NCBI RefSeq assembly: GCF_001720485.1
Contig: NZ_CP017114.1
Location: forward strand, 1,364,001 to 1,428,000
Direction of reading: 5' to 3'
Source of the DNA: Cobetia marina
Lineage (GTDB): Bacteria; Pseudomonadota; Gammaproteobacteria; Pseudomonadales; Halomonadaceae
Length of the DNA stretch: 64,000 bases
The notes under the pieces are model-generated. The model saw nothing but the letters and a program-made list of their open reading frames with translations, searched no databases and had not been told where the DNA came from. Below are positions 1 through 64,000 of the stretch, in pieces. Position numbers and translations under genes: made by a program. Position 1 is the stretch's first letter, and each line of letters starts with the position of its first letter.

Positions 1-857
<857 letters not shown>

Positions 858-883
858 TCATCGGTTGAGCTTTCACAGCCATT

Positions 884-934
884 TGAACTTCGAAAGCCAA
901 CTGGGCTTCGAGAGCAGCTGAACTTCGAAAGCCA
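884..934. repeat. Short direct repeat between parE and parC
   Basis: A 16-bp sequence (TGAACTTCGAAAGCCA) occurs at 884-899 and again at 919-934, with a related partial copy between (GGGCTTCGAGAGC). It lies in the 160-bp gap after the parE stop and has no evident coding role. Confidence 0.6.
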
Positions 935-960
935 GACAAGCTGCGCGACAGCATTCTTTC

Positions 961-992
961 GGGAGCGCCACAGTCAGGCGCTCCCCGGTTTT
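961..992 (+). terminator. Hairpin terminator candidate after parE
   Basis: A perfect 9-bp stem (GGGAGCGCC at 961-969, GGCGCTCCC at 977-985) with a 7-nt loop is followed by CGGTTTTAC. The short T stretch makes it a moderate intrinsic terminator or a partial attenuator ahead of parC. Confidence 0.5.
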
Positions 993-1018
993 ACGCTCGT
1001 AATCAAGGTCAAGTGCCC

Positions 1019-3295
1019 ATGAGCATGGATATCCAGGTCGCGGAGGGTGACGTCGAACGTCTGGCCCTGCGTGACTACACCGAAAAGGCGTACCTCGACT
1101 ACTCGATGTACGTGATTCTCGACCGCGCCCTGCCGCATGTCGGTGATGGCATGAAGCCGGTACAGCGCCGCATCGTCTACGCCATGCGCGAGCTGTCCCT
1201 GACGGCCAACGCCAAGTACAAGAAGTCGGCGCGTACCGTCGGCGATGTGCTGGGCAAGTTCCACCCGCATGGTGACAGCGCCTGTTACGAGGCCATGGTG
1301 CTGATGGCGCAGCCGTTCAGCTATCGCTATCCGCTGGTGGATGGACAGGGCAACTGGGGTAGCCAGGATGACCCCAAGTCCTTCGCGGCCATGCGTTACA
1401 CCGAATCGCGTCTGTCGAAATATTCCGAGGTGCTGCTGTCCGAGCTCTCCCAGGGCACCGTCGACTGGGTGCCCAACTTCGATGGCACCATGAACGAGCC
1501 CAAGGTGCTGCCGGCGCGTCTGCCCAATGTGCTGCTCAACGGCACCACCGGCATCGCGGTGGGCATGGCGACCGACATTCCGCCACACAACGTGCATGAA
1601 GTCGTGGCCGCCACACGCCACCTGCTGCGCAACCCGGACTCCGACAGCGATCAGCTGATGGACTTCCTGCCGGCACCGGATTTCCCCACCGAGGCGGAGA
1701 TCATCACGCCGCGCACCGACCTCGCCAAGCTCTATCGCACCGGTCGTGGCAGCGTGAAGATGCGCGCCCGCTATGTGCTGGAAGAAGGCGATATCGTGAT
1801 CACGGCGCTGCCGTATCAGGTCTCCGGCGCCAAGGTGATCGAGCAGATCGCCGCCCAGATGCAGGCCAAGAAGCTGCCGATGGTCGCGGACCTGCGCGAT
1901 GAGTCCGACCACGAGAACCCGACGCGCCTGCTGATTCAGCCGCGCTCCAATCGGGTCGATATCGAAGGCCTGATGGCGCACCTGTTCGCCACCACGGATC
2001 TCGAGAAGAACGCGCGCGTCAACATGAACGTCATCGATCTCAAGGGTCGCCCGCGCGTGATGGCACTGCACGAGATGCTCGCCGAGTGGCTGCGCTATCG
2101 TCGCGCCACCGTGCGTCGTCGCCTCGAGCATCGTCTGGCCAAGGTCGAGGACCGTCTGCATATCCTCGAGGGTCTGCTGACGGCTTATCTGAATCTCGAC
2201 GAGGTGATTCGCATCATCCGCGAGGAGGAAGATCCCAAGGCCAGCCTGATCGAGACCTTCCAGCTCTCCGAGCGTCAGGCCGAGGCGATCCTCGAGCTGC
2301 GTCTGCGTCACCTGGCACGCCTCGAAGAGATGAAGCTGCGGGGCGAGCAGGACGAGCTCAAGCGCGAGCGCAAGCACCTCAAGCATCTGCTGGGCAATGA
2401 CGAGGCCCTGACCGATCTGATCGACAGTGAGCTTGAGCAGGCTGCCACTGACTTCGGCGATGCACGTCGCTCGCCGCTGGTTGAACGCGGCGAGGCCAAG
2501 GCGCTGTCGGAAGTCGAGCTGATGGGCGCCGACCCGATCACCGTCGCGCTGTCCGAGAAGGGCTGGATCCGCGCCGCCAAGGGACATGATATCGACCCCG
2601 AAGGCCTGTCCTACAAGGCCGGCGACCGCTTCCATCTGGCGGCGCGCGGCAAGACCAATCAGCCGCTGGTGCTGCTGGATGACACCGGGCGCGCCTACAC
2701 CCTGGCCGCGCACAATCTGCCCAGTGCGCGCGGGCAGGGCGAGCCGATCACCGGGCGCATGAATCCGGCGGCGGGGGCTTCGATGGTCGGGCTGCTGCTC
2801 GACGCGCCCTCGGCGCGCTATCTGCTGGCCTCCGATGGTGGCTATGGCTTCGTGACCACGCTCGAGCAGCTGACCGGCAAGAACAAGTCCGGCAAGGCCG
2901 CGCTGACCTTGCCGCGCGGCTGTGCGGTACTGCCGCCGGTGGCGATCCCCGAGGTGCCTGAGACGGCGCAGGGGGATGCCGCGCCGCTGGAAGTGGCGGT
3001 GGTGTCCAACGAAGGGCGTCTGCTGGTCTTCCCGCTCGTCGAGTTGCCGGAAATGTCCAAGGGCAAGGGCAACAAGATGCTGTCGATTCCGGGCGAACGC
3101 GCCGCCAATCGTGAGGAATTCGTGCGCTCGCTGGTGGTCGTGCCTGCCGGGGCCACGCTGGTGGTGCACGCCGGCAAGCGCAAGACGCTGCTCAAGGGGG
3201 CGGATCTTGACTACTATCGTGGCGAGCGTGGCCGACGCGGCAGCAAGTTGCCCAAGGGCTTCCAGAAGGTCGATCGTCTGGCCGTAGACAGTTGA
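1019..3295 (+). CDS. parC: DNA topoisomerase IV subunit A
   Basis: ParC is the breakage-reunion subunit of topoisomerase IV. The 758-residue protein starts [19 protein letters not shown] after a short leader and has the GyrA/ParC fold; the active-site tyrosine is in [11 protein letters not shown], Tyr127 from the ATG at 1019. The quinolone-resistance region reads [10 protein letters not shown], with the wild-type Ser (87) and Glu (91) at the positions usually mutated in resistant strains. A GTG at 1013, two codons upstream in the same frame, is an alternative start. The C-terminal half carries the beta-pinwheel DNA-wrapping region expected for ParC length (about 750 residues). Confidence 0.96.
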
Positions 3296-3362
3296 TGATG
3301 CCAGTGGCGAGCTGCCCTGGAGGTAACCTCTTGATGATTCATTGCTCAGGAACGATTTTCCG

Positions 3363-4574
3363 ATGACACAACGTATCTTGATCCGCGCCACCGGTGCGGC
3401 TCGTCCGGGACAGCTGGCAGGGCTCGGTCAGGCGCTGGCCCGCAGTGGCGCACGTCTGCTGGATATCAATCAGAGCGTGACCTTCGGGCTTGTGTCGCTG
3501 GAAGCGCTGGTGGCACTGGAGGCGCAGTCCGAACTGGAAGCGGCGCTGAGTGCTGCCGGGGAACAGCTGGGACTGGATGTGCAGGCCGTGCAGGTCGGCG
3601 CCGAGGAATATGCACGCTGGAGCCATCAGCTGGAGCGCCCGCGCTGGATTCTGACGCTGCTGGCACCGCGACTGCCGGCGGGCATTCTCGCCGAGGTCGG
3701 CGGCCTGACGGCGGAATTCGGTATCACCGTCGAGCTGATGCATCGCCTGTCGGGGCGTGAACCGCTGGATGGCGAGTCACCGGCCGAAGGCGCCTGTGTC
3801 GAGTGCTGGCTGCGCCTGCCGGAGCACGAGACCGACATCAATGCGCTGCGCGAGAAGGCGCTGGCGCTGGGCGCGCTGCATGGTGTCGATATCGCGATCC
3901 AGGAAGACGATATCTGGCGTCGTCATCGCCGCCTGATCTGCTTCGACATGGATTCGACCCTGATCAAGACCGAGGTGATCGATGAGCTGGCGCGTCGTCA
4001 TGGGGTCGGCGAGGAAGTCTCGCAAGTCACCGAGCGTGCCATGCGCGGTGAGCTGGACTTCCAGGAAAGCTTCCGTGAGCGCATGAGCAAGCTCAAGGGG
4101 CTGGACGAGTCGGTGCTGGCGGAGATCGCCGCCAACCTGCCGCTGATGGATGGGGTCGAGCGTCTGATGGCCAATCTCAAGGCGCTGGGCTATCGCACCG
4201 CGATTCTCTCCGGTGGCTTCACCTACTTCGCGCGTCACCTCCAGCAGCTGCTGGGCTTCGATGAGATCCACGCCAACGAGCTGGTGATCGTCGATGGCAA
4301 GGTGACCGGTGAGGTGCGTGAACCGATCGTCGATGCCGAGCGCAAGGCGCTGCTGCTGCGCGAGATCGCCGAGCGTTACGGCCTGCGCATGGAGCAGACC
4401 ATCGCCGTCGGGGATGGTGCCAACGACCTCAAGATGCTTGCTGAAGCAGGGCTGGGCATCGCCTTCCGCGCCAAGCCGCTGGTACGTGAACAGGCGCGTC
4501 AGTCGATCTCGACGCTGGGGCTTGATGCCGTGCTCTATCTGATGGGCTACCGCCAGCAGGACCTCAAGCACTGA
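3363..4574 (+). CDS. serB: Phosphoserine phosphatase with N-terminal ACT-like region
   Basis: SerB catalyses the last step of serine synthesis, removing phosphate from O-phosphoserine. The 403-residue protein has two ACT-like halves in about residues 1-180, then a HAD phosphatase domain: DMDSTLIKTEVIDELA (nucleophile Asp195, acid/base Asp197), ILSGGFT and the Mg2+ loop VGDGANDLKML. The length matches the long Pseudomonas-type SerB rather than the 322-residue E. coli form. The ATG at 3363 is preceded by AGGAA at 3348-3352; an in-frame TTG at 3342 is less likely. A terminator follows at 4602. Confidence 0.95.
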   Translation: MTQRILIRATGAARPGQLAGLGQALARSGARLLDINQSVTFGLVSLEALVALEAQSELEAALSAAGEQLGLDVQAVQVGAEEYARWSHQLERPRWILTLLAPRLPAGILAEVGGLTAEFGITVELMHRLSGREPLDGESPAEGACVECWLRLPEHETDINALREKALALGALHGVDIAIQEDDIWRRHRRLICFDMDSTLIKTEVIDELARRHGVGEEVSQVTERAMRGELDFQESFRERMSKLKGLDESVLAEIAANLPLMDGVERLMANLKALGYRTAILSGGFTYFARHLQQLLGFDEIHANELVIVDGKVTGEVREPIVDAERKALLLREIAERYGLRMEQTIAVGDGANDLKMLAEAGLGIAFRAKPLVREQARQSISTLGLDAVLYLMGYRQQDLKH

Positions 4575-4601
4575 GTCTGCAGTGAGTGCCTGACGGTGCC
4601 T

Positions 4602-4647
4602 CATCGAAAACGCCCTCACCGCGGTTGCGGTGGGGGCGTTTTCGATG
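4602..4647 (+). terminator. Terminator after serB
   Basis: A 21-bp inverted repeat (4602-4622 with 4627-4647) containing CGAAAACGCCC and GGGCGTTTTCG has a 4-nt loop. The internal A/T tracts let it act in either direction. It separates serB from the next gene. Confidence 0.75.
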
Positions 4648-4795
4648 TTCGGGGCGGATGGGACGGGGTCTAGTCCCAAAGCAGCAGGGTGGTTTTGCGC
4701 ACGGTGACTAGACTGGTGACAGACGCCGACGACTCGGAGTCTGTCTGTTGTCGCCCTACCAAAACGCCATTCGCCACGCCGTCAGGAGTTTGCCC

Positions 4796-5044
4796 ATGCC
4801 GTCACCCTATGACGATGAACTGCACCTGCTGTGTCTGTTCCCGCATGACGCCGCCCTCAAGGGCTTGAAGATTCGCCACGATGCCAGTCCTGACATGGTC
4901 GCTGCGGCAGAACGTCTGCACGCCAAGGGCCTGACCACGCTGCCCGATGGTGGCTATCTGACCTCCGTGGGTCGTGAGGCTGCCGAGCATGCCCATCGTC
5001 TGAACGATCTGCTGCACGTTCCCCAGGCCATGACAGGGACCTGA
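4796..5044 (+). CDS. Small TIGR02647-type conserved protein
   Basis: An 82-residue soluble protein resembles the TIGR02647 family of small gammaproteobacterial proteins of unknown role, recognised from the LHLLCLF start region, the HDASPDMVAAAERLHAKGL helix and GGYLTSVGREAAEHA. The second half looks like a winged-helix wing with a following helix, so DNA binding is possible but unproven. ATG at 4796 is chosen because CAGGAG sits at 4783-4788; an upstream in-frame TTG at 4748 lacks this. It is a monocistronic unit between terminators at 4602-4647 and 5089-5144. Confidence 0.8.
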   Translation: MPSPYDDELHLLCLFPHDAALKGLKIRHDASPDMVAAAERLHAKGLTTLPDGGYLTSVGREAAEHAHRLNDLLHVPQAMTGT

Positions 5045-5058
5045 ACACCGCGCATGAG

Positions 5059-5082
5059 CCCCGGATACGGCGATATCCGGGG
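5059..5082 (+). terminator. Small hairpin after the TIGR02647-type gene
   Basis: A 9-bp stem (CCCCGGATA at 5059-5067, TATCCGGGG at 5074-5082) lies 14 bp after the stop codon. It has no T tract and precedes the stronger terminator at 5089. Confidence 0.35.
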
Positions 5083-5088
5083 ACAGGT

Positions 5089-5144
5089 GCAATAACGCAA
5101 GACGCCCCGCGGCAGCCTGCCGGCGGGGCGTCTTGCGTTATTGC
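5089..5144. terminator. Bidirectional terminator between convergent genes
   Basis: A perfect 22-bp stem (5089-5110 with 5123-5144) has a 12-nt loop and both GC core and AT-rich feet. It lies between convergent genes ending at 5044 and 5153, so it can serve both. Confidence 0.85.
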
Positions 5145-5152
5145 CTGAGGGG

Positions 5153-5512
5153 TCAGGCCTTGTGCTTGCGGTAGGTCGCGCGCGTGATCTCGACGATCTC
5201 CACGCTGACCTCGCGAGCGGCCTCGCAGTGCGGCTTGAGGGCTTCCATCAGGATGTCCGCCAGACGCGACTTGTCGTCATCGCTTCGGCCTTCCAGCTGA
5301 TGGCAGTGAAGGTTGACGAAGCCATGCTTGTGCGCCAGTGGTGCCTGATTGCCCGCCAGGCGCCAGTGACGCCAGCTTTCCGCGCGCACCTTGATGTCGC
5401 TTTCCTTGAACAGGCCGCTTTGCATGGCGGCGGCATGCAGGTCATCCATGATCGCGTCCATGTCGAGGCTGGGGGCCAGACTGTCGGCATAATCAATGAC
5501 GAGATGAGGCAT
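5153..5512 (-). CDS. 5-carboxymethyl-2-hydroxymuconate isomerase family protein
   Basis: A 119-residue protein of the HpcD/CHMI family, a tautomerase-superfamily fold using an N-terminal proline (MPHLVIDYADSL). HpcD itself isomerises a homoprotocatechuate ring-cleavage product. No other homoprotocatechuate genes lie nearby, so the true substrate is uncertain. The start at 5512 leaves Pro as residue 2, as the family requires for catalysis after Met removal, and AAGGAG lies just upstream; a longer frame extending to 5632 is rejected. It is convergent with the TIGR02647-type gene. Confidence 0.8.
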   Translation of the reverse strand: MPHLVIDYADSLAPSLDMDAIMDDLHAAAMQSGLFKESDIKVRAESWRHWRLAGNQAPLAHKHGFVNLHCHQLEGRSDDDKSRLADILMEALKPHCEAAREVSVEIVEITRATYRKHKA

Positions 5513-5686
5513 GTGATGGGCTCCTTGAGCGTGGCCACGCCTCTTGGGGCGTGTGCCGATGGTGATGATGGCCAGCGATTCTAGCGAAATGGGGCCGCGA
5601 TGGTAGCAGATTTTCGCAAGCGCACCGCGCATGGCGCAGTGCTGACCTCAAGGTCTGACCTCATCGGCTGATCTCATCGGTGGATT

Positions 5687-6853
5687 TCAACTGCGGGCAA
5701 TCAGCGTGGCTCTCGTCGGGTCCGGATGGTCATCATGGCCGAAAGTCTGGGCGTGGTCTGCAAGGTGGCCCGGGGAGTGAGCACCACTCAGGGGCGTCTT
5801 GGAGCGGCGCCCGGGGATCTCGCGCACCAGACGTGGCATCAGGAAGCCGGGCAGATGCTCCAGCAGTGCCTCCATCAGGGCGCAGGCGTCTTCATCGCTG
5901 ACCGCGAAGTGGGCGGCGCCCTGGACGGGGTCGAAGGCATGCAGGTAGTAGGGCAGCACCCCGCACTCGAACAGTCGCTCGGCGAGGGCCGTCTGCGTTT
6001 CCACCGAGTCATTGACGCCGCGCAGGATGACGCTCTGGTTGAGCAGGGTGACCCCGGCTGCCTTGAGGCGTGTCATGGCCGCGGCGACCTCCGCGTCCAG
6101 CTCGTTGGCGTGGTTGCTGTGGATGACCAGCACCTTCTGCAGTCGCGTCGCCTTCAGCCAGTCCAGCAGCTCGGCATTGACGCGATCCGGTATCACCACC
6201 GGCAGGCGGGTGTGGATGCGCAAACGCTTGAGATGCGGTATCTCGCCCAATGATTCCACCAGCCAGGCCAGTCGCCTGTCGGGAGACACGAGCGGGTCGC
6301 CACCCGAGAGGATGACCTCGTGGATGCGCTCATCGGCGCGCAGGTAGTCGAGAATGTCCTGCCATTGCGCGCGGCTGGGCTGGTGGTCTTCATAGGGAAA
6401 ATGGCGCCGGAAACAATAGCGGCAATTGATCGCGCAGCCACCGCTGGCCATCAGCAGCACTCGGTTGGTGTACTTGTGGATCAGTCCCGGGAGCGGGGTG
6501 TGCTCCGCTTCTTCCAGCGGGTCGGTGACATAGCCGTCGAGCACGTCCGTCTCGCTGTCCAGTGGCAGCACCTGACGCAGCAGCGGGTCATTCGGGTCTT
6601 CGGGGCGGATGCGGCTGGCATAGGCCTCGGGAACGCGGATCGAGAACAGGGCATGGCCGTCGCTGGCGCCGGGAAGCCATTCGTGATCCAGTCCCAGGCG
6701 GTCCAGCAGCGCCTCGGGAGAGCGAATGACGTCGCGCAGCTGTGCACGCCAGTCACCGCGCGGACTCGAGTGGAGTGCGAGGGGTGTCACATCGTGACTT
6801 TCGCACGTCTCATGCGTGATGGTATGCAAGGATGGCGAGGTTCGGGTTATCAT
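5687..6853 (-). CDS. epmB: EF-P beta-lysylation protein (lysine 2,3-aminomutase-like)
   Basis: EpmB is a radical-SAM enzyme that converts alpha-lysine to beta-lysine for attachment to elongation factor P. The 388-residue protein has the CxxxCxxC cluster as [13 protein letters not shown], the SGGDP and [11 protein letters not shown] motifs of KamA-type aminomutases, and [15 protein letters not shown] at 6853 is preferred because AAGAAG is 8 nt upstream; ATG at 6859 is also possible. The gene is divergent from efp, its functional target, and epmA follows efp, so both modification genes flank the substrate gene. Confidence 0.95.
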
Positions 6854-6946
6854 GCGCATCACTTCTTAGTCATGGTTGCTGCCCGTGAGGCGGCAATCTG
6901 GAATTCATGGCGGGCAAGACCCGTTAACGAGTCGAGAGCGAGCAAG

Positions 6947-7513
6947 ATGGCCAATTATTCTACCAACGAATTCAAGTCCGGTCTGAAAGTGATGCTGGAC
7001 AATGACCCCTGTGCCATCGTTGACAATGAGCTGGTCAAGCCGGGCAAGGGGCAGGCCTTCAATCGCGTCAAGCTGCGCAACCTGAAGACCGGTCGTGTGT
7101 GGGAGCGGACGTTCAAGTCCGGTGAGAGCATCGAAGCTGCCGACGTCATGGAAGTCGACATGGAATACCTCTACACCGACGGGGAAATGTGGCACTTCAT
7201 GCGTACCGATGGCTCCTTCGAACAGTATGCCGTCGATGGCAAGGCGCTGGGCGACAACATCAAGTGGCTGAAAGAGCAGGTCGTCTACACCATCACGCTG
7301 TGGAATGACAACGCGATCGCGGTGACTCCGCCGAACTTCATCGAGCTGGAAGTCGTCGAGACGGATCCGGGCCTCAAGGGTGACACCGCCAACGGTGGCT
7401 CCAAGCCGGCGACGCTGTCTTCCGGTGCCGTGGTGCGTGTCCCGCTGTTCATCAACCAGGGCGAAGTGCTCAAGGTCGATACGCGCAGCGCCGAGTACGT
7501 CTCGCGCGCCTGA
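6947..7513 (+). CDS. efp: Elongation factor P
   Basis: EF-P enters the ribosomal E site and relieves stalling at polyproline stretches. The 188-residue product has the standard length, starts [14 protein letters not shown], and carries the modification loop KPGKGQAF with Lys34 as the expected beta-lysylation site. The ATG at 6947 is fixed by family length; a much longer in-frame extension upstream is not coding. Flanking epmB and epmA indicate EpmAB-type rather than rhamnose-type modification. The hydroxylase EpmC is not in the window. Confidence 0.98.
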
Positions 7514-7541
7514 GCCTTTTCGCTCACGTCGTGATCCCTCT

Positions 7542-7566
7542 GATGCCTCGCCTCGTGCGGGGCATC
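7542..7566 (+). terminator. Terminator candidate between efp and epmA
   Basis: A 10-bp stem with one G-U pair (GATGCCTCGC at 7542-7551, GCGGGGCATC at 7557-7566) and a 5-nt loop is followed by ATCGTTTGT. It begins 28 bp after the efp stop. The weak T tract suggests partial readthrough into epmA. Confidence 0.55.
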
Positions 7567-7633
7567 ATCGTTTGTGCCGGTCAATCCTGCAGGTTGGCCA
7601 CTGTCCCTTGCTGATCCACTCGTCGAGCTCGCC

Positions 7634-8710
7634 ATGTCAGACGTCGATATTCCCTCTGATTCTCCCCAGCCCCCCTTGCCGCAAGACTGGGCGCCCACTG
7701 CGACGCGAGAGCGACTCGTGCAGCGCGCACGACTGATCAATGAGGTGCGGGCCTTCTTCGCCGAGCGTGAGGTGCTGGAGGTGGAGACGCCGGTGCTGGG
7801 GCAGGCCGGCTCGACCGACGTGGGGCTGGCCTCGTTGTCATCGTCGTTGCAATTGCCCGGTGAGCGTGAACGGGTGCCGATGTGGCTGCAGACCTCGCCG
7901 GAATTCCACATGAAGCGTCTGCTGGCGGCCGGCAGCGGGCCGATCTTCCAGATCGCGCGTGCCTTCCGCGATGGTGAGGTCAGTCGTCGCCACAATCCCG
8001 AGTTCTGCATGCTGGAATGGTATCGCCCCGGCATGAGTCTCGAGGGCCTGAGAGAGGAAACCTGTGAGCTGATCCAGCGCGTGATGGCGCTCGGGGCGCG
8101 GCTGACCGGCAAGTCGTCGCTGCTGGACACCTCTGATGCATCAGACGCCTCAGGGGCTGGTCCTGCCGTCACGGCCTACCGTGATCTCTTCCGGCGAGTG
8201 CTGTCACTGGACCCGTTCAGTGCCTCTCTGGACGAGGTACGCGCGGCATGCGGGCGTGAGTGCGCTGTCGATGCCAGTGACTGGTCCCATGAGACCTGCC
8301 TGGATGCGCTGATGAGTCTGGTGATCGAGCCGACATTGGGGCAGGGCGCCGTGGAGCTGGTGACGGACTATCCCGCGGCCCAGGCGGCGCTGGCACGCAA
8401 GCATCGGGATGCTGAAGGGGAGTGGGTGGCCTCGCGTTTCGAGGCATATGTCGCAGGGATCGAGTTGGCCAACGGTTACGATGAGCTGACCGATGCCGCC
8501 GAGCAGGCATCGCGCTTCGCGGCTGACAATGCCGAGCGTCATGCGGCAGGCCTGCCGCAGGTCGCGGCAGACCATCGCCTGGTGGCCGCCTTGCACGCCG
8601 GGATGCCGGCAGGCAGTGGTGTGGCGCTGGGGCTGGATCGTCTGATCATGCTGGCACTGGGTGAGCGTGATATTGCCGCAGTGGTTGCCTTCCCGGCAGC
8701 ACGTGCTTGA
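7634..8710 (+). CDS. epmA: EF-P--(R)-beta-lysine ligase
   Basis: EpmA (PoxA/GenX) is a lysyl-tRNA synthetase paralogue without the anticodon-binding domain; it adenylates beta-lysine and transfers it to Lys34 of EF-P. The 358-residue protein shows class II motif 2 (FQIARAFRDGEVSRRHNPEF), the MLEWYRPG segment, ELANGYDEL and the motif 3 GVALGLDRL. An insertion of low-complexity residues (about 180-190, rich in Asp/Ser/Ala) is a local feature. Start ATG at 7634 gives a normal family length although its ribosome-binding site is weak; a GTG further upstream (7574) is in frame. Confidence 0.95.
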   Translation: MSDVDIPSDSPQPPLPQDWAPTATRERLVQRARLINEVRAFFAEREVLEVETPVLGQAGSTDVGLASLSSSLQLPGERERVPMWLQTSPEFHMKRLLAAGSGPIFQIARAFRDGEVSRRHNPEFCMLEWYRPGMSLEGLREETCELIQRVMALGARLTGKSSLLDTSDASDASGAGPAVTAYRDLFRRVLSLDPFSASLDEVRAACGRECAVDASDWSHETCLDALMSLVIEPTLGQGAVELVTDYPAAQAALARKHRDAEGEWVASRFEAYVAGIELANGYDELTDAAEQASRFAADNAERHAAGLPQVAADHRLVAALHAGMPAGSGVALGLDRLIMLALGERDIAAVVAFPAARA

Positions 8711-9194
8711 GGTGTCACGTTGCTCGCAAGCAATTGCGTTTATCTTTGACACGCTAGGGACATCTGAGTCGTCTAGACTGCAGGTATCAGACAGGGAGTC
8801 TGATGTCGTCATACCGGCGTCGTAGCGGGGCAGACATTCCCTCTGGGTACCTGCTCCATCGATCGGCACGGGGTGAGGCGATTCACATGACCGAAGGAGT
8901 GGCTGTCGGGCGCCTTTCATCGGGCATGGTGACAAGGTGTCGACAGGGGTCTCGCATGAGCTTCTCGGAGCCGCTCATGAGAGATTCCGGCAGTAGAGCC
9001 TCAAGAGAACTACGCCATTCAGGGAGGAAGACTCGCAGTTGGACGAACAGGCATGTCCAGGCACGTTGGCGAGATGCTGACGTGCAAGGATGCCAGAGGG
9101 GGCCGGTTGATACTGGTGCCTCAGTTGAAAAGGGAAGCCTGGCGGCTTCCCTTTTTTATGTGTCATCCATTGCCTTCGGCAGCGCTCCTGCCTG
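8711..9194. other. Gap between epmA and psd without a convincing gene
   Basis: These 484 bp contain no supported protein gene. A TTGACA hexamer at 8746-8751 points rightward, but the nearest -10-like hexamer (TAGACT, 8774-8779) is at a poor 22-bp spacing. The stretch ends in a strong intrinsic terminator (9130-9157) whose best T tract is on the + strand. Reading frames crossing it have no family resemblance and run into antisense psd. Confidence 0.5.
9130..9157. terminator. Strong intrinsic terminator downstream of psd
   Basis: A 10-bp stem AAGGGAAGCC/GGCTTCCCTT with a TGGC loop is followed on the + strand by six T residues. On the minus strand it lies 38 bp after the psd stop with a four-T tract, so it can end psd transcription as well as rightward transcription from the 8.7-9.1 kb gap. 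Confidence 0.85.
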
Positions 9195-10103
9195 TCATTC
9201 GCTGTCTGGCGCGAAGGTTTCCTCATTGCCGAGGGCCGACTCGTCAACGACCTGCGACTCGCAGGAGGCTGGCCGCATGCCGAGTGACTGCCCCATGCTG
9301 ACCTTCTGGCCCGGCATCAGGGTGTCATCGAACTCGACGCTGTCCGGGAAGCACATCACCACGGTGGAGCCGAGCTGGAAGCGACCCATCTCGGCGCCCC
9401 GTGCCAGCTCGATGAGTTGATCGAAGCGGGTCGTCTCGACATCGCCGGACAGTGGCGTGACCTGGCCGCTCCACACGGTCTTGATCGCCGCGACGATCAT
9501 CGCGCCGACCAGCACCATGGCCATCGGGCCGTGTTCGGTCTCGAAGATGCAGACCAGGCGCTCATTGCGGGCGAAGAGGCCCGGCACATGCGTGGCGGTG
9601 GCTTCATTGACCGAGAACAGGCGTCCCGGCACGTAGGCCATCTCCACCAGGCGGCCCGCCAGGGGCATGTGGACGCGGTGATAGTCCTTCGGTGACAGAT
9701 AGACGGTAGCGAAGCGGCCGTTGCGGAAGGGGGCGGCACGCTCCTCGCTGCCACCCAGCAGCTGGGTCAGCGAGAAGGCCTGACCCTTGGCCTGCACCAG
9801 GGTGCCGTGGCTGATGGCTCCGAACTGCGACAGCACACCATCGGCAGGCGAGACGAGTCCTTCCTCGATGGGGCGGGCCTCTTGCTTGAGGGCACGGGTG
9901 AAGAAGTCGTTGAAGCAGGCGTAGGCGCGCGGATTCTCCTCGAGCGCCTCGTTCATGTTGACGTCGTAGGCCTTGATGAAACGTTCGATGAAGGTGTTCT
10001 TGACCCACGGGTTCTCGCAGGCGGCGATGCGCCCGATGAGGCGTGAGATCAGGTGCTGGGGTAACGGGTATTGGCTCAGAGAGAACAGCTTGGCACGATC
10101 CAC
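9195..10103 (-). CDS. psd: Phosphatidylserine decarboxylase proenzyme
   Basis: Psd makes phosphatidylethanolamine at the inner membrane. The 302-residue proenzyme contains VSPADG, the DYHRVHMP histidine motif and the LGSTVV self-cleavage site, whose Ser becomes the pyruvoyl group of the alpha subunit. The start is taken as GTG at 10103, because AAGGAT lies 8 nt upstream and [17 protein letters not shown] matches family N-termini; an extended frame to 10187 is unlikely. The gene lies behind rhdA in the same direction, separated by a hairpin. The C-terminal tail after LGM is longer than in E. coli and acidic. Confidence 0.95.
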
Positions 10104-10129
10104 GATGTTGATCCTTGCAGAAAAGAGAA

Positions 10130-10149
10130 GCCCGCCCCGAAGGGCGGGC
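10130..10149 (-). terminator. Hairpin between rhdA and psd
   Basis: Read on the minus strand, an 8-bp GC stem GCCCGCCC/GGGCGGGC is closed by a TTCG tetraloop and followed by TTCTCTTTTCTG. It lies between rhdA (stop at 10258) and the psd start, so it probably attenuates or ends the rhdA transcript. Confidence 0.65.
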
Positions 10150-10257
10150 GCTGACCAACGAGATGGCGGCCAGCAGGCTGGCAGCACCTTAGCCCATCGT
10201 CATTGGCCGCTCAAGCGCGGGGGCAGGCAGGGGCAGCAGCGAGCCCCCTCCGGCCGC

Positions 10258-11151
10258 TCAGCGTTCTATCGGCGTGTCCTCGCGATTGCCCCATTCCTTC
10301 CAGGAACCGGGATAGGCGCGAATGTCCTCGAACCCCAGTGCACGCCCCACCAGCCAGGTCAGGCCTGAGCGGTGGTGGCTCTGGCAGTGCGTCACCACAT
10401 GCTGCTCGGGACTGATGCCCCGCGCGCCCAGCTCGGTGATCAGCTCGGCATAGTCACGAATGCGCAGGTCGCGCTCGCGGTCCATGGCCTCGGTCCACTC
10501 GAAGTGCACGGCGCCGGGGATATGGCCAAGACGCGCGTTCTGGCCTTTTTCTCCGCGATACTCCTCCAGTGAACGGGCATCCCACACCACGACCTTCTCC
10601 TCGGGGGCCTCGGCGGACAGGCGCTCGAGAATGTCCTCGCGGGTCGCCATCACGCTGGTATCGACATAGGCGGCGTGATATTCGCTGGCCTGCCATTCGC
10701 TGGCAGCCTCACTCAGGGCAAGTCCTTCACCCTGCCAGGCATGCAGACCGCCGTTGAGATAACTGAAGCGCGTGTGGCCCAGCAGCGCGAGGGTCCACAG
10801 CAGACGACCTGCCCAGCCACCGCCTTCGTCGTCATAGGCGACGACATGGCTGTCCCGCGTGATGCCCAGCTCGGACATGATGTCGGACAGCGCCTGTGGG
10901 CTCGGCACGCCGGGGATCTCGTCCTCGTTGCTGCCGACCAGGCGCTTGAAGTCGAGCAGGCGTGCGCCGGGCACATGACTGGCATGACTCTCGGCCTTGA
11001 GCGGAACATCGACGATCACGATGTCCGGGTGGTCAAGCAGCGGCAGCAGCTGCGCAGGCTCGACGATCAAGGGCAGCAGGTTCTGCTCGGAGCTGAACGA
11101 GGCGGAGGCCGTCGGGTCGCAAGACGTTGACTGGGAAGAGGAGGGTGACAT
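10258..11151 (-). CDS. rhdA: Thiosulfate sulfurtransferase (rhodanese), two-domain
   Basis: A tandem rhodanese of 297 residues: an inactive N-terminal domain (about 28-145) and a catalytic C-terminal domain (about 165-290) with the active-site loop CQSHHRSG. That loop is nearly the CQTHHRSG of Azotobacter RhdA, which transfers sulfane sulfur to thiophilic acceptors such as cyanide. WDARSLEEYRG is the typical domain-start motif. ATG at 11151 has AAGGA about 10 nt upstream; the first 25 residues are a Ser/Thr-rich extension. The rhdA-psd neighbourhood is also known from Pseudomonas. Confidence 0.9.
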   Translation of the reverse strand: MSPSSSQSTSCDPTASASFSSEQNLLPLIVEPAQLLPLLDHPDIVIVDVPLKAESHASHVPGARLLDFKRLVGSNEDEIPGVPSPQALSDIMSELGITRDSHVVAYDDEGGGWAGRLLWTLALLGHTRFSYLNGGLHAWQGEGLALSEAASEWQASEYHAAYVDTSVMATREDILERLSAEAPEEKVVVWDARSLEEYRGEKGQNARLGHIPGAVHFEWTEAMDRERDLRIRDYAELITELGARGISPEQHVVTHCQSHHRSGLTWLVGRALGFEDIRAYPGSWKEWGNREDTPIER

Positions 11152-11628
11152 GGCGTGGTCCTTGCTTCATCGATGGGGATGATCCTTGTGAGCATCATGG
11201 CATGCTGGCGGCCAGTGGCGTCAAGTCGCGGCTTGCGGGGCAGATGGCGGACGCCAGGCGGTAGATGGCAGGCACTGCCATGCGCCGCTGCAGCGGTCCT
11301 GGCGAGAAACGCTCAATTCGTGCTGACTTTGCGTCTATAATGCTGCCCGTCACATGCCGGGCGAAGAATGTGACGCGCAAGTGGTGGCGAGCGCTGGTCG
11401 TCATGCACAGCGTCATGCACGGAGACGGTGCGTCATTCGCAGTGCCTTGCGCTGGTGCCATGCTCTGGCGCATCCGTGCCTTGCGCTGCGGCGTCTGTCC
11501 CTCCCTGCCTGTCAGGGACGAATCGCCACATCCGGCAGTGTCCTGCAAAGCGCACAGCCTCTGAAACGCCTGCAGTGAAATCCGTCTTGTTTCCAACCAA
11601 TCGCGACCTAGTCCACGGGAGTCTCACC
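11152..11628. other. Divergent control region between rhdA and the purine permease
   Basis: These 477 bp contain no supported gene. They hold the promoter candidate at 11313-11341 and then a roughly 280-nt leader before the permease start. No purine riboswitch fold could be recognised by eye. Confidence 0.5.
11313..11341 (+). promoter_or_regulatory. Promoter candidate for the purine permease
   Basis: A perfect -10 hexamer TATAAT lies at 11336-11341. The hexamer 17 bp upstream (TCAATT, 11313-11318) is a poor -35. The same TATAATGCTGCC string occurs in the minus-strand rsxA promoter candidate at about 23.63 kb. Confidence 0.45.
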
Positions 11629-12963
11629 TTGTTCGAGCGCCTCTTTTCACTTCGCGCCGAAGGCACCACGACGCGCACGGAAGTGCTGGCAGGCATTGCC
11701 ACCTTCCTGGCTTCGATGTACATCATCGTGGTCAATCCCGGCATCCTGTCCGCTACGGGTATGCCGTTCAGTGCCGCACTGACCGCCACCGTGCTGGTCA
11801 GCTTCTTCGGCAGCCTGATGATGGGACTGTACGCCCGCAATCCGATCCTGGTGGCACCGGGCATGGGCATCAATGCCCTGTTCGCCTACACCATGGTGCT
11901 GGGGACCGGCATGCGCTGGGAGGTCGCGCTGGGGTGCGTCTTCTGGGCGGGTGTCATCTTCGCCATCCTGGCGCTGTTCAACGTGCGACGTCTGGTCATC
12001 GATGCGATTCCCGCTCAGCTGCGCTATGCGATTGCCTGCGGTATCGGCCTGTTCATCACCCTGATCGGGCTGGTGAATGCCAAGCTGATCGTGTCCAACC
12101 CCGTCACCGTGGTCAGTGTCGCCCCCATGACGCCCTCGCTGGTGATCTTCATGATCGGGCTGGCGCTGACGGCGGTTCTGGTCGCCAGACGTATCCATGG
12201 CGCCTTGATCATCGGCATCGTGGCGACCACCCTGATGGCGGCCACCATCGGCCGTCTGTGGGGGGACGGGACTGCCTACTTCCCGCCCGAGATCGCGCAG
12301 CCGACGCTGGTCAACTTCACCGGCATCTTCGCGGCACCTGATTTCAGCGGCCTGCTGGCACTGGATTTCATGGGCTCACTGAAGATCGCCTACGTGCCCT
12401 TCATCTTCGTCATCCTGTTCACGGTGTTCTTCGATGCCCTGTCCACCTTCATGGCGGTCGCTGAGGCGGGCAATCTGAAGGATGAGAATGGTGACCCGCG
12501 CAACATCCGTCGCTCGATGATGGTCGATGCCTTCTCGGCGCTGGTCTCCGCACCGCTGGGCACCAGCCCTGCCAACGCCTATATCGAATCGGCGGCCGGT
12601 ATCAGCCAGGGTGGGCGCACCGGTCTCGTCGCCGTGGTCGTGGCACTGTGCTTCCTGCCGTTCCTGTTCCTGGCGCCGTTGCTGTCGCTGGTGCCTGCCA
12701 TCGCCACCGCGCCGGCGCTGATTCTGGTCGGCGTGTTCATGATGGAGCCGATTCGCAAGATTCACTGGCACCAGTTCGATGATGCGATTCCGGCCTTCAT
12801 CGCCATGGTGATGATCCCGCTGACCTACTCCATCACCCACGGGATCGTGTTCGGCTTCCTGAGCTTCGTGATCATCAAGCTGGGGGTCGGCAAGGCGCGG
12901 GAGATTCGCCCGACCATGTGGGTGCTGTTCGCGCTGTCGATCCTGCTGTTGCTGGAAGGCTGA
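11629..12963 (+). CDS. NCS2/AzgA-type adenine/guanine/hypoxanthine permease
   Basis: A polytopic inner-membrane purine:proton symporter of 444 residues in the AzgA/PbuG branch. Family landmarks are TFLASMYIIVVNPGILSATGMP near the start, APGMGINALFAYT, FFDALSTFMAVAEAGNL, the signature APLGTSPANAYIESAAGI, and about 12 hydrophobic segments. The TTG at 11629 is chosen as start because GGGAG sits at 11617-11621 and the product then begins LFERLFSLRAEGTT as in relatives; a GTG some 18 codons upstream is the alternative. It is monocistronic with a strong terminator at 13006. The exact base specificity cannot be read from the sequence. Confidence 0.9.
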   Translation: MFERLFSLRAEGTTTRTEVLAGIATFLASMYIIVVNPGILSATGMPFSAALTATVLVSFFGSLMMGLYARNPILVAPGMGINALFAYTMVLGTGMRWEVALGCVFWAGVIFAILALFNVRRLVIDAIPAQLRYAIACGIGLFITLIGLVNAKLIVSNPVTVVSVAPMTPSLVIFMIGLALTAVLVARRIHGALIIGIVATTLMAATIGRLWGDGTAYFPPEIAQPTLVNFTGIFAAPDFSGLLALDFMGSLKIAYVPFIFVILFTVFFDALSTFMAVAEAGNLKDENGDPRNIRRSMMVDAFSALVSAPLGTSPANAYIESAAGISQGGRTGLVAVVVALCFLPFLFLAPLLSLVPAIATAPALILVGVFMMEPIRKIHWHQFDDAIPAFIAMVMIPLTYSITHGIVFGFLSFVIIKLGVGKAREIRPTMWVLFALSILLLLEG

Positions 12964-13005
12964 GGGGACGCGATTGCGTCGGACGCCTTCTCTCGGTCGA
13001 GAACG

Positions 13006-13042
13006 AAAAAATCCCGCCAGTCTTGGACTGGCGGGATTTTTT
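13006..13042. terminator. Bidirectional terminator after the purine permease
   Basis: A6 and T6 tracts flank an 11-12-bp stem (ATCCCGCCAGTC/GACTGGCGGGAT) with a TTG loop. It lies between convergent genes and suits both. Confidence 0.92.
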
Positions 13043-13063
13043 GTGGCCGACGAGGTGGCGCGA

Positions 13064-13351
13064 TCAGGCGATCATCCAGCCCAGGAAGGTCAGTCCGAGG
13101 AACACCAGCAGGATGCCGCCGATGATCGAACCTCTGAGCAGTGACGTGACGCCCTTGAACAGCAGATACAGCCCGAACACCAGGCCCAGCAGACTGAACA
13201 GGGAGGTGCTCATGCCCAGCTCACCGGCCAGACCACTGAAGAAGCCCTTGAGGGCGTCGTCGAAATTGGCGAAGAAGCCGCTCAGGCCCTCCACGATGAA
13301 GCGGATGGCGGCGCCAAGCTGAGTGCCGATCCAGTTGAAGAAGTCTTCCAT
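13064..13351 (-). CDS. Small conserved membrane protein, two-helix
   Basis: A 95-residue protein not assigned to a named family. The first 45 residues are amphipathic with repeated Phe/Gly (MEDFFNWIG, LSGFFANFDDALKGFFSG). Two membrane segments follow, at about 50-72 (LFSLLGLVFGLYLLFKG) and 78-95 (GGILLVFLGLTFLGWMIA), so the C-terminus is in or at the membrane. The start at 13351 is preferred to an in-frame ATG at 13393, although its ribosome-binding site is weak. It lies downstream of the GGDEF-EAL gene in the same direction, 195 bp away. Confidence 0.7.
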   Translation of the reverse strand: MEDFFNWIGTQLGAAIRFIVEGLSGFFANFDDALKGFFSGLAGELGMSTSLFSLLGLVFGLYLLFKGVTSLLRGSIIGGILLVFLGLTFLGWMIA

Positions 13352-13474
13352 TGCGCACGGTATCCGGACAGAAAAGAGGCCACAGTGTGCCATGAATGCG
13401 GCGTGGACGCTGTCGTGCTGTTGCACTGCGGCATGTGGGCCCGAGCGTCACTCCTCACTCACCTGCTCACTTTT

Positions 13475-13540
13475 ACTCTCACTCTCACTCGCACTCGCAC
13501 TCTCACTCCAAGTCCCACTCCCACTCCCACTCCCACTCTT
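13475..13540. repeat. Imperfect hexanucleotide tandem repeat
   Basis: Eleven successive 6-bp units follow the pattern ACTCNC (ACTCTC, ACTCGC, ACTCCC and variants), ending 6 bp before the GGDEF-EAL stop codon on the minus strand. A looser copy of the same motif continues leftward to about 13449. Confidence 0.85.
13514..13534 (-). other. G-quadruplex-type motif in the 3' flank of the GGDEF-EAL gene
   Basis: On the minus strand four GGG runs are separated by identical 3-nt AGT spacers (C runs on the + strand at 13514-16, 13520-22, 13526-28 and 13532-34). This meets the usual G3N1-7 quadruplex rule. It would be in the mRNA just after the stop codon at 13547. Confidence 0.75.
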
Positions 13541-13546
13541 GCACCA

Positions 13547-15754
13547 TCAGGTGTCCAGGTACCTGGCGGTGAAATCGTCGATCCCCATGGGCTTGTCCAT
13601 CAGGTAGCCCTGCAGGGCGTCGCAGCCCATCTCCAGCAGCAGCTCTCGCTGTCTGGAGGTCTCAACGCCTTCCGCCACCACGCACATGCCCAGTTCATGC
13701 CCCAGCTGCACCATGAAGTTCACCATCCGGCGGTTCATCTCGTCGTTCTCGAGATCATTGACGAAGCTGCGATCCACCTTGAGCTCATCGAAGGGCAGGT
13801 GCTTGATGTAGGTCAGCGAGGAGAAGCCGGTGCCGAAATCATCCAGTGACAGCCGCAGCCCCAGCGAGCGCAATTCATGCATGCGTGCCACCGTGGCTGG
13901 CATGTCGGTCGCGAAGACATTCTCGGTCAGTTCCAGTTGCAGGTATTCAGGGGAGAGGGTGTGCTGGCCGAGCGTTCTGGCGACATTGCTGACGTAGTGC
14001 GGTGATTCCAGCTGTTTGACGCTGACATTGACAGATAGATAGAGCTCGGCGAAACCGGTGCCGTTCTGCCAGCCCGCCAGCAGCCTGCAGGCCTGTTCCA
14101 GTACCCAGTCGCCGAGGCTGTCGATCAGCTGGCTCTTCTCGGCCAGCGGGATGAATTCATAGGGGGAGATGTTGCCGAACCGAGGATGTCGCCAGCGCAA
14201 CAGGCATTCAGCGCCGACCAGCTTGAGCCCTCTGTCGAATTGCGGCTGAAGCTCCATGTAAAGCTCTTCGTGCTCGATGGCGCGACGCAGGTCATTTTCC
14301 AGCTGCACGGCCCGCTCAAGCTCCACGCGCATGCTGGGGTCAAAGCGAACGGTCTGGTTGCGTCCGGCTTCCTTGGCGCGATACATCGCGATATCGGCGC
14401 GGCGGATGAGCTCCTCCGCACTCAGGGCGCGATCATGGAACATGATGCTGCCCAGACTGGCCGAGCTGTGATGATCCAGTGGCTGCGACTGCGGGTCGGA
14501 GAGCGTATAGGGCTGGTTGAGCGCCTGCTGCAGACGCTCCATCAGCTCATCCAGTTCACGACAGGCTGCCTGCGGGTCATGGCTCAAGGGCTGTACCAGG
14601 ATGACGAACTCGTCCCCGCCAAAGCGCGCGACAAGATCCGTCTCCCGCACCTGGCCGGTCAGGCGGTGGGCCACTTCGATCAACAGATGGTCGCCGGTGG
14701 TATGCCCCAGCAGGTCATTGATCTTCTTGAAGTGATCCAGGTCGATGAAGATGAGCGCCCCGTGAGTGTCTCTGGCGTCCATGATGATGATCGCCTGCTG
14801 CAGCGCATCAATCAGCGTGGCGCGATTGGCCAGCTTGGTGAGAGGGTCGAAGCGACTGTGCTGATGCAGCAGGGCTTCTGATTCGACGATGCGCGTGATG
14901 TCGGTGATGGAACCGATCATGCGCAGGGGAGTGCCGTCGTGATCACGTTCGATCACGTCCCCCTTGTCGATGACCCAGACGACATTCCCGTCCCGTGTCA
15001 GCATGCGATGGCGATGGTAGTAGGGTGTCCCGCCTTCCAGGCAGTCCTGGATGGCGACCATGACTTCCGGCGTGTCCTCGGGATGCAGCAGGCTGGCGAA
15101 TTCCTCGAGGCTGTTGTGCAGCTCGTCGTGGGGGACGTTCAGGATCTCGGACCAGCGCCGATTGTGCGTCACGGAGCTGTTGGTGATGTTCCAGTCCCAG
15201 AAGCCTTCCAGCGAGGTGTCATAGATATGATCGATATGACGGCTCTTGCGCTCATGCTCACGGACTTCCGCGGTGATGTTGTGCGCCAGCACGGCGACCA
15301 GCGGCTTGCCATGAATGTCATGGAAGGGCTGCTTGATGGAGCGGAAATGATTGATCTCGCCGGTGGTGCCGTCGGTGGCATCCTCGAAGACCTGCTCACG
15401 CTCGAACTTGCTGAGCACCTGCTCCACGCTGCGGCGGAAGAAGCGGCTCTGCTCGGTATTGCCGGTGTAATGACTGTCGTCGCGTCCGATGATGTCTTCG
15501 AGCGTGGTGCCGTAGAAGTCGGTCAGGGTGCGATTGGCGAAGCGAAACAGCCCCTTGGCATCCTTGATGAACAGGATGTCGGGATGGGTATCGACCAGCG
15601 TGCGCAGCAGATGGTTCTCGGCTTGCAGTGCCTCGAGACGTGACGACATGGCCTGCAGTCGTGCATGCAGGCTGTCGTCGTCAGACGCTAGGGTCTCGGT
15701 GGAGACTTCTGAATGCGAAGGGTGGCGTCCCTCGGCATCGGAAGGTGCGGCCAT
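13547..15754 (-). CDS. PAS-PAS-GGDEF-EAL cyclic-di-GMP signalling protein
   Basis: A 735-residue soluble signalling protein. In order: a short coiled coil (about 28-52), PAS (52-165), PAS/PAC (178-292), GGDEF (300-470) and EAL (480-730). The cyclase motif is canonical (RFGGDEF, 377-383) with an RETD inhibitory site five residues before it. The phosphodiesterase domain keeps EXLXR as ECLLR (516-520), [23 protein letters not shown], the KVDRSF lysine and EGVE, so both activities are plausible, with Cys replacing Ala of EAL. No membrane segment was seen, so sensing is probably cytoplasmic through the PAS domains. It follows nth on the same strand. Confidence 0.93.
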
Positions 15755-15903
15755 GGCGGGTTCCCGGGGCGATGGAGACAGCCTCCAGTCTACGTTGCCG
15801 CTCGGTTGAATAGGCAGGGAGGCGGGGTCCTCGCTCAGTCAACGTTCACGCCTGCCGGCCACGCATGGTCGAGCCCCCCGATAACGCCTGATGTTCTGAT
15901 GTG

Positions 15904-16539
15904 TTAGAGGTCTACCTTGTCCTTGTACTCGCAGAGATCCTCGATCACGCAGCTGCCGCAGCGTGGTTTGCGTGCCACGCAGGTGTAGCGGCCATGCAGG
16001 ATCAGCCAGTGATGGGCGTCGACCAGAAACTCCTTCGGTACATGGCGCATCAGCTTGTGCTCGACCTCCAGCACGTTCTTGCCCGGCGCGATTCGCGTGC
16101 GATTGGAGACGCGGAAGATGTGCGTGTCCACCGCCATGGTCGGCTGACCGAAGGCGGTGTTGAGCACCACGTTGGCGGTCTTGCGGCCCACGCCGGGCAA
16201 CGCTTCCAGTGCCTCGCGGGTCTGCGGCACCTCACTTCCATGCTGCTCGATCAGCATGCGGCAGGTCTTGATGACGTTCTCGGCCTTGGTATTGAAAAGC
16301 CCGATCGTCTTGATGTACTCCTTCAGTCCCTCGACGCCCAGCGCCAGAATGCTCTCCGGGGTATTGGCGACCGGATACAGCCTGGCGGTGGCCTTGTTGA
16401 CGCCCACATCCGTGGCCTGGGCCGAGAGCAGGACCGCGATCAACAGCTCGAAGGGCGTCGACCACTCAAGCTCCGTGCGTGGCTCTGGATTCTCGTTGCG
16501 CAGGCGGGTGAAGATCTCGAGACGTTTCTGGGCGTTCAT
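15904..16539 (-). CDS. nth: Endonuclease III
   Basis: Nth is a DNA glycosylase/AP lyase that removes oxidised pyrimidines. All key parts are visible in 211 residues: the helix-hairpin-helix LPGVGRKTANVV with Lys120, the catalytic Asp138 in AVDTHIFRV, and the C-terminal [4Fe-4S] ligands CVARKPRCGSCVIEDLC (Cx6Cx2Cx5C). It lies directly downstream of rsxE, as in E. coli rsxABCDGE-nth, so it is probably the last gene of that operon, 134 bp after rsxE. Confidence 0.97.
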   Translation of the reverse strand: MNAQKRLEIFTRLRNENPEPRTELEWSTPFELLIAVLLSAQATDVGVNKATARLYPVANTPESILALGVEGLKEYIKTIGLFNTKAENVIKTCRMLIEQHGSEVPQTREALEALPGVGRKTANVVLNTAFGQPTMAVDTHIFRVSNRTRIAPGKNVLEVEHKLMRHVPKEFLVDAHHWLILHGRYTCVARKPRCGSCVIEDLCEYKDKVDL

Positions 16540-16673
16540 GGCAGCTCGGTGTCAGGTCGGCGAGGTTCGGTCAGTGTCTGTCTGGAGGAACACAGCTGGC
16601 CTCCAGACAGGGAAAAGTAGACAGGGGAAACAGACAGAATAAAGCAGGCAGGCCCGGGGCTCAGGCCCGCGTA

Positions 16674-17384
16674 TCAGGAAATCGTGCCGGTGACGCGCAC
16701 GCGACGCGAGGCCTTGGGCGCATCCACGGCTGCTGCCTTGCGGCGCTGCTCGAGGCGCTCATCGATGGTCTTCTTGCCCGCGATGATCAGCCCCATGCAG
16801 AAGAAGGCGCCGGGCGGCAGCACCAGGAACAGGAAGGAGTAGTCCGGGAACAGCGTCAGCTTCCAGTCTGCGGCCACCGGCCCGAGCAGCAGCTCCATGC
16901 CCGCAAACAGCGTGCCTTGACCGAACAGCTCGCGCATGCCGCCCAGCAGTACCAGCACGGCCATGAAGCCCAGCCCCATCATCAGCCCATCGGTGGCCGC
17001 CGGCAGCACCGGGTGCTTGGCGGCGAAGGCATCGGCACGCCCGAGAATCGCGCAGTTGGTGACGATCAGCGGAATGAAGATGCCCAGAATCTGGTAGAGC
17101 TCATAGGTATACGCCTTCATCAACAGCTCAGCGCAGGTCACGAAGGAGGCGATGATCATCACGAAGGCCGGCAGGCGTACCGCCGACGGCACCAGATTGC
17201 GGATCAGTGACACCGCCACGTTGGAGCCGACCAACACCAGCAGGGTGGCAAGTCCCAGGCCGATGGCATTGACGACGCTGGCGGTGACGGCCAGCAGCGG
17301 ACACAGGCCCAGCAGCTGTACCAGCGCTGGGTTGTTGTCCCACAGGCCGTCGCGGCTGATCTTGCCAAGTGAGATATCACTCAT
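16674..17384 (-). CDS. rsxE: Electron transport complex subunit RsxE
   Basis: Integral membrane subunit of the Rsx/Rnf complex, which in E. coli keeps SoxR reduced and is related to ion-pumping Rnf. The 236-residue protein begins with a short leader, then [43 protein letters not shown] and [17 protein letters not shown], typical of RsxE. ATG at 17384 overlaps the end of rsxG by 8 bp and has GGAG 8 nt upstream, indicating translational coupling. The C-terminus is basic and cytoplasmic. Confidence 0.94.
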
Positions 17385-18156
17385 GAGGTTCATCTCCGCC
17401 GTGTTCAGAAGTCGCTGATGGCGCAAGCGTGCCGTCAGCGGAGGGAGCGTGTGCGGTGTCCTGTGCCTTGGCGGCGCGGCGTGTCGCGGTCAGCGTCTCG
17501 CTGTCGCCGGCCAGCAGCGCCGTGCGATGCGCCATGAAGTAGATCAGTGCCTGACGCACGGCCCCCACGACCGCACGCGGGGTGATGGTCGCGCCGGTGA
17601 ACTGGTCGAAGTCTCCGCCATCCTTCTGCACCTTCCATTCCACCGAGCTGAGCGTCTGGTCGTCGAACTCATGGATCCATCCGGACTTGCGGGCTTCGAT
17701 CTTGTCGCCCAGTCCCGGGGTCTCGGCGTGCTTGACGGCGCGCACGCCGGCCACGCTGCCATCTGCCCGGATACCGACCAGCAGGCGGATATCGCCGCTG
17801 TAGCCCTTGCCGGTGACCACCGGCAGCAGTACCGCGACGGTCTTGCCATCCCGAGTGGCGCGCCAGCCGGTGTCGGCGCTTTCCAGTCCCAGCACCTGGG
17901 AGGGCGGCAGGACGAAGGCATCGTCGAGCAGGTCATTGTCGTGCAGTGACGGCGGGATGATCTCGGCAAGCGCGGCGCTCTGGGCGGCACGCTCGTTGTC
18001 CGCGATGGTGTCGGCGGTGGTCATCTGGGTGACGGCCACCACGCCGGCGGTGACGATGGCGAACACCGCCAGGCCCGAGGCGGCCCGCGCGATGTTGTGC
18101 TTCAGGCCTCGCGCGGCCTGGGTTTGCTGTTCGGGCTGATCCGGCGTCAGGCTCAT
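17377..18156 (-). CDS. rsxG: Electron transport complex subunit RsxG
   Basis: RsxG carries FMN covalently attached to a threonine on the periplasmic side. The 259-residue protein has one N-terminal membrane helix (about 25-47) and the flavinylation motif [12 protein letters not shown], where the last Thr of GATIT is the FMN anchor. The start codon overlaps the rsxD stop in ATGA. Compared with the E. coli protein (206 residues) it has a long hydrophilic C-terminal tail of about 45 residues, rich in Ala/Thr/Ser and of unknown role. Confidence 0.93.
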
Positions 18157-19193
18157 GCCTTGTCCTCCAGCTTGATGCCGCGACGGGCCTTCTTGTGGCC
18201 ATAGCTGCGGGGCTGCGTGTAGTAATCGATGAACGGTACGCTGAAGTTCATCAGCAGCACCGCAAAGGCGATGGCATCCGGATAGGCACCGAAGGTGCGA
18301 ATCAGATAGATCAGCACGCCGATACCCGCGCCGTAGTAGAGCTTGCCCTTGTTGGAGGTCGCCGCCGTGACGGGGTCGGTGGCGATGAAGAAGGCACCGA
18401 AGATCGCCGCGCCGCATAGCAGGTGGAACAGCGGGCTGGCATGCTGATCGCCCTCCATCAAGAAGAAGATACCCGAGATCACGCTCAGGCTGCCCAGCAT
18501 CGCCACCGGGATATGCCAGGTGATCAGGCGACGTGCCAGCAGCACCAGGCCGCCGAGGCCCCAGGCGATGGCGGTCTGCTGCCAGGCCAGCAGGTTGGCG
18601 GCGGGCAGCAGGCTCGGGTCGGCCCAGAACTCGCTGCTGGAAAGCTCGCCCTTGTTGCGGAAGGCGTCCAGCGGTGTGGCGCCGGTCAGGGCATCCGGCG
18701 TGGCGATCATGCCGAAGAACTGCCTGAGGCTGTCGGCGAAGCCGAGCGTGAAGCCATCGGGGGCCGACCAGCGCGACATCTCGACCGGGAAGGAGATCAG
18801 CAGCAGCGCATAGGCGACCATCGCCGGATTGAACGGATTCTGGCCCAGGCCGCCGTAGAGCTGCTTGGCGACCACGATGGCCGCGACCACGCCGGTCAGT
18901 ACCAGCCACCAGGGGGCCAGCGGCGGCAGCGAGACGGCCAGCAGCACGCAGGTGACGAGCGCCGAGTTGTCCTTGAGGAAGAAGCTGACCGGCCGTCCGC
19001 GCAGCTTGAGCAACAGCGCCTCGAGCGCGATGCCGGTCAGGCAGGCGAAGACGAGATTGAACAGCACGCCCCAGCCATAGTGCCAGCAGAGTACGGCGAT
19101 GCCCGGCAGCGTGGCAGCCAGCACCCAGGCCATCACGCGCGAGGTGGCGGTGGGCCCATGGGCATGGGGAGAGCTTGCGTGCATCAGGCTCAT
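18153..19193 (-). CDS. rsxD: Electron transport complex subunit RsxD
   Basis: Polytopic membrane subunit of 346 residues (E. coli about 352) with roughly nine to ten helices. It binds FMN covalently at the Thr in ALTGATPLDAF, and carries GGLGQNPFNPAMVAYALLLI and ATDPVTAATSNKGKLYYGAGIG, both typical of RsxD/RnfD. The ATG at 19193 leads MSLMHASSPHAHG; the His-rich leader is variable. It is separated from rsxC by 91 bp, the largest gap within the operon, and overlaps rsxG by 4 bp. Confidence 0.94.
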   Translation of the reverse strand: MSLMHASSPHAHGPTATSRVMAWVLAATLPGIAVLCWHYGWGVLFNLVFACLTGIALEALLLKLRGRPVSFFLKDNSALVTCVLLAVSLPPLAPWWLVLTGVVAAIVVAKQLYGGLGQNPFNPAMVAYALLLISFPVEMSRWSAPDGFTLGFADSLRQFFGMIATPDALTGATPLDAFRNKGELSSSEFWADPSLLPAANLLAWQQTAIAWGLGGLVLLARRLITWHIPVAMLGSLSVISGIFFLMEGDQHASPLFHLLCGAAIFGAFFIATDPVTAATSNKGKLYYGAGIGVLIYLIRTFGAYPDAIAFAVLLMNFSVPFIDYYTQPRSYGHKKARRGIKLEDKA

Positions 19194-19284
19194 GAGGCGT
19201 TCAGATCCTTGCGGTAAATGGACAATGACGTGTGGCGTGCGGTGCAGCGGCCTGCCAAGGGGGCGGTGAAGGAACGCGCGTCAC

Positions 19285-22248
19285 TCATTGCGCGTCCACC
19301 AGTGCCTGTACCTCGGCCAGCGACTCGCGGGCGTGTTCCAGATTGCGGCGCGTACGGTCGACCTTGGTGGCCAGTCGCTGGCGGCTTTCGTCATCTGCCT
19401 CGCTCAGTGCCGCCTCTGCCTTGCGATGGGCCGCCTCGGCCGCCTTGACCGCGATGCTGACCTGCTTGTGACGCTTGGCGAGGTTCTCGGCGCGCGATGC
19501 CTCGATCTCGGCCTGGGAGAGCGTCACGTTGCTGGCCATGCTGCCACGTCCCACCGATCCTGCGGCAGCCTTGGGGGCCTCGGGAATCAATTCACCCGCG
19601 CCCTTGGCGGCAGGCGGCGCGTCAGTGCCGTCAGCTTGCGCGCTGGTCAGGCGAACCTCGGCGGCGCGCAGGTTTTCCTGTGCGGTGGCCAGCAGGGTCT
19701 GCAGGTCCTCGATATCGCCTTCACCGCTTTCGCTGGCGCGGGCCAGCGCCTTCTCGGCCTTCTTGACCGCGATATTGGCGGCTGCACGCGCCGTCTTGAG
19801 CGCCTTGAGATCGGCAGCCGGCGCTGCGGCTGCAGGGGCAGCGGCGCCTGTCGAGGAAGTGCTGGCCGGCGCAGGGGCAGCTGGCTCGCTGGCGTCGCTG
19901 GCGGCCTTGAGGTCGGCTTCGGCCTTGGCAAGTCGCGCCCTGGCATCTGTCACGCTGGCCTCCAGCGCCGCGATGTCACCCTCACCGCTATCCTGTGCCG
20001 TCTTGAGGGCCTTCTCGGCCTTCTTGACGGCGATGTTGGCGGCGGCACGCGCCGTCTTGAGGGCCTTGAGATCGGCTGCCGGGGCAGCGGCGCCTGTCGT
20101 GGAGGTGCTTGCCGCCGCAGGGGCAGCTGACTCGCTGGTCTCGCTGGCGGCCTTGAGGTCGGCTTCGGCCTTGGCCAGTCGGGCCCTGGCATCCGTGACG
20201 CTGGCCTCCAGCGCCGCGATGTCACCCTCACCGCTGTCCTGTGCCGTCTTGAGGGCCTTCTCGGCCTTCTTGACGGCGATGTTGGCGGCGGCACGCGCCG
20301 TCTTGAGCGCCTTGAGGTCGCCAGCCGAAGCTGCGGCAGCTGGGGCTGCGGCGGCGGGGGCGGACGCGCCGGTGGCAGCAGAGGCGGGGGCCGCAGCGGC
20401 GGACTCGCTTGCCTCACTGGCGGCCTTGAGGGCGCTCTCGGCGCTGGCAAGCTTGGCCTTGGCCGCGGTCACGTTGGCCTCAAGCGCCGCAAGATCACTG
20501 GCGCTGCTCTCGCCACTGTCCTGAGCCGCCTTGAGCGCCTTCTCGGCCTTCTTGAGGGCAATGTTGGCCGCGGCGCGCGCCGTCTTGAAGGCCTTGAGGT
20601 CCGTCGCCGCTGCCGGCGCCGACGGAGCGGCGGCACTCGCTGTGGACGTCGTATCGGCGGCAGTCGCGGTCTCGGCGCGCGCTGAGGCGGCCTTCTGGGC
20701 GGCCTGGGCACGCTGCTGGCGCTTGGCTTCCTTCTCGGCTTCCTCGCGTGCCATGCGCGCCTGCTTGAACTCGAAGCGGTGACGGGCGCGCTCTGACTTG
20801 CGCGCGTCGTGCTGGGCGGTACGAATCTCGCCCTTGGCGAAGCGGTAATACTGCACCAGCGGAATCTGGCTGGGGCAGACATAGGAGCAGGCACCGCACT
20901 CGATGCAGTCCGCGAGGTTGTAGAGCTCGGCCTTGTCGAACTCGCGAGACTTGGAGAACCAGTAGAGCTGCTGCGGGAGCAGCTCCGCCGGACATGCCTG
21001 CTCGCACATGCCACAGCGGATGCAGGGTTGCTCGACAGCGGGGGCCGGCACCGCCTCAGGCGAGGAGGCCAGCAGACAATTGGTGGTCTTGATGATCGGC
21101 AGGGCGTCACTCTCGAGGGTGAAGCCCATCATCGGCCCACCCATCACCAGACGGGCGATGCCGCTCGCAGAAGGAGCAGCCAGGCGCAGCAGGTCACCGA
21201 TGGCGGTGCCCAGGCGAGCCTCGACGTTGTGCGGGTGCTGCAGGGCCTCGCCGGTCAGGGTGACGACCCGCGAGATCATCGGCTCGCCGAAGCACACCGC
21301 ACGCTGCACCGCGCGCACGGTGCCCGGATTGTGCACCACCACGCCGACATCCGCGGGCAGGCCGCGACTGGGCACTTCGCGATCAGTCAGCAGCTTGATC
21401 AGCTGCTTCTCACCGCCGGAGGGGTACTTGGTCGGCACCACTACGACTTCCAGACGTGAATCCAGCGGCGGCAGGCGCTTGTCGGCACGCCGGGCGCGAA
21501 TCGCCTGCTCCAGCGCGATGACGGCCTCGGGCTTGTTGTCCTCGATACCGATCAGGATGCACTCGGGGCCGATCAGGCTGGCGAGAATCTCGAGCCCTTC
21601 GATCAGCGCTTCCGGATGCGTGCGCATGGTCAGGTCATCGGCGGTGATGTAAGGCTCACACTCCGCCGCGTTCAGAATCAGGGTGTCGATGGCGTGGCGC
21701 TCACGCACGCGCGCCTTCACCGCCGAGGGGAAGCCCGCACCGCCCTGGCCGACCACGCCGGCATCCTGCAGGCGCTGGATCAGGTCCTGGGCTTCCTGCT
21801 GGCGCCAGTCGCGCCAGGCCTCAAGGCGCGCCCATTCATCGATCTCGCTGTCACGCTCGATCACGATGCACAGATCTTCCAGGCCCGAGACGTGAGGGAT
21901 CTGACGCGGCTCGATGGCGGTGACCACGCCGGTGATGCTGGCATGCACCGGCGCGGAGATCATGCCCTGGGCGCGAGCGATCAGCTCACCGGTCTTCACG
22001 CGCTGGCCGATCTCCACCAGCGGCTGGGCGGGCGCGCCGATATGCTGACTGAGCGGCAGTACCACCTCATGGGGCAACGGGGCAGCCACCAGCGGGGCGC
22101 GATTGGAGAGTGCCTTGTGTTCCGGCGGGTGAATGCCGCCGTGGAAGTCGAATACGCGGGGAGCGCTGTCACTGCCTGTCGCGCGCGGGGCAGCAGTGCT
22201 CGTGGCAGAACGGGACGTCACCATGGACTTGAGCAACGACAGAACCAT
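19285..22248 (-). CDS. rsxC: Electron transport complex subunit RsxC with long repeat tail
   Basis: RsxC is the peripheral NADH/FMN- and iron-sulfur-binding subunit. The first 500 residues are the conserved part: GQGGAGFPSAVK (167-178, nucleotide/FMN site), then two [4Fe-4S] motifs, CIRCGMCEQACP (409-420) and CIECGACSYVCP (448-459). From about 490 to the end (987) the chain is Ala/Lys/Glu-rich and predicted to be coiled coil, with four tandem repeats of 82-94 residues beginning DLKA(F/L)KTARAAANIA at 549, 643, 725 and 812. E. coli RsxC also has a shorter Ala-rich tail (740 residues in all). ATG overlaps the rsxB stop in TGATG. Confidence 0.94.
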   Translation of the reverse strand: MVLSLLKSMVTSRSATSTAAPRATGSDSAPRVFDFHGGIHPPEHKALSNRAPLVAAPLPHEVVLPLSQHIGAPAQPLVEIGQRVKTGELIARAQGMISAPVHASITGVVTAIEPRQIPHVSGLEDLCIVIERDSEIDEWARLEAWRDWRQQEAQDLIQRLQDAGVVGQGGAGFPSAVKARVRERHAIDTLILNAAECEPYITADDLTMRTHPEALIEGLEILASLIGPECILIGIEDNKPEAVIALEQAIRARRADKRLPPLDSRLEVVVVPTKYPSGGEKQLIKLLTDREVPSRGLPADVGVVVHNPGTVRAVQRAVCFGEPMISRVVTLTGEALQHPHNVEARLGTAIGDLLRLAAPSASGIARLVMGGPMMGFTLESDALPIIKTTNCLLASSPEAVPAPAVEQPCIRCGMCEQACPAELLPQQLYWFSKSREFDKAELYNLADCIECGACSYVCPSQIPLVQYYRFAKGEIRTAQHDARKSERARHRFEFKQARMAREEAEKEAKRQQRAQAAQKAASARAETATAADTTSTASAAAPSAPAAATDLKAFKTARAAANIALKKAEKALKAAQDSGESSASDLAALEANVTAAKAKLASAESALKAASEASESAAAAPASAATGASAPAAAAPAAAASAGDLKALKTARAAANIAVKKAEKALKTAQDSGEGDIAALEASVTDARARLAKAEADLKAASETSESAAPAAASTSTTGAAAPAADLKALKTARAAANIAVKKAEKALKTAQDSGEGDIAALEASVTDARARLAKAEADLKAASDASEPAAPAPASTSSTGAAAPAAAAPAADLKALKTARAAANIAVKKAEKALARASESGEGDIEDLQTLLATAQENLRAAEVRLTSAQADGTDAPPAAKGAGELIPEAPKAAAGSVGRGSMASNVTLSQAEIEASRAENLAKRHKQVSIAVKAAEAAHRKAEAALSEADDESRQRLATKVDRTRRNLEHARESLAEVQALVDAQ
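19639..20604 (-). repeat. Four in-frame tandem repeats within rsxC
   Basis: Repeat units start at codons 549, 643, 725 and 812, giving DNA periods of 282, 246 and 261 bp. The helical segment is nearly identical in each, while Ala/Pro/Ser/Thr linkers vary in length. The two central units are almost identical at DNA level, suggesting recent duplication or conversion. Confidence 0.9.
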
Positions 22249-22895
22249 CAGGCGACATTCCTTGCAGAGGTGGCGGTAGCGCGCTCTTGCGGGGCAGCGT
22301 CAGTGACGATCAGGCTGCCGCTGAAGCGGGTATTGTCTCGGGTCGGGCCGGCCGGCTGTGGCCAGTGCCAGCTGCGCACGTCGGTGGCGACCGGCACCAT
22401 GTCGATGCAGTCCACCGGGCAGGGCTCGACGCACAGGTCGCAGCCGGTGCATTCGTCGGCGATCACGGTATGCATGTGCTTGGCGGCGCCCAGGATGGCG
22501 TCCACCGGACAGGCCTGGATGCACTTGGTGCAGCCGATGCATTCGTCTTCGCGAATCACCGCCACCTTGGGGGCGTTGTCGGCATCGCCATCCAGCGGCG
22601 TGGCCTCGCGCCCCAGCAGGTCGGCCAGCGAGGCGATGGTGCTCTCGCCACCCGGTGGGCACTTGTTGATCTCGTCCCCCTCGGCGATGGCCTGGGCATA
22701 GGGCTTGCAGCCCGGATAGCCGCACTGGCCGCACTGGGTCTGCGGCAGCAGCTGGTCGATCTGCTCGACGATGGGGTCGCCCTCGACCTTGAAGGCCACC
22801 GAGGCGAAGCCGAGCAGGCCACCGAAGACGATCGCCATGGCCACCAGCGCGATGATGGCGGAGATCAGCGTATGGTCGTTGAGGAAATCGAGCAT
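22248..22895 (-). CDS. rsxB: Electron transport complex subunit RsxB
   Basis: Iron-sulfur subunit of Rsx. The 215-residue protein has an N-terminal membrane anchor (about 10-33), a 4Fe-4S domain with Cys55, Cys58, Cys63 and Cys79 ([10 protein letters not shown]...KCPPGG), and two ferredoxin-type clusters [12 protein letters not shown] and [12 protein letters not shown]. It begins 1 bp after the rsxA stop and shares one base with the rsxC start, so it is tightly coupled. The tail after residue 185 is variable. Confidence 0.95.
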
Positions 22896-22896
22896 G

Positions 22897-23478
22897 TCAG
22901 ATCTGCACCAGTCCGGAGAAGCCGAGGAAGGCCAGCGACATCAGGCTGGCGGTGATCATCGCGATGGCCGGGCCCTGGAAGGGGCGTGGCACATCGGCGA
23001 AGGCCAGGCGCTCACGCATGGCGGCGAACAGCACCAGCACCAGCGAGAAGCCCACGGCCGCACCGAAACCGTAGAGCGTGGCTTCCATGAAGCTTGAATT
23101 GCGGTTCAGGGTCAGCAGCGCCACGCCGAGCACCGCACAGTTGGTGGTGATCAGCGGCAGGAAGATGCCCAGCACCTGGTAGAGCAGCGGACTGGTCTTC
23201 TTGACCACCATCTCGGTGAACTGCACCACCACGGCAATCACCATGATAAACGCGATGGTGCGCAGGTACTCAAGCCCCAGCGGCGCGAGGATGAAGTGGT
23301 AGGTCAGGTAGGCGCACATCGAGGACAGAGTGAGCACGAAGGTGGTGGCCAGCGACATGCCCATCGCCGACTCCAGCTTGTTGGAGACCCCCATGAACGG
23401 GCACAGGCCGAGGAACTGAACCAGCACGAAATTGTTGACCAGGATGGTGCTGATCAGGATAAGAAGGTATTCACTCAT
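22897..23478 (-). CDS. rsxA: Electron transport complex subunit RsxA
   Basis: First gene of the operon: a 193-residue membrane protein of standard length with six helices, [18 protein letters not shown] at the start and [19 protein letters not shown] in the middle, the paired motif shared with RsxE. RsxA and RsxE form the inverted pair at the core of the complex. The upstream region holds a minus-strand TATAAT at 23626-23631. Confidence 0.96.
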
Positions 23479-23625
23479 CAGGGGCGTCGCTCGGTCAGGG
23501 TGTTTCGAAGGCGCTCTGGTGTACGGTCGACAGGCATGACGCTGCGCTAGCAGAAGATCATGGCGCGTCGCTGTCGTGCGCAGTCAGGATGCGGCACGTC
23601 AGGAAGGAGCGTCGAGCGCGGCAGC

Positions 23626-23654
23626 ATTATACGCAAGATACTGCCTGCCGACAG
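23626..23654 (-). promoter_or_regulatory. Promoter candidate for rsxABCDGE
   Basis: Minus-strand TATAAT (23631 down to 23626) with CTGTCG 17 bp upstream (23654-23649), a weak -35. It would give a leader of about 140 nt before rsxA. Confidence 0.5.
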
Positions 23655-23728
23655 CCTGTAGCGTGGCAATCAAGGCGCAGTGTTGCCAGTGTGAGACGGC
23701 CATTGTTTCGTGTTTTGCTTGGTTCTTG

Positions 23729-23758
23729 AAGTAATAAAGAAGAATTCCTTTATTACTT
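23729..23758 (+). terminator. AT-rich inverted repeat upstream of the DUF3465 gene
   Basis: A perfect 11-bp stem AAGTAATAAAG/CTTTATTACTT with loop AAGAATTC is followed by TTT. The stem is AT-rich, unlike every other terminator here, so it may be a weak terminator or a dyad operator for the gene starting at 23820. Confidence 0.4.
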
Positions 23759-23819
23759 TTTATGATTTTGGCGTTGCCAGTGTCTCTTCATCCTCAAGGG
23801 ATTGCACAAGGAGTGGGAT

Positions 23820-24320
23820 ATGCGTCGATCGGGTTCGCGCGGCAGGCGGCCGTTGTGGGTCATTGTCATCGTGGTCATCCTGGCGGGAATTTCCCAGCTG
23901 ACGGGCAATGGCAACCTTTCGCTCACACAGTGGTGGAGCGACTTCCGCTCTCCGCAGGCCGCGCAGGAGCAGGGCACCGGCTCCGCGGATGAGCAGCGCC
24001 TGCGCGATGCCATCCGCGCGCAGCAGAGTGATGTGCAGGTGCGCGGCACGGGGGAGGTGATACGCCTGCTCCGGGATGATCTCAAGGGCAGTCGTCATCA
24101 GAAATTCCTGATTCGAGTGGCAGGCGGGACCACCATTCTGGTGGCGCATAACATCGATCTCGCGCCGCGTATCGACAGTCTTCAGGTCGGGGATCGCATC
24201 GGCTTCTACGGGGAATACGAGTGGACCGACAAGGGCGGCGTGATCCACTGGACGCATCATGATCCCGGTGGCCGCCATGTGGGCGGCTGGCTGGAGCATG
24301 CCGGCCGTCGTTACGAGTGA
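23820..24320 (+). CDS. DUF3465 family protein
   Basis: A 166-residue protein with a basic N-terminus and one hydrophobic segment (about 13-29, [15 protein letters not shown]) that should anchor or export it. The C-terminal domain of about 100 residues matches DUF3465: [46 protein letters not shown], and the signature [21 protein letters not shown]. The fold looks like a small beta barrel resembling an OB fold; function is unknown. ATG at 23820 follows AAGGAG closely. A strong terminator follows at 24359. Confidence 0.82.
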
Positions 24321-24358
24321 TCGTGATACTGCCGAGTCCTTAGCCAGATGCCTGAACG

Positions 24359-24395
24359 ACAACGCCCCGCCAGAGACTCTCTGGCGGGGCGTTGT
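24359..24395. terminator. Bidirectional terminator
   Basis: A perfect 17-bp stem (ACAACGCCCCGCCAGAG at 24359-24375 with its complement at 24379-24395) has a 3-nt loop. It lies between the convergent DUF3465 gene and metG. Confidence 0.85.
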
Positions 24396-24456
24396 GCTGA
24401 AGAGCCCTCAGCATGTTGCAAAGAGTCCTCAGCGTGTTGAAAGAGCCCTCAGTGCA

Positions 24457-26508
24457 TCAAGTGACGCGCTGACCCGGCTTGGCACCGGTGTGCGGCTCCA
24501 GCAGGTAGATGCCTTCGTCATCACCGGCGGCCAGCACCATGCCTTCGGAGACACCGAAGCGCATCTTGCGCGGTGCCAGGTTGGCGACCATCACGGTCAG
24601 GCGGCCTTCCAGGGCTTCCGGCGCGTAGGCGGACTTGATGCCGGAGAATACGGTGCGCGTCTCGCCACCGATATCCAATGTCAGCTTGAGCAGCTTGGCC
24701 GCCTTCTCGACGTGCTCCGCCTTGACGATCTTCGCCACGCGCAGGTCGGTCTTCATGAAGGTGTCGAAGTCGATCTCCTCGGCGATCGGATCGGCGTCGA
24801 GCGGGCTCGGCGCGGCGGCAGCTTCCGCCTTGGCGGTGCCGTCCTTGATCTTCTGCTCCTCGACCAGCACTTCGCGCGAGGCTTCGAGCATCTTGTCGAT
24901 GCGCTCCGGCTCGACGCGGGTCAGCAGCGGCTTGAACTTGTTGATGGCATGATCGGTCAGCACGCTTTCACGGCTGGCCCAGTCCAGGCTCTCGAGGTTC
25001 AGGAAGTCGCGCGCCTTGTCGGCCAGCTCCGGAATCACCGGCGCCAGATAGACCATCAGCTGACGGAACAGGTTGATGCCCACGGAGCAGACCTCGAGCA
25101 CTTCCTGCTCGCGACCGTCTTCCTTGGCCATCGCCCACGGCGCCTTGTCGGCGATGTAGGTGTTGGCTTCATCGGCCAGCTCCATCACCTTGCGCATGGC
25201 GCGGGCGAATTCACGGGCTTCGAAGTCCGCCGCGATGCCTTCGCCAGCGGCGATGAAGCGCTCGACCAGCTCCGGCTCGGCGCAGGTGGCGGACAGCTTG
25301 CCGTCGCCCAGCTTCTTGACGAAGCCGGCACAGCGGCTGGCGATGTTGACCACCTTGCCGACCAGGTCGGAATTCACGCGGGCGGTGAAGTCCTCAAGGT
25401 TGAGGTCGAGGTCATCGACGCCGGAGGTCAGCTTGGCGGCGAAGTAGTAGCGCAGGTATTCCGGGTTGAGGAACTGCGCGTAGGTATCGGCCTTGATGAA
25501 GGTGCCGCGCGACTTGGACATCTTGGCGCCGTTCACGGTCACGAAACCATGGCAGTTGACGCCGGTCGGGGTGCGCATGCCGGCACCTTCCAGCATCGCC
25601 GGCCAGAACAGGGCGTGGAAGTAGACGATGTCCTTGCCGATGAAGTGATAGACCTCGGCGTCGGAATCGGCCTTCCAGTAGCTGTCGAAGTCGATGCCCT
25701 GCTTCTCGCACAGGTTCTGGAAGCTGGCGAGATAGCCGATCGGCGCGTCCAGCCACACGTAGAAGTACTTGCCCGGCGCGTCCGGAATCTCGAAGCCGAA
25801 GTACGGTGCATCGCGGGAGATGTCCCACTCGGCCAGACCCGCCTCGAACCATTCCTGCAGCTTGTTGGAGATCTGGCTCTGCACGCGGCCGCTCTTGGTC
25901 CACTCCTTGAGGAACTCGGCGAAGTTCGGCAGCTTGAAGAAGTAGTGCGTGGAGGTGCGCATTTCCGGGGTAGCACCGGAGATGGCCGAGACCGGATCGA
26001 TCAGCTCGGCCGGCGTGTAGGCCGCGCCACAGGCTTCACAGTTGTCGCCATACTGGTCCTCGGTCTTGCACTTCGGGCAGGTGCCCTTGATGAAGCGGTC
26101 GGCGAGGAACAGGCCCTTGACCGGATCGAACATCTGCTCGATATCGCGGGTGGCAATATGGCCGGCATCACGCAGCGCCAGATAGATGCGCTCGCTGTGG
26201 GCGCGGTTCTCCGGCGAGTGGGTGGAGTGGTAGTTGTCAAAGTCGACACCGAACTTGGCGAAATCGGCCTGGTGCTCGTCACTCACGCGCTGGATCAGCT
26301 GCTCGGCGGTGACGCCTTCCTGCTCGGCCCGCAGCATGATGGCGGTACCGTGGGCGTCATCGGCGCACACGTAATGGCATTCGTGGCCACGACTTTTCTG
26401 GAAGCGTACCCAGATGTCGGTCTGGATGTACTCAAGCAGGTGACCCAGGTGGATCGACCCATTGGCATAGGGCAGGGCACTGGTGACCAGAATCTTGCGC
26501 GCTGACAT
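24457..26508 (-). CDS. metG: Methionyl-tRNA synthetase
   Basis: MetG charges initiator and elongator tRNA-Met. The 683-residue protein has the class I signatures HLGH (in [13 protein letters not shown]) and KMSKS (in [11 protein letters not shown]), a four-Cys zinc knuckle CPKC...CEAC, and the C-terminal tRNA-binding/dimerisation domain (about 575-683, [18 protein letters not shown]). ATG at 26508 gives the family N-terminus [17 protein letters not shown]; the frame is open further upstream but without family similarity. It is divergent from the TerB-like gene. Confidence 0.98.
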
Positions 26509-26755
26509 GAGGCCTCGTCTTGACGGTAAAGGGCGCCTGCTGCGTGAAGGGCAGCGGCTCGCCGGAATGACACGTGATAGGGGCGAACGCATCGCCCCGT
26601 CGGGATGAGCGCTACTATATCGCGAAGGTGCGGGCGGCGCGAAGGGCGCGTCGCGTCACCAGCAACGCCGCCATGCGCAACTGTGCGGTTGCATCCCTTC
26701 CCGGCGCCCTCATGAAGGATGCTATACGCCACTTTTCCCGTTTCTGGAGGTCAGC

Positions 26756-27229
26756 ATGGCAGCTCAACTATCCGTCGCCGGTCAGATCAATCGTCTCATC
26801 CGTCAGGTGATGATGCCCGGCAGCAACGCGCGCCCCAACGATGAACCCGGCCCCGAGCTTGCGATGGCCGTGCTGATGTTCGAGGTGGTGCGCGCCGATG
26901 ACCACCTCGACGTGCGCGAGCGAGAAGCGCTTGCACGCCAGCTGGCCGAGCGTTTCTCGCTGGAGAAGGATGAGCTTGCCAGCCTGTTGTCCCAGGCCGA
27001 ACAGGATGCCGAACAGGCCACGGATCACTACCGCTTCGTCAAGCAGCTCAACGAGCACATGAGCCTTGAGGAGCGCACCGAGCTGATCGGCATGCTCTGG
27101 GAGCTGGCGTACGCCGATGGCGAGCTGGATGCTCATGAGGAGCATCGCATCCGCCGGCTTGCCGGACTGCTGCACGTCAGTCACAGCGAATTCATCCGTA
27201 CCAAGCTGGCGGCCCAGCCGAACAAGTAA
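26756..27229 (+). CDS. TerB-like (tellurite resistance family) protein
   Basis: A 157-residue soluble, mostly helical protein resembling the TerB/DjlA-N family, which binds metal through acidic residues. The two family half-motifs are visible: AVLMFEVVRADDHLDVREREAL and LWELAYADGELDAHEEHRIRRLAGLL. ATG at 26756 follows GGAGG at good spacing. No other ter genes are nearby, so tellurite resistance should not be assumed; stand-alone TerB-like proteins are common and uncharacterised. Confidence 0.83.
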   Translation: MAAQLSVAGQINRLIRQVMMPGSNARPNDEPGPELAMAVLMFEVVRADDHLDVREREALARQLAERFSLEKDELASLLSQAEQDAEQATDHYRFVKQLNEHMSLEERTELIGMLWELAYADGELDAHEEHRIRRLAGLLHVSHSEFIRTKLAAQPNK

Positions 27230-27248
27230 GCGCAGCCGCTCTCATGCA

Positions 27249-27281
27249 GACGCCCCCGCTGCCAATGGCAACGGGGGCGTC
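27249..27281. terminator. Bidirectional terminator
   Basis: A 10-bp outer stem GACGCCCCCG/CGGGGGCGTC plus an inner TGCC/GGCA stem lies between convergent genes ending at 27229 and 27352. Confidence 0.75.
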
Positions 27282-27351
27282 GTGTTTCCGACTTGTGGTC
27301 GCAGTGTCGGTAGGCTCTCAACAGCGGTCATCCAGCAACAGCGGCTCGCGC

Positions 27352-28056
27352 TCAGTTGCGATAGAACAGGTGCTGACCGATGCGCGCGGTGCGCACGAAG
27401 CGCTTGGCCCAGTAGGGCGTGGCGTAGCGGGCGTGGAAGTAGAGCGCGCCGTCGGTGACGTCTTCCAGCTGATGGTTGAGCGCCTGACGGGCCACGTCGC
27501 GTGCCTCGGCGTAGGCTTCCGGCTCGCGAATCCTGTCGGAACGCCCGTCACACCACCAGGAGAACTGGCAGCTGCCGCTCTCGCCGCCCTGCTTGACCAC
27601 GCCACAGAGGCTGTCGGGGAAGCGCGGGTCGGCGGCGCGGTTGATCACCACGTTGACGATGCCCTGCATGCCGCTTCGGCCTTCGCCCTTGGCTTCCCAG
27701 TAGGCGGCGCGCGCCAGACAGGTCAGCGGGTCGTCCACCGGTCGCTGGCCATTGGGGTCGATGGCGCGGGCGCCGGCCTTGGTCAGCAACAGCTCATCGG
27801 GGATATCGTCCTGGCCTCGCACCAGCAGGCTCTCGAGGCGCTCGGCCTTGGCGGCGGCGCTGACGGCATTGGCAGCGGCAGGGGTGTCCGAGGCCTGTGG
27901 CGCCGAGCAGCCAGCCGCCAGCGTCAGCCCCGCGACAAGCAGCAGATGACGCAGTCCACGCAGCGTGGCGTGGCGGTCGATGCCGGCAATGCCGCGGCGC
28001 GGTGCCGGGGGTGTAGCGTGGGCACGCACGGGGTGCGCGGATGTCGATGGACGCAT
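27352..28056 (-). CDS. SleB-type cell wall hydrolase, lipoprotein
   Basis: A 234-residue predicted lipoprotein with lipobox LTLAAGC and a C-terminal hydrolase-2 (SleB-like) domain: CLARAAYWEAKGEGRSGMQGIVNVVINR, SFCQFSWWCDG-like CQFSWWCDG, and DGALYFHARYATPYW. The Glu in YWEAKGE is the likely catalytic residue of this peptidoglycan amidase/transglycosylase family. The region before the lipobox is long (about 49 residues) if the ATG at 28056 is used; a GTG at 28029 would shorten it only partly. It is likely attached to the outer membrane and acts in wall turnover. Confidence 0.85.
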   Translation of the reverse strand: MRPSTSAHPVRAHATPPAPRRGIAGIDRHATLRGLRHLLLVAGLTLAAGCSAPQASDTPAAANAVSAAAKAERLESLLVRGQDDIPDELLLTKAGARAIDPNGQRPVDDPLTCLARAAYWEAKGEGRSGMQGIVNVVINRAADPRFPDSLCGVVKQGGESGSCQFSWWCDGRSDRIREPEAYAEARDVARQALNHQLEDVTDGALYFHARYATPYWAKRFVRTARIGQHLFYRN

Positions 28057-28460
28057 GCAGTTTACCTGTAGACATGTCCTGTAGGCTTGGGGTGGTGTGC
28101 CAATCTAGGCAGTGACACAGGCATCCCCCGGCGTGATGACCCTTCGGGCGCGATCGAGCAGTAATGGTCGCATGAGGGCGAGTCGCACTGACGCGCCATC
28201 TTGCCCGATGTCATTCGTTCGATGCCCCTTGTCGGCTTCAACGCAACTCTGACGCAGCTCAGACGACGACAGTCGGGAAGAGTTCCCTGCCGCCATTGAA
28301 TCACGCCGGGCGGCGGCGGGCATTCTCCCGTGTCATCGCGCCGGCATGTCGTTATCATGGCCGGTCTTCGTGATTGTCCATCGTGCATCACACTTCGTCA
28401 TCCTGCGCTGGTGCGTGCCATTACCTCCGGTTGCTAGCGTCGCTGTCCTTGAGAGTTTCC
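28057..28460. other. Divergent gap without a gene
   Basis: These 404 bp between the hydrolase and the RsuA-like gene contain no supported gene or clear regulatory element. Confidence 0.45.
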
Positions 28461-29174
28461 ATGACTGAACCCGTCCGTCTATCCAAGTTCCTGGCCCATC
28501 AGCAGGGCATTTCACGTCGTGAAGCCGAGCATCTCATCGCCCAGGGCGTGGTGCGAGTCGCGGGCGAAGTCGTCGAGGCGCCGTTCTTCAAGGTCACGGA
28601 TGAGGAAGTCACGGTCGATGAGGGCGCCAGCATGGAGCCCATCGCGCCGATGACTCTGGTGTGGTATCGCCCGCCGGGCGCTCCGCTGCCGGACCCGCTC
28701 ACCCTGCGTGACGGCGCGCCGCGCAGTGCGCTGGACAACAGTGGTGCCGACTGGCTCAAGGTGCATTTCCTGTCCCAGCAGCCGCTGGCGGAGCTGGCCG
28801 AGCAGGAGTCCGGCCTGGTGGTGTGGTCACAGAATCGCGGCGTGATCCGCAAGCTCGGTGATGACCTGGACCAGCTGGAGCAGGAATACGTCGTCGAAGT
28901 GGAAGGGACGCTTGATGACGACGGCCTCAAGCGTATCGGCTTCGCGCTGTGCGCCGACATCCGTGGCCGCAAGCCCAAGGTCAGCATCAGCTGGCAGAGC
29001 GATACCCGTCTGCGCATCGCCATGAAGCGCGTGCCGGTGGGCGGTATCCGTGGCGCGGTTGAGGAGCAGGGCCTCAAGGTCATCGAGGTCCGTCGTCTGC
29101 GCCTGGGCGCGATCCTGCTGGGCCGCATGGCACCGGGCGAGTGGCGTTTCCTGCCGGTCGACGTGCGTTTCTGA
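28461..29174 (+). CDS. RsuA/RluB-like S4-domain protein lacking the catalytic Asp
   Basis: A 237-residue protein with an N-terminal S4 RNA-binding domain (about 4-55, RLSKFLAHQQGISRREAEHLIAQG) and a C-terminal region patterned on RsuA-family pseudouridine synthases: EQEYVVEVEGTL, EQGLKVIEVRRLRLGAILLG and PGEWRFL. Where the family has GRLDxxTxGL with the catalytic Asp, this protein reads LAELAEQESGL; aligned on the GL, Ala replaces Asp. It is therefore probably not a pseudouridine synthase but an RNA-binding relative. From memory, similar Asp-less proteins occur in Pseudomonas. ATG at 28461 starts MTEPVRLSKFL. Confidence 0.8.
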   Translation: MTEPVRLSKFLAHQQGISRREAEHLIAQGVVRVAGEVVEAPFFKVTDEEVTVDEGASMEPIAPMTLVWYRPPGAPLPDPLTLRDGAPRSALDNSGADWLKVHFLSQQPLAELAEQESGLVVWSQNRGVIRKLGDDLDQLEQEYVVEVEGTLDDDGLKRIGFALCADIRGRKPKVSISWQSDTRLRIAMKRVPVGGIRGAVEEQGLKVIEVRRLRLGAILLGRMAPGEWRFLPVDVRF

Positions 29175-29216
29175 TTGCCCCCGGGGGCATGGTTTCCTTG
29201 GACATGGTGCATCGGC

Positions 29217-29245
29217 TTGGCCCGTATCGCGGTGGCAGGCATACT
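29217..29245 (+). promoter_or_regulatory. Promoter candidate for apbC
   Basis: TTGGCC (29217-29222) and CATACT (29240-29245) have an ideal 17-bp spacer, about 100 bp before the apbC start. Confidence 0.4.
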
Positions 29246-29343
29246 GTGCCCATCGTGTTCCACGGCTTTTTTCGCTGACAGTTCAGACGTCTGCGCCTGC
29301 TGCGTTGACCGCGCGGCGCAGGCCGTCACAGGAGTTTCAAGAT

Positions 29344-30144
29344 ATGGAAGGTATCAAGCACATCGTGGCCGTCGCCTCCGGCAAGGGTGGCGTCGGCAAG
29401 TCCACCGTGACGGCCAATCTGGCACTGGCGCTGGCTCAGGAAGGTCTCAAGGTCGGCCTGCTGGACGCCGACATCTACGGGCCGAGTCAGGCGCAGATGT
29501 TCGGCGTGCCGACCGGTCAGCGTCCGGAGATGGCCGGTGAGCAGGTCTTCAGCCCCATCGAGGCCCACGGCATCAAGACCATGTCGATGGCTTACCTGGT
29601 CGACGTGAAGGACCCGATGGTCTGGCGTGGCCCGATGGTCGCGGGTGCCTTCCAGCAGCTGCTCAACCAGACTGCCTGGGGAGAGCTGGACGTGCTGTTG
29701 ATCGACATGCCGCCGGGCACCGGTGACATCCAGCTGACCCTGTCACAGAAGGTGCCGGTCTCCGGGGCTGTCATCGTCACCACGCCGCAGGATATCGCGC
29801 TGCTGGATGCCCAGAAGGGCATCGAGATGTTCCGCAAGGTCAAGGTGCCGGTGCTGGGCGTGGTCGAGAACATGAGCACGCATACCTGCAGCCAGTGTGG
29901 CCACAGTGAAGCGGTCTTCGGTGCCGGTGGCGGTGAGCGCATCGCCGAGGAATACCAGACTCGCCTGCTGGGCCAGCTGCCGCTGACCCTGAGCATCCGC
30001 GAGAATGCCGATGGTGGTCGTCCCAGCGTGATCGCGGAGCCGCAAGGCGAGGTGGCCAAGTGCTTCCTCTCCATCGCGCGTCAGGTCATCGAGACCCTGG
30101 ACACTGCCGAGGCGGACGAAGGCCCGAGCATCAGCTTCAGCTGA
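29344..30144 (+). CDS. apbC: Iron-sulfur cluster carrier protein ApbC/Mrp
   Basis: A P-loop ATPase of 266 residues that carries and delivers [4Fe-4S] clusters to target enzymes. It has the deviant Walker [26 protein letters not shown], the [11 protein letters not shown] switch and the cluster-binding CxxC (CSQCG). ATG at 29344 follows AGGAG. It lacks the N-terminal MIP18-like domain of some relatives, which is normal for the short form (E. coli Mrp is about 370 with an extension). dcd follows 127 bp downstream with its own promoter candidate. Confidence 0.93.
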
Positions 30145-30181
30145 GCCTGAGCCGACACGCCGTCGTCGCCTCGTCGCGAGG

Positions 30182-30210
30182 TTTCCAGCGGCGCAGCGGG
30201 CCGGTATCAT
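30182..30210 (+). promoter_or_regulatory. Promoter candidate for dcd
   Basis: TTTCCA (30182-30187) and TATCAT (30205-30210) are separated by 17 bp, 62 bp before the dcd start. Confidence 0.45.
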
Positions 30211-30271
30211 GCTGGCCCGCGTTTCATGGCGCTCACGCGTCTCTCCCCCATCAGTCAGTCAGGTACGCTCG

Positions 30272-30838
30272 ATGAGCATCAAATCCGACAAGTGGATCCG
30301 TCGCATGGCCGAAAGCCACGACATGATCGAACCCTTTGAGCCCGATCAGGTGCGCTTTCACGATGAGCGCCGTGTGATTTCCTACGGCACCTCCAGCTAC
30401 GGCTACGACGTGCGCTGCTCGGATGAGTTCAAGGTCTTCACCAACATCCATTCGGCGACGGTGGACCCCAAGCACTTCGACGAGAAGAGCTTCGTGGACG
30501 TGAAAGGCGATTCCTGCGTGATTCCGCCCAACTCCTTCGCGCTGGCCCGTACCATCGAGTACTTCCGCATTCCGCGTAACGTGCTGACCATCTGCCTGGG
30601 CAAGTCCACCTATGCGCGCTGTGGCATCATCGTCAACGTGACGCCGCTGGAGCCGGAGTGGGAAGGGCACGTCACCCTCGAGTTCTCCAACACCACCAAC
30701 CTGCCGGCGCGCATCTACGCCAACGAAGGCGTGGCGCAGATGCTGTTCCTCGAGTCCGACGAAGTCTGCGAGACCAGCTACAAGGATCGCGGTGGCAAGT
30801 ACCAGGGCCAGCGTGGCGTGACACTGCCGCGTACCTGA
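30272..30838 (+). CDS. dcd: dCTP deaminase
   Basis: Dcd deaminates dCTP to dUTP, the main source of dUMP for thymidylate in many gammaproteobacteria. The 188-residue trimeric-fold protein is of family length (E. coli 193) with SYGYDVR near the start, [23 protein letters not shown] and the catalytic Glu region [15 protein letters not shown] at 30272 gives [13 protein letters not shown], the usual N-terminus. A strong terminator follows. Confidence 0.97.
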
Positions 30839-30888
30839 GGCACCGGTAGCGGTACTGCTTCCGCTGCCAGCCGCGCCTGTGATTGCCG

Positions 30889-30916
30889 AAAGCGCCTCCC
30901 CCGGGAGGCGCTTTTT
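30889..30916 (+). terminator. Terminator after dcd
   Basis: A 12-bp stem AAAGCGCCTCCC/GGGAGGCGCTTT with a 2-nt loop (effectively 4 nt) is followed by TTCTTT. Confidence 0.88.
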
Positions 30917-31101
30917 CTTTGCGCGAACGCAGGCGAGATCCGTCGCGGATGTGCTGGCTGATTGCTGCTTGCGAGCCGAAGCATTAGTCGGAAGTTGAAC
31001 GAAACAATCGATTCAATCACTTGTTTTATTGCCTATGCTTGTCTGCAGGCCACCCCAGAGTGGCTGCAGGACGGATACCTCCCACAAGCAAGGGGCACGC
31101 C

Positions 31102-33093
31102 ATGCCATCGCGTTCACATCGCGCTGTATTCCCTCCGACCAGCGCCAGCGGTCTGGTCCGACGTTTCACTCTGAGCAGTCTCGCGCTCGCCATCAGCACC
31201 ACGCTGCTGGCGACTCCCGCGCAGGCCTATTCCGACATCTATCTCTTCGGCGACAGCCTGAGCGATTCCGGGCAGTTCCCCGATACCACCCTGGGCGGCC
31301 TCAACAGCCTGCGATTCACCAACCGCAGCGGGCCGGATTACGAGAACTCGCCCTATGGCAGCGTCTCGACCCAGTTGCTGGCCACGGAGCTTGGGCTTGC
31401 CGCTGAGCCTTCCACCTCGGTGATCTATCAATTGGCCGGCTTCAGTGACGGCACCAACTACGCCGTGGGCGGCTATACCACGGCGCAGATTCTGGCCTCG
31501 GTGACAGATGAAGATGGCTCCGAGGTGGTCATCCCCGCGGGCAGCCCGGGCGGTGGTACGGTGCTCAGGGTCGAGGATGGCTATCTGGTCAGCACCGGCG
31601 GCAGTGCCGACCCGGACGCGCTCTATTACGTCAATGGCGGTGGCAATGACTTCCTGCAGGGCGTGATCACCTCACCGGCCACGGCGGTCGCCTCCGCCGG
31701 CAATCTGGCCGCGGCGGTGGAGGCACTGGCGGCGGCGGGGGCGACTACCATCATGGTCTCCAACCTGCCGGATGTCGGCAGCACGCCGGCCGGTCAGTCG
31801 GCGGGTGCCGCGCAGGCGGCGGGGACCTCCGCGCTGGTGGGCGTCTTCAATGACGCGCTGGGTGAGCGCTTGGCGGCGCTGGATGGTCAGGTCAACATCA
31901 TCCGGCTCGACACCGTCGGCATTCTCGAGGAGGTACTGGCATCGCCGGCCGAGTTCGGCTTTGCCAGCGACGTGCCGCTGACCCAGGTGTGCTTCTCGGA
32001 CAGCTGCAACGTCACGCCCTATGGGCTGGGCGGAGCTGCAGAAGACCCGGACTCCCTGCTGTTCAATGACGGGGTGCACCCGACCACCGCCGGCCAGGAG
32101 ATTCTCGCCGACTACGCCTATGCGATGCTCGCCGCGCCCTCGGTACTGGGGTTGGCGCCGCAGCTGGGCACGGGGGCGCTCAATGCCAGTCAGCGCAGCC
32201 TCGCCGATGAATTGCGCCCCGGGGCGCAGCATCCGCAGGCGGGAGGGGAGACGGGCGTGCGTGTGTTCGCCATCGGCTCGGCCACTGGCGGCACCGGCGA
32301 TGGCGAGAGCTCCACCGGCCAGCAAGGCGTTGACAGCGAACAGCGCGGCGCGGGTGTCGGCGTGATGCTGCCGCTGGACAACGCGCTCGGCCGCGCCTGG
32401 GGCGGGGTGGCGGTCAGTCAGCGCCATGCGGACTTCGATGTCGACGACGGCAGTGAGCTTGAATTGGAAGGTCAGGTATTCAGTCTGTTCGCCCGTCAGC
32501 AGCTGGGCAGAGTTGGCATGCAGGCAGTGGCCAGCTACGGTGACTTCGAGTACGACCTCGACCGCCATGTCGCGCTGGGCCAGTCATCGCGCACCCTGTC
32601 CGGTGAGACGGATGGCGATGGCTTCAGCGCCGAGGCGCGTCTCGATTATCGCCTCACCGCCGCCGATTCGCTGTGGTACAACGCGCCCTTCGTGGCCTAT
32701 CGCCACACCGAGTCCGACCTCGATGGCTACACCGAATCCGGCTCCGCCGCCAATGCCCTGAGCGTCTCGGATCAGACGCTGCGCGATCGGCGTGTCGAGC
32801 TGGGCTTCATGGTCGATCGCGCCGTCGCGGATGGCTTCGGCCTCTACGGGGAGCTGGCCTACGGCAAGCGTCTCGATGACGACGCCGAGAGCGCCGAGGT
32901 GCGTCTGGCGAGCCTGCCGACCAACGCCTACAGCGCCGAGGATCTCGATCGCGGCAGTGACAACTACCTGCGTGTCGATGGCGGCTGGCGCATGCAACTG
33001 GGCCGCAATGCCATGCTGCATCTGGGGGCAGGGTTCGAGACATGGGATGAGGTGACGGCGCGCGGCGAGGTGGGCGTGAGTTATACCTTCTAG
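31102..33093 (+). CDS. GDSL-family esterase autotransporter
   Basis: A 663-residue type Va autotransporter. Residues 1-42 are a signal peptide ending in ATPAQA. The passenger (about 43-385) is a GDSL/SGNH hydrolase: GDSLSDSG with nucleophile Ser52, YVNGGGNDFL, and the Asp-His pair in DGVHPTTAG. Residues about 405-663 form the 12-strand autotransporter barrel ending in the terminal Phe of GVSYTF. The layout matches Pseudomonas EstA, a cell-surface esterase linked to rhamnolipid production and motility; substrate here is unknown. ATG at 31102 is chosen for the signal peptide; an upstream in-frame start would disrupt it. Confidence 0.9.
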   Translation: MPSRSHRAVFPPTSASGLVRRFTLSSLALAISTTLLATPAQAYSDIYLFGDSLSDSGQFPDTTLGGLNSLRFTNRSGPDYENSPYGSVSTQLLATELGLAAEPSTSVIYQLAGFSDGTNYAVGGYTTAQILASVTDEDGSEVVIPAGSPGGGTVLRVEDGYLVSTGGSADPDALYYVNGGGNDFLQGVITSPATAVASAGNLAAAVEALAAAGATTIMVSNLPDVGSTPAGQSAGAAQAAGTSALVGVFNDALGERLAALDGQVNIIRLDTVGILEEVLASPAEFGFASDVPLTQVCFSDSCNVTPYGLGGAAEDPDSLLFNDGVHPTTAGQEILADYAYAMLAAPSVLGLAPQLGTGALNASQRSLADELRPGAQHPQAGGETGVRVFAIGSATGGTGDGESSTGQQGVDSEQRGAGVGVMLPLDNALGRAWGGVAVSQRHADFDVDDGSELELEGQVFSLFARQQLGRVGMQAVASYGDFEYDLDRHVALGQSSRTLSGETDGDGFSAEARLDYRLTAADSLWYNAPFVAYRHTESDLDGYTESGSAANALSVSDQTLRDRRVELGFMVDRAVADGFGLYGELAYGKRLDDDAESAEVRLASLPTNAYSAEDLDRGSDNYLRVDGGWRMQLGRNAMLHLGAGFETWDEVTARGEVGVSYTF

Positions 33094-33132
33094 AAGCGCA
33101 AGCGCCGAGAGAGAAGGGAAGCGTGAGAGACA

Positions 33133-33170
33133 AGAAGACCCCGTGACATTGGCATGTCGCGGGGTCTTCT
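33133..33170. terminator. Bidirectional terminator
   Basis: An 11-bp stem AGAAGACCCCG/CGGGGTCTTCT with an inner TGACAT/ATGTCG-type partial stem and trailing TGTTTTC lies between the convergent esterase and purN genes. Confidence 0.82.
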
Positions 33171-33239
33171 GTTTTCAGCTCGCTGTCGTCAGTTCGCTGT
33201 CAGTTCAGCCTGCCTTGTCAGCAAGGCAGGCAGTGCGGA

Positions 33240-34016
33240 TCAGTCTTCTTCGCCTTCCGGCAGCTCATCGCTGAGCTCTTCTTCCACATCGGCGTGGGAG
33301 AGGCGCAGACCGCCCACCGGCAGGTCATGGCCGTCGAGCTTGGCCACTTCGCCGTCGAGCTTCAGGCGGCCTTCGAGGAACCAGCGCACCGCGATCGGGT
33401 AGATCAGATGCTCACGCGTGTGCACGCGTTCCTTGAGGCTGGCTTCGTCATCACCTTCCAGCACGTTGGCGACGGCCTGGATCGCCACCGGGCCACCGTC
33501 GAGCTCTTCGGTGACGAAGTGCACGCTGGCGCCGTGTTCCTTCTCGCCAGCTTCCAGAACCTTGCGATGGGTATCAAGGCCCGGCCAGGCCGGCAGCAGT
33601 GACGGATGGATGTTCATCAGTCGGCCGAAGAAGCGCTGCACGAAGATCGGCGACAGGATGCGCATGAAGCCGGCCAGCACGATGAGGTCCGGCTCGTGGC
33701 GTTCGATCACCTTGATCAGGGCGCCATCGTAGTGCTCGCGATTCTCGTACTCGTCATGCGGCAGCACCACGGCATCCACGCCCGCTTCGCGCGCACGCAC
33801 CAGGCCGTAGGCATCGGCCTTGTTGGAAATCACCGCGACCACGTCGCCGCCCAGCTCATCGTGCTCCTGAGCCTCCAGCAGCGCCTGCAGGTTGCTGCCG
33901 CTGCCGGAGATCAGTACCACGACGCGTGGGCGTACCGGCGTGTCATCCGCCTCGAAACCGTTGCCGAAGCCGCCGAGAGTGTCACCGTTGGAGGCGTTGG
34001 TAGTCGGTTCGATCAT
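33240..34016 (-). CDS. purN: Phosphoribosylglycinamide formyltransferase
   Basis: PurN transfers formyl from 10-formyl-THF to GAR in purine synthesis. The 258-residue protein has [27 protein letters not shown], the catalytic [16 protein letters not shown] (Asn and His) and the Asp in [12 protein letters not shown]. Typical PurN is about 212 residues; here there is a roughly 28-residue N-terminal extension and a C-terminal acidic tail ([14 protein letters not shown]). The ATG at 34016 overlaps the purM stop in ATGA, so the extension is probably translated. Normal internal starts without the extension are not obvious. Confidence 0.95.
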
Positions 34017-35095
34017 GCGGACAGATTCTCAAGCTGGACCTGTTCTTCTTCGCCCTTGCGTGCACGGATGGCGCCGAGGGTGAAGACCGTCTCGCCCTGG
34101 GCTTCCAGGTGAGCGCGCGCGGCATCGGCATCCGCCGCGGCCACGACGACGACCATGCCGACGCCACAGTTGAGCACGCGGTGCATCTCGTGCTCCTCGA
34201 CATTGCCCTGCTGCTGCAGCCAGTCGAACACGGCCGGACGCTTCCAGCTGGCGACGTCGATCTCGGCGGTGCAATCATGCGGCAGCACGCGCGGGATGTT
34301 CTCGAGCAGGCCACCACCGGTGATGTGGGACATGGCATGCACGCTGACATCGCTTTCCTTGAGCAGGGACAGCAGCGGCTTGACGTAGATGCGTGTCGGC
34401 GCCATCAGGGCGTCAGCCAGCGGCTGGCCGTCGATCTGCTGCTCCAGCAGCGAGGCATCGGCGACTTCGAGAATCTTGCGGATCAGCGAGTAGCCGTTGG
34501 AGTGCGGGCCGGAGGAAGCCAGACCCAGAATCACGTCGCCTTCGCCGACCTTCTTGCCGTCGAGGATTTCGGACTTCTCGACCACACCGACGCAGAAGCC
34601 GGCCAGATCGTAGTCACTGCCTTCGTACATGCCCGGCATCTCGGCCGTCTCGCCGCCGACCAGTGCACAGCCGGACTGCAGGCAGCCTTCGCCGATCCCG
34701 GTGACGACGTCAGCGGCGATGTCGACGTCCAGCTTGCCGGTGGCATAGTAGTCGAGGAACTGCAGCGGCTCGGCGCCGGCGACCACCAGATCATTGACGC
34801 ACATGGCGACCAGATCGATGCCGATGGTGTCGTGACGGTTGAGGTCCATGGCCAGGCGCAGCTTGGTGCCCACGCCATCGGTACCGGTGACCAGCACGGG
34901 CTGGCGATAGCCTTGCGGCAGTTCGCACAGGGCGCCGAAGCCACCCAGACCACCCATCACTTCCGGGCGGTGAGTGCGCTTGGCGACACCCTTGATGCGT
35001 TCCACGAGGGCGTTGCCTGCATCGATATCGACACCTGCATCCTTGTAGCTCAAGGAAGTCTTGCTGGGCGAGGAGTCCTGGGGGCGTTGCGTCAT
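34013..35095 (-). CDS. purM: Phosphoribosylformylglycinamidine cyclo-ligase
   Basis: PurM makes aminoimidazole ribonucleotide from FGAM and ATP. The 360-residue protein (usual about 345) has [45 protein letters not shown] and [13 protein letters not shown]. It is the first gene of the purM-purN operon, translationally coupled to purN, and divergent from an AI-2E permease-hda pair, an order also seen in Pseudomonas. Confidence 0.97.
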
Positions 35096-35403
35096 GTGAG
35101 GTTCCTGTCGGTGCGGCCTGAGCGGTGAGACACGATCGATCGGGGGAAAGAAAGGCGGCTATTGTAGCATTGCGCTTCACGGCTGACACCGTGGCGTTTC
35201 ACAAAAAATGGCCATGATGTGAAAGACACGCCCCGAGCGCTTTCCTGAGGGCGCGCCAGTCCCTTTGGCCATCTTTCGTCAGGCGGGTCGTCCCGTTCGC
35301 CGGGCGCTTGTGGGTGAGTCAGTGACAGGCAACAATGGGGGCATGCGTGGACCGTCGGCGACATGCCGCCTGTGAGCCACACAGCTTGTCTCAAGGAGTG
35401 ATG
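35096..35403. other. Divergent region between purM and the AI-2E permease
   Basis: These 308 bp hold no supported gene. An AT-rich patch at about 35200-35220 (CACAAAAAATGGCC) could be part of control for purM, but no PurR operator could be placed with confidence. Confidence 0.4.
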
Positions 35404-36513
35404 ATGCAGCGTAAATGGTGGTTGCTGGCCGCAGGCGTGGCCCTGCTCGGGTTGCTGGTTCTGCTGGAGCCGATTCTGATGCCGTTCTTCATCGGCATGA
35501 TTCTCGCCTATCTGGGCGACCCGCTGGCCGACTGGCTGGAAGAGAAGGGCCTGTCGCGCCGACTGGCCGTCAGCCTGGTGTTCAGCGTGCTCTCGGTGGT
35601 GCTGCTGATCGCGCTGCTCATTCTGGTGCCGCTGCTCGGGCGTCAGCTGGCGCAGTTGATCAGCTTCATGCCGATGGTCTTCAACTGGATACGCGAGACG
35701 ATCCTGCCGGAAGTGCAGGCCTTCACCGGCATGGATTTCAGCGCCGATTTCGATCAGGTGCGCTCGCTGCTGCTGGGCAACTGGAAGGAAACCGGTACCT
35801 TCGCCGCCGCCTTCCTGGGCACCGTCTCCAAATCCGGGCTCGCCATGGCCATCTGGCTGGGCAACCTGGCGCTGATTCCCGTCGTCACCTTCTATCTGCT
35901 GCTCGACTGGGACCGCATGAAGGAGAAGCTGCAGGGGCTCCTGCCGCGCCACATGGAGCCGACCGCCACGCGGCTGGCCCATGACTGCGACGAGGTACTG
36001 GGGGCCTTCCTGCGCGGGCAGCTGCTGGTGATGCTGAGTCTGGGCATCGTCTATGCCATCGGCCTTGCCATCATCGGCCTCAAGTTCGCGCTGCTCATCG
36101 GGCTGGTGGCGGGGCTTGCGAGTATCGTGCCGTATCTGGGGGTCATCGTCGGGGTGTTGATCGCGGCGACGGTGGCCTTCTTCCAGTTCGGCGAGTGGTG
36201 GGCGCTGCTGGCGGTGGGCGGTGTCTTCGCGCTGGGACAGCTGCTGGAAGGCGTGGTGTTGCAACCCCTGCTGCTGGGCGACAAGATTGGCCTGCACCCC
36301 GTGGCGGTCATCTTTGCCGTCATGGCCGGCGGGCAGCTGTTCGGGTTCACGGGCATTCTGCTGGCGCTGCCGGTAGCCGCCGTGATCATGGTGCTCTTGC
36401 GTTATCTGCATGATCGCTATAAAAACAGTACTTTATATGATCAACAGCGTGATTCTCGCCCCGTGGCCGCCAGTGAGCCACCCGCGTCTTCGGCGGCAGA
36501 GGATACCCAGTGA
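35404..36513 (+). CDS. AI-2E/PerM family membrane transporter
   Basis: A 369-residue polytopic protein of the AI-2E exporter (former DUF20/PerM) family. It has two N-terminal helices (GVALLGLLVLLEPILMPFFIGMILAYL), the hydrophilic middle and C-terminal helices with GLASIVPYLGVIVGVLIA and GDKIGLHPVAVIFAVMAGGQLFG, typical of the family. Substrates differ among members, so AI-2 export should not be inferred. ATG at 35404 is 5 nt after AAGGAG; an adjacent ATG at 35401 is closer to it. hda follows 37 bp downstream, suggesting an operon. Confidence 0.9.
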   Translation: MQRKWWLLAAGVALLGLLVLLEPILMPFFIGMILAYLGDPLADWLEEKGLSRRLAVSLVFSVLSVVLLIALLILVPLLGRQLAQLISFMPMVFNWIRETILPEVQAFTGMDFSADFDQVRSLLLGNWKETGTFAAAFLGTVSKSGLAMAIWLGNLALIPVVTFYLLLDWDRMKEKLQGLLPRHMEPTATRLAHDCDEVLGAFLRGQLLVMLSLGIVYAIGLAIIGLKFALLIGLVAGLASIVPYLGVIVGVLIAATVAFFQFGEWWALLAVGGVFALGQLLEGVVLQPLLLGDKIGLHPVAVIFAVMAGGQLFGFTGILLALPVAAVIMVLLRYLHDRYKNSTLYDQQRDSRPVAASEPPASSAAEDTQ

Positions 36514-36550
36514 TCGAGAGAGATCACGGCAACAACAACCAGCATGACGG

Positions 36551-37249
36551 ATGGCAATGACACAGGGACAGATGGCACTCGGCGTCGGGGTACGCGACGC
36601 CGCGACCTTCGACAACTACCACTTCACCTCCACCTCGCTGGCAGAGGCCCTCAAGGGGCAGCTTGCTGACGGCGGGGAGCCCTTCGTCTATCTATGGGGC
36701 GGTGAGCAGAGTGGGCGTAGCCATCTGTTGCAGGCGGCATGCCATCTGGCGGGAGAGCAGGGCAAGCGTGCCTTCTACCTGCCGCTCAAGGAGATTGGCC
36801 ACTTCCCGCCGCACATGCTGGAGGGGTTGGACGAGATGGATCTGGTCGCCATCGACGACCTCGAGAGCGTGATCGGCCGCAAGCGCTGGGAAGAGGCGCT
36901 GTTCCACCTCTACAACCGCCTGCGTGACAGTGGCCGCCACCTGCTGGTCAGCGCCAGCTGTGCGCCGCGCCTGCTTCCCGTCACCCTGCCGGATCTGGCC
37001 TCACGCCTCTCCTGGGGCGTCACCTTCCACCTCTCCGGGCTGGATGACGCCCAGCGCCTCGAGGCGCTCAAGCTGCGCGCCAAGGACCACGGCCTCGCGC
37101 TGCCCGATGAAGTCGCCCGCTACATCCTGCATCGCGGGCCGCGCAGCCTGCCGGGCCTGTTCGCCGCGATGATCGAGCTCGACAACGCCTCGCTCTCCGC
37201 CCAGCGCAAGCTCACCATTCCCTTCGTCAAGCAGACCCTCGGCTGGTAG
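36551..37249 (+). CDS. hda: DnaA regulatory inactivator Hda
   Basis: Hda, bound to the sliding clamp, stimulates ATP hydrolysis by DnaA and so limits re-initiation. The 232-residue AAA+ protein has the N-terminal clamp-binding motif QMALGV, a P-loop-like WGGEQSGRSHLLQA, VAIDDLESVIGRKRWEEALFHLYN and the sensor-2 helical domain. The Walker A lysine/serine pattern is the relaxed Hda form. The start is ATG 36551 or 36557; the first Met in MAMTQGQ keeps the clamp motif close to the N-terminus either way. Confidence 0.94.
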   Translation: MAMTQGQMALGVGVRDAATFDNYHFTSTSLAEALKGQLADGGEPFVYLWGGEQSGRSHLLQAACHLAGEQGKRAFYLPLKEIGHFPPHMLEGLDEMDLVAIDDLESVIGRKRWEEALFHLYNRLRDSGRHLLVSASCAPRLLPVTLPDLASRLSWGVTFHLSGLDDAQRLEALKLRAKDHGLALPDEVARYILHRGPRSLPGLFAAMIELDNASLSAQRKLTIPFVKQTLGW

Positions 37250-37355
37250 ACGCCGCGCCTGCGCACTGCCTCAGCGTCAGAATCCGTGATGCTGCGACCG
37301 GGTGGCACCGTTCTTGCTGCCTCTTTCTCATCATCCCTCTTCGAGGACACAAGGC

Positions 37356-37829
37356 ATGAAGCGGCTAGACAAGCACCGGGAACGCATGCACGAACAAGCC
37401 AACTCGATCGGCAACTTCCTGGTCGAGGGCTTTCATTATCTGGGGCTGTTCGCCATCGGCGGAGCCATCGCCATTGCCTCGGTGTCGGCCTTCTTCGAGA
37501 TGTTCGCCAAGGGCTCGGCGAGCGTCGATGATATCCTGCTGCTGTTCATCTATCTCGAACTCGGCGCGATGGTCGGCATCTACTTCAAGACCAACCACCT
37601 GCCGATCCGCTTTCTGCTCTACATCGCCATCACCGCGCTGACGCGCTACCTCATCGGTGATGTCTCCCACCACAAGGCCCCCGATATCGGCCTGCTCTAC
37701 CTCTGCGGCGGCATCTTCTTCCTCGCCCTCTCGGTACTCGCCGTACGCTTCGCCTCCTACAAATACCCCTCCAGCAAAGCCATCGACCCGATGGGCGGCA
37801 CGGTAGGGGACGAGGACTCGACGCGATAA
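37356..37829 (+). CDS. PsiE-like (phosphate-starvation-inducible E) membrane protein
   Basis: A 157-residue protein with four membrane helices in about 20-140: LFAIGGAIAIASVSAFFEMF, ILLLFIYLELGAMVGIYF, RFLLYIAITALTRYLIGDV and GLLYLCGGIFFLALSVLAVRFASYKYP. The order and the YLELGAMVGIYFKTNHLPIRFLLYIAITALTR block match the PsiE family, whose role is unknown. No Pho box was seen upstream, so phosphate regulation is not supported here. ATG at 37356 follows GAGGA at 8 nt. Confidence 0.85.
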   Translation: MKRLDKHRERMHEQANSIGNFLVEGFHYLGLFAIGGAIAIASVSAFFEMFAKGSASVDDILLLFIYLELGAMVGIYFKTNHLPIRFLLYIAITALTRYLIGDVSHHKAPDIGLLYLCGGIFFLALSVLAVRFASYKYPSSKAIDPMGGTVGDEDSTR

Positions 37830-37856
37830 GCCCGTATTTTAGTAGCTCCTGACAAC

Positions 37857-37888
37857 AAAAAAGGCCGCGATCACTCGCGGCCTTTTTT
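37857..37888. terminator. Bidirectional terminator
   Basis: A 14-bp stem, A6GGCCGCGA and TCGCGGCCT6, with a TCAC loop. Its + strand T tract runs into the yjbQ stop codon (37888-37890), so it serves both convergent genes. Confidence 0.93.
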
Positions 37889-38319
37889 CATTCCCCACTC
37901 AACGTCAAATACAGCCTGCGGCTGCCACCGTGGTCGCGGTGTTCGCCGAGCCAGATGCCTTGCCAGGTGCCGAGGGTGAGGCGATTGACGCCGCGGCGGG
38001 CTTCGACGGGTAGCGTGAGCTGGGTGCCGAGCAGGCTGGCGAGTACGTGGGCGGGCATGTCGTCATCGCCTTCCAGCGTGTGGCGGAAGTAGGGCAGGTT
38101 GCCGGGCACCAGGCGGCGCAGGAAGGCGTCCATGTCCTGACGCACGTCGGGGTCGGCATTCTCGTTGAGGGTCAGCGAGGCGGAGGTGTGCAACAGCTGC
38201 ACATGCAGCAGGCCGATACTGACCGGCGGCATTTTGGCCAACGCCTGCTCCACCTCGTCACTGATGAGGTGAAAACCGCGCTTGCGGGCGGAGAGGATGA
38301 GAGTGTCGCGTTGCCACAT
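37888..38319 (-). CDS. yjbQ: YjbQ family protein (UPF0047), 5' end duplicated by an islet
   Basis: A 143-residue member of the YjbQ/UPF0047 family, some of which have weak thiamin-phosphate-synthase-like activity; the cellular role is unclear. Landmarks are [44 protein letters not shown] and [18 protein letters not shown]. The first 94 nt are duplicated at 40251-40344, at the far side of an AT-rich islet that begins immediately upstream of this start codon. The complete gene therefore now depends on islet sequence for its promoter and ribosome-binding site (GGTAC 5-9 nt upstream). A minus-strand TATACT lies at 38397-38392. Confidence 0.92.
38226..38319. repeat. Left copy of the 94-bp direct repeat flanking the islet
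   Basis: This is the first 94 nt of the complete yjbQ. It matches 40251-40344 at 91 of 94 positions, the differences being single transitions at three places; two of them change codons (Ile/Thr and Lys/Glu). Identity stops sharply at the ATG on one side and after GCGGC on the other. Confidence 0.95.
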
Positions 38320-38340
38320 AAAAGTACCTATATTAACTGG

Positions 38341-38481
38341 TTGATAATTACTTTAGAATTTGGTGTGTTGGTAGGAAACTCCTTGATAGTCAGTATAGTA
38401 GTTTTGCTTTATAAGATTAAGGCTATTTTTTTACCGAGAAAATTGGTTAGAAGTTGTCTGCATGCTTATAACTTGCATTGA
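38341..38481 (+). CDS. Possible small hydrophobic protein or truncated remnant
   Basis: From a TTG at 38341 an open frame of 46 codons encodes one membrane helix ([22 protein letters not shown]) followed by a basic tail ([14 protein letters not shown]). It ends 26 bp before the next islet gene. The frame stays open leftward across the islet junction into antisense yjbQ, so it may be the 3' remnant of a larger gene cut at the junction instead of an intact small protein. No good ribosome-binding site was seen. Confidence 0.35.
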
Positions 38482-38507
38482 AATTTCTAGCGATAATGGA
38501 GGTTTTT

Positions 38508-39308
38508 ATGTTATTTTTAGCTGCTTTGAACAAGGCTGTCAGGAAGCCCGCACCTAGTCGGATTCCACTAAGTTTACCATCAGCTTCAAGTAATGATTTT
38601 TATTCAATTGAGCTTTCAAGAGATGACAGTAGGATTCTAGTGGTAGGGAAAGAGGAATTAGGTTTTAATTGTATTATTTTTGGCGATGAAGAACTCGGGA
38701 TTAGGAAGGTTTTGGATGTTGATAAAGGATACTGTTCACAATGCCGGCTAAGGATAGAACACTATTACCGAGGTTATCAATTTACATATACTTCAGCGGC
38801 TAAGTTTATCGTTCTTGACTTTATTAAGTGGCATAAAGTACTGGTTTTCAAAGATGGGCTTGATCAATCCTTATACAACTCACGAACTTTAGTTAGAGAG
38901 GAAAGGTTGGATGTTCTTAAATATCTGGTTGAAAAGAAAATCGAAGATGGAAGAGACTTTAATTCAATAACAATGGCGGTTGATAAGAAAACACGCAAAT
39001 GGTTTTATCATCCTGACAAAGATCGCTATCGAGTACATCTACAATTAATTTTAGATTCATTTGTAGAATCTGGTGACCTAAAAAAGCAAGAACATGGGTA
39101 TCGTGTAACAGGGAAGGCGCTAATCACGTTATCTGAGTATGAGTTGAATGTTCAGAGACATAATGACAGCTTGAAGTCAGCCAAGATGAGTAATAGGATA
39201 TCTAGTGCAATATTTTTTGTCGGTGTTTTAGGGATCGCGTCTCAATTATTTATGTGGTTTGTAAGTAATGAGGATAAGGTTTTGATTTTTATTGAAGGAT
39301 TAAAGTAG
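38508..39308 (+). CDS. Islet protein with C-terminal membrane helix, unknown family
   Basis: A 266-residue protein I do not recognise. Residues about 25-160 look like a soluble alpha/beta domain (FYSIELSRDDSRILVVG, KFIVLDFIKWHKVLVFKDG). Residues about 165-220 look like a winged-helix-type unit (RYRVHLQLILDSFVESGDLKKQEHGYRVTGKAL). One membrane helix lies near the C-terminus (about 236-256, ISSAIFFVGVLGIASQLFMWF). ATG at 38508 has a strong GGAGG at 38498-38502. Codon use is AT-rich, unlike the neighbours, indicating transfer. It faces the islet's other gene tail to tail. Confidence 0.8.
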   Translation: MLFLAALNKAVRKPAPSRIPLSLPSASSNDFYSIELSRDDSRILVVGKEELGFNCIIFGDEELGIRKVLDVDKGYCSQCRLRIEHYYRGYQFTYTSAAKFIVLDFIKWHKVLVFKDGLDQSLYNSRTLVREERLDVLKYLVEKKIEDGRDFNSITMAVDKKTRKWFYHPDKDRYRVHLQLILDSFVESGDLKKQEHGYRVTGKALITLSEYELNVQRHNDSLKSAKMSNRISSAIFFVGVLGIASQLFMWFVSNEDKVLIFIEGLK

Positions 39309-39414
39309 CCTTTTCTAAGTAAAAAGATCCACTTTTGGGGCAGGTATTCCTATTGTTTATAGCGCTTTCACATGCCGCTCAATCGGTTTGCATTTGCAAT
39401 TGTATAATTTAAAA

Positions 39415-39549
39415 TTAGCGGTCATGATCAAAACCTAACACTGTAATAGCCTCCAGCAAGGAGTAGTTATCTGTCATTTTTTCACTAGAAGTCTTAATAG
39501 GCGTCATTTGATTTGCTGGTAATGGAGTCGCAATATTATTAATAACCAT
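39415..39549 (-). CDS. Small reading frame overlapping the islet membrane gene
   Basis: A 44-codon frame starts with ATG at 39549, inside the last codons of the 39539-40189 gene (11-bp overlap, shifted frame), and stops at 39415. The product is polar (MVINNIATPLPANQMTP at the start, ending in VLGFDHDR) with no membrane segment. The overlap suggests coupled translation or a frameshifted extension of the larger gene. No family is recognised. Confidence 0.4.
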   Translation of the reverse strand: MVINNIATPLPANQMTPIKTSSEKMTDNYSLLEAITVLGFDHDR

Positions 39550-40189
39550 CTATCTTCTTAAGAATTTCATTTCTCGCAACGATGGATACTACCGGTATGT
39601 TGAGATATTGCTCTCGTAACACTATTTGATCAAAAAATTGCATGTCTCTAAGTGAAAGACCCAAAAGTACTGATAAGGGCATAGCACCTGCAAACATTAA
39701 GCTTTTAATAGTCTCGCCGGCTAATTTTGTTACAGCTCCATCATGTACTATACTGAACCCATCTCCCACCGTTGACACTACTATAGCATAAGATACATAA
39801 TATATGATTATTATAATTAGCCACATGCCTGTGCGGAAACGAGATTGATTGCGCCTACTTAGTTTGCTTATGAGGTTATCGATTTCGGTTATTTTTTTGG
39901 TATATTTAAAGCACTGAGTAGCAAACTTGTAGTCGTCAAATCGTGCTGTTAATAGATGTATTGTCCTTATGCTCACCTCTAGGTTGTATATTCTTTTAAA
40001 TTCACGTCTTAGGTTAATTTCTTGATGAGGTTGAATGTTGTCTATATTTGTTATCTCATTCGTATGTGTGAATAGGCGGTATAAGCTATCTCGGGTATAT
40101 TGCTTATTTTGAATCTTGCTATATTTAAAGGTTACGTACAGAGTTACTAGGGAGACAAGAATGCTAGCCGCAAAATATAAGAAATCCAT
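39539..40189 (-). CDS. Islet membrane protein, unknown family
   Basis: A 216-residue protein I do not recognise. One helix lies at the N-terminus (FLYFAASILVSLVTLYVTF, about 3-21), then a roughly 95-residue charged helical region (KIQNKQYTRDSLYRLF through RRNQSRFR), then a strong helix (WLIIIIIYYVSYAIVVS, about 122-139) and another hydrophobic stretch (about 163-185, LMFAGAMPLSVLLGLSL). ATG at 40189 follows AGAGGAATGAA. AT-rich codons match the islet. The convergent arrangement with the 38508 gene argues against one operon, so any joint function is inference. Confidence 0.8.
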   Translation of the reverse strand: MDFLYFAASILVSLVTLYVTFKYSKIQNKQYTRDSLYRLFTHTNEITNIDNIQPHQEINLRREFKRIYNLEVSIRTIHLLTARFDDYKFATQCFKYTKKITEIDNLISKLSRRNQSRFRTGMWLIIIIIYYVSYAIVVSTVGDGFSIVHDGAVTKLAGETIKSLMFAGAMPLSVLLGLSLRDMQFFDQIVLREQYLNIPVVSIVARNEILKKIDGY

Positions 40190-40221
40190 TTCATTCCTCT
40201 TTTATAATATTTTTATGAGAA

Positions 40222-40344
40222 TTATATAGCATCCGAATACAAGTAGAGAAGCGGCATTTCGGCCAATGCCTGCTCCACCTCGTCACTGATGAGGTGAAAA
40301 CCGCGCTTGCGGGCGGAGAGGGTGAGAGTGTCGCGTTGCCACAT
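40222..40344 (-). pseudogene. yjbQ: Displaced 5' stub of yjbQ
   Basis: The first 31 codons match YjbQ, then the frame enters islet sequence and stops after 40 codons at 40222. It retains what looks like the native upstream region: AGGG about 7 nt before ATG and TTGTCA further up. It is the remnant left when the islet entered, and might still be translated as a short truncated product. Confidence 0.85.
40251..40344. repeat. Right copy of the 94-bp direct repeat flanking the islet
   Basis: Partner of 38226-38319 (91/94 identical). Beyond the ATG end the sequence continues into native intergenic DNA and the lysR terminator. Confidence 0.95.
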
Positions 40345-40398
40345 GAGAAGCCCTGCCTGTCATTGATTCAGTCCATGCTAAACATGACAAGCCAGAAC

Positions 40399-40433
40399 GC
40401 AAAAGGCCAGCCCCGGAGGGCTGGCCTTTTTGC
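40399..40433 (-). terminator. Terminator downstream of lysR
   Basis: A stem of about 15 bp, GCAAAAGGCCAGCCC pairing with GGGCTGGCCTTTTTGC, has a CGGA loop. A and T tracts on both sides allow either direction; it ends the lysR transcript before yjbQ control DNA. Confidence 0.87.
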
Positions 40434-40492
40434 TGCGTGCTGCGCTGGTTCATCTCAAGCGAGAGGAGGGCGACAGCATGGCACCGCTGCCA

Positions 40493-41401
40493 TCACCCGG
40501 CAGTGGTGGCGGCTTCGCTGACGGTGCGACGGGCGGCCTTGGCGGTGACGCGCTCCGGTTCTGTCTTGCCGATCTCGCGGGCGAGCCAGTCGGCGAGCAT
40601 GCGCACGCGGGTCGGGATCGGGCCGCGCGGCAGCAGCATGCCGATCTCGACCGGCGGGATCTCGTCGCATTCCAGACGCTTGAAGGACTGGCCGTTGCGC
40701 TCGCTGAGCGAGTTGACCCAGTCGATGGGCAGCACGGCGCGAATCAGGCCATCGGCGACGTAGTCGGTAAGGACTTCGAGGTCATCGGACTGGATGTGAT
40801 TCGGGCGCGGGTCTTCCGGGTGACGCGAGAGAGAGGTGCCGGAGACCAGCGGTTCCAGCTCTCCCCACGGCAGCTCTTCGGGATGCTCGACATGCGAGGC
40901 CGCGTAGGCGGCTTGCTGCCACTGGGTCAGCGGGCGGAAGACGTGAGTGCTGCCGGCGAGGTGCGGGAAGCCGATGACCAGATGCGGCTGGTTCTCGAGA
41001 ATCTCGCGACCGTTGTGCCACAGCTTCAGCTTGATATCGACTCCGTCATGCTCTGACAGGAAGCTGGTGAGAGCGTGGCCCAGGAAGTGACGACCCAGCG
41101 CTGGGGTGGCGTGGATACGAATGGTGCCGGTGAGGTCCGACTGACGATCCTCGATGGCGCGGTGCGCTTCATCATCGAGGTTGGCCATCGATCGTGCGTA
41201 GCGGTAGAGAGTCTCACCCGCTTCCGACAGGCGGATACCGCGATGGCCGCGTTCCACCAGGCGAGTGCCGAAGCGGCCCTCGAGGGCGTCGAGGCGACGG
41301 CTGACGGTGGATTTGGGCAGGCGCAGGCGTTCGGCAGCACGGGACAGGCTGCCGAGATCCGCGACCATCAGAAAGGTGTTATAGGCGTCGATATCGCTCA
41401 T
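40493..41401 (-). CDS. LysR-family transcriptional regulator
   Basis: A 302-residue LysR regulator: winged helix-turn-helix at about 3-62 (YNTFLMVADLGSLSRAAERLRLPKSTVSRRLDALEGRFGTRLVER) and an effector domain of periplasmic-binding type from about 90. The AERLRLPKSTVSRRL pattern is of the subgroup often annotated as single-domain aromatic/quinone regulators; no ligand can be assigned. ATG at 41401 gives the standard N-terminus (MSDIDAYNTF). It is divergent from the TonB receptor, 850 bp away, so the target is uncertain. Confidence 0.92.
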   Translation of the reverse strand: MSDIDAYNTFLMVADLGSLSRAAERLRLPKSTVSRRLDALEGRFGTRLVERGHRGIRLSEAGETLYRYARSMANLDDEAHRAIEDRQSDLTGTIRIHATPALGRHFLGHALTSFLSEHDGVDIKLKLWHNGREILENQPHLVIGFPHLAGSTHVFRPLTQWQQAAYAASHVEHPEELPWGELEPLVSGTSLSRHPEDPRPNHIQSDDLEVLTDYVADGLIRAVLPIDWVNSLSERNGQSFKRLECDEIPPVEIGMLLPRGPIPTRVRMLADWLAREIGKTEPERVTAKAARRTVSEAATTAG

Positions 41402-41660
41402 CGAATAGGTCCGGTTGTTCAGGGGGTCGGGGTGTGTCGTCAGGGAAACACCCACCTTGTACGGGCCATGTCGGGCCCGTCGCAGCGCAGGGGCTGCACA
41501 ACGGATTGCCTGTCGATGACCGTGCCCCTCGTACCGCGGGGGGATGCCCCGGGCAAAGACGCGCTCATCGATCAACAACCGCTCCTGTCAGTCGTGCACC
41601 GCAGCGCACGTCGACAGGTCTTGCACTTGATTCTTGCCTTCAGCTCTTGCGGCCGGCTCG

Positions 41661-41738
41661 TGAAGCCCGGTCTTGGGGCTCAGTCTTGAAGCCTGGTCTT
41701 GAAGCCCGGTCTTGAAAACCGGTCTCGAAACCCGGTTT
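41661..41738. repeat. 13-bp tandem repeat, six units
   Basis: Six adjacent 13-bp units based on TGAAGCCCGGTCT start at 41661, 41674, 41687, 41700, 41713 and 41726; unit 2 is the most diverged and unit 6 ends in a CGAAACC-CGGTTTCG dyad. Noncoding. Confidence 0.88.
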
Positions 41739-42215
41739 CGCGCACAGTGCCGCGCCAGAAACGCGAGAACGGTTTTCAGGCGCTGGATGCCGGCGACTCT
41801 GAGCAGGCTAACAATATCACCATCCCGTCATTGTTGCATCCAAAGTCGCACGCATTGCGCAATTCCGATCTCCGTGAAACGTGACACCTCGGCAGAATGC
41901 GCAACGGCGGGGGACTGGCGTCATTGGCGGCATGACGGCTCAGACGTCAGTGACCGGAGATGGTTCCGTATCTGATGACAGACAGGTGAGAAAAAGTGTC
42001 TTTTTCGTGAGGCAAGGCGCAGGGCAGGTCCTTGCGCGGCTGGGGAGGGCCTTCTGGCGCGAGAAATCGGGAATCGGCGAGGGGGCAGGTGGGTGCGAGG
42101 CGAGTGGGCGTGCCCGTGAGGAGGGCACCCGATTGCAGGTTTCGAGAAGAGGCGTTGCAGAAACGGTAGATGACGGAAATGTGCAAGAAAGTGCATTATC
42201 TCGCCTGCAAAGAAG

Positions 42216-42235
42216 AATCATTATTATTATTAATC
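42216..42235 (+). promoter_or_regulatory. Fur-box candidate upstream of the TonB receptor
   Basis: AATCATTATTATTATTAATC consists of overlapping ATTATT/AATAAT hexamers, as in the NATWAT array of Fur boxes, and lies 17 bp before the receptor start. A further GCATTATC lies 25 bp upstream. Identified by pattern only. Confidence 0.6.
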
Positions 42236-42252
42236 TTGGGAACGCTCCGCTC

Positions 42253-44274
42253 ATGACAGTCTGCCTCTCTTCGCGCCACACCGTCAGCGCTTCACGCGCG
42301 ACGGCCTTCACTCCTCGTCCGCTGGTCGCGGCCATCGCCTTGCTGTGTGCCGGGACGGTCAATGCCGAGCCGCTGCAGATGCAGACACTGCAGGTCGAGG
42401 AGGATCGTCTCGAGGCCACGGCGGTGGTGGACAGCGAAGAGCTTGCCCTGCATCAGGCGCGTGATCTCAAGGACATCTTCCGCGATACGCCTTCCGTCAC
42501 CGTTGGCGGCACCACGGCCTCCTCCGAGAAGCTCTACGTGCGCGGGCTGGAAGATACCAACCTCAACATCAGCATCGATGGCGCCAGCCAGAACGGCTAC
42601 CTGTTCCACCACAGCTCCAACTTCAACATCGAGCCGGAGCTGCTCAAGCGCGCCGAGGTCCAGGCCGGGCCGGGGGCGGCGGACAACGGGCCGAACGCGC
42701 TGGGTGGCAGCATCAAGTTCGTGACCAAGGATGCCCAGGACCTGCTCAAGCCGGGTCAGAGCTTCGGTGGCATGGTGAAGGGCAGCACGGAATCCGCGGC
42801 AGATGCCGTCAAGGGCACGCTGTCGGTGTATGGGGAGGTGGCGCCCAACGCGGGGCTGCTGTTCACCACCAGCGCACGCAACAGCGATGACTACCGCACC
42901 GGCGGCGGTGATGAGGAAGAGGGCACCGGCGGTCATCAGCGCAGCTATTTCGGCAAGTTCAGCCTGCTGGATCAGGGCGCGCACAGCCTGCGACTCAGCG
43001 CGGAGCACAATGAGGACACCGGCATCTACTGCGTGCGTCCCAACATGGAGTGTCAGCCGTTCAACAACGCCAAGGTCGATACCGAGCTGAGCCGTGACAC
43101 CTATACCGCCAACTACGATTTCGCACCGGGCTCGCGGCTGGTGGATGTGCACGCCAATGTCTTCCACTCCAGTACGGAAGTGGACCGCACGTCCCTCGCT
43201 ACCGGCGCCAGCTCGAATGCCAAGGTCGAGAGTGTCGGGGGGGATCTCAACAACACCTTCCGCTTCGGCCCCGAGGCGATGAACAACCGTCTGACCCTGG
43301 GCAGTGATTACGTCGAGGATGAATCCAGCACCGCTGGCTTCGACGAGACGGCGCGCAACATCGCGCTCTACGCCCAGCACCGCATGACGCTCGGCGCGGT
43401 GGATCTGTCCTTCGGTGCCCGGGTCGATGACTACCGGACCGAATACGCAAATGGCGAGACGCTGGATGACACCGATGTCAGCCCCAACGCGAGCCTCAAC
43501 TGGCGTGTCGGCGGGGGTGTCGAGCTGTTCACCGGCTATGCCACGGCCGTGCGTGGCAACAAGGGCCGCGAAGCCCTGTTGATCGACGGGGGCGTCGGCC
43601 CGGGCGAGACGCTGGTGGTCGAGCCGGGTCTCGAGGCCGAGACCTCGCGCAGCACCGAGGTCGGTGCCCGCTGGAAAGGCGAGGGCATCCTCACCCAGCG
43701 TGACCGTGCCGGACTGGAAGTCACCTACTTCGATACCCACTTCGACAACTACATCACCGAAGGGTCGGCGGGTGACGTGACCACCATCACCAACATGGAA
43801 GGTATCGTCACCAGCAAGGGTGTCGAGGCGCGAGCCACCTACGGACTGGGCGGCTGGGACATGACGCTGGGCTACCTGACCATGGACCTGGAAGACAACC
43901 AGGGCGAGACCGTGGTGGATGACATGGGGCTGGGCAACCAGACCGGAGACCGCTGGAGCCTGGACAACCGTTACACCTTCGCCGACCCGCAGCTGACTCT
44001 CGGCTGGACCGTGACCGCCTACGAGCGCCTTACCGACCTGCCGGATGACCAGAGCGAGCGTGCCGGTTACGCCACGCATGACCTCTACGCCAGCTGGGTG
44101 CCGGGTGACATGCCGGACCTGACTCTGACGGCCGGTATCTACAACCTGTTCGACAAGGAATACTCCGACCAGAACACCTTCTATCTGGAAACCAACAGCC
44201 CACGTGGCATCACGCCGGGCGCCATCACCAGTCCGGGGCGTGACGTGCGTCTGTCGGCGGCGTATCGCTTCTGA
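42253..44274 (+). CDS. TonB-dependent outer-membrane receptor
   Basis: A 673-residue receptor that takes up a metal complex with TonB-ExbBD energy. The signal peptide ends in CAGTVNA (about 38), followed by a TonB-box-like MQTLQVEE. The plug is at about 55-165 (DLKDIFRDTPSVTVGG, KLYVRGLEDTNLNISIDG, GPNALGGSIKFVTK) and a 22-strand barrel follows to the terminal Phe (LSAAYRF). The Fur-like site upstream suggests iron limitation control and therefore a siderophore or haem ligand; the actual ligand cannot be read. ATG at 42253 fits the signal peptide; the open frame upstream is not coding. Confidence 0.9.
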   Translation: MTVCLSSRHTVSASRATAFTPRPLVAAIALLCAGTVNAEPLQMQTLQVEEDRLEATAVVDSEELALHQARDLKDIFRDTPSVTVGGTTASSEKLYVRGLEDTNLNISIDGASQNGYLFHHSSNFNIEPELLKRAEVQAGPGAADNGPNALGGSIKFVTKDAQDLLKPGQSFGGMVKGSTESAADAVKGTLSVYGEVAPNAGLLFTTSARNSDDYRTGGGDEEEGTGGHQRSYFGKFSLLDQGAHSLRLSAEHNEDTGIYCVRPNMECQPFNNAKVDTELSRDTYTANYDFAPGSRLVDVHANVFHSSTEVDRTSLATGASSNAKVESVGGDLNNTFRFGPEAMNNRLTLGSDYVEDESSTAGFDETARNIALYAQHRMTLGAVDLSFGARVDDYRTEYANGETLDDTDVSPNASLNWRVGGGVELFTGYATAVRGNKGREALLIDGGVGPGETLVVEPGLEAETSRSTEVGARWKGEGILTQRDRAGLEVTYFDTHFDNYITEGSAGDVTTITNMEGIVTSKGVEARATYGLGGWDMTLGYLTMDLEDNQGETVVDDMGLGNQTGDRWSLDNRYTFADPQLTLGWTVTAYERLTDLPDDQSERAGYATHDLYASWVPGDMPDLTLTAGIYNLFDKEYSDQNTFYLETNSPRGITPGAITSPGRDVRLSAAYRF

Positions 44275-44430
44275 TCAAAAGGTGCTGTCAGCCAGCGTGT
44301 CTCTGACGGAAGGGCATCGCCAGCGGTCGTGATCCAGGCTCGCACCCCGGGAGGCTTCACTGACGCGTAGCCCCGCTCCGGAGAACGAGGTAGCGACACG
44401 GCGGCAACGGCAGCACCGATGCAAGGGCAT

Positions 44431-44486
44431 CAGCGCAGGAACGTCAGTGCAGGAACGTAAGCGCAAGAACGTCAGCGCAAGAAAAA
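44431..44486. repeat. 14-bp tandem repeat, four units
   Basis: Four adjacent units based on CAGCGCAAGAACGT start at 44431, 44445, 44459 and 44473; the last degenerates into an A tract next to the terminator stem. Noncoding. Confidence 0.85.
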
Positions 44487-44490
44487 AGCG

Positions 44491-44516
44491 GCGCCATCGT
44501 GATTTCACGGTGGCGC
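44491..44516. terminator. Terminator candidate after the TonB receptor
   Basis: An 11-bp stem GCGCCATCGTG/CACGGTGGCGC (one G-U pair) with an ATTT loop, preceded by A6 and followed by TGTCTTGTCTTT. Confidence 0.65.
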
Positions 44517-44688
44517 TGTCTTGTCTTTGGAGTACGCGTGCTCCATGGCGCGGGCCCCGGCCGGCCTGCGTCCCGCGGGCAGGCTGTGCTACCATCGCGA
44601 CCAAATGTCGGAGAGCCGCTGCACGACTCTTCGCACCGCACTCACGTTCCCGCCCGTGGCGGGTGATCGTACGAATAAGGAAGGATGC

Positions 44689-45150
44689 ATGGCGCTTCTG
44701 AAGATTTTTGTCGGCACGATGTATGGCGGCTCACTGGATGTGGCCGAGCAGGTGCAACCGCTGTTCGAGCAGGCAGGCTATACGGTGGAAGTGCTTGACC
44801 AGCCGACACTGGAAGACTTGACGGAGACACGCCCGGATCTGGCGCTGTTCGTCACCTCCACCACCGGCAGTGGCGATGTGCCGGGCAACCTGAGCGGCTT
44901 CCTCAATGCGCTCTCGGCCCAGTCACCGGCGCTGGACTGGCTGCGTTATGGTCTGATCGCTCTCGGCGACAGCTCCTACGGCGAGACCTACTGCGGTGCC
45001 GGGCGTCAGCTGGACGAGCGCCTGGCGGATCTGGGCGCCACGCGCCACGGCGAGCGCCTCGAGATCGATGCCATGGAGACCTTCATGGCGGATGACGCGG
45101 CCCTGCCGTGGGTCGAGAGCTGGATTCCGACGCTGCCGGCGACCGCCTGA
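44689..45150 (+). CDS. Flavodoxin-like protein (MioC/YqcA type)
   Basis: A 153-residue single-domain flavodoxin that should bind FMN. The phosphate loop is VGTMYGGSLDVAEQ (about 7-20), the second FMN loop STTGSGDVPGNLSGF (about 58-72) and GDSSYGETYCGAGRQLDERL (about 97-115) follows. E. coli MioC/YqcA are similar in size and donate electrons in biotin synthase and related reactions; the partner here is unknown. ATG at 44689 follows AAGGAAGGA. Confidence 0.88.
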   Translation: MALLKIFVGTMYGGSLDVAEQVQPLFEQAGYTVEVLDQPTLEDLTETRPDLALFVTSTTGSGDVPGNLSGFLNALSAQSPALDWLRYGLIALGDSSYGETYCGAGRQLDERLADLGATRHGERLEIDAMETFMADDAALPWVESWIPTLPATA

Positions 45151-45237
45151 TCCCGTCACGCCGGGCGTGCCCGGCGTCCGACTTCTTCATCGTGTTCGAT
45201 TTCCACGTTGCCCGACCTTTCCTCGAGACTGCTGCAC

Positions 45238-45651
45238 ATGCCGAAACTCAATCCTGATCATCCGCGCGCCCGCAACCTGACACCGCAACGTGTCTCCGTG
45301 CTGGCGGGCCTCGCCATCGTGATGGTCGCCAACATTCCGCGTTTTCTGCTCAGCGGTGATACCACGCGCCTGATGCTGATCAGTGGCTTTGCCGTGGCCG
45401 TCGCGGCGCTGGGGGTCTACATCTATCGCCAGCTTTCCGATGTCGCCCAGGGCGAAGTGCCGAGGCTGATGCGTCGCGTGTTCGTGTGGCTGGTGGTGGG
45501 CCTGGCGGCGATGGCAGCCTTCAACTTCGCCGCGCCGATGCTTGACCGCCCCAGGGAAGGGGCGCTGGAAGTGCTGGTCGATGGCCTGACACTGGGGCTG
45601 GTGGCGCATGTCATCAGTCTGTGGATGCATCGGGGCCGCAAGAGCGACTGA
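45238..45651 (+). CDS. Small four-helix membrane protein
   Basis: A 137-residue protein not assigned to a family. Four membrane helices are visible: VSVLAGLAIVMVANIPRFLL, MLISGFAVAVAALGVYIY, VFVWLVVGLAAMAAFNFAA and LVDGLTLGLVAHVISLWM, with basic ends (N-terminal NPDHPRARN, C-terminal HRGRKSD). ATG at 45238 is preferred; an in-frame TTG lies 30 bp upstream. It lies 87 bp after the flavodoxin gene and may share its transcript. A strong terminator follows. Confidence 0.75.
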   Translation: MPKLNPDHPRARNLTPQRVSVLAGLAIVMVANIPRFLLSGDTTRLMLISGFAVAVAALGVYIYRQLSDVAQGEVPRLMRRVFVWLVVGLAAMAAFNFAAPMLDRPREGALEVLVDGLTLGLVAHVISLWMHRGRKSD

Positions 45652-45668
45652 GCCCTGTCTGCCGCAAA

Positions 45669-45708
45669 CGACGACGCCCCCGGCCAGTGATGGTCGGGGG
45701 CGTCGTCG
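45669..45708. terminator. Bidirectional terminator
   Basis: A 14-bp stem CGACGACGCCCCCG/CGGGGGCGTCGTCG plus a 4-bp inner stem with a GTGA loop lies between convergent genes. Confidence 0.75.
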
Positions 45709-45745
45709 CATCAGGCCCGGGGCTGATGGCCCGGGCGTCACGGCC

Positions 45746-47158
45746 TCACTTGCACAGCGTGTAGCAGGGCTCGTAGTCGCTGCCCGGCAGCTTCATGCGG
45801 CCCTGGGCCACGAAGGAGGTGAGCAGGGCGTCGAGACGCTCCATCAGCTCGGCTTCGGCGGTCAGGCGGAAGGGCCCATCGCGCTCGATCTCCTCGATGC
45901 CTTCCTTCTTGACGTTGCCGGCGACGATGCCCGAGAAGGCACGACGCAGGTTGGCGGCCAGCTCATGCACCGGCTGGTTGCGATGCAGCGCCAGGCTCGA
46001 CATGTTGGCGTGGGTCGGCGCGAAGGGCTGTTGGAAGTGCGGGGCGATATGCAGACGCCAGTTGTAGTAGAAGGCGTCGTGATGCTGACGACGGAACTCC
46101 GCGACGTCATCGATGCCGCCTCGCATGGTGCGCGCCACCTCGACCGGATTGTCGATGATGATGGTATAGCGCGAGCGCGCTTCCTCACCCAGCGTATAGG
46201 TGATGAACTCGTCGATCTGCTGGAAGTAGTCGGCGCTGGAGGCCGGGCCGGTGAAGATGACCGGGAACGGCAGGCCTTCGTTTTCCGGATGCAGCAGGAT
46301 ACCCAGCAGGTAGAGAATCTCTTCCGCGGTGCCCACGCCGCCCGGGAAGACGATGATGCCATGCGCGGTCCGCACGAAGGCCTCAAGGCGCTTCTCGATG
46401 TCCGGCATGATGATCAGTTCATTGACGATCGGGTTGGGTGACTCGGCGGCGATGATGCCCGGCTCCGAGATGCCCAGATAACGGCCCTGCTTGCGACGCT
46501 GCTTGGCATGCGCGACGTTGGCCCCCTTCATCGGGCCCTTCATCGCGCCGGGACCACAGCCGGTGCAGATGTCGAGTTCGCGCAGGCCGAGGTGATAGCC
46601 CACGTCCTTGGTGTACTCGTATTCCTCGCGATTGATCGAGTGGCCACCCCAGCAGGTGACGAGGCTCGGTTCACGCGAGGACTTCAGGGCACCGGCGTTG
46701 CGCAGGATATGGAACACCGCGTTGGTGGTGCCTTCGGTGGTGGAGAGATCGAAGCGGGGCGTGTTCTGGATCTCGTTGGCCACGTAGACGATATCGCGCA
46801 GCACGCTCGAGAGGTGCTCACGAATGCCGCGGATCATCTTGCCATCCACGAAGGCATCGCCCGGCGCATTGTCGAGCTTCAGACGGATGCCACGATCCTG
46901 CTGCAGCACCTCGATCTCGAAGTCCTTGTAGGCATTGAGCACCGAGACGCTGTCATCGGTCTGGCTGCCGCAGTTGAGCACCGCCAGCGCGCAGCGGCGC
47001 AGGATGTCATGCAGGCCATTGGAGGAGGTGTCGCGCAGGCGATTGACCTCATCCTGGGAGAGAACTTCCAGGCTGCCTTCCGGTGAGATGATGGTGGAGA
47101 CCAGCGTCGAGCTGGCATCGCGGGAGTAGGTGGTAGCTTCACTGGTGACAGAGTTCAT
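45746..47158 (-). CDS. ppnN: Pyrimidine/purine nucleotide 5'-monophosphate nucleosidase
   Basis: PpnN (YgdH, LOG family) hydrolyses nucleoside monophosphates to base and ribose 5-phosphate and in E. coli is activated by (p)ppGpp. The 470-residue protein (E. coli 454) has the central LOG domain with CTGCGPGAMKGPMKGA, the active PGGVGTAEEILYLLG motif and PFPVIFTGP, flanked by the N- and C-terminal regions specific to PpnN. ATG at 47158 precedes MNSVTSEATTYSRD. The gene for a YfcL-like protein lies 16 bp upstream on the same strand, suggesting one operon. Confidence 0.94.
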   Translation of the reverse strand: MNSVTSEATTYSRDASSTLVSTIISPEGSLEVLSQDEVNRLRDTSSNGLHDILRRCALAVLNCGSQTDDSVSVLNAYKDFEIEVLQQDRGIRLKLDNAPGDAFVDGKMIRGIREHLSSVLRDIVYVANEIQNTPRFDLSTTEGTTNAVFHILRNAGALKSSREPSLVTCWGGHSINREEYEYTKDVGYHLGLRELDICTGCGPGAMKGPMKGANVAHAKQRRKQGRYLGISEPGIIAAESPNPIVNELIIMPDIEKRLEAFVRTAHGIIVFPGGVGTAEEILYLLGILLHPENEGLPFPVIFTGPASSADYFQQIDEFITYTLGEEARSRYTIIIDNPVEVARTMRGGIDDVAEFRRQHHDAFYYNWRLHIAPHFQQPFAPTHANMSSLALHRNQPVHELAANLRRAFSGIVAGNVKKEGIEEIERDGPFRLTAEAELMERLDALLTSFVAQGRMKLPGSDYEPCYTLCK

Positions 47159-47174
47159 GACCGTCTTCCTTGTG

Positions 47175-47483
47175 TCAGGCGCCCACGGCTGACTGGGCGC
47201 GGTTCCGGGCTTCTGCCCAGAGTTCGGCGATGCGCTCGCGGTCGTCCACGCTCATGCCGTCCTGGGCAAAGGCGTGCTGCATCCACTCTTCGAAGGTGGC
47301 GTCAAAATCTTCCGCGACCACATCGGCGGCATCGTAATCGGCGTTCTCGAGAACCAGTTCCACCTGGGGAATCATGTATCCCAGCGGGAAGAGGTCGACT
47401 TCGGCGCATTCGCTTTCCATGGCGAGCAGTGCCTTGTGGATGGCTTCGCCGCGCGCGGCCAGTGGATCAAGCATCTGGAGCAT
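47175..47483 (-). CDS. YfcL-like protein
   Basis: A 102-residue acidic helical protein resembling YfcL, recognised by ECAEVDLFPLGYMIPQVELVL (E. coli has DELFASGYLRGHLTLA at the same place) and DDRERIAELWAEA near the end. Function is unknown. The start is taken at 47483; a second Met three codons later has better spacing to CGAG. Longer upstream frame is Arg/Pro/Gly-rich and unlikely to be coding. It lies directly before ppnN. Confidence 0.78.
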   Translation of the reverse strand: MLQMLDPLAARGEAIHKALLAMESECAEVDLFPLGYMIPQVELVLENADYDAADVVAEDFDATFEEWMQHAFAQDGMSVDDRERIAELWAEARNRAQSAVGA

Positions 47484-47767
47484 CTCGTGATTCGGGCCAG
47501 TCGCGAGGACTGGTCGGGGCAGAGGAAAGGCGCCGAGCCCTGCCGCGTCATTCGGGCATCGCCCACGAAAGACGCAGCCAGAGCGGCACCTGGCAATGAG
47601 GATGATGCTAACACGCGAGGGCGCCACGGCGCAGCGCTGCGCATGGCGGCTGGCTCTGGTAGAATCATGGGCTTTGCGGGTCGGTGGCCCTGTGCAGACA
47701 TTCAGGCAGCTATCGGCAACACGACGCGCCGAGTCGCGTCCCCCGTTCGTGAGTGGTCAGTGCCTCC

Positions 47768-48709
47768 ATGTTCAACGCCCAGTATTTTCGTACCTTCATC
47801 ACCCTGGTGGAGACCGGCAGCTTTACCCATACCGCGCGCAAGCTGGAAATGACCCAGCCCGGCGTCAGCCAGCATATCCGCAAGCTGGAGCAGTACCTGG
47901 GGCGCTCGCTGCTCAACCGTCAGGGACGCAAGTTCTCGCTCACCGCAGCGGGGCGTCGCTGTTACGACTACTCCGTCAAGCTGTTTGCCGAGCACACCCA
48001 GTTCATGCACTCGCTGGATGATGACTCGCCTGACAGCGGGGAATGCCGTGTGGCCAGCCCCTCAAGCGTCGGGCTGATGTTCTATCCGTTCACGCTCGGC
48101 TATCAGCAGCAGCATCCGGGGCTGACGGTCAGCTACAGCTTCGCCTTCAATTCCGAGATCGTGCAGGACGTGCTGGCGGGGCGCTTCGATCTTGGCATCG
48201 TCACCGAGCCAGTCAAGCATCCGGATCTCAACTTCGAGCTGTGGCATCAGGAGCCGCTGTGCCTGGTGGTGCCCGCCGACTTCGCCGGCAACAGTCTCAA
48301 TGAGCTGATGGCGCTGGGCTTCATGAATTACGCCGACGGCGTCAACAACGCCAGCGCCTTGCTGCGTGAGAACTTCGCTGGTGAATTCCGCTCGATGAGC
48401 CACTTCCCGCAGCAGGGTTTCACCAACGACATCGGCATGGTGCTGGATGCCGTGGCACGTGGCCTGGGCTTCACCGTCGTCTCGCGCACGGTGCTGGAGA
48501 CCTCCCCGTGGCAGCGCCAGGTGCGCGAGATGCCGCTCACCGAGGCCGTCTACGAGAACCTGTACATCGTCACGCGTGACAATGCCGAGGTGCCGCGTCG
48601 CTATGAGCAGCTGCTGGGCGAATTCCGCCTGCAGCGCCGCAACACGCTCTACGGCTACGCCGATGCCCCGGAAAGCTTCGACAACATGGACCTCGACGGC
48701 ATGGTGTAA
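47768..48709 (+). CDS. LysR-family transcriptional regulator
   Basis: A 313-residue LysR regulator with the winged helix at about 2-60 (FRTFITLVETGSFTHTARKLEMTQPGVSQHIRKLEQYLGRSLLNR) and the effector domain from about 85. ATG at 47768 gives the usual start MFNAQYFRTF. It is divergent from the YfcL-like/ppnN pair and precedes the acetyl-CoA hydrolase gene, which may be its target; a strong terminator between them means they are not one operon. A TAGAAT hexamer near 47660 could be its -10. Confidence 0.92.
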   Translation: MFNAQYFRTFITLVETGSFTHTARKLEMTQPGVSQHIRKLEQYLGRSLLNRQGRKFSLTAAGRRCYDYSVKLFAEHTQFMHSLDDDSPDSGECRVASPSSVGLMFYPFTLGYQQQHPGLTVSYSFAFNSEIVQDVLAGRFDLGIVTEPVKHPDLNFELWHQEPLCLVVPADFAGNSLNELMALGFMNYADGVNNASALLRENFAGEFRSMSHFPQQGFTNDIGMVLDAVARGLGFTVVSRTVLETSPWQRQVREMPLTEAVYENLYIVTRDNAEVPRRYEQLLGEFRLQRRNTLYGYADAPESFDNMDLDGMV

Positions 48710-48744
48710 CGCCTGCCATGACGTGACAGGGCTCTCCTCAAACT

Positions 48745-48800
48745 TGCCCCGGAAACACGAAGACCCGCTCCTGGAAGCGGGTCTTCGTGTTTCCGGGGCA
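48745..48800. terminator. Long hairpin terminator after lysR
   Basis: A perfect 25-bp stem (48745-48769 with 48776-48800) with a 6-nt loop, containing GAAGACCCGCT and its complement. It is the longest hairpin in the window. It lacks a pure T run after the stem. Confidence 0.75.
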
Positions 48801-48993
48801 GGGACAGGCCCGCGTCAGGGCGTCGCTTGGAGCGCACCGTCCTGTTTCAGTGCGCGACCCCGGCTTGCGACCAAGGCCTGATGCGACGCCGCCACGGCGC
48901 GTGGGATGCTGGATGACAGCCTGACCAGTGTCGTGAGGTGTTTGCGCGACTTGCTGCCTACCCCTTGTTCGTTGTCATCGAGGAACCCGTACC

Positions 48994-50685
48994 GTGTCTT
49001 CTTCCAAGTCCCGATTCGTTGATGCACCGCCTGCCGCGAGCGACGTGGCCGATGCCCAGTCCTTTCGCCAGTCGTTCTCGCTGCTGTCGCGCATGGAGGT
49101 GACGGAGCTTGACGAGGCGCTGCGTGGCGAGCTCGCCCGGCGCTGTCGCTGGCAGGGATGGGAGTCACGCCACATGAGCGCGAGCCAGGCCGCCGAGCTG
49201 ATTCGCGATGGCATGACGGTGGGCATGAGCGGCTTCACGCGGGCGGGGGAGGCCAAGGCCCTGCCGCTGGCGCTGGTGGAGAAGGCGCGCCGCGAGCCGT
49301 TCGCCATCACGCTGATGACCGGCGCCTCGCTGGGCAATGACCTGGACGGTCAGATGGCGGACGCCCACATGCTGGCGCGGCGCATGCCGTTCCAGGTCGA
49401 TCCGGTGCTGCGCCGTGCCATCAATGCCGGCGAAGTGATGTTCATGGATCAGCATCTCTCGGAGACGGTGGAGCTGCTGCGCAACCATCAGCTGAGTGAC
49501 ATGGACGTCGCGGTGGTCGAGGCCAGTGCCATCACCACCGACGGCGGCATCGTGCCGACCACCTCGGTGGGCAATTCGGCCAGCTACGCGATTCTGGCCG
49601 ACAAGGTGATCATCGAGCTCAATCTCGAGTCCCCGGCGGCACTCGAGGGACTGCACGATATCTACATTCCGCAGATGCGCCCCAGCCGTCAGCCGATCCC
49701 GGTGGTGGCGCCGGATTCGCGTATCGGCACGCCGTACATCCCCATCGATCCTGCCAGGATCGCCGCCATCGTGTTGACGCGTGGCAAGGACAGCCCCTCG
49801 ACCTGTACCCCGCCGGATGAGGATACCCGGCGGATGGCGGACCATCTGGTCGAACTGCTCAAGCAGGAGGTCACGCTGGGGCGTCTGACGCCTGCGTTGC
49901 TGCCGCTGCAGGCCGGGATCGGCAGCATGGCCAACGCGGTGATGAGCGGACTGAAGGAGGGGCCCTTCGAGCACCTCACCATGTACTCGGAGGTATTGCA
50001 GGACTCCACCTTCGATCTGCTGGATGCCGGCAAGCTCGACTTCGCCTCCGGCTCCTCCATCACCGTCACCGAGGAGCGCGGGCGCACCCTGTGGAAGGAC
50101 CTCGAGCGTTACCGTGACCGTCTGATCCTGCGTCCGCAGGAGCTGTCCAATCATCCGGGCATCGTGCGGCGTCTCGGCGTCATCGCCGTGAATACCGCGC
50201 TGGAATTCGACATCTACGGCAACGTCAACTCCACCCACGTGTGCGGCACGCGGATGATGAACGGTATCGGCGGCTCCGGGGACTTCGCGCGCAATGCCCA
50301 GCTCTCGGTGTTCATCACCAAGTCACTGGCCAAGGGCGGGGATATCTCGAGCGTGGTGCCCTTCGTCAGTCACGTGGATCACACCGAGCATGACGTGGAC
50401 ATTCTGGTGACCGAACACGGCCTGGCGGATCTGCGGGGGCTGGCACCGCGAGAACGTGCGGTACTGGTGATCGAGAACTGCGCCGACCCGCGCTATCGTC
50501 CCGCGCTGCGGGCCTACTTCGAGGAGGCCTGCCGGCGGGGCGGCCATACCCCGCATTGCCTGGAGCAGGCGCTCAGCTGGCATCGCGAGGTGGAAGTGCA
50601 CGGCAACATGCGCGCCCTGTGCACGCCTGAGCAACGCGGCGATATGCCGGCGAAGCAGGCAGGTGAGAAGGTCAGCGCCGGCTAG
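48994..50685 (+). CDS. Acetyl-CoA hydrolase/CoA-transferase family protein
   Basis: A 563-residue class I CoA-transferase-like enzyme, close to acetate/succinate:CoA transferases and the so-called acetyl-CoA hydrolases. Features: MTVGMSGFTRAGEAKALP, SVGNSASYAILADKVIIELN, the EVLQDSTFDLLD region with the expected thioester-forming Glu, and the CoA-loop NGIGGSGDF, then VDHTEHDVDILVTEHGLADLRGL. Transferase rather than simple hydrolase activity is likely for this branch. The first about 55 residues are an extra acidic N-terminal part. Start is GTG at 48994, with GAGGA upstream at slightly long spacing. Confidence 0.87.
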   Translation: MSSSKSRFVDAPPAASDVADAQSFRQSFSLLSRMEVTELDEALRGELARRCRWQGWESRHMSASQAAELIRDGMTVGMSGFTRAGEAKALPLALVEKARREPFAITLMTGASLGNDLDGQMADAHMLARRMPFQVDPVLRRAINAGEVMFMDQHLSETVELLRNHQLSDMDVAVVEASAITTDGGIVPTTSVGNSASYAILADKVIIELNLESPAALEGLHDIYIPQMRPSRQPIPVVAPDSRIGTPYIPIDPARIAAIVLTRGKDSPSTCTPPDEDTRRMADHLVELLKQEVTLGRLTPALLPLQAGIGSMANAVMSGLKEGPFEHLTMYSEVLQDSTFDLLDAGKLDFASGSSITVTEERGRTLWKDLERYRDRLILRPQELSNHPGIVRRLGVIAVNTALEFDIYGNVNSTHVCGTRMMNGIGGSGDFARNAQLSVFITKSLAKGGDISSVVPFVSHVDHTEHDVDILVTEHGLADLRGLAPRERAVLVIENCADPRYRPALRAYFEEACRRGGHTPHCLEQALSWHREVEVHGNMRALCTPEQRGDMPAKQAGEKVSAG

Positions 50686-50755
50686 CGCGGCGTTCAGGCC
50701 GCTCTCGCCATCGGGGCGGCCAGCCACCAGACGCCAGAAACCAGGGCGGCTCAGG

Positions 50756-50794
50756 CGACTGACTCAAGTGATTGACTCAAGCGACTGACTCAAG
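50756..50794. repeat. 13-bp tandem repeat, three units
   Basis: Three adjacent 13-bp units based on CGACTGACTCAAG start at 50756, 50769 and 50782, followed by a run of CAAGCGA/CGAGCGA pieces. Noncoding, after the CoA-transferase stop. Confidence 0.75.
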
Positions 50795-50830
50795 CGGCAA
50801 GCGACAAGCGACGAGCGACAGGAGGACGGA

Positions 50831-51160
50831 TCACTGATCCAGACCGTTTTCCTTGCGCTCGTCTTCGCATTCCGGGCTGCCCATCTCATAGTCACGGCAT
50901 AGCTGGGGGCGGCGATCATAGATGGTGCACATCAGCGTCTCGCGATCGACGGCGGCACACCAGCCATCATCGAGGCGGCGCATGACTTCGCCCCCCCACT
51001 CATCCTCGTCGATCAGATAGTCCGGCACGCCGGTATCGGTGAGCAGGATGACCTCAAGCCTGCAGCAGCAGGCCTGGCAGTTGCTGCAGGTGATCTCGGG
51101 ATTCACAGGTGTCGTATCGCCGGTAGCGAACGGCGATACGTCGGTAATCGGAATATTCAT
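50831..51160 (-). CDS. YkgJ-type Cys-cluster protein
   Basis: A 109-residue protein of the YkgJ/YeiW-like putative zinc- or iron-chelating cluster family: CSNCQACCCRLEVILL near the middle, WCAAVDRETLMCTIYDRRPQLCRDYEMG and a final CEDE. Eight or more cysteines are conserved in the family, whose role is unknown. ATG at 51160 is used; a GTG six codons upstream (51178) is also possible. Isolated gene upstream of nothing obviously related. Confidence 0.85.
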   Translation of the reverse strand: MNIPITDVSPFATGDTTPVNPEITCSNCQACCCRLEVILLTDTGVPDYLIDEDEWGGEVMRRLDDGWCAAVDRETLMCTIYDRRPQLCRDYEMGSPECEDERKENGLDQ

Positions 51161-51239
51161 CGGGTCAGGGTCAGCCACAGTGAGTCAGGTGCCATCATCG
51201 GCACGCTTCAGCCGGCAGTGAAACATACTCACGCACGGA

Positions 51240-53645
51240 TTACTTGTAGACCTTGTCGATCCCTTCCCAGTAGCCCTCGGGGTCCCGGTCATCGGTCATG
51301 TAATAGAGCTGGTAGCGACGATTGAGGCGTGCACCACCATCACGGGTCAGCGGTGCCCAGGCAAAGCCGGTACTGCCCTTGCTGGAGGTGGTGAAGAAGG
51401 CGTCCAGCGGAATGCTGACGTAGAGCCCCTTGTCGAAGCTGCCCTCGCCATAGTCATCGCCGGCATCGGTCATGGTCGCCCAGGCCCCGACGCTGACCCC
51501 GTTGGAGAAGCGGCGGGACAGATCCAGCGTCGCGCCGATATCGCCGGCCAGATAGCGCCCCACCGAGCCCTTGACCAGCACATCGTGCCAGCCGGACTGC
51601 CAGTAGGCGGTGGCATGGCCGGTGGTGACGGAATAGTCGCGCAGGCCGAACTGCTGATCGAATTCCCGCTGGCGGACGCGGTTGATATCCAGCCCCAGTG
51701 CCAGCGAGCTGTTCATCGGGCGATAGAGCACCTCGGCACCGACACCGGCATACATCATCTCGAGAATGCCGCCGTAGGCCTGGGCATACCAGTCACGCCC
51801 GAACTGATGAGTGCGGGTGTACTGCAGATTGGTGATGCCCAGATCGGTCTCCTTGACGTAATCCCCGACGTAGGTGCGCACGCGTGGCAGGTCGGAGTCG
51901 GCGATGTACTCGTAGTTCTCGTAGTTGTCGGCCAGCTGATAGGTGGCCACGCCGGAGAACCAGCCATTGCGATCGGTGCGCCACAGGGCATCCAGCTGCA
52001 GGTTGAGCTGGTAGAGATAGCCGTCCGGTCCGCCGAAGTTCTGTTTCAGGTTGGGCGAGAATCCCCAGTTGAAACCGGCGGGTTCCCTGTCCAGCAGCGT
52101 GGCGGCCTCCGCGCTGGCGTCGTCGTCAGGCGCGGGAGAGGCGGCGCGAGCGGTGATGGAATGCTCGTACTCGGCACCGAAACGTCTGTCGTTGGCGGCC
52201 GCGACGAAGGCCTCTCGCGGATGCTCATCCTCGCGCAGCGCCAGGCCGTTGCTGCTCAGGCGGTAGCGGAAGTGGGTGATCTCGGCGGGCAGGCGGTTGT
52301 GCAGTACGCGATTGGCGCGGCCTTCGGCCTGCAGGTCCTTGCGAAAGCGCGTGGCCTCCGCCTCGATGACCAAGGTCTCGCCCTCTACCCGCAGGCGGGA
52401 GACTTCAAGCCCCGTCTGGGCACGCAGCGTCGCGGCCAGTGCCTGCCAGTCGACGTCCTCCAGCCGTATCGGCGCTGGCGGGCTTGCGGCGGGCTCGCCC
52501 GTGGTGGCACTCGGGGAGGTCGGCAGCGTCAGCAGGCGGCCTTGAGGTGCAGCCTCGCCGCCGTCCAGCGAGGGCGTTGAGGCCGGCGTGGCACCGGCGG
52601 GACGTGGAGGGCGATCCGACGGGACTGTCTCGCTGTCCCCACGATTGACGGCATCCAGCGAGCGCACCCGGAAGGCTTCCGGGGTCTGGTCATGGCGGTA
52701 GCGCGAATGGTGACTGGGGGCGACATCTTCCGGGGTGCCGTCATCCTTGGCCTGAGCCAGCCCCGCCAGATTGGTGGACAGCGACAGGCCCAGCATGGCG
52801 GTGTTGCCGCGCTCCCAGCCGCCATGCAGCGACAGGTTGTCATTGACCTTGAACGTCGCGCCCAGATTGAACGGTGAATCCTGGTCTATCTCCACCGTCA
52901 GGGGCTCGTCGGAGTAGTCGTTGCCCTCGTATTCCAGCATCAGGGTCAGCGGGTCCCAGGGCGTCTGATATTCGATGCCACCGAAGACGGCCGGGCTGCC
53001 ACTGAACATGCTGCCCAGCTGGAAGTCGCCCCCGTTGTCGCTGGTGGTATCGCTGCGCGTCTCGAGGCTGCTTCTCACCAGCGCCAGAGGGTTGCTGAAG
53101 TCGCCCCGCGTGCCCAGATAGCCCCAGCCGAGCCCCAGACTGACATCAAGATCACCGTAGCGCTTGCTGGCCACCAGATATTCAGAGCTGAACAGCCCCG
53201 TACCACCGAGATCTCGCAGGCCCACCGCGAGTGCCGGGCGATAACGGTCCTCTTCCCAGAGCCGGAACTTGGTGTCGAAGGATTTATCCAGGTAGTCGCG
53301 GTCCGGGGCGGCCTCACCGTAGCTGACCGTTTCCACCGAGACATAGCGAAAGCCCAGCTCCATCCACTCGAAGGGGGCGGCGTTGACGCTGAAGCGCTTG
53401 TAGGGCTGGGTACGGCTGTAGGTGAAGCTCAGCTCGCCCTGTGGGGCGAAGCGTGCCGTGGGAGTCTGCATCAGCCCCACGCCGCCGAAATCACTCTGGG
53501 ATTCCCCAGTGGCGGCGTGGGCGATCTGGGCGCCGAGCAGGCCTCCTGCCATGCCGAGCGCCAGCCAGCCGGTGCGTGCCGGAGCAGGGCGCTGCTCGTC
53601 TCGGGGGCGCGTGGAGGGATGGGCTGGGCGAAAAGGACTCGACAT
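51240..53645 (-). CDS. gfcD: YjbH/GfcD-type outer-membrane exopolysaccharide protein
   Basis: An 801-residue predicted outer-membrane protein of the YjbH family, the last gene of the gfcABCD (yjbEFGH) operon linked to group 4 capsule or related exopolysaccharide. It has a signal peptide (about 26-45, ending IAHA), FGGVGLMQTPTARFAPQGELSFTYS typical of the family, many beta-strand stretches in both halves and a Pro/Ala-rich linker at about 335-400. The C-terminal half contains GFNWGFSPNLKQNFGGPDGYLYQL and VGRYLAGDIGATLDLSRRF. Two barrels are proposed for YjbH homologues. It follows gfcC by 99 bp. Confidence 0.9.
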   Translation of the reverse strand: MSSPFRPAHPSTRPRDEQRPAPARTGWLALGMAGGLLGAQIAHAATGESQSDFGGVGLMQTPTARFAPQGELSFTYSRTQPYKRFSVNAAPFEWMELGFRYVSVETVSYGEAAPDRDYLDKSFDTKFRLWEEDRYRPALAVGLRDLGGTGLFSSEYLVASKRYGDLDVSLGLGWGYLGTRGDFSNPLALVRSSLETRSDTTSDNGGDFQLGSMFSGSPAVFGGIEYQTPWDPLTLMLEYEGNDYSDEPLTVEIDQDSPFNLGATFKVNDNLSLHGGWERGNTAMLGLSLSTNLAGLAQAKDDGTPEDVAPSHHSRYRHDQTPEAFRVRSLDAVNRGDSETVPSDRPPRPAGATPASTPSLDGGEAAPQGRLLTLPTSPSATTGEPAASPPAPIRLEDVDWQALAATLRAQTGLEVSRLRVEGETLVIEAEATRFRKDLQAEGRANRVLHNRLPAEITHFRYRLSSNGLALREDEHPREAFVAAANDRRFGAEYEHSITARAASPAPDDDASAEAATLLDREPAGFNWGFSPNLKQNFGGPDGYLYQLNLQLDALWRTDRNGWFSGVATYQLADNYENYEYIADSDLPRVRTYVGDYVKETDLGITNLQYTRTHQFGRDWYAQAYGGILEMMYAGVGAEVLYRPMNSSLALGLDINRVRQREFDQQFGLRDYSVTTGHATAYWQSGWHDVLVKGSVGRYLAGDIGATLDLSRRFSNGVSVGAWATMTDAGDDYGEGSFDKGLYVSIPLDAFFTTSSKGSTGFAWAPLTRDGGARLNRRYQLYYMTDDRDPEGYWEGIDKVYK

Positions 53646-53744
53646 GGGCGTCTCGCATGCTCCCGCGCGACAGGCGCGTGAGCGTGAATGAGGGTATGGA
53701 GGATAGAAACATCGAGGCGATGCCGGCAGTGCCGGGAACGACCG

Positions 53745-54713
53745 CTAGCGGGCTGGCGCTTGCGGGTCAGTGCCTGACGTCCCGGGGGCTGTCGGCTCGT
53801 CGTCCGCTGACGGCAGCGAGGCGGCGTCCAGCTGCCAGCTGTGACAGTTCTCACCGGGCAGGCGGCTGGCCAGCCATTGCGGCAGCGCCTCGTTGACCCA
53901 TTGCTGCGCGGTATCGATACCGGGGGTATGGATCACCAGACTGGCTCCCGGCGCGACCGGCAGGTCGGCTGCGCCACGCGTGAGGCGATTCCAGCTGGCG
54001 ATGGGCCGCGTGAGCACCTGCCCCTGGGGGGTGACGAGGCTGGCTCGTGCCGCCTGGCCCAGCGAGTCGGCGGCGCGGCGCTCATCGATCAAGGCGTCCA
54101 GTGTCAGGCCGGGGCTCCACTGGCGCTGGTGCACGCCACTGGCGTCCAGAATCACCACGTCGCGGGGGGCCTGACAGGCGCCGATCACCATGCCGGGGGC
54201 GATGCGTATCGCCCCCGGGCCATCGCGCATGTCAGTGAGCGGATTCAGCTGGCCGGGCAGGCGTGCCAGCACGCTGCGTGGCTCACCCTGTTGACGGCCC
54301 TGATCGAGATAGCGCTGCCAGGCGTGCAACCCCTCGACATAGGCGGCCCGAGAGCTGCCCTCAGGTGCTCCCACCGCGTAGCGAGCCGCGATCAGTTCAA
54401 TCTCGGCGCTCAGGCGGTTGGCGGTCGCGGCCATCTGCCGGCGAATCAGCGGCGTGCTGACGAAGCTGTAGCGCCAGTCCAGCGCCATGCGGGTCTGATG
54501 GGAGGACCATTGCTGTTCCAGTACCTGACTGGCCAGTGGCGTGCTGGCGGCGCTGAAGGGCAGCGGCGTCTCGTTCGCCCGGGCGAGGGTCGGGGTCAGC
54601 AGGGCGGCCAGGCACACTCCCGTGGGCAGTGCGCGGGCGAGGGCGCGCAGCGGTCCCTCGACGCGGGCCGAATCGTGTACGGGGCGAGCAGAATCAGGTC
54701 GTGAAAAGCGCAT
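53745..54713 (-). CDS. gfcC: GfcC/YjbG-type periplasmic exopolysaccharide protein
   Basis: A 322-residue exported protein of the GfcC family, a periplasmic component with a beta-grasp-like domain resembling the Wza export domains. Signal peptide at about 26-50 (GVCLAALLTPTLARAN). The conserved core is the TPLIRRQMAATANRLSAEIELIAARYAVG, YVEGLHAWQRYLDQ and APGMVIGACQAPRDVVILDASGVHQ region. The start is ATG at 54713, sharing one base with the gfcB stop (TAATG); ATG at 54719 is the alternative. The Ser/Pro/Thr-rich C-terminus is local. Confidence 0.88.
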   Translation of the reverse strand: MRFSRPDSARPVHDSARVEGPLRALARALPTGVCLAALLTPTLARANETPLPFSAASTPLASQVLEQQWSSHQTRMALDWRYSFVSTPLIRRQMAATANRLSAEIELIAARYAVGAPEGSSRAAYVEGLHAWQRYLDQGRQQGEPRSVLARLPGQLNPLTDMRDGPGAIRIAPGMVIGACQAPRDVVILDASGVHQRQWSPGLTLDALIDERRAADSLGQAARASLVTPQGQVLTRPIASWNRLTRGAADLPVAPGASLVIHTPGIDTAQQWVNEALPQWLASRLPGENCHSWQLDAASLPSADDEPTAPGTSGTDPQAPAR

Positions 54714-55486
54714 TACCATGCCTTGGCGATCTCCCAGCCGAAGCGTGGCCCGTCCGGCCAGGCCGTCATGTCGGCGGCCCACACCCGAGTGGCATCGCGC
54801 CATATCTCGTTGGTGGTGGTGTGGCCATCGTCCCATGCCAGGGTCTCGGTGCAGTGTTGCAGCGACAGCTCGGCCAGTGGCAGCGCGTGTGGCGCGGCGG
54901 CCTCACAGCGCAGATGTGCATCGGCTTCATGCACCTGCATCACCGGCACGTCATCTTGATGCTGACTGCCGGAGGAAGCGGCATCTGCCCGCTCCAGCCG
55001 GCGAGGATAGGGGCTCAGGGCGCTGACACTGACGCGATAGCGGCTGTCGTCAGCCATCAGCCAGGCCGGACGCGCCAAGGCGCGCCCGGTAGTGCTTTGC
55101 TCATGCCTGTCCGCGATGTCTCGCGTGAAGCCGGATGTCGCGGACAGTACGCCGTCGCGCAGTTCGATGATGCCGCGGTCCTGGCTCTCGAAACGCGCGA
55201 TGCGTCCCTCATCCTCGAGCGTGGCCAACACGACCAGTGCCGTGTTGTTGCCATGCAGGAACTTGAGGGAGGCGTAGGGCAGTTCACTGGCGCGCGCCGC
55301 CTCGAAGTCATCCTTGCCGAAGGCATCGCCCACCGAACTGGCCACTATCTGGGCACAGCCGCTCACTGACACGGCACAGGCAGTGATGCCCAGCAGCGTC
55401 AGCGAGCGCCGGATGCCTGGAAGGTGCCTGGCTGGCGATTGGCGATGATTCGCGCCTGAACGACGCGATGCGGAGCGCGACGTCAT
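54713..55486 (-). CDS. gfcB: GfcB/YjbF-type lipoprotein
   Basis: A 257-residue YjbF/GfcB-family lipoprotein, outer-membrane-anchored partner of GfcD. The N-terminal basic stretch is long, followed by a hydrophobic segment and lipobox VSVSGC (about Cys45). Family motifs include LPYASLKFLHGNNTALVVLA and DRGIIELRDGVLSATSGFTRDI. The ATG shares one base with the gfcA stop (TGATG), and the stop shares one base with the gfcC start, so gfcABC are translationally linked. Confidence 0.9.
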   Translation of the reverse strand: MTSRSASRRSGANHRQSPARHLPGIRRSLTLLGITACAVSVSGCAQIVASSVGDAFGKDDFEAARASELPYASLKFLHGNNTALVVLATLEDEGRIARFESQDRGIIELRDGVLSATSGFTRDIADRHEQSTTGRALARPAWLMADDSRYRVSVSALSPYPRRLERADAASSGSQHQDDVPVMQVHEADAHLRCEAAAPHALPLAELSLQHCTETLAWDDGHTTTNEIWRDATRVWAADMTAWPDGPRFGWEIAKAW

Positions 55487-55875
55487 CAACGTGTCCCGGT
55501 AGAGCCGGTAGTACCTGTCGTGCCGGTGGTACCGGTGGTGCCGGTCGTCCCGCCACCGACGGTGCCCGTGGCCGCGCCGGCCGCGATGCTGCCGCCGTTG
55601 GTGCTCGGGGTCACGCTGCCGGACGCGCTCTGGCTGGCCGTGCCGCTGCCAGCGGCGCTGCCGGTGGGAACGCTACCGGTCGTGCCAGTGGTACCGGTGG
55701 TGCCAGTCGTGCCGGTGGTGCCAGTCGTGCCGGTAGTACCAGTAGTTCCGGTGGTACCGGTCGTCCCCGTCGCAGCCTGCCCAGCGGCAGGTGCCTCCTC
55801 TTCCGCCATGGCGTTGCCTGCCAATAGCAGGGCACCGGACAGGCCGAGAATGGCGCCGATATGTGACTTGCGCAT
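55486..55875 (-). CDS. gfcA: GfcA-like threonine-glycine repeat protein
   Basis: A 129-residue exported protein: signal peptide (1-24, ending NAMAEEE) followed by low-complexity sequence. Residues about 36-67 are eleven consecutive GTT/TGT-type triplets, a Ser/Ala-rich middle follows, and about 109-127 are a second GTT block. E. coli GfcA is likewise a small Thr-rich secreted/inner-membrane protein at the head of the group 4 capsule operon, which is the basis for the name; sequence identity is mainly compositional. DNA repeats of 9 bp in two blocks (55675-55770 and about 55489-55551) make the gene prone to length change. First gene of gfcABCD. Confidence 0.75.
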
Positions 55876-56199
55876 ATGAAGTCTCCTTGATGAGCATTGC
55901 CGGTCATCTGCCAGTCAGGGCGCTGCGATGACTGGGCTCGGTGATGGGTGGCCAAGGCCAGCGTCGTGCATGCCGGATGCCGTGCTGTCTCTGACCATCG
56001 GCAACACTGCTGCTGAGAGTTGCGTCGTGGTGTGCGTGAGCAAGCTCACGCCTGTTCCATGATGTGCAGGGCGCCGTCCCTGATACCGTCCGTAGCATCT
56101 TCCCTGGCGCAGCCTCGTCCTGAGGTGTTCCTGCCATGGCCGCATTCCCTGGCCACCGTATTGCTCGCTTTCGAGGTGATGACATCGCCGTCGTCATGA

Positions 56200-56219
56200 G
56201 AAATGTGCATGCACATTTC
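56200..56219. promoter_or_regulatory. Perfect 20-bp palindrome, operator candidate
   Basis: GAAATGTGCA followed immediately by its exact complement TGCACATTTC. It lies about 325 bp from the gfcA start and 940 bp from wza. Length and symmetry suit a dimeric regulator, but the protein is not known. Confidence 0.65.
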
Positions 56220-56581
56220 AGACGGACGCCTCTCTCTATCCCCCCGTGAAAGCGAGGCCCATGTTAACCAGAAAATGTCGGCTGTCTAGCGAGAGAGGTC
56301 GCGTCGATGTGGCGTTGATGGAAAGCGAAATATTTATGTAAAAAAGAGTAATCGTGGTGTGGATAAAAGCAGACATGCCTGTCGATCTTTCAGACACCGC
56401 GGGCGCTGGACTTGATCCGCATGGCTGCTGAAATTCTTGTGAAGGATGTGTCGATTTGCAGACGAACCCAGCGTTTCACTGTCTGTAATCGGCTACGTCG
56501 CCATGTGGCGGTTAGCGACACACGTCGTGCTGATGATGATACAAAGCAATGTTTTTATTGGATTTTTGTAACAGCGCTCGA

Positions 56582-56609
56582 TTGGCGAGCGGCGTGGATC
56601 AGGTAAAAT
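56582..56609 (+). promoter_or_regulatory. Promoter candidate for the wza operon
   Basis: TTGGCG (56582-56587), a 16-bp spacer and TAAAAT (56604-56609). If used, the mRNA has about a 545-nt leader before wza, beginning with a 7-bp hairpin ATGGAGT/ACTCCAT (56619-56638). Confidence 0.5.
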
Positions 56610-57159
56610 GCGCAACAGATGGAGTCTGGTCACTCCATTCTTGATGCCCATGAAGACGACGCAGCGGACAGTGCGATAAACGTTGCCATCACGTTGTAGA
56701 GCCTGTGCCGTCAGGTGGGTGTGGTGGGCACTGTCGATGGCGTGAATGTGTGCCTGTAAAAGGTATCATCGATGTGCAGCAGAGACGTGATTTTATGAGG
56801 AAGACTTCGTGTAAATCGAAGGATCCTCAATCACATTCATCGTCTTCATGGGCCAGCATTCGCGTGATTGCCCAAGGGAGTGTTCGCGCCATTGCCAGAC
56901 AGGCGCAAGCCGTCATGCAAGGGGCGGGACGCCAGCAGACGCAAGTACTCAAGCAAACCAAGACATGACACCAGCACGAGGGATCACCCTCGGCCCGAGG
57001 TCACCGTCGTTGCAACTGTCGTTGCACATGGGGCCATCGCGTTACGCAAGGCGAACCGAAGACGTTATCGAATTGGTCCCGGCGTCAGCGTGCGGCGGGA
57101 ATGATCGGGGCAGCCTCGCATCAATCGCTGCTCGGGTCTGTCGACTCAACGGACTTCAG

Positions 57160-58356
57160 ATGAAAAATGCACTGATCGCACGACTTCTGGGCGCCAGCTT
57201 GAGCCTCGGCGCCCTCACCGGACTGGCGGGCTGCGTCTTCGCGCCCGGTGGCGACATCGACTATGACACCTCGGCCGCGCCGGTGGATGACATCGTCGAT
57301 GTGGAGCCCATCACCTTCGGCTTGATCAAGGCCCAGGCGCGGGCGGATGCCCAGGCACGCCAGGCGGCTCGGGGTGACGGCACCCAGCGCGAGCTGGAGC
57401 AGGCGCTGACCCAGGAGCTCAACAGCAGCACCCGTGCGCAACTGGCGCCGGATTATCAGTACCACGTGGGGCCGGGCGACATTCTCAATATCGTCGTCTA
57501 TGACCACCCGGAGCTGTCGTTGCCCACGGGCTCCGAGCGCAGCGCCCAGGAAGCCGGCAACGTGGTGCATGCCGACGGCACGCTCTTCTATCCCTACATC
57601 GGCCGTGTCCAGGTCAGCGGCAAGACCCTGGACGAGATCCGTCGGGTGCTGGGCGAGCGCCTCCAGCCCTACCTCAACGAGCCGCAGATCGACGTCAAGG
57701 TGGCGGCCTTCCGCAGTCAGAAGGTGCGGATCAGCGGTGAGGTGGAGCAGCCTGGCGTGCAGCCCATCAATGATGTGCCGTTGAGTCTGCTCGATGCCAT
57801 CGCCGCTGCCGGCGGCATGACCGGAGACGCGGACTGGCACAACGTGGTGCTCAAGCGCAATGGCGAGGAGACCGTCATATCCCTCTATGAGCTGCTGGCA
57901 CAGCGCAATGCGGCGACCGGCGAGGCACGTGATCGGCTGCTCAAGGACGGTGATGTCCTGTATGTGCCGGATGTCGGGACCCGCAAGGTGTTCGTGATGG
58001 GTGAGGTCGACAAGTCGGTCAGCCTGCCGCTGGGCAGAAGCCCCATCTCGCTGACCGATGCCATCGCCCAGGCGGGCGGCATCAAGGAAGACTCCGCGGA
58101 TGCCTCCGGCATCTTCGTGGTACGGCGGGACCGGGAAGACCCCGAGAAGCTGGCCACCGTCTATCAGCTGGATGCTCGCAACACTACGGCCCTGATTCTG
58201 GGCGCCGACTTCGCGCTCAAGCCGCAGGATGTCGTCTATGTCACGGCCGCGCCGGTGTCGCGCTGGAACCGCGTGATCAGTCAGTTGCTGCCCACCGTGA
58301 GCTCCATCTACTACAGCACCGAAATCCAGGACAACCTCGATACCCTCGGCCAGTAA
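57160..58356 (+). CDS. wza: Wza/GfcE-type polysaccharide export lipoprotein
   Basis: Outer-membrane polysaccharide translocon of 398 residues. Signal peptide with lipobox LAGC (Cys25), the polysaccharide export domain beginning YHVGPGDILNIVVYDHPEL (about 103-190), and soluble ligand-binding beta-grasp repeats starting VRISGEVEQPGVQPIN and VFVMGEVDKSVSLPL. The C-terminus (WNRVISQLLPTVSSIYYS) is the amphipathic helix that spans the outer membrane in Wza. ATG at 57160 starts MKNALIARLLG; the frame is open far upstream without similarity. First gene of the rightward operon. Confidence 0.94.
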   Translation: MKNALIARLLGASLSLGALTGLAGCVFAPGGDIDYDTSAAPVDDIVDVEPITFGLIKAQARADAQARQAARGDGTQRELEQALTQELNSSTRAQLAPDYQYHVGPGDILNIVVYDHPELSLPTGSERSAQEAGNVVHADGTLFYPYIGRVQVSGKTLDEIRRVLGERLQPYLNEPQIDVKVAAFRSQKVRISGEVEQPGVQPINDVPLSLLDAIAAAGGMTGDADWHNVVLKRNGEETVISLYELLAQRNAATGEARDRLLKDGDVLYVPDVGTRKVFVMGEVDKSVSLPLGRSPISLTDAIAQAGGIKEDSADASGIFVVRRDREDPEKLATVYQLDARNTTALILGADFALKPQDVVYVTAAPVSRWNRVISQLLPTVSSIYYSTEIQDNLDTLGQ

Positions 58357-58426
58357 GGCGAGGGGTCGTCAAGGCGTCCCTGCCCGTCGCGATGCACGGG
58401 CAGGACACCAGGAGAGTGACTCAACG

Positions 58427-60775
58427 ATGTCGATTCGCAATGCCCATTCCTCCCGTCAGACGGGGGCCACCGAACCCGCAGCGGTACCGGCGCGCACCAG
58501 TCTCGATCTGGGCCGCATGCTGGGTCAGCTGTATGACAGCCGCCTGACGCTGGCGCTGATCACCGGCACCTTCACCGTGCTGGCGGTGCTCTATGCGCTG
58601 CTGGCGACGCCGATCTACAAGGCCGATGCGCTGGTGCAGGTCGAGGATGGTGGCAGCAACATGAATCCGCTGCGGGATGTCTCCAGCATGCTGCGGGGGG
58701 AGGCGCCGCCGTCGGAATCCGAGATCCAGATCATCACCTCGCGCCTGGTGCTGGGCGAGACCGTCAAGAAGGAGCAGCTGGATCTGGTGGTCAAGCCTTA
58801 CCAGTACCCGGTGATCGGGACCTTCCTGCGCAGCCACGAGGTGGAGCGCCCGAGCTGGCTGTCCGGTTCCAGCATGGTGTGGGCCGGCGAGTCACTGGAA
58901 GTGGCCAGCCTGGCCGTGCCCAAGGCCTGGGACAACGTCCCGCTGACGCTGGTGACGCTCGGCTCGGGTGAGCAGGGCCGCTATGAACTGCGCTACGACG
59001 GCAAGGTGCTCGGCACAGGCTCGGTGGGCAAGCGTGAGCGTTTCGAGGGGCCGCTGGGCGAGGTGAGTCTCGAGGTGACCTCGCTCACCGCGGGCGAGGG
59101 GGCCGAGTTCACCCTGATGCACCAGTCCACTCTGGAAGCCACCAATGCGCTGCGCGCGCGCTTCGCGGTGGCCGAGATGGGCAAGGAGACCGGCGTGCTG
59201 GGGCTGGCACTGGTGGGGGAAGACCCGCTGCGCACCCAGCAGGTGCTTGAACGCATCACCGAGACCTATCAGCAGCAGAACATCGACCGTCAATCGGCGG
59301 AAGCGGAGAAGTCGCTCGAATTCCTCAAGGAACAGGTGCCGACCGTCCGCAAGAAGCTGACCGAGGCCGAAGAGCGTCTCAATGCCTATCGCGGCAAGAG
59401 CGACAGCGTGAATCTGGATCTCGAGACCAAGTCGGTGCTCGAGCAGCTGGTGAACATCGACAACCAGCTCAACCAGACCCAGCTCGAGGAAGCGGAGCTC
59501 TCCGGCAAGTTCAACCCGAGTCACCCAAGCTACGTGGCACTGCGCAAGAAGCGCGCGGATCTTGAGCGCACGCGCAGTGAGCTCGAGAAGCAGGTGGGGG
59601 ATCTTCCGGACACCCAGCAGGAGATCCTGCGTCTGGAGCGTGAAGTCGAGGTCAATCAGCAGATCTACGTGCAGCTGCTCAACAAGACCCAGGAAATGAA
59701 CATCGCCCAGGCCAGCACCATCGGCAACATCCGCATCCTGGATGAGGCCGTGGCGCAGCCGCACCCGGTCAGCCCGCGCAAGGCGATGATCGTGGTGATC
59801 GCGACCCTGCTGGGCGCCATGTTGGGTGTGGTCTTCGTGCTGCTGCGCTCGCTGCTGCATCGTGGCATCGAGACACCGTCGGAGCTTTCCGATCTCGGCC
59901 TCAACGTGCATGCGACCCTGCCGCTCTCCGAGGAGCAGGCGCGCCTCAATCGTCGCCTGGCGCGAGGCATCAAGCGCTTCTCCTCCTTCAAGCTCGGCAA
60001 GGGCGCCACGGCGGCGGCCGGCAATGCCGCGCCTGGCCTGCTGGCGGTGCGCAATCCGGCGGACCTCTCCATCGAGGGTCTGCGGGGTCTGCGTACCAGC
60101 CTGCACTTCGCGATGATGGAAGCGCCCGACAACCGCCTGATGATCTGCGGCCCCAGCCCGGGCATCGGCAAGAGCTTCGTGTCCGCCAACCTGGCCGCCG
60201 TCTGTGCCCAGGCAGGCAACCGCGTGCTGGTGATCGATGCCGACATGCGCCGTGGTCACGTGCATCAGAGCATGGCGGGCCAACAGGTGGGCGCCGTGGC
60301 ACCGGGGCTGAGCGACTACCTGCTCGGCAAGGTGGAGCGCAGCGCCATCATCCGCAGCATCGCCGACGAGAGCCTGGCGGTGGTCGGCGAAGACGGTGAG
60401 ACACCGGACACCCTCTGCTACGTGGCTCGCGGCACCTCACCGAGCAATCCCTCCGAGTTGCTGCTGCAGGCGCGCTTCTCCGAGCTGCTCGAGTGGGCCA
60501 GCGAGAACTTCGACATGGTCATCGTGGATACGCCGCCGATCCTGGCGGTCACCGATGCAGCCATCGTCGGCAAGCTGTGCGGCGTCAGCGTGATGGTGAC
60601 GCGCTTCATGCACAACTCGCCCAAGGAAATCGAAGCGGCATTGGAGCGCTTCGCTTCCAGTGGCGTGAGCGTGGATGGCGCCATCCTCAACGCCGTCGAG
60701 CGCAAGGCGACCACGGCCTACAGCTACGGCTACAGCTATCACGACTACCAGTATCAGGGCGGCGCAAATACGTGA
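58427..60775 (+). CDS. wzc: Wzc/Etk-type tyrosine kinase, chain-length regulator
   Basis: A 782-residue inner-membrane bacterial tyrosine kinase that controls export and chain length. It has two membrane helices (about 43-62 and 447-470) around a periplasmic Wzz-type region with coiled coil (about 290-400), the PxxP-like PHPVSPRKAM before the second helix, and a cytoplasmic kinase: Walker A GPSPGIGKSF (about 575), Walker A' VLVIDADMRRG (about 599) and Walker B VIVDTPPI (about 695). The C-terminal Tyr cluster YSYGYSYHDYQYQ is the autophosphorylation tail. No Wzb/Etp phosphatase gene lies between wza and wzc (only 70 bp). Confidence 0.95.
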   Translation: MSIRNAHSSRQTGATEPAAVPARTSLDLGRMLGQLYDSRLTLALITGTFTVLAVLYALLATPIYKADALVQVEDGGSNMNPLRDVSSMLRGEAPPSESEIQIITSRLVLGETVKKEQLDLVVKPYQYPVIGTFLRSHEVERPSWLSGSSMVWAGESLEVASLAVPKAWDNVPLTLVTLGSGEQGRYELRYDGKVLGTGSVGKRERFEGPLGEVSLEVTSLTAGEGAEFTLMHQSTLEATNALRARFAVAEMGKETGVLGLALVGEDPLRTQQVLERITETYQQQNIDRQSAEAEKSLEFLKEQVPTVRKKLTEAEERLNAYRGKSDSVNLDLETKSVLEQLVNIDNQLNQTQLEEAELSGKFNPSHPSYVALRKKRADLERTRSELEKQVGDLPDTQQEILRLEREVEVNQQIYVQLLNKTQEMNIAQASTIGNIRILDEAVAQPHPVSPRKAMIVVIATLLGAMLGVVFVLLRSLLHRGIETPSELSDLGLNVHATLPLSEEQARLNRRLARGIKRFSSFKLGKGATAAAGNAAPGLLAVRNPADLSIEGLRGLRTSLHFAMMEAPDNRLMICGPSPGIGKSFVSANLAAVCAQAGNRVLVIDADMRRGHVHQSMAGQQVGAVAPGLSDYLLGKVERSAIIRSIADESLAVVGEDGETPDTLCYVARGTSPSNPSELLLQARFSELLEWASENFDMVIVDTPPILAVTDAAIVGKLCGVSVMVTRFMHNSPKEIEAALERFASSGVSVDGAILNAVERKATTAYSYGYSYHDYQYQGGANT

Positions 60776-61049
60776 GTGCTGACTTGCCATCCACGGCGAC
60801 GCCCCTATGTCTGATGACAGCTCGTCAACAGACACCCAGGCGGAAGACGACGTATCGCAAGACCCGGTGTCACTCGACACCACGTCACCGACACGGCGCG
60901 GCATGCCGGCCCGAAGGGCGCATGCGGCGTGATGAGAAGACAGCACGATTTGCGATAGACCGGTGCAGGCCGCAAGGGCGGCGGGAGACGGCACCGGGTG
61001 TGATGAACGGAAACACCACTCGAACGCAAACCAAGGGGGAGACAGGCAC

Positions 61050-62345
61050 ATGAACACGACGACAAATCCAGCGACGACCGGACTCGAGGGGCGTCAGCGA
61101 CATTCGCGCATGTACGAACGTCTGATGTTCAACTCGCTGTGTCAGGCGCTGGTGGGTCTGATTCTGGCGGTGGGTGTCCCGCTGTTGCTGATCAATGGCC
61201 TGCGCCCCTGGGTCAGCGAGATGCGCATGCACAGCGTCATCGCGGCCAGCGGTGGCTTCCTGCTCGCGCTGCAGGCGATCCGTCACATGTCGCGCTACCC
61301 CGGTGCCAAGGCATTCGCCTACGTGCTGCCGGCCATCACCATCAGCTATCTGCTGGCGATGAGCGTGCTGATCGCGCTGGATCTGCGCTTCAGCCGTATC
61401 GTGCTGGGCAGCTCCTGGCTCGCGGCGATGCTGATCTGCTCCATCGGCTTCTGGGCCGAGCAGCGCACCCGCATCCGCAAGCTGGCCGTGGTGCCGTTCG
61501 GTGACTATCGCAACCTGTTCACCACTCGTGGGGCGCGCTGGAACCTGATGCGCGCACCGGACCTGGGCCAGGAGCGCTACAACGGCGTGGTCGCGGATCT
61601 GGAAGCCGAGATGCCGGCCGAGTGGCAGCGTTTCCTGGCCAACTGCGTGCTCAACCGCATTCCGGTCTACGACGCCAGTGAAGTGCGCGAGTCGCTCACC
61701 GGTCGCGTGGAGCTGAACCAGGTGCGCGAGAACAGCTTCGGTCAGCTGGCACCCAACAGTGAATATGAGCTGTTCAAGCGTCTGTTCGACGTGCTGGCCG
61801 TGCTGGCGGTGGCCCCGTTCGTGCTGCCGATCTGCCTGGTGACTGCCGTGCTGATCCGTCTGGATTCGCCGGGTGGCGTGTTCTTCGTGCAGGAGCGTGT
61901 CGGTCAGGGCGGACGTCCGTATCGCATGTTCAAGTTCCGCAGCATGTGCCATGACAGCGAGAAGTCCGGTGCCCAGTTCGCCCAGGCCAACGACATGCGC
62001 GTGACCCGTATCGGCCGCGTGATCCGCAAGACCCGCATCGATGAGCTGCCGCAGTTCATCAACGTGCTCAAGGGCGAGATGAGCCTCATCGGTCCGCGTC
62101 CGGAGCAGGTCAAGTTCGTGAATGAATTCGCCGAACAGATTCCGTTCTACAACTACCGTCACGTGGTTCGTCCGGGCATCACCGGCTGGGCGCAGGTGAC
62201 CCAGGGGTACGCCTCCGACGCTGACGAGACGCGCGAGAAGCTCGAACACGACTTCTACTACATCAAGCGCTTCTCCGTGTGGCTGGATCTGTTGATCGTC
62301 GGTCGTACCATCAAGACCATGCTGACCGGTTTCGGGGCACGCTGA
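61050..62345 (+). CDS. Polyprenyl-phosphate sugar phosphotransferase (WbaP/WcaJ type)
   Basis: This 431-residue membrane enzyme should start repeat-unit assembly by moving a hexose phosphate to undecaprenyl phosphate. It has four N-terminal helices (about 30-140), a short cytoplasmic linker, and the sugar transferase domain from about 243: a membrane re-entrant helix (KRLFDVLAVLAVAPFVL), FFVQERVGQGGRPYRMFKFRSM, DELPQFINVLKGEMSLIGPRPE and PGITGWAQV. ATG at 61050 follows AAGGGGG at 61033. Sugar specificity (glucose or galactose) cannot be read. A gap of 274 bp separates it from wzc. Confidence 0.93.
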   Translation: MNTTTNPATTGLEGRQRHSRMYERLMFNSLCQALVGLILAVGVPLLLINGLRPWVSEMRMHSVIAASGGFLLALQAIRHMSRYPGAKAFAYVLPAITISYLLAMSVLIALDLRFSRIVLGSSWLAAMLICSIGFWAEQRTRIRKLAVVPFGDYRNLFTTRGARWNLMRAPDLGQERYNGVVADLEAEMPAEWQRFLANCVLNRIPVYDASEVRESLTGRVELNQVRENSFGQLAPNSEYELFKRLFDVLAVLAVAPFVLPICLVTAVLIRLDSPGGVFFVQERVGQGGRPYRMFKFRSMCHDSEKSGAQFAQANDMRVTRIGRVIRKTRIDELPQFINVLKGEMSLIGPRPEQVKFVNEFAEQIPFYNYRHVVRPGITGWAQVTQGYASDADETREKLEHDFYYIKRFSVWLDLLIVGRTIKTMLTGFGAR

Positions 62346-62347
62346 GC

Positions 62348-63415
62348 ATGCTGACCGTCAGTGGCTATTACGTCGGCTTCATGGCCCTGCTGGTGGCAGT
62401 TCTGCCACTGGCGGCCAGCGAGCGCACCCGCATGGTGGGTGCCTGGCTGGGTGGCGGGCTGTGTCTGGCGTTCATGGCATTGCGTTACGACGCAGGATAC
62501 GACTACTTCTCGTATCGCCAGATGGCCACCTGGCAGGTCGACCTGAGCTTCCTCGAACCCGCGCCGGCGGCACTGGCGCGCATGGCTCGGGCCTGGGGGG
62601 AACCGCAGCTGTTCTTCTTCATCACTGCCTTCCTCTATGTATCTTGCTTCGTCACCGCACTGGTGATGAGCCGCCGCAACCTGGCCTGGTGCCTGCTGTT
62701 CTTCGTCTGCCTGCCGCTGATCTATCTCTCGGCCTTCGGCTTCGTCAAGCAGCACGTGGCGATCGCCCTGTTCATGGTGGCGATGGCCTGTCTGGAGCGT
62801 GGCATGCGGCTGCCGGCGCTGGTGCTGATGCTCGTCGGCACCAGCTTCCACTACACCCTGGCGCTGTATCTGCCGTTGCTGGTGCTCTACCCGCTGCTGC
62901 GACGTGCCTATCCCTTCTGGGTCTATCTGGGGCTGCTGCCGCTGTGTTTCGTGGCAGGACCGCTGGCCAAGAGCGCACTCAGCGCGCTGGGGCTCTATGC
63001 CCACTACTTCGAGGATTTTTCCGGGGGCGGGCAGAAGCTCTATGTCATCTATCTGCTGATCTGCCTGGGGACGCTGGGACTCTGGAAGCATTTCCGCCTG
63101 TCACTGGACCCCTGGGCCTTCAATCTGATGTTCATCGGCGTGGCGCTCTACACCCTGTTCATCACCTATGGTGAGCACGTGGCCCGCGCCAGCTACTACT
63201 TCCTGCCGTTTGCCATCTTCGTCATCTGTGACGTCATCGAGCACTTCCGCGACAAGCTGCTGCCCAGTCTGATCAGCGGTGCGCTGATGATGGCGTTGTT
63301 CTTCATGTCGCTGAAGGTGGCGGCCGGCAATCAGGATCATGATTTCTTGAACAACTACCAATTCTATTTCTTGAGCGATGAAGCACTGGTGGTCGGCAAT
63401 GGAGGTCAGTCATGA
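62348..63415 (+). CDS. EpsG-type polysaccharide polymerase
   Basis: A 355-residue polytopic protein (about ten helices) of the EpsG family, a Wzy-like polymerase. The family signature is visible as ALRYDAGYDYFSYRQM (about 42-57) with FGFVKQHVAIALFMVAMACLERG and SFHYTLALYLPLLVLYP. ATG at 62348 begins 2 bp after the sugar transferase stop, so the genes are coupled. Role: joins repeat units on the periplasmic face after flipping. Confidence 0.87.
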   Translation: MLTVSGYYVGFMALLVAVLPLAASERTRMVGAWLGGGLCLAFMALRYDAGYDYFSYRQMATWQVDLSFLEPAPAALARMARAWGEPQLFFFITAFLYVSCFVTALVMSRRNLAWCLLFFVCLPLIYLSAFGFVKQHVAIALFMVAMACLERGMRLPALVLMLVGTSFHYTLALYLPLLVLYPLLRRAYPFWVYLGLLPLCFVAGPLAKSALSALGLYAHYFEDFSGGGQKLYVIYLLICLGTLGLWKHFRLSLDPWAFNLMFIGVALYTLFITYGEHVARASYYFLPFAIFVICDVIEHFRDKLLPSLISGALMMALFFMSLKVAAGNQDHDFLNNYQFYFLSDEALVVGNGGQS

Positions 63416-64000
63416 GCGAAGCGCTGATCTTCTCGCTGTTCAACCTGATGGCGCGTGGCCTGTCGTCCGCGGCGGGCCTGCTGCTGGCGCGAGCCGTGGC
63501 GCCCGAGGCCTTCGGGGAATATGCCCTGGCTCTCAACTATGCGGTGTTGCTGGGCGTGCTGGCGCGCATGGGCGGCAACGAGGTGCTGCTGGTCACCGAA
63601 GATGGTGCCAGTGGCGCGGCGCTGCGCCGCTGGATGGGCGTCGGCATCGGCCTCTACGCCTTGCTGTCCATCGCCTTCGCCGTGGGCATCGCGCCGCTGC
63701 TGGGGCTGTCTGCCTTCATTTTCGCCTTCTGTGCCCTGCGCGCCGGGGCGGAGCAGGTCGGCCTGCAGATGGTCAATTCGCGCCTGCAGCGTCAGGAGCG
63801 CCTGGGGCGCGTCAATCTGATGACGGTGCTGATCTCGCTGGCGGTGGCGATCGCGGTCGCCTGCGCGGCAGGTCCGGCGCTCTATCATCAGGGCGTCGCG
63901 CTGCTGACCGGCGCCGAATTCAGCGCCGAGCTGACCACGCCGTCCGGCATGTTCGGCCTGGCACCGGTGGCCACCTTCGTGATGGTCGGTGCCCTCGCGC
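63412..64000 (+). CDS. Wzx-type polysaccharide flippase, N-terminal part
   Basis: An open frame begins with ATG at 63412, overlapping the EpsG stop by 4 bp (ATGA), and runs off the right edge after about 196 codons. It starts SEALIFSLFNLMARGLSSAAGLLLARAVAPEAFGEYALALNY, the MOP/Wzx pattern in which a first helix with Gly-rich turn is followed by a conserved APxxFGxYAL. At least five hydrophobic segments are present. It should flip lipid-linked repeat units made by the preceding enzymes. Confidence 0.88.
   Translation, partial: MSEALIFSLFNLMARGLSSAAGLLLARAVAPEAFGEYALALNYAVLLGVLARMGGNEVLLVTEDGASGAALRRWMGVGIGLYALLSIAFAVGIAPLLGLSAFIFAFCALRAGAEQVGLQMVNSRLQRQERLGRVNLMTVLISLAVAIAVACAAGPALYHQGVALLTGAEFSAELTTPSGMFGLAPVATFVMVGALA

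Follow-up and report, generated by a model that had tools for sequence, protein, structure and literature searches.

Elements that replace the start of the gene into which they insert have been described for dusA and prfC. In the dusA islands, the start of dusA is replaced by one that the island supplies (PMC4482086; Farrugia 2015), and the same replacement is described for IMEVchUSA3, an element of the dusA 5' end that leaves a diverged N-terminus (61% over 35 aa; PMC8409611). The dusA-specific islands encode an integrase and possess 21-bp repeats (PMC4482086, PMC8409611). SXT at prfC likewise replaces the 5' end of its target gene, whereby a new promoter and a new N-terminus are provided (PMC8409611), and the SXT/R391 ICEs are described as conjugative elements of about 100 kb. 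CIMEs are defined as elements that have lost their integration and transfer genes and kept attL and attR (PMC5704250).

The locus reported here is a small islet at the 5' end of yjbQ in Cobetia marina, contained in a window (the whole stretch of DNA that was analysed) of 64,000 nucleotides. Compared with what these sources describe, it resembles the dusA islands in that it lies at a housekeeping gene's 5' end, displaces the native start and brings a new start region from the element, but it is bounded by 94 bp at 97% identity and is devoid of an integrase, whereas the dusA islands have 21-bp repeats and encode one. With SXT/R391 at prfC it has in common that the 5' end of the target gene is replaced, though at 1.9 kb instead of about 100 kb of conjugative DNA. 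As a CIME it would represent DNA enclosed by attL and attR from which integration and transfer genes are missing; in contrast to the CIMEs described, neither a parent element nor a related attachment site was found for it in the collections searched. Taken feature by feature, the islet combines flanking repeats at a site that is uninterrupted in 5/5 relatives, the absence of integrase and transfer genes and a gene start replaced in frame, while neither an integrase of its own (as in the dusA and prfC islands) nor attC, a dif-like junction site or a match to a PADLOC model was identified.

Repeats, inserted block and empty sites

The earlier note had described two 94-bp direct repeats, identical at 91 of 94 positions and corresponding to the first 94 nt of yjbQ, which enclose about 1.93 kb of AT-rich DNA in a GC-rich chromosome. 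This description was recovered to the base (Table 1): the copies differ at positions 38235, 38242 and 38297, and the GC content of the block contrasts with 63.2% for the window, marking its base composition as foreign. Comparison with relatives confirmed that identity of the repeats stops at the base immediately before the ATG on the upstream side. The genome, a single contig of 4.18 Mb, contains the block once. One side carries the complete gene and the other, as claimed, a 40-codon stub, 31 codons of which derive from yjbQ and the following nine from the block; comparison with congeneric species identified the DNA upstream of the stub as native.

Table 1. Features of the yjbQ locus (positions refer to the window)
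Feature	Coordinates	Strand	Description
Complete yjbQ	37888..38319	-	143 aa; UPF0047, secondary thiamine-phosphate synthase family; PF01894 9.3e-33, TIGR00149 2.8e-38
Left 94-bp repeat	38226..38319	-	First 94 nt of complete yjbQ
Inserted AT-rich block	38320..40250	.	1931 bp, GC 35.1%, single copy
New yjbQ upstream region from block	38320..38359	-	AGGT before ATG, read by eye
ORF A	38508..39308	+	266 aa; phrog_7611 1.5e-17
ORF B	39539..40189	-	216 aa, three hydrophobic stretches, nearly orphan
Right 94-bp repeat	40251..40344	-	Start of yjbQ stub, joined to native upstream DNA

The repeat pair around the AT-rich block is more than chance. A scan for direct repeats with a length of 20 nt or more, spaced 400-12000 bp apart and enclosing DNA of at most 50% GC, returned a single pair (44 nt, a terminator-like hairpin) in 1.6 Mb of the 4.18 Mb genome outside the window, and the same 1.6 Mb contain 10 AT-rich islands. 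Within the window, four pairs were obtained in a scan for 30-nt repeats, and AT-rich DNA is enclosed by the yjbQ pair only.

All six Cobetia species examined possess the repeat, with two copies in the genome under study and one in each of the other five. In 5/5 of the latter, homologous DNA runs without a break from the region preceding yjbQ across the ATG and on into the remainder of the gene, and the matches between the C. marina genome and these relatives fall into two pieces that overlap within the repeat (by 94, 94, 94, 92 and 90 nt). Judged from these alignments, the block is an insertion, its empty site being clean in five of five congeneric species, which agrees with the insertion at the yjbQ 5' end proposed earlier. 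Two outcomes that would speak against it, namely the duplication without the block and an ancestral block, were sought in the five other species and neither was seen; an ancestral origin is ruled out by the five empty sites.

Some further observations were made during these scans. A second AT-rich islet (36% GC) resides at positions 1815710-1817348 of the same genome (L152:7710-9348, G000:C1) and comprises a single ORF of 432 aa that resembles a membrane protein and is enclosed by two terminator-like repeats of 44 nt (40/44); in two genomes (G001 and G004) the match of the neighbouring gene ends short of the repeat. It was set aside as a second such case, as its repeat is a terminator-like hairpin and a match is also present in G002. 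In the window, six overlapping 39-nt matches with a spacing of 13 nt locate to positions 41632-41735, between a LysR-like gene and the next large ORF, and a second G+C dip (0.539) is found at 56001-57000.

Origin of the junctions

Within the block, the ORF list and profile searches revealed no integrase, in agreement with the earlier note, and no transfer genes; there are only two sizeable ORFs, neither of which matches recombinases, and as ORFs A and B occupy 1452 of the 1931 bp there is no room for an integrase. Given the empty sites in 5/5 relatives, the repeat edge at the ATG, the lack of room for an integrase and the kin of ORF A on mobile DNA (see below), the islet was considered to be an integrative element of CIME type that is non-autonomous or has decayed and that restores the 5' end of its target, a reading that is about as likely as not. 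The block would then be a small integrative element without an integrase of its own, either decayed or built for movement in trans, and would lie between attL and attR generated by recombination at the yjbQ 5' end. The junctions inside the 94 bp may have been made by a site-specific recombinase whose gene is located elsewhere or has meanwhile been lost. The attachment site of the element would copy yjbQ from the crossover to the start codon, hence the element would have brought its own copy of the gene start and the host yjbQ would survive, with the cargo possibly providing an accessory trait such as phage defence. The reading of the repeats as att sites is favoured because their edge falls exactly at the ATG, as would be expected if the border copy was kept as coding sequence only.

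The insertion left yjbQ complete with its 143 codons in frame, displaced the stub and cost the host no bases. The AGGT preceding the ATG (Table 1) could serve as ribosome-binding site, a candidate by its motif. A promoter scan of the block located the nearest promoter-like site on the yjbQ strand at 38542-38513 and none close upstream of yjbQ; since five promoter-like sites were returned in all, with 5.5 expected, no promoter is shown for the restored gene. Base by base, the copy within the complete yjbQ contains two bases, at nt 23 and nt 85, that none of the five relatives possesses and that both alter the protein (T8I and E29K), and the remaining 338 nt contain six more private bases, two of them altering the protein. 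In the stub copy every base is found in at least one of the five relatives, leaving no private base. These counts are too small to separate element-borne from host mutations.

Another origin of the junctions has to be weighed at this point. If the insertion was illegitimate and duplicated its target, a foreign fragment would have been caught in a break with long overhangs, the filling-in of which duplicated 94 bp, so that neither an element nor an att site would be involved. Such an origin is rather improbable but keeps some weight, because a long, near-identical border is expected from it as well. It would be one precise event without loss of host bases, it fits the near-identity of the copies over the full 94 bp, and it is in keeping with a block that is present in single copy, with no recombinase nearby and no other occupied site seen. 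Against it, an edge exactly on the start codon would be a rare coincidence for a randomly placed edge, even if an intact yjbQ was selected, and both private changes affect the functional gene while the dead stub has none, which is the reverse of plain decay, although three differences prove nothing.

Several observations speak against the integrative element too. No site recombinase was found, 0/80 further yjbQ loci carry an insertion, and the repeat DNA gave no blastn match in phages and plasmids and no exact 39-base match in viral contigs; moreover, 94 bp at 97% identity stand against the 21-bp sites of the dusA islands and the diverged gene start of the one studied, and the restored yjbQ lacks a recognized promoter. 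As to the recombinase, the whole genome contains four tyrosine-recombinase (PF00589) matches, the nearest of which is 97 kb away from the block, and none was found among them for the yjbQ site. The repeat includes a 21-bp imperfect palindrome, which could be a core site; an equally good one was present in 38/655 control windows, and by two other palindrome measures controls did so still more commonly (442/655 and 272/655), for which reason the palindrome was rejected as proof of a core site. Of the element suggested by the earlier note, the insertion, the restored gene and the missing integrase stand, while a recombinase was not found among the genome's PF00589 matches and other cargo was seen at 0/80 loci.

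Elements without an integrase that make use of XerCD are known. An integron cassette or a XerCD-dependent element placed in yjbQ might therefore be considered, as such XerCD-using elements exist and the closest ORF A relatives with readable context are integron cassettes. Pairs of RYYYAAC...GTTRRRY, which we take to be the attC core motif, 50-150 bp apart were absent from either strand of the block, in a scan of limited sensitivity (of five integron loci, three gave 7 sites at 10/22 paired bases, whereas L022 and L184 gave none), and an integron cassette was rejected on this basis. The best match at the junctions to what we presume to be the dif sequence was 16/28, with ten controls at 14-17, and a XerCD site was likewise discarded, the match lying within the control range. 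Neither route would account for a 94-bp duplication of yjbQ, and both are hardly credible. A plasmid source of the block DNA was also rejected, as the block gave no DNA match to plasmid records.

yjbQ as a target in the Halomonadaceae

Other cargo between the same borders, for which the earlier note had suggested looking, was sought in the family. A protein search gave yjbQ-like matches in 244/275 Halomonadaceae genomes (E<=1, weak matches counted). Among the matches listed, the first 84 places outside the genus were taken, from which four (G264, G258, G108 and G261) were removed to yield 80 loci, each with about 11-15 kb of upstream DNA, so that longer elements would be missed. Scored were a same-strand copy of at least 40 nt of the gene's own first 130 nt, or a G+C content of the last 1.5 kb more than 0.12 below that of the locus. 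A second yjbQ stub or an AT-rich 1.5 kb directly upstream was found in 0/80 of these loci, and with them no other cargo between the same 94-bp borders; the window itself, used as positive control, showed both the repeat pair and the AT-rich upstream DNA. Hence, yjbQ is no common target within the 80-locus sample. A looser scan of the first 60 loci gave repeat matches of 15-39 nt on either strand in 10 loci, which were treated as chance; in 12 loci, low-G+C stretches of 500 bp were present at some place upstream, one of them (L060) extending over about 4 kb some 10 kb upstream of yjbQ.

Searched as DNA, the 94-bp repeat matched 15/275 genomes of the family; outside the genus these were nine genomes with pieces of 23-52 nt only, which renders this search uninformative on distant genera. 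Blastn of the repeat against phages and plasmids gave no match, and the viral contigs searched lacked an exact 39-base pattern derived from it. When the 31 yjbQ codons were used as protein, five records of the phage collection matched at about 50% identity (E 2e-4 to 2e-2). Three short, unannotated, phage-named records (OR845277.1, OR851359.1 and MT837887.1) encode a YjbQ-like N-terminus of about 50% identity; the N-termini in phage records may be host DNA within the records or copies of gene starts. In the literature, searched over part of the licences, no paper was found that joins yjbQ with a genomic island and an attachment site; one expression study mentions both yjbQ and an integrase.

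Relatives of the cargo and implications

The AlphaFold2 model of ORF A (pLDDT 80.2, pTM 0.45, 28 sequences) begins with a beta-rich region, continues with a winged-helix-like part and closes with a long C-terminal helix that includes a hydrophobic stretch; accordingly modelled, the protein is predicted to possess an N-terminal beta domain, a winged-helix-like part and a C-terminal membrane helix. Foldseek searches of PDB and BFVD gave no match at E<=0.001, and the best PDB matches include weak, partial ones to winged-helix regulators; with these scores and no match at this threshold, a fold-based function was rejected. The protein search returned a near-twin (P0001, 98% identical, on a contig of 1977 bp) and six other matches, and the profile search 30, the twin included. 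The nearest named relative is 70% identical and comes from Cobetia sp. QF-1. ORF B, read as a membrane protein, is nearly identical to a single entry of the protein database (P0008, on a 916-bp contig), was found in 1/250 genomes of the family, this being its own, and is without relatives in plasmids or phages. The existence of P0001, P0008 and the QF-1 protein would suit a block that arose in a different strain in the distant past and spread secondarily by homologous recombination, entering on a longer donor fragment or via the 94-bp homology. This route, which would account for the spread of the block and not for its origin, is improbable.

In genome contigs, ORF A relatives were identified at seven loci from four Marinobacter species and Halomonas llamarensis, whereby the homologues on integron cassettes (Marinobacter and H. 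llamarensis) are 50-52% identical to ORF A. These cassettes are bounded by attC-like sites, in contrast to the yjbQ block, in which the scan saw no such site and which contains a second ORF. Around the relatives, sequences were assigned as attC-like by motifs that we presume to be diagnostic. At four loci (L019, L020, L021 and L023) the ORF A-like gene is preceded by differing attC-like sequences ending in GTTAGGC and is followed by one common attC-like sequence of about 80 nt, which gives the picture of one putative cassette placed in several arrays; repeats were observed at L022 as well. In Marinobacter shengliensis the same ORF A cassette was observed on three contigs, near their ends (L022, L023 and L024), which suggests multiple copies within integron arrays.

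A class-level search detected ORF A in 2/369 genomes, the own one included, the other relative (L184) residing in an array of attC-like palindromes, as judged by eye. Within the Halomonadaceae 6/275 genomes were positive, again including the own. Among them, the relative in G187 (L206) has the same protein start as that of H. llamarensis; attC-like stretches, judged by eye from translations, adjoin the relatives in G242 (L207) and G006 (L208), the latter being split over two frames; and that in G133 (L210) lies within an AT-rich stretch. In G052 (L209) the relative is situated between phage genes and an apparently cut Mg-chelatase (ComM-like) gene (PF13335 1.7e-30, PF01078 7.3e-23), with terminase- and tape-measure-like phage genes judged by eye (L212), and it probably sits at the end of a prophage or island. 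Next to this relative is a protein of 196 aa that shows no similarity in sequence to ORF B.

Four Vibrio phage records carry a relative at 32% identity, the one examined being 11.9 kb in length and filed under Tubulavirales (inovirus-like). Plasmid records matching ORF A number 29; in the four examined, the annotated neighbours differ, one plasmid having insertion-sequence transposases on both sides of the relative and another a site-specific integrase gene two genes away. Peptide patterns of ORF A or B matched 10, 11 and 51 stretches in viral contigs, none of which is a relative. Integron cassettes, plasmids, an inovirus-like record and what is probably a prophage end all carry relatives of ORF A, which places it in mobile company, in line with the mobile cargo suggested by the earlier note.

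Accessory genes of integrons, phages and plasmids often serve defence. The defence cassette proposed earlier gained no support from PADLOC models, as neither ORF A nor ORF B matched at E<=1; two ORF A relatives (P0002 and P0005) gave marginal matches (0.013 and 0.0079). By analogy with such genes, a defence role of the cargo would be a guess.

On a broader scale, the islet could exemplify a class of minimal, recombinase-less cargo units that use a core gene's start codon as docking point via a near-identical copy of its first hundred bases, move through a recombinase acting in trans or through recombination over short homology, and trade cargo with integrons, filamentous phages and plasmids; we consider such a class very doubtful. 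If the insertion was a one-off illegitimate event, the islet would be an instructive look-alike of gene-start elements. The ORF A family merits a test for an accessory or defensive role. Should the repeats be true att sites, yjbQ would join dusA and prfC as a gene whose start serves as docking site, and the islet would be a very small unit of this kind that lacks an integrase.
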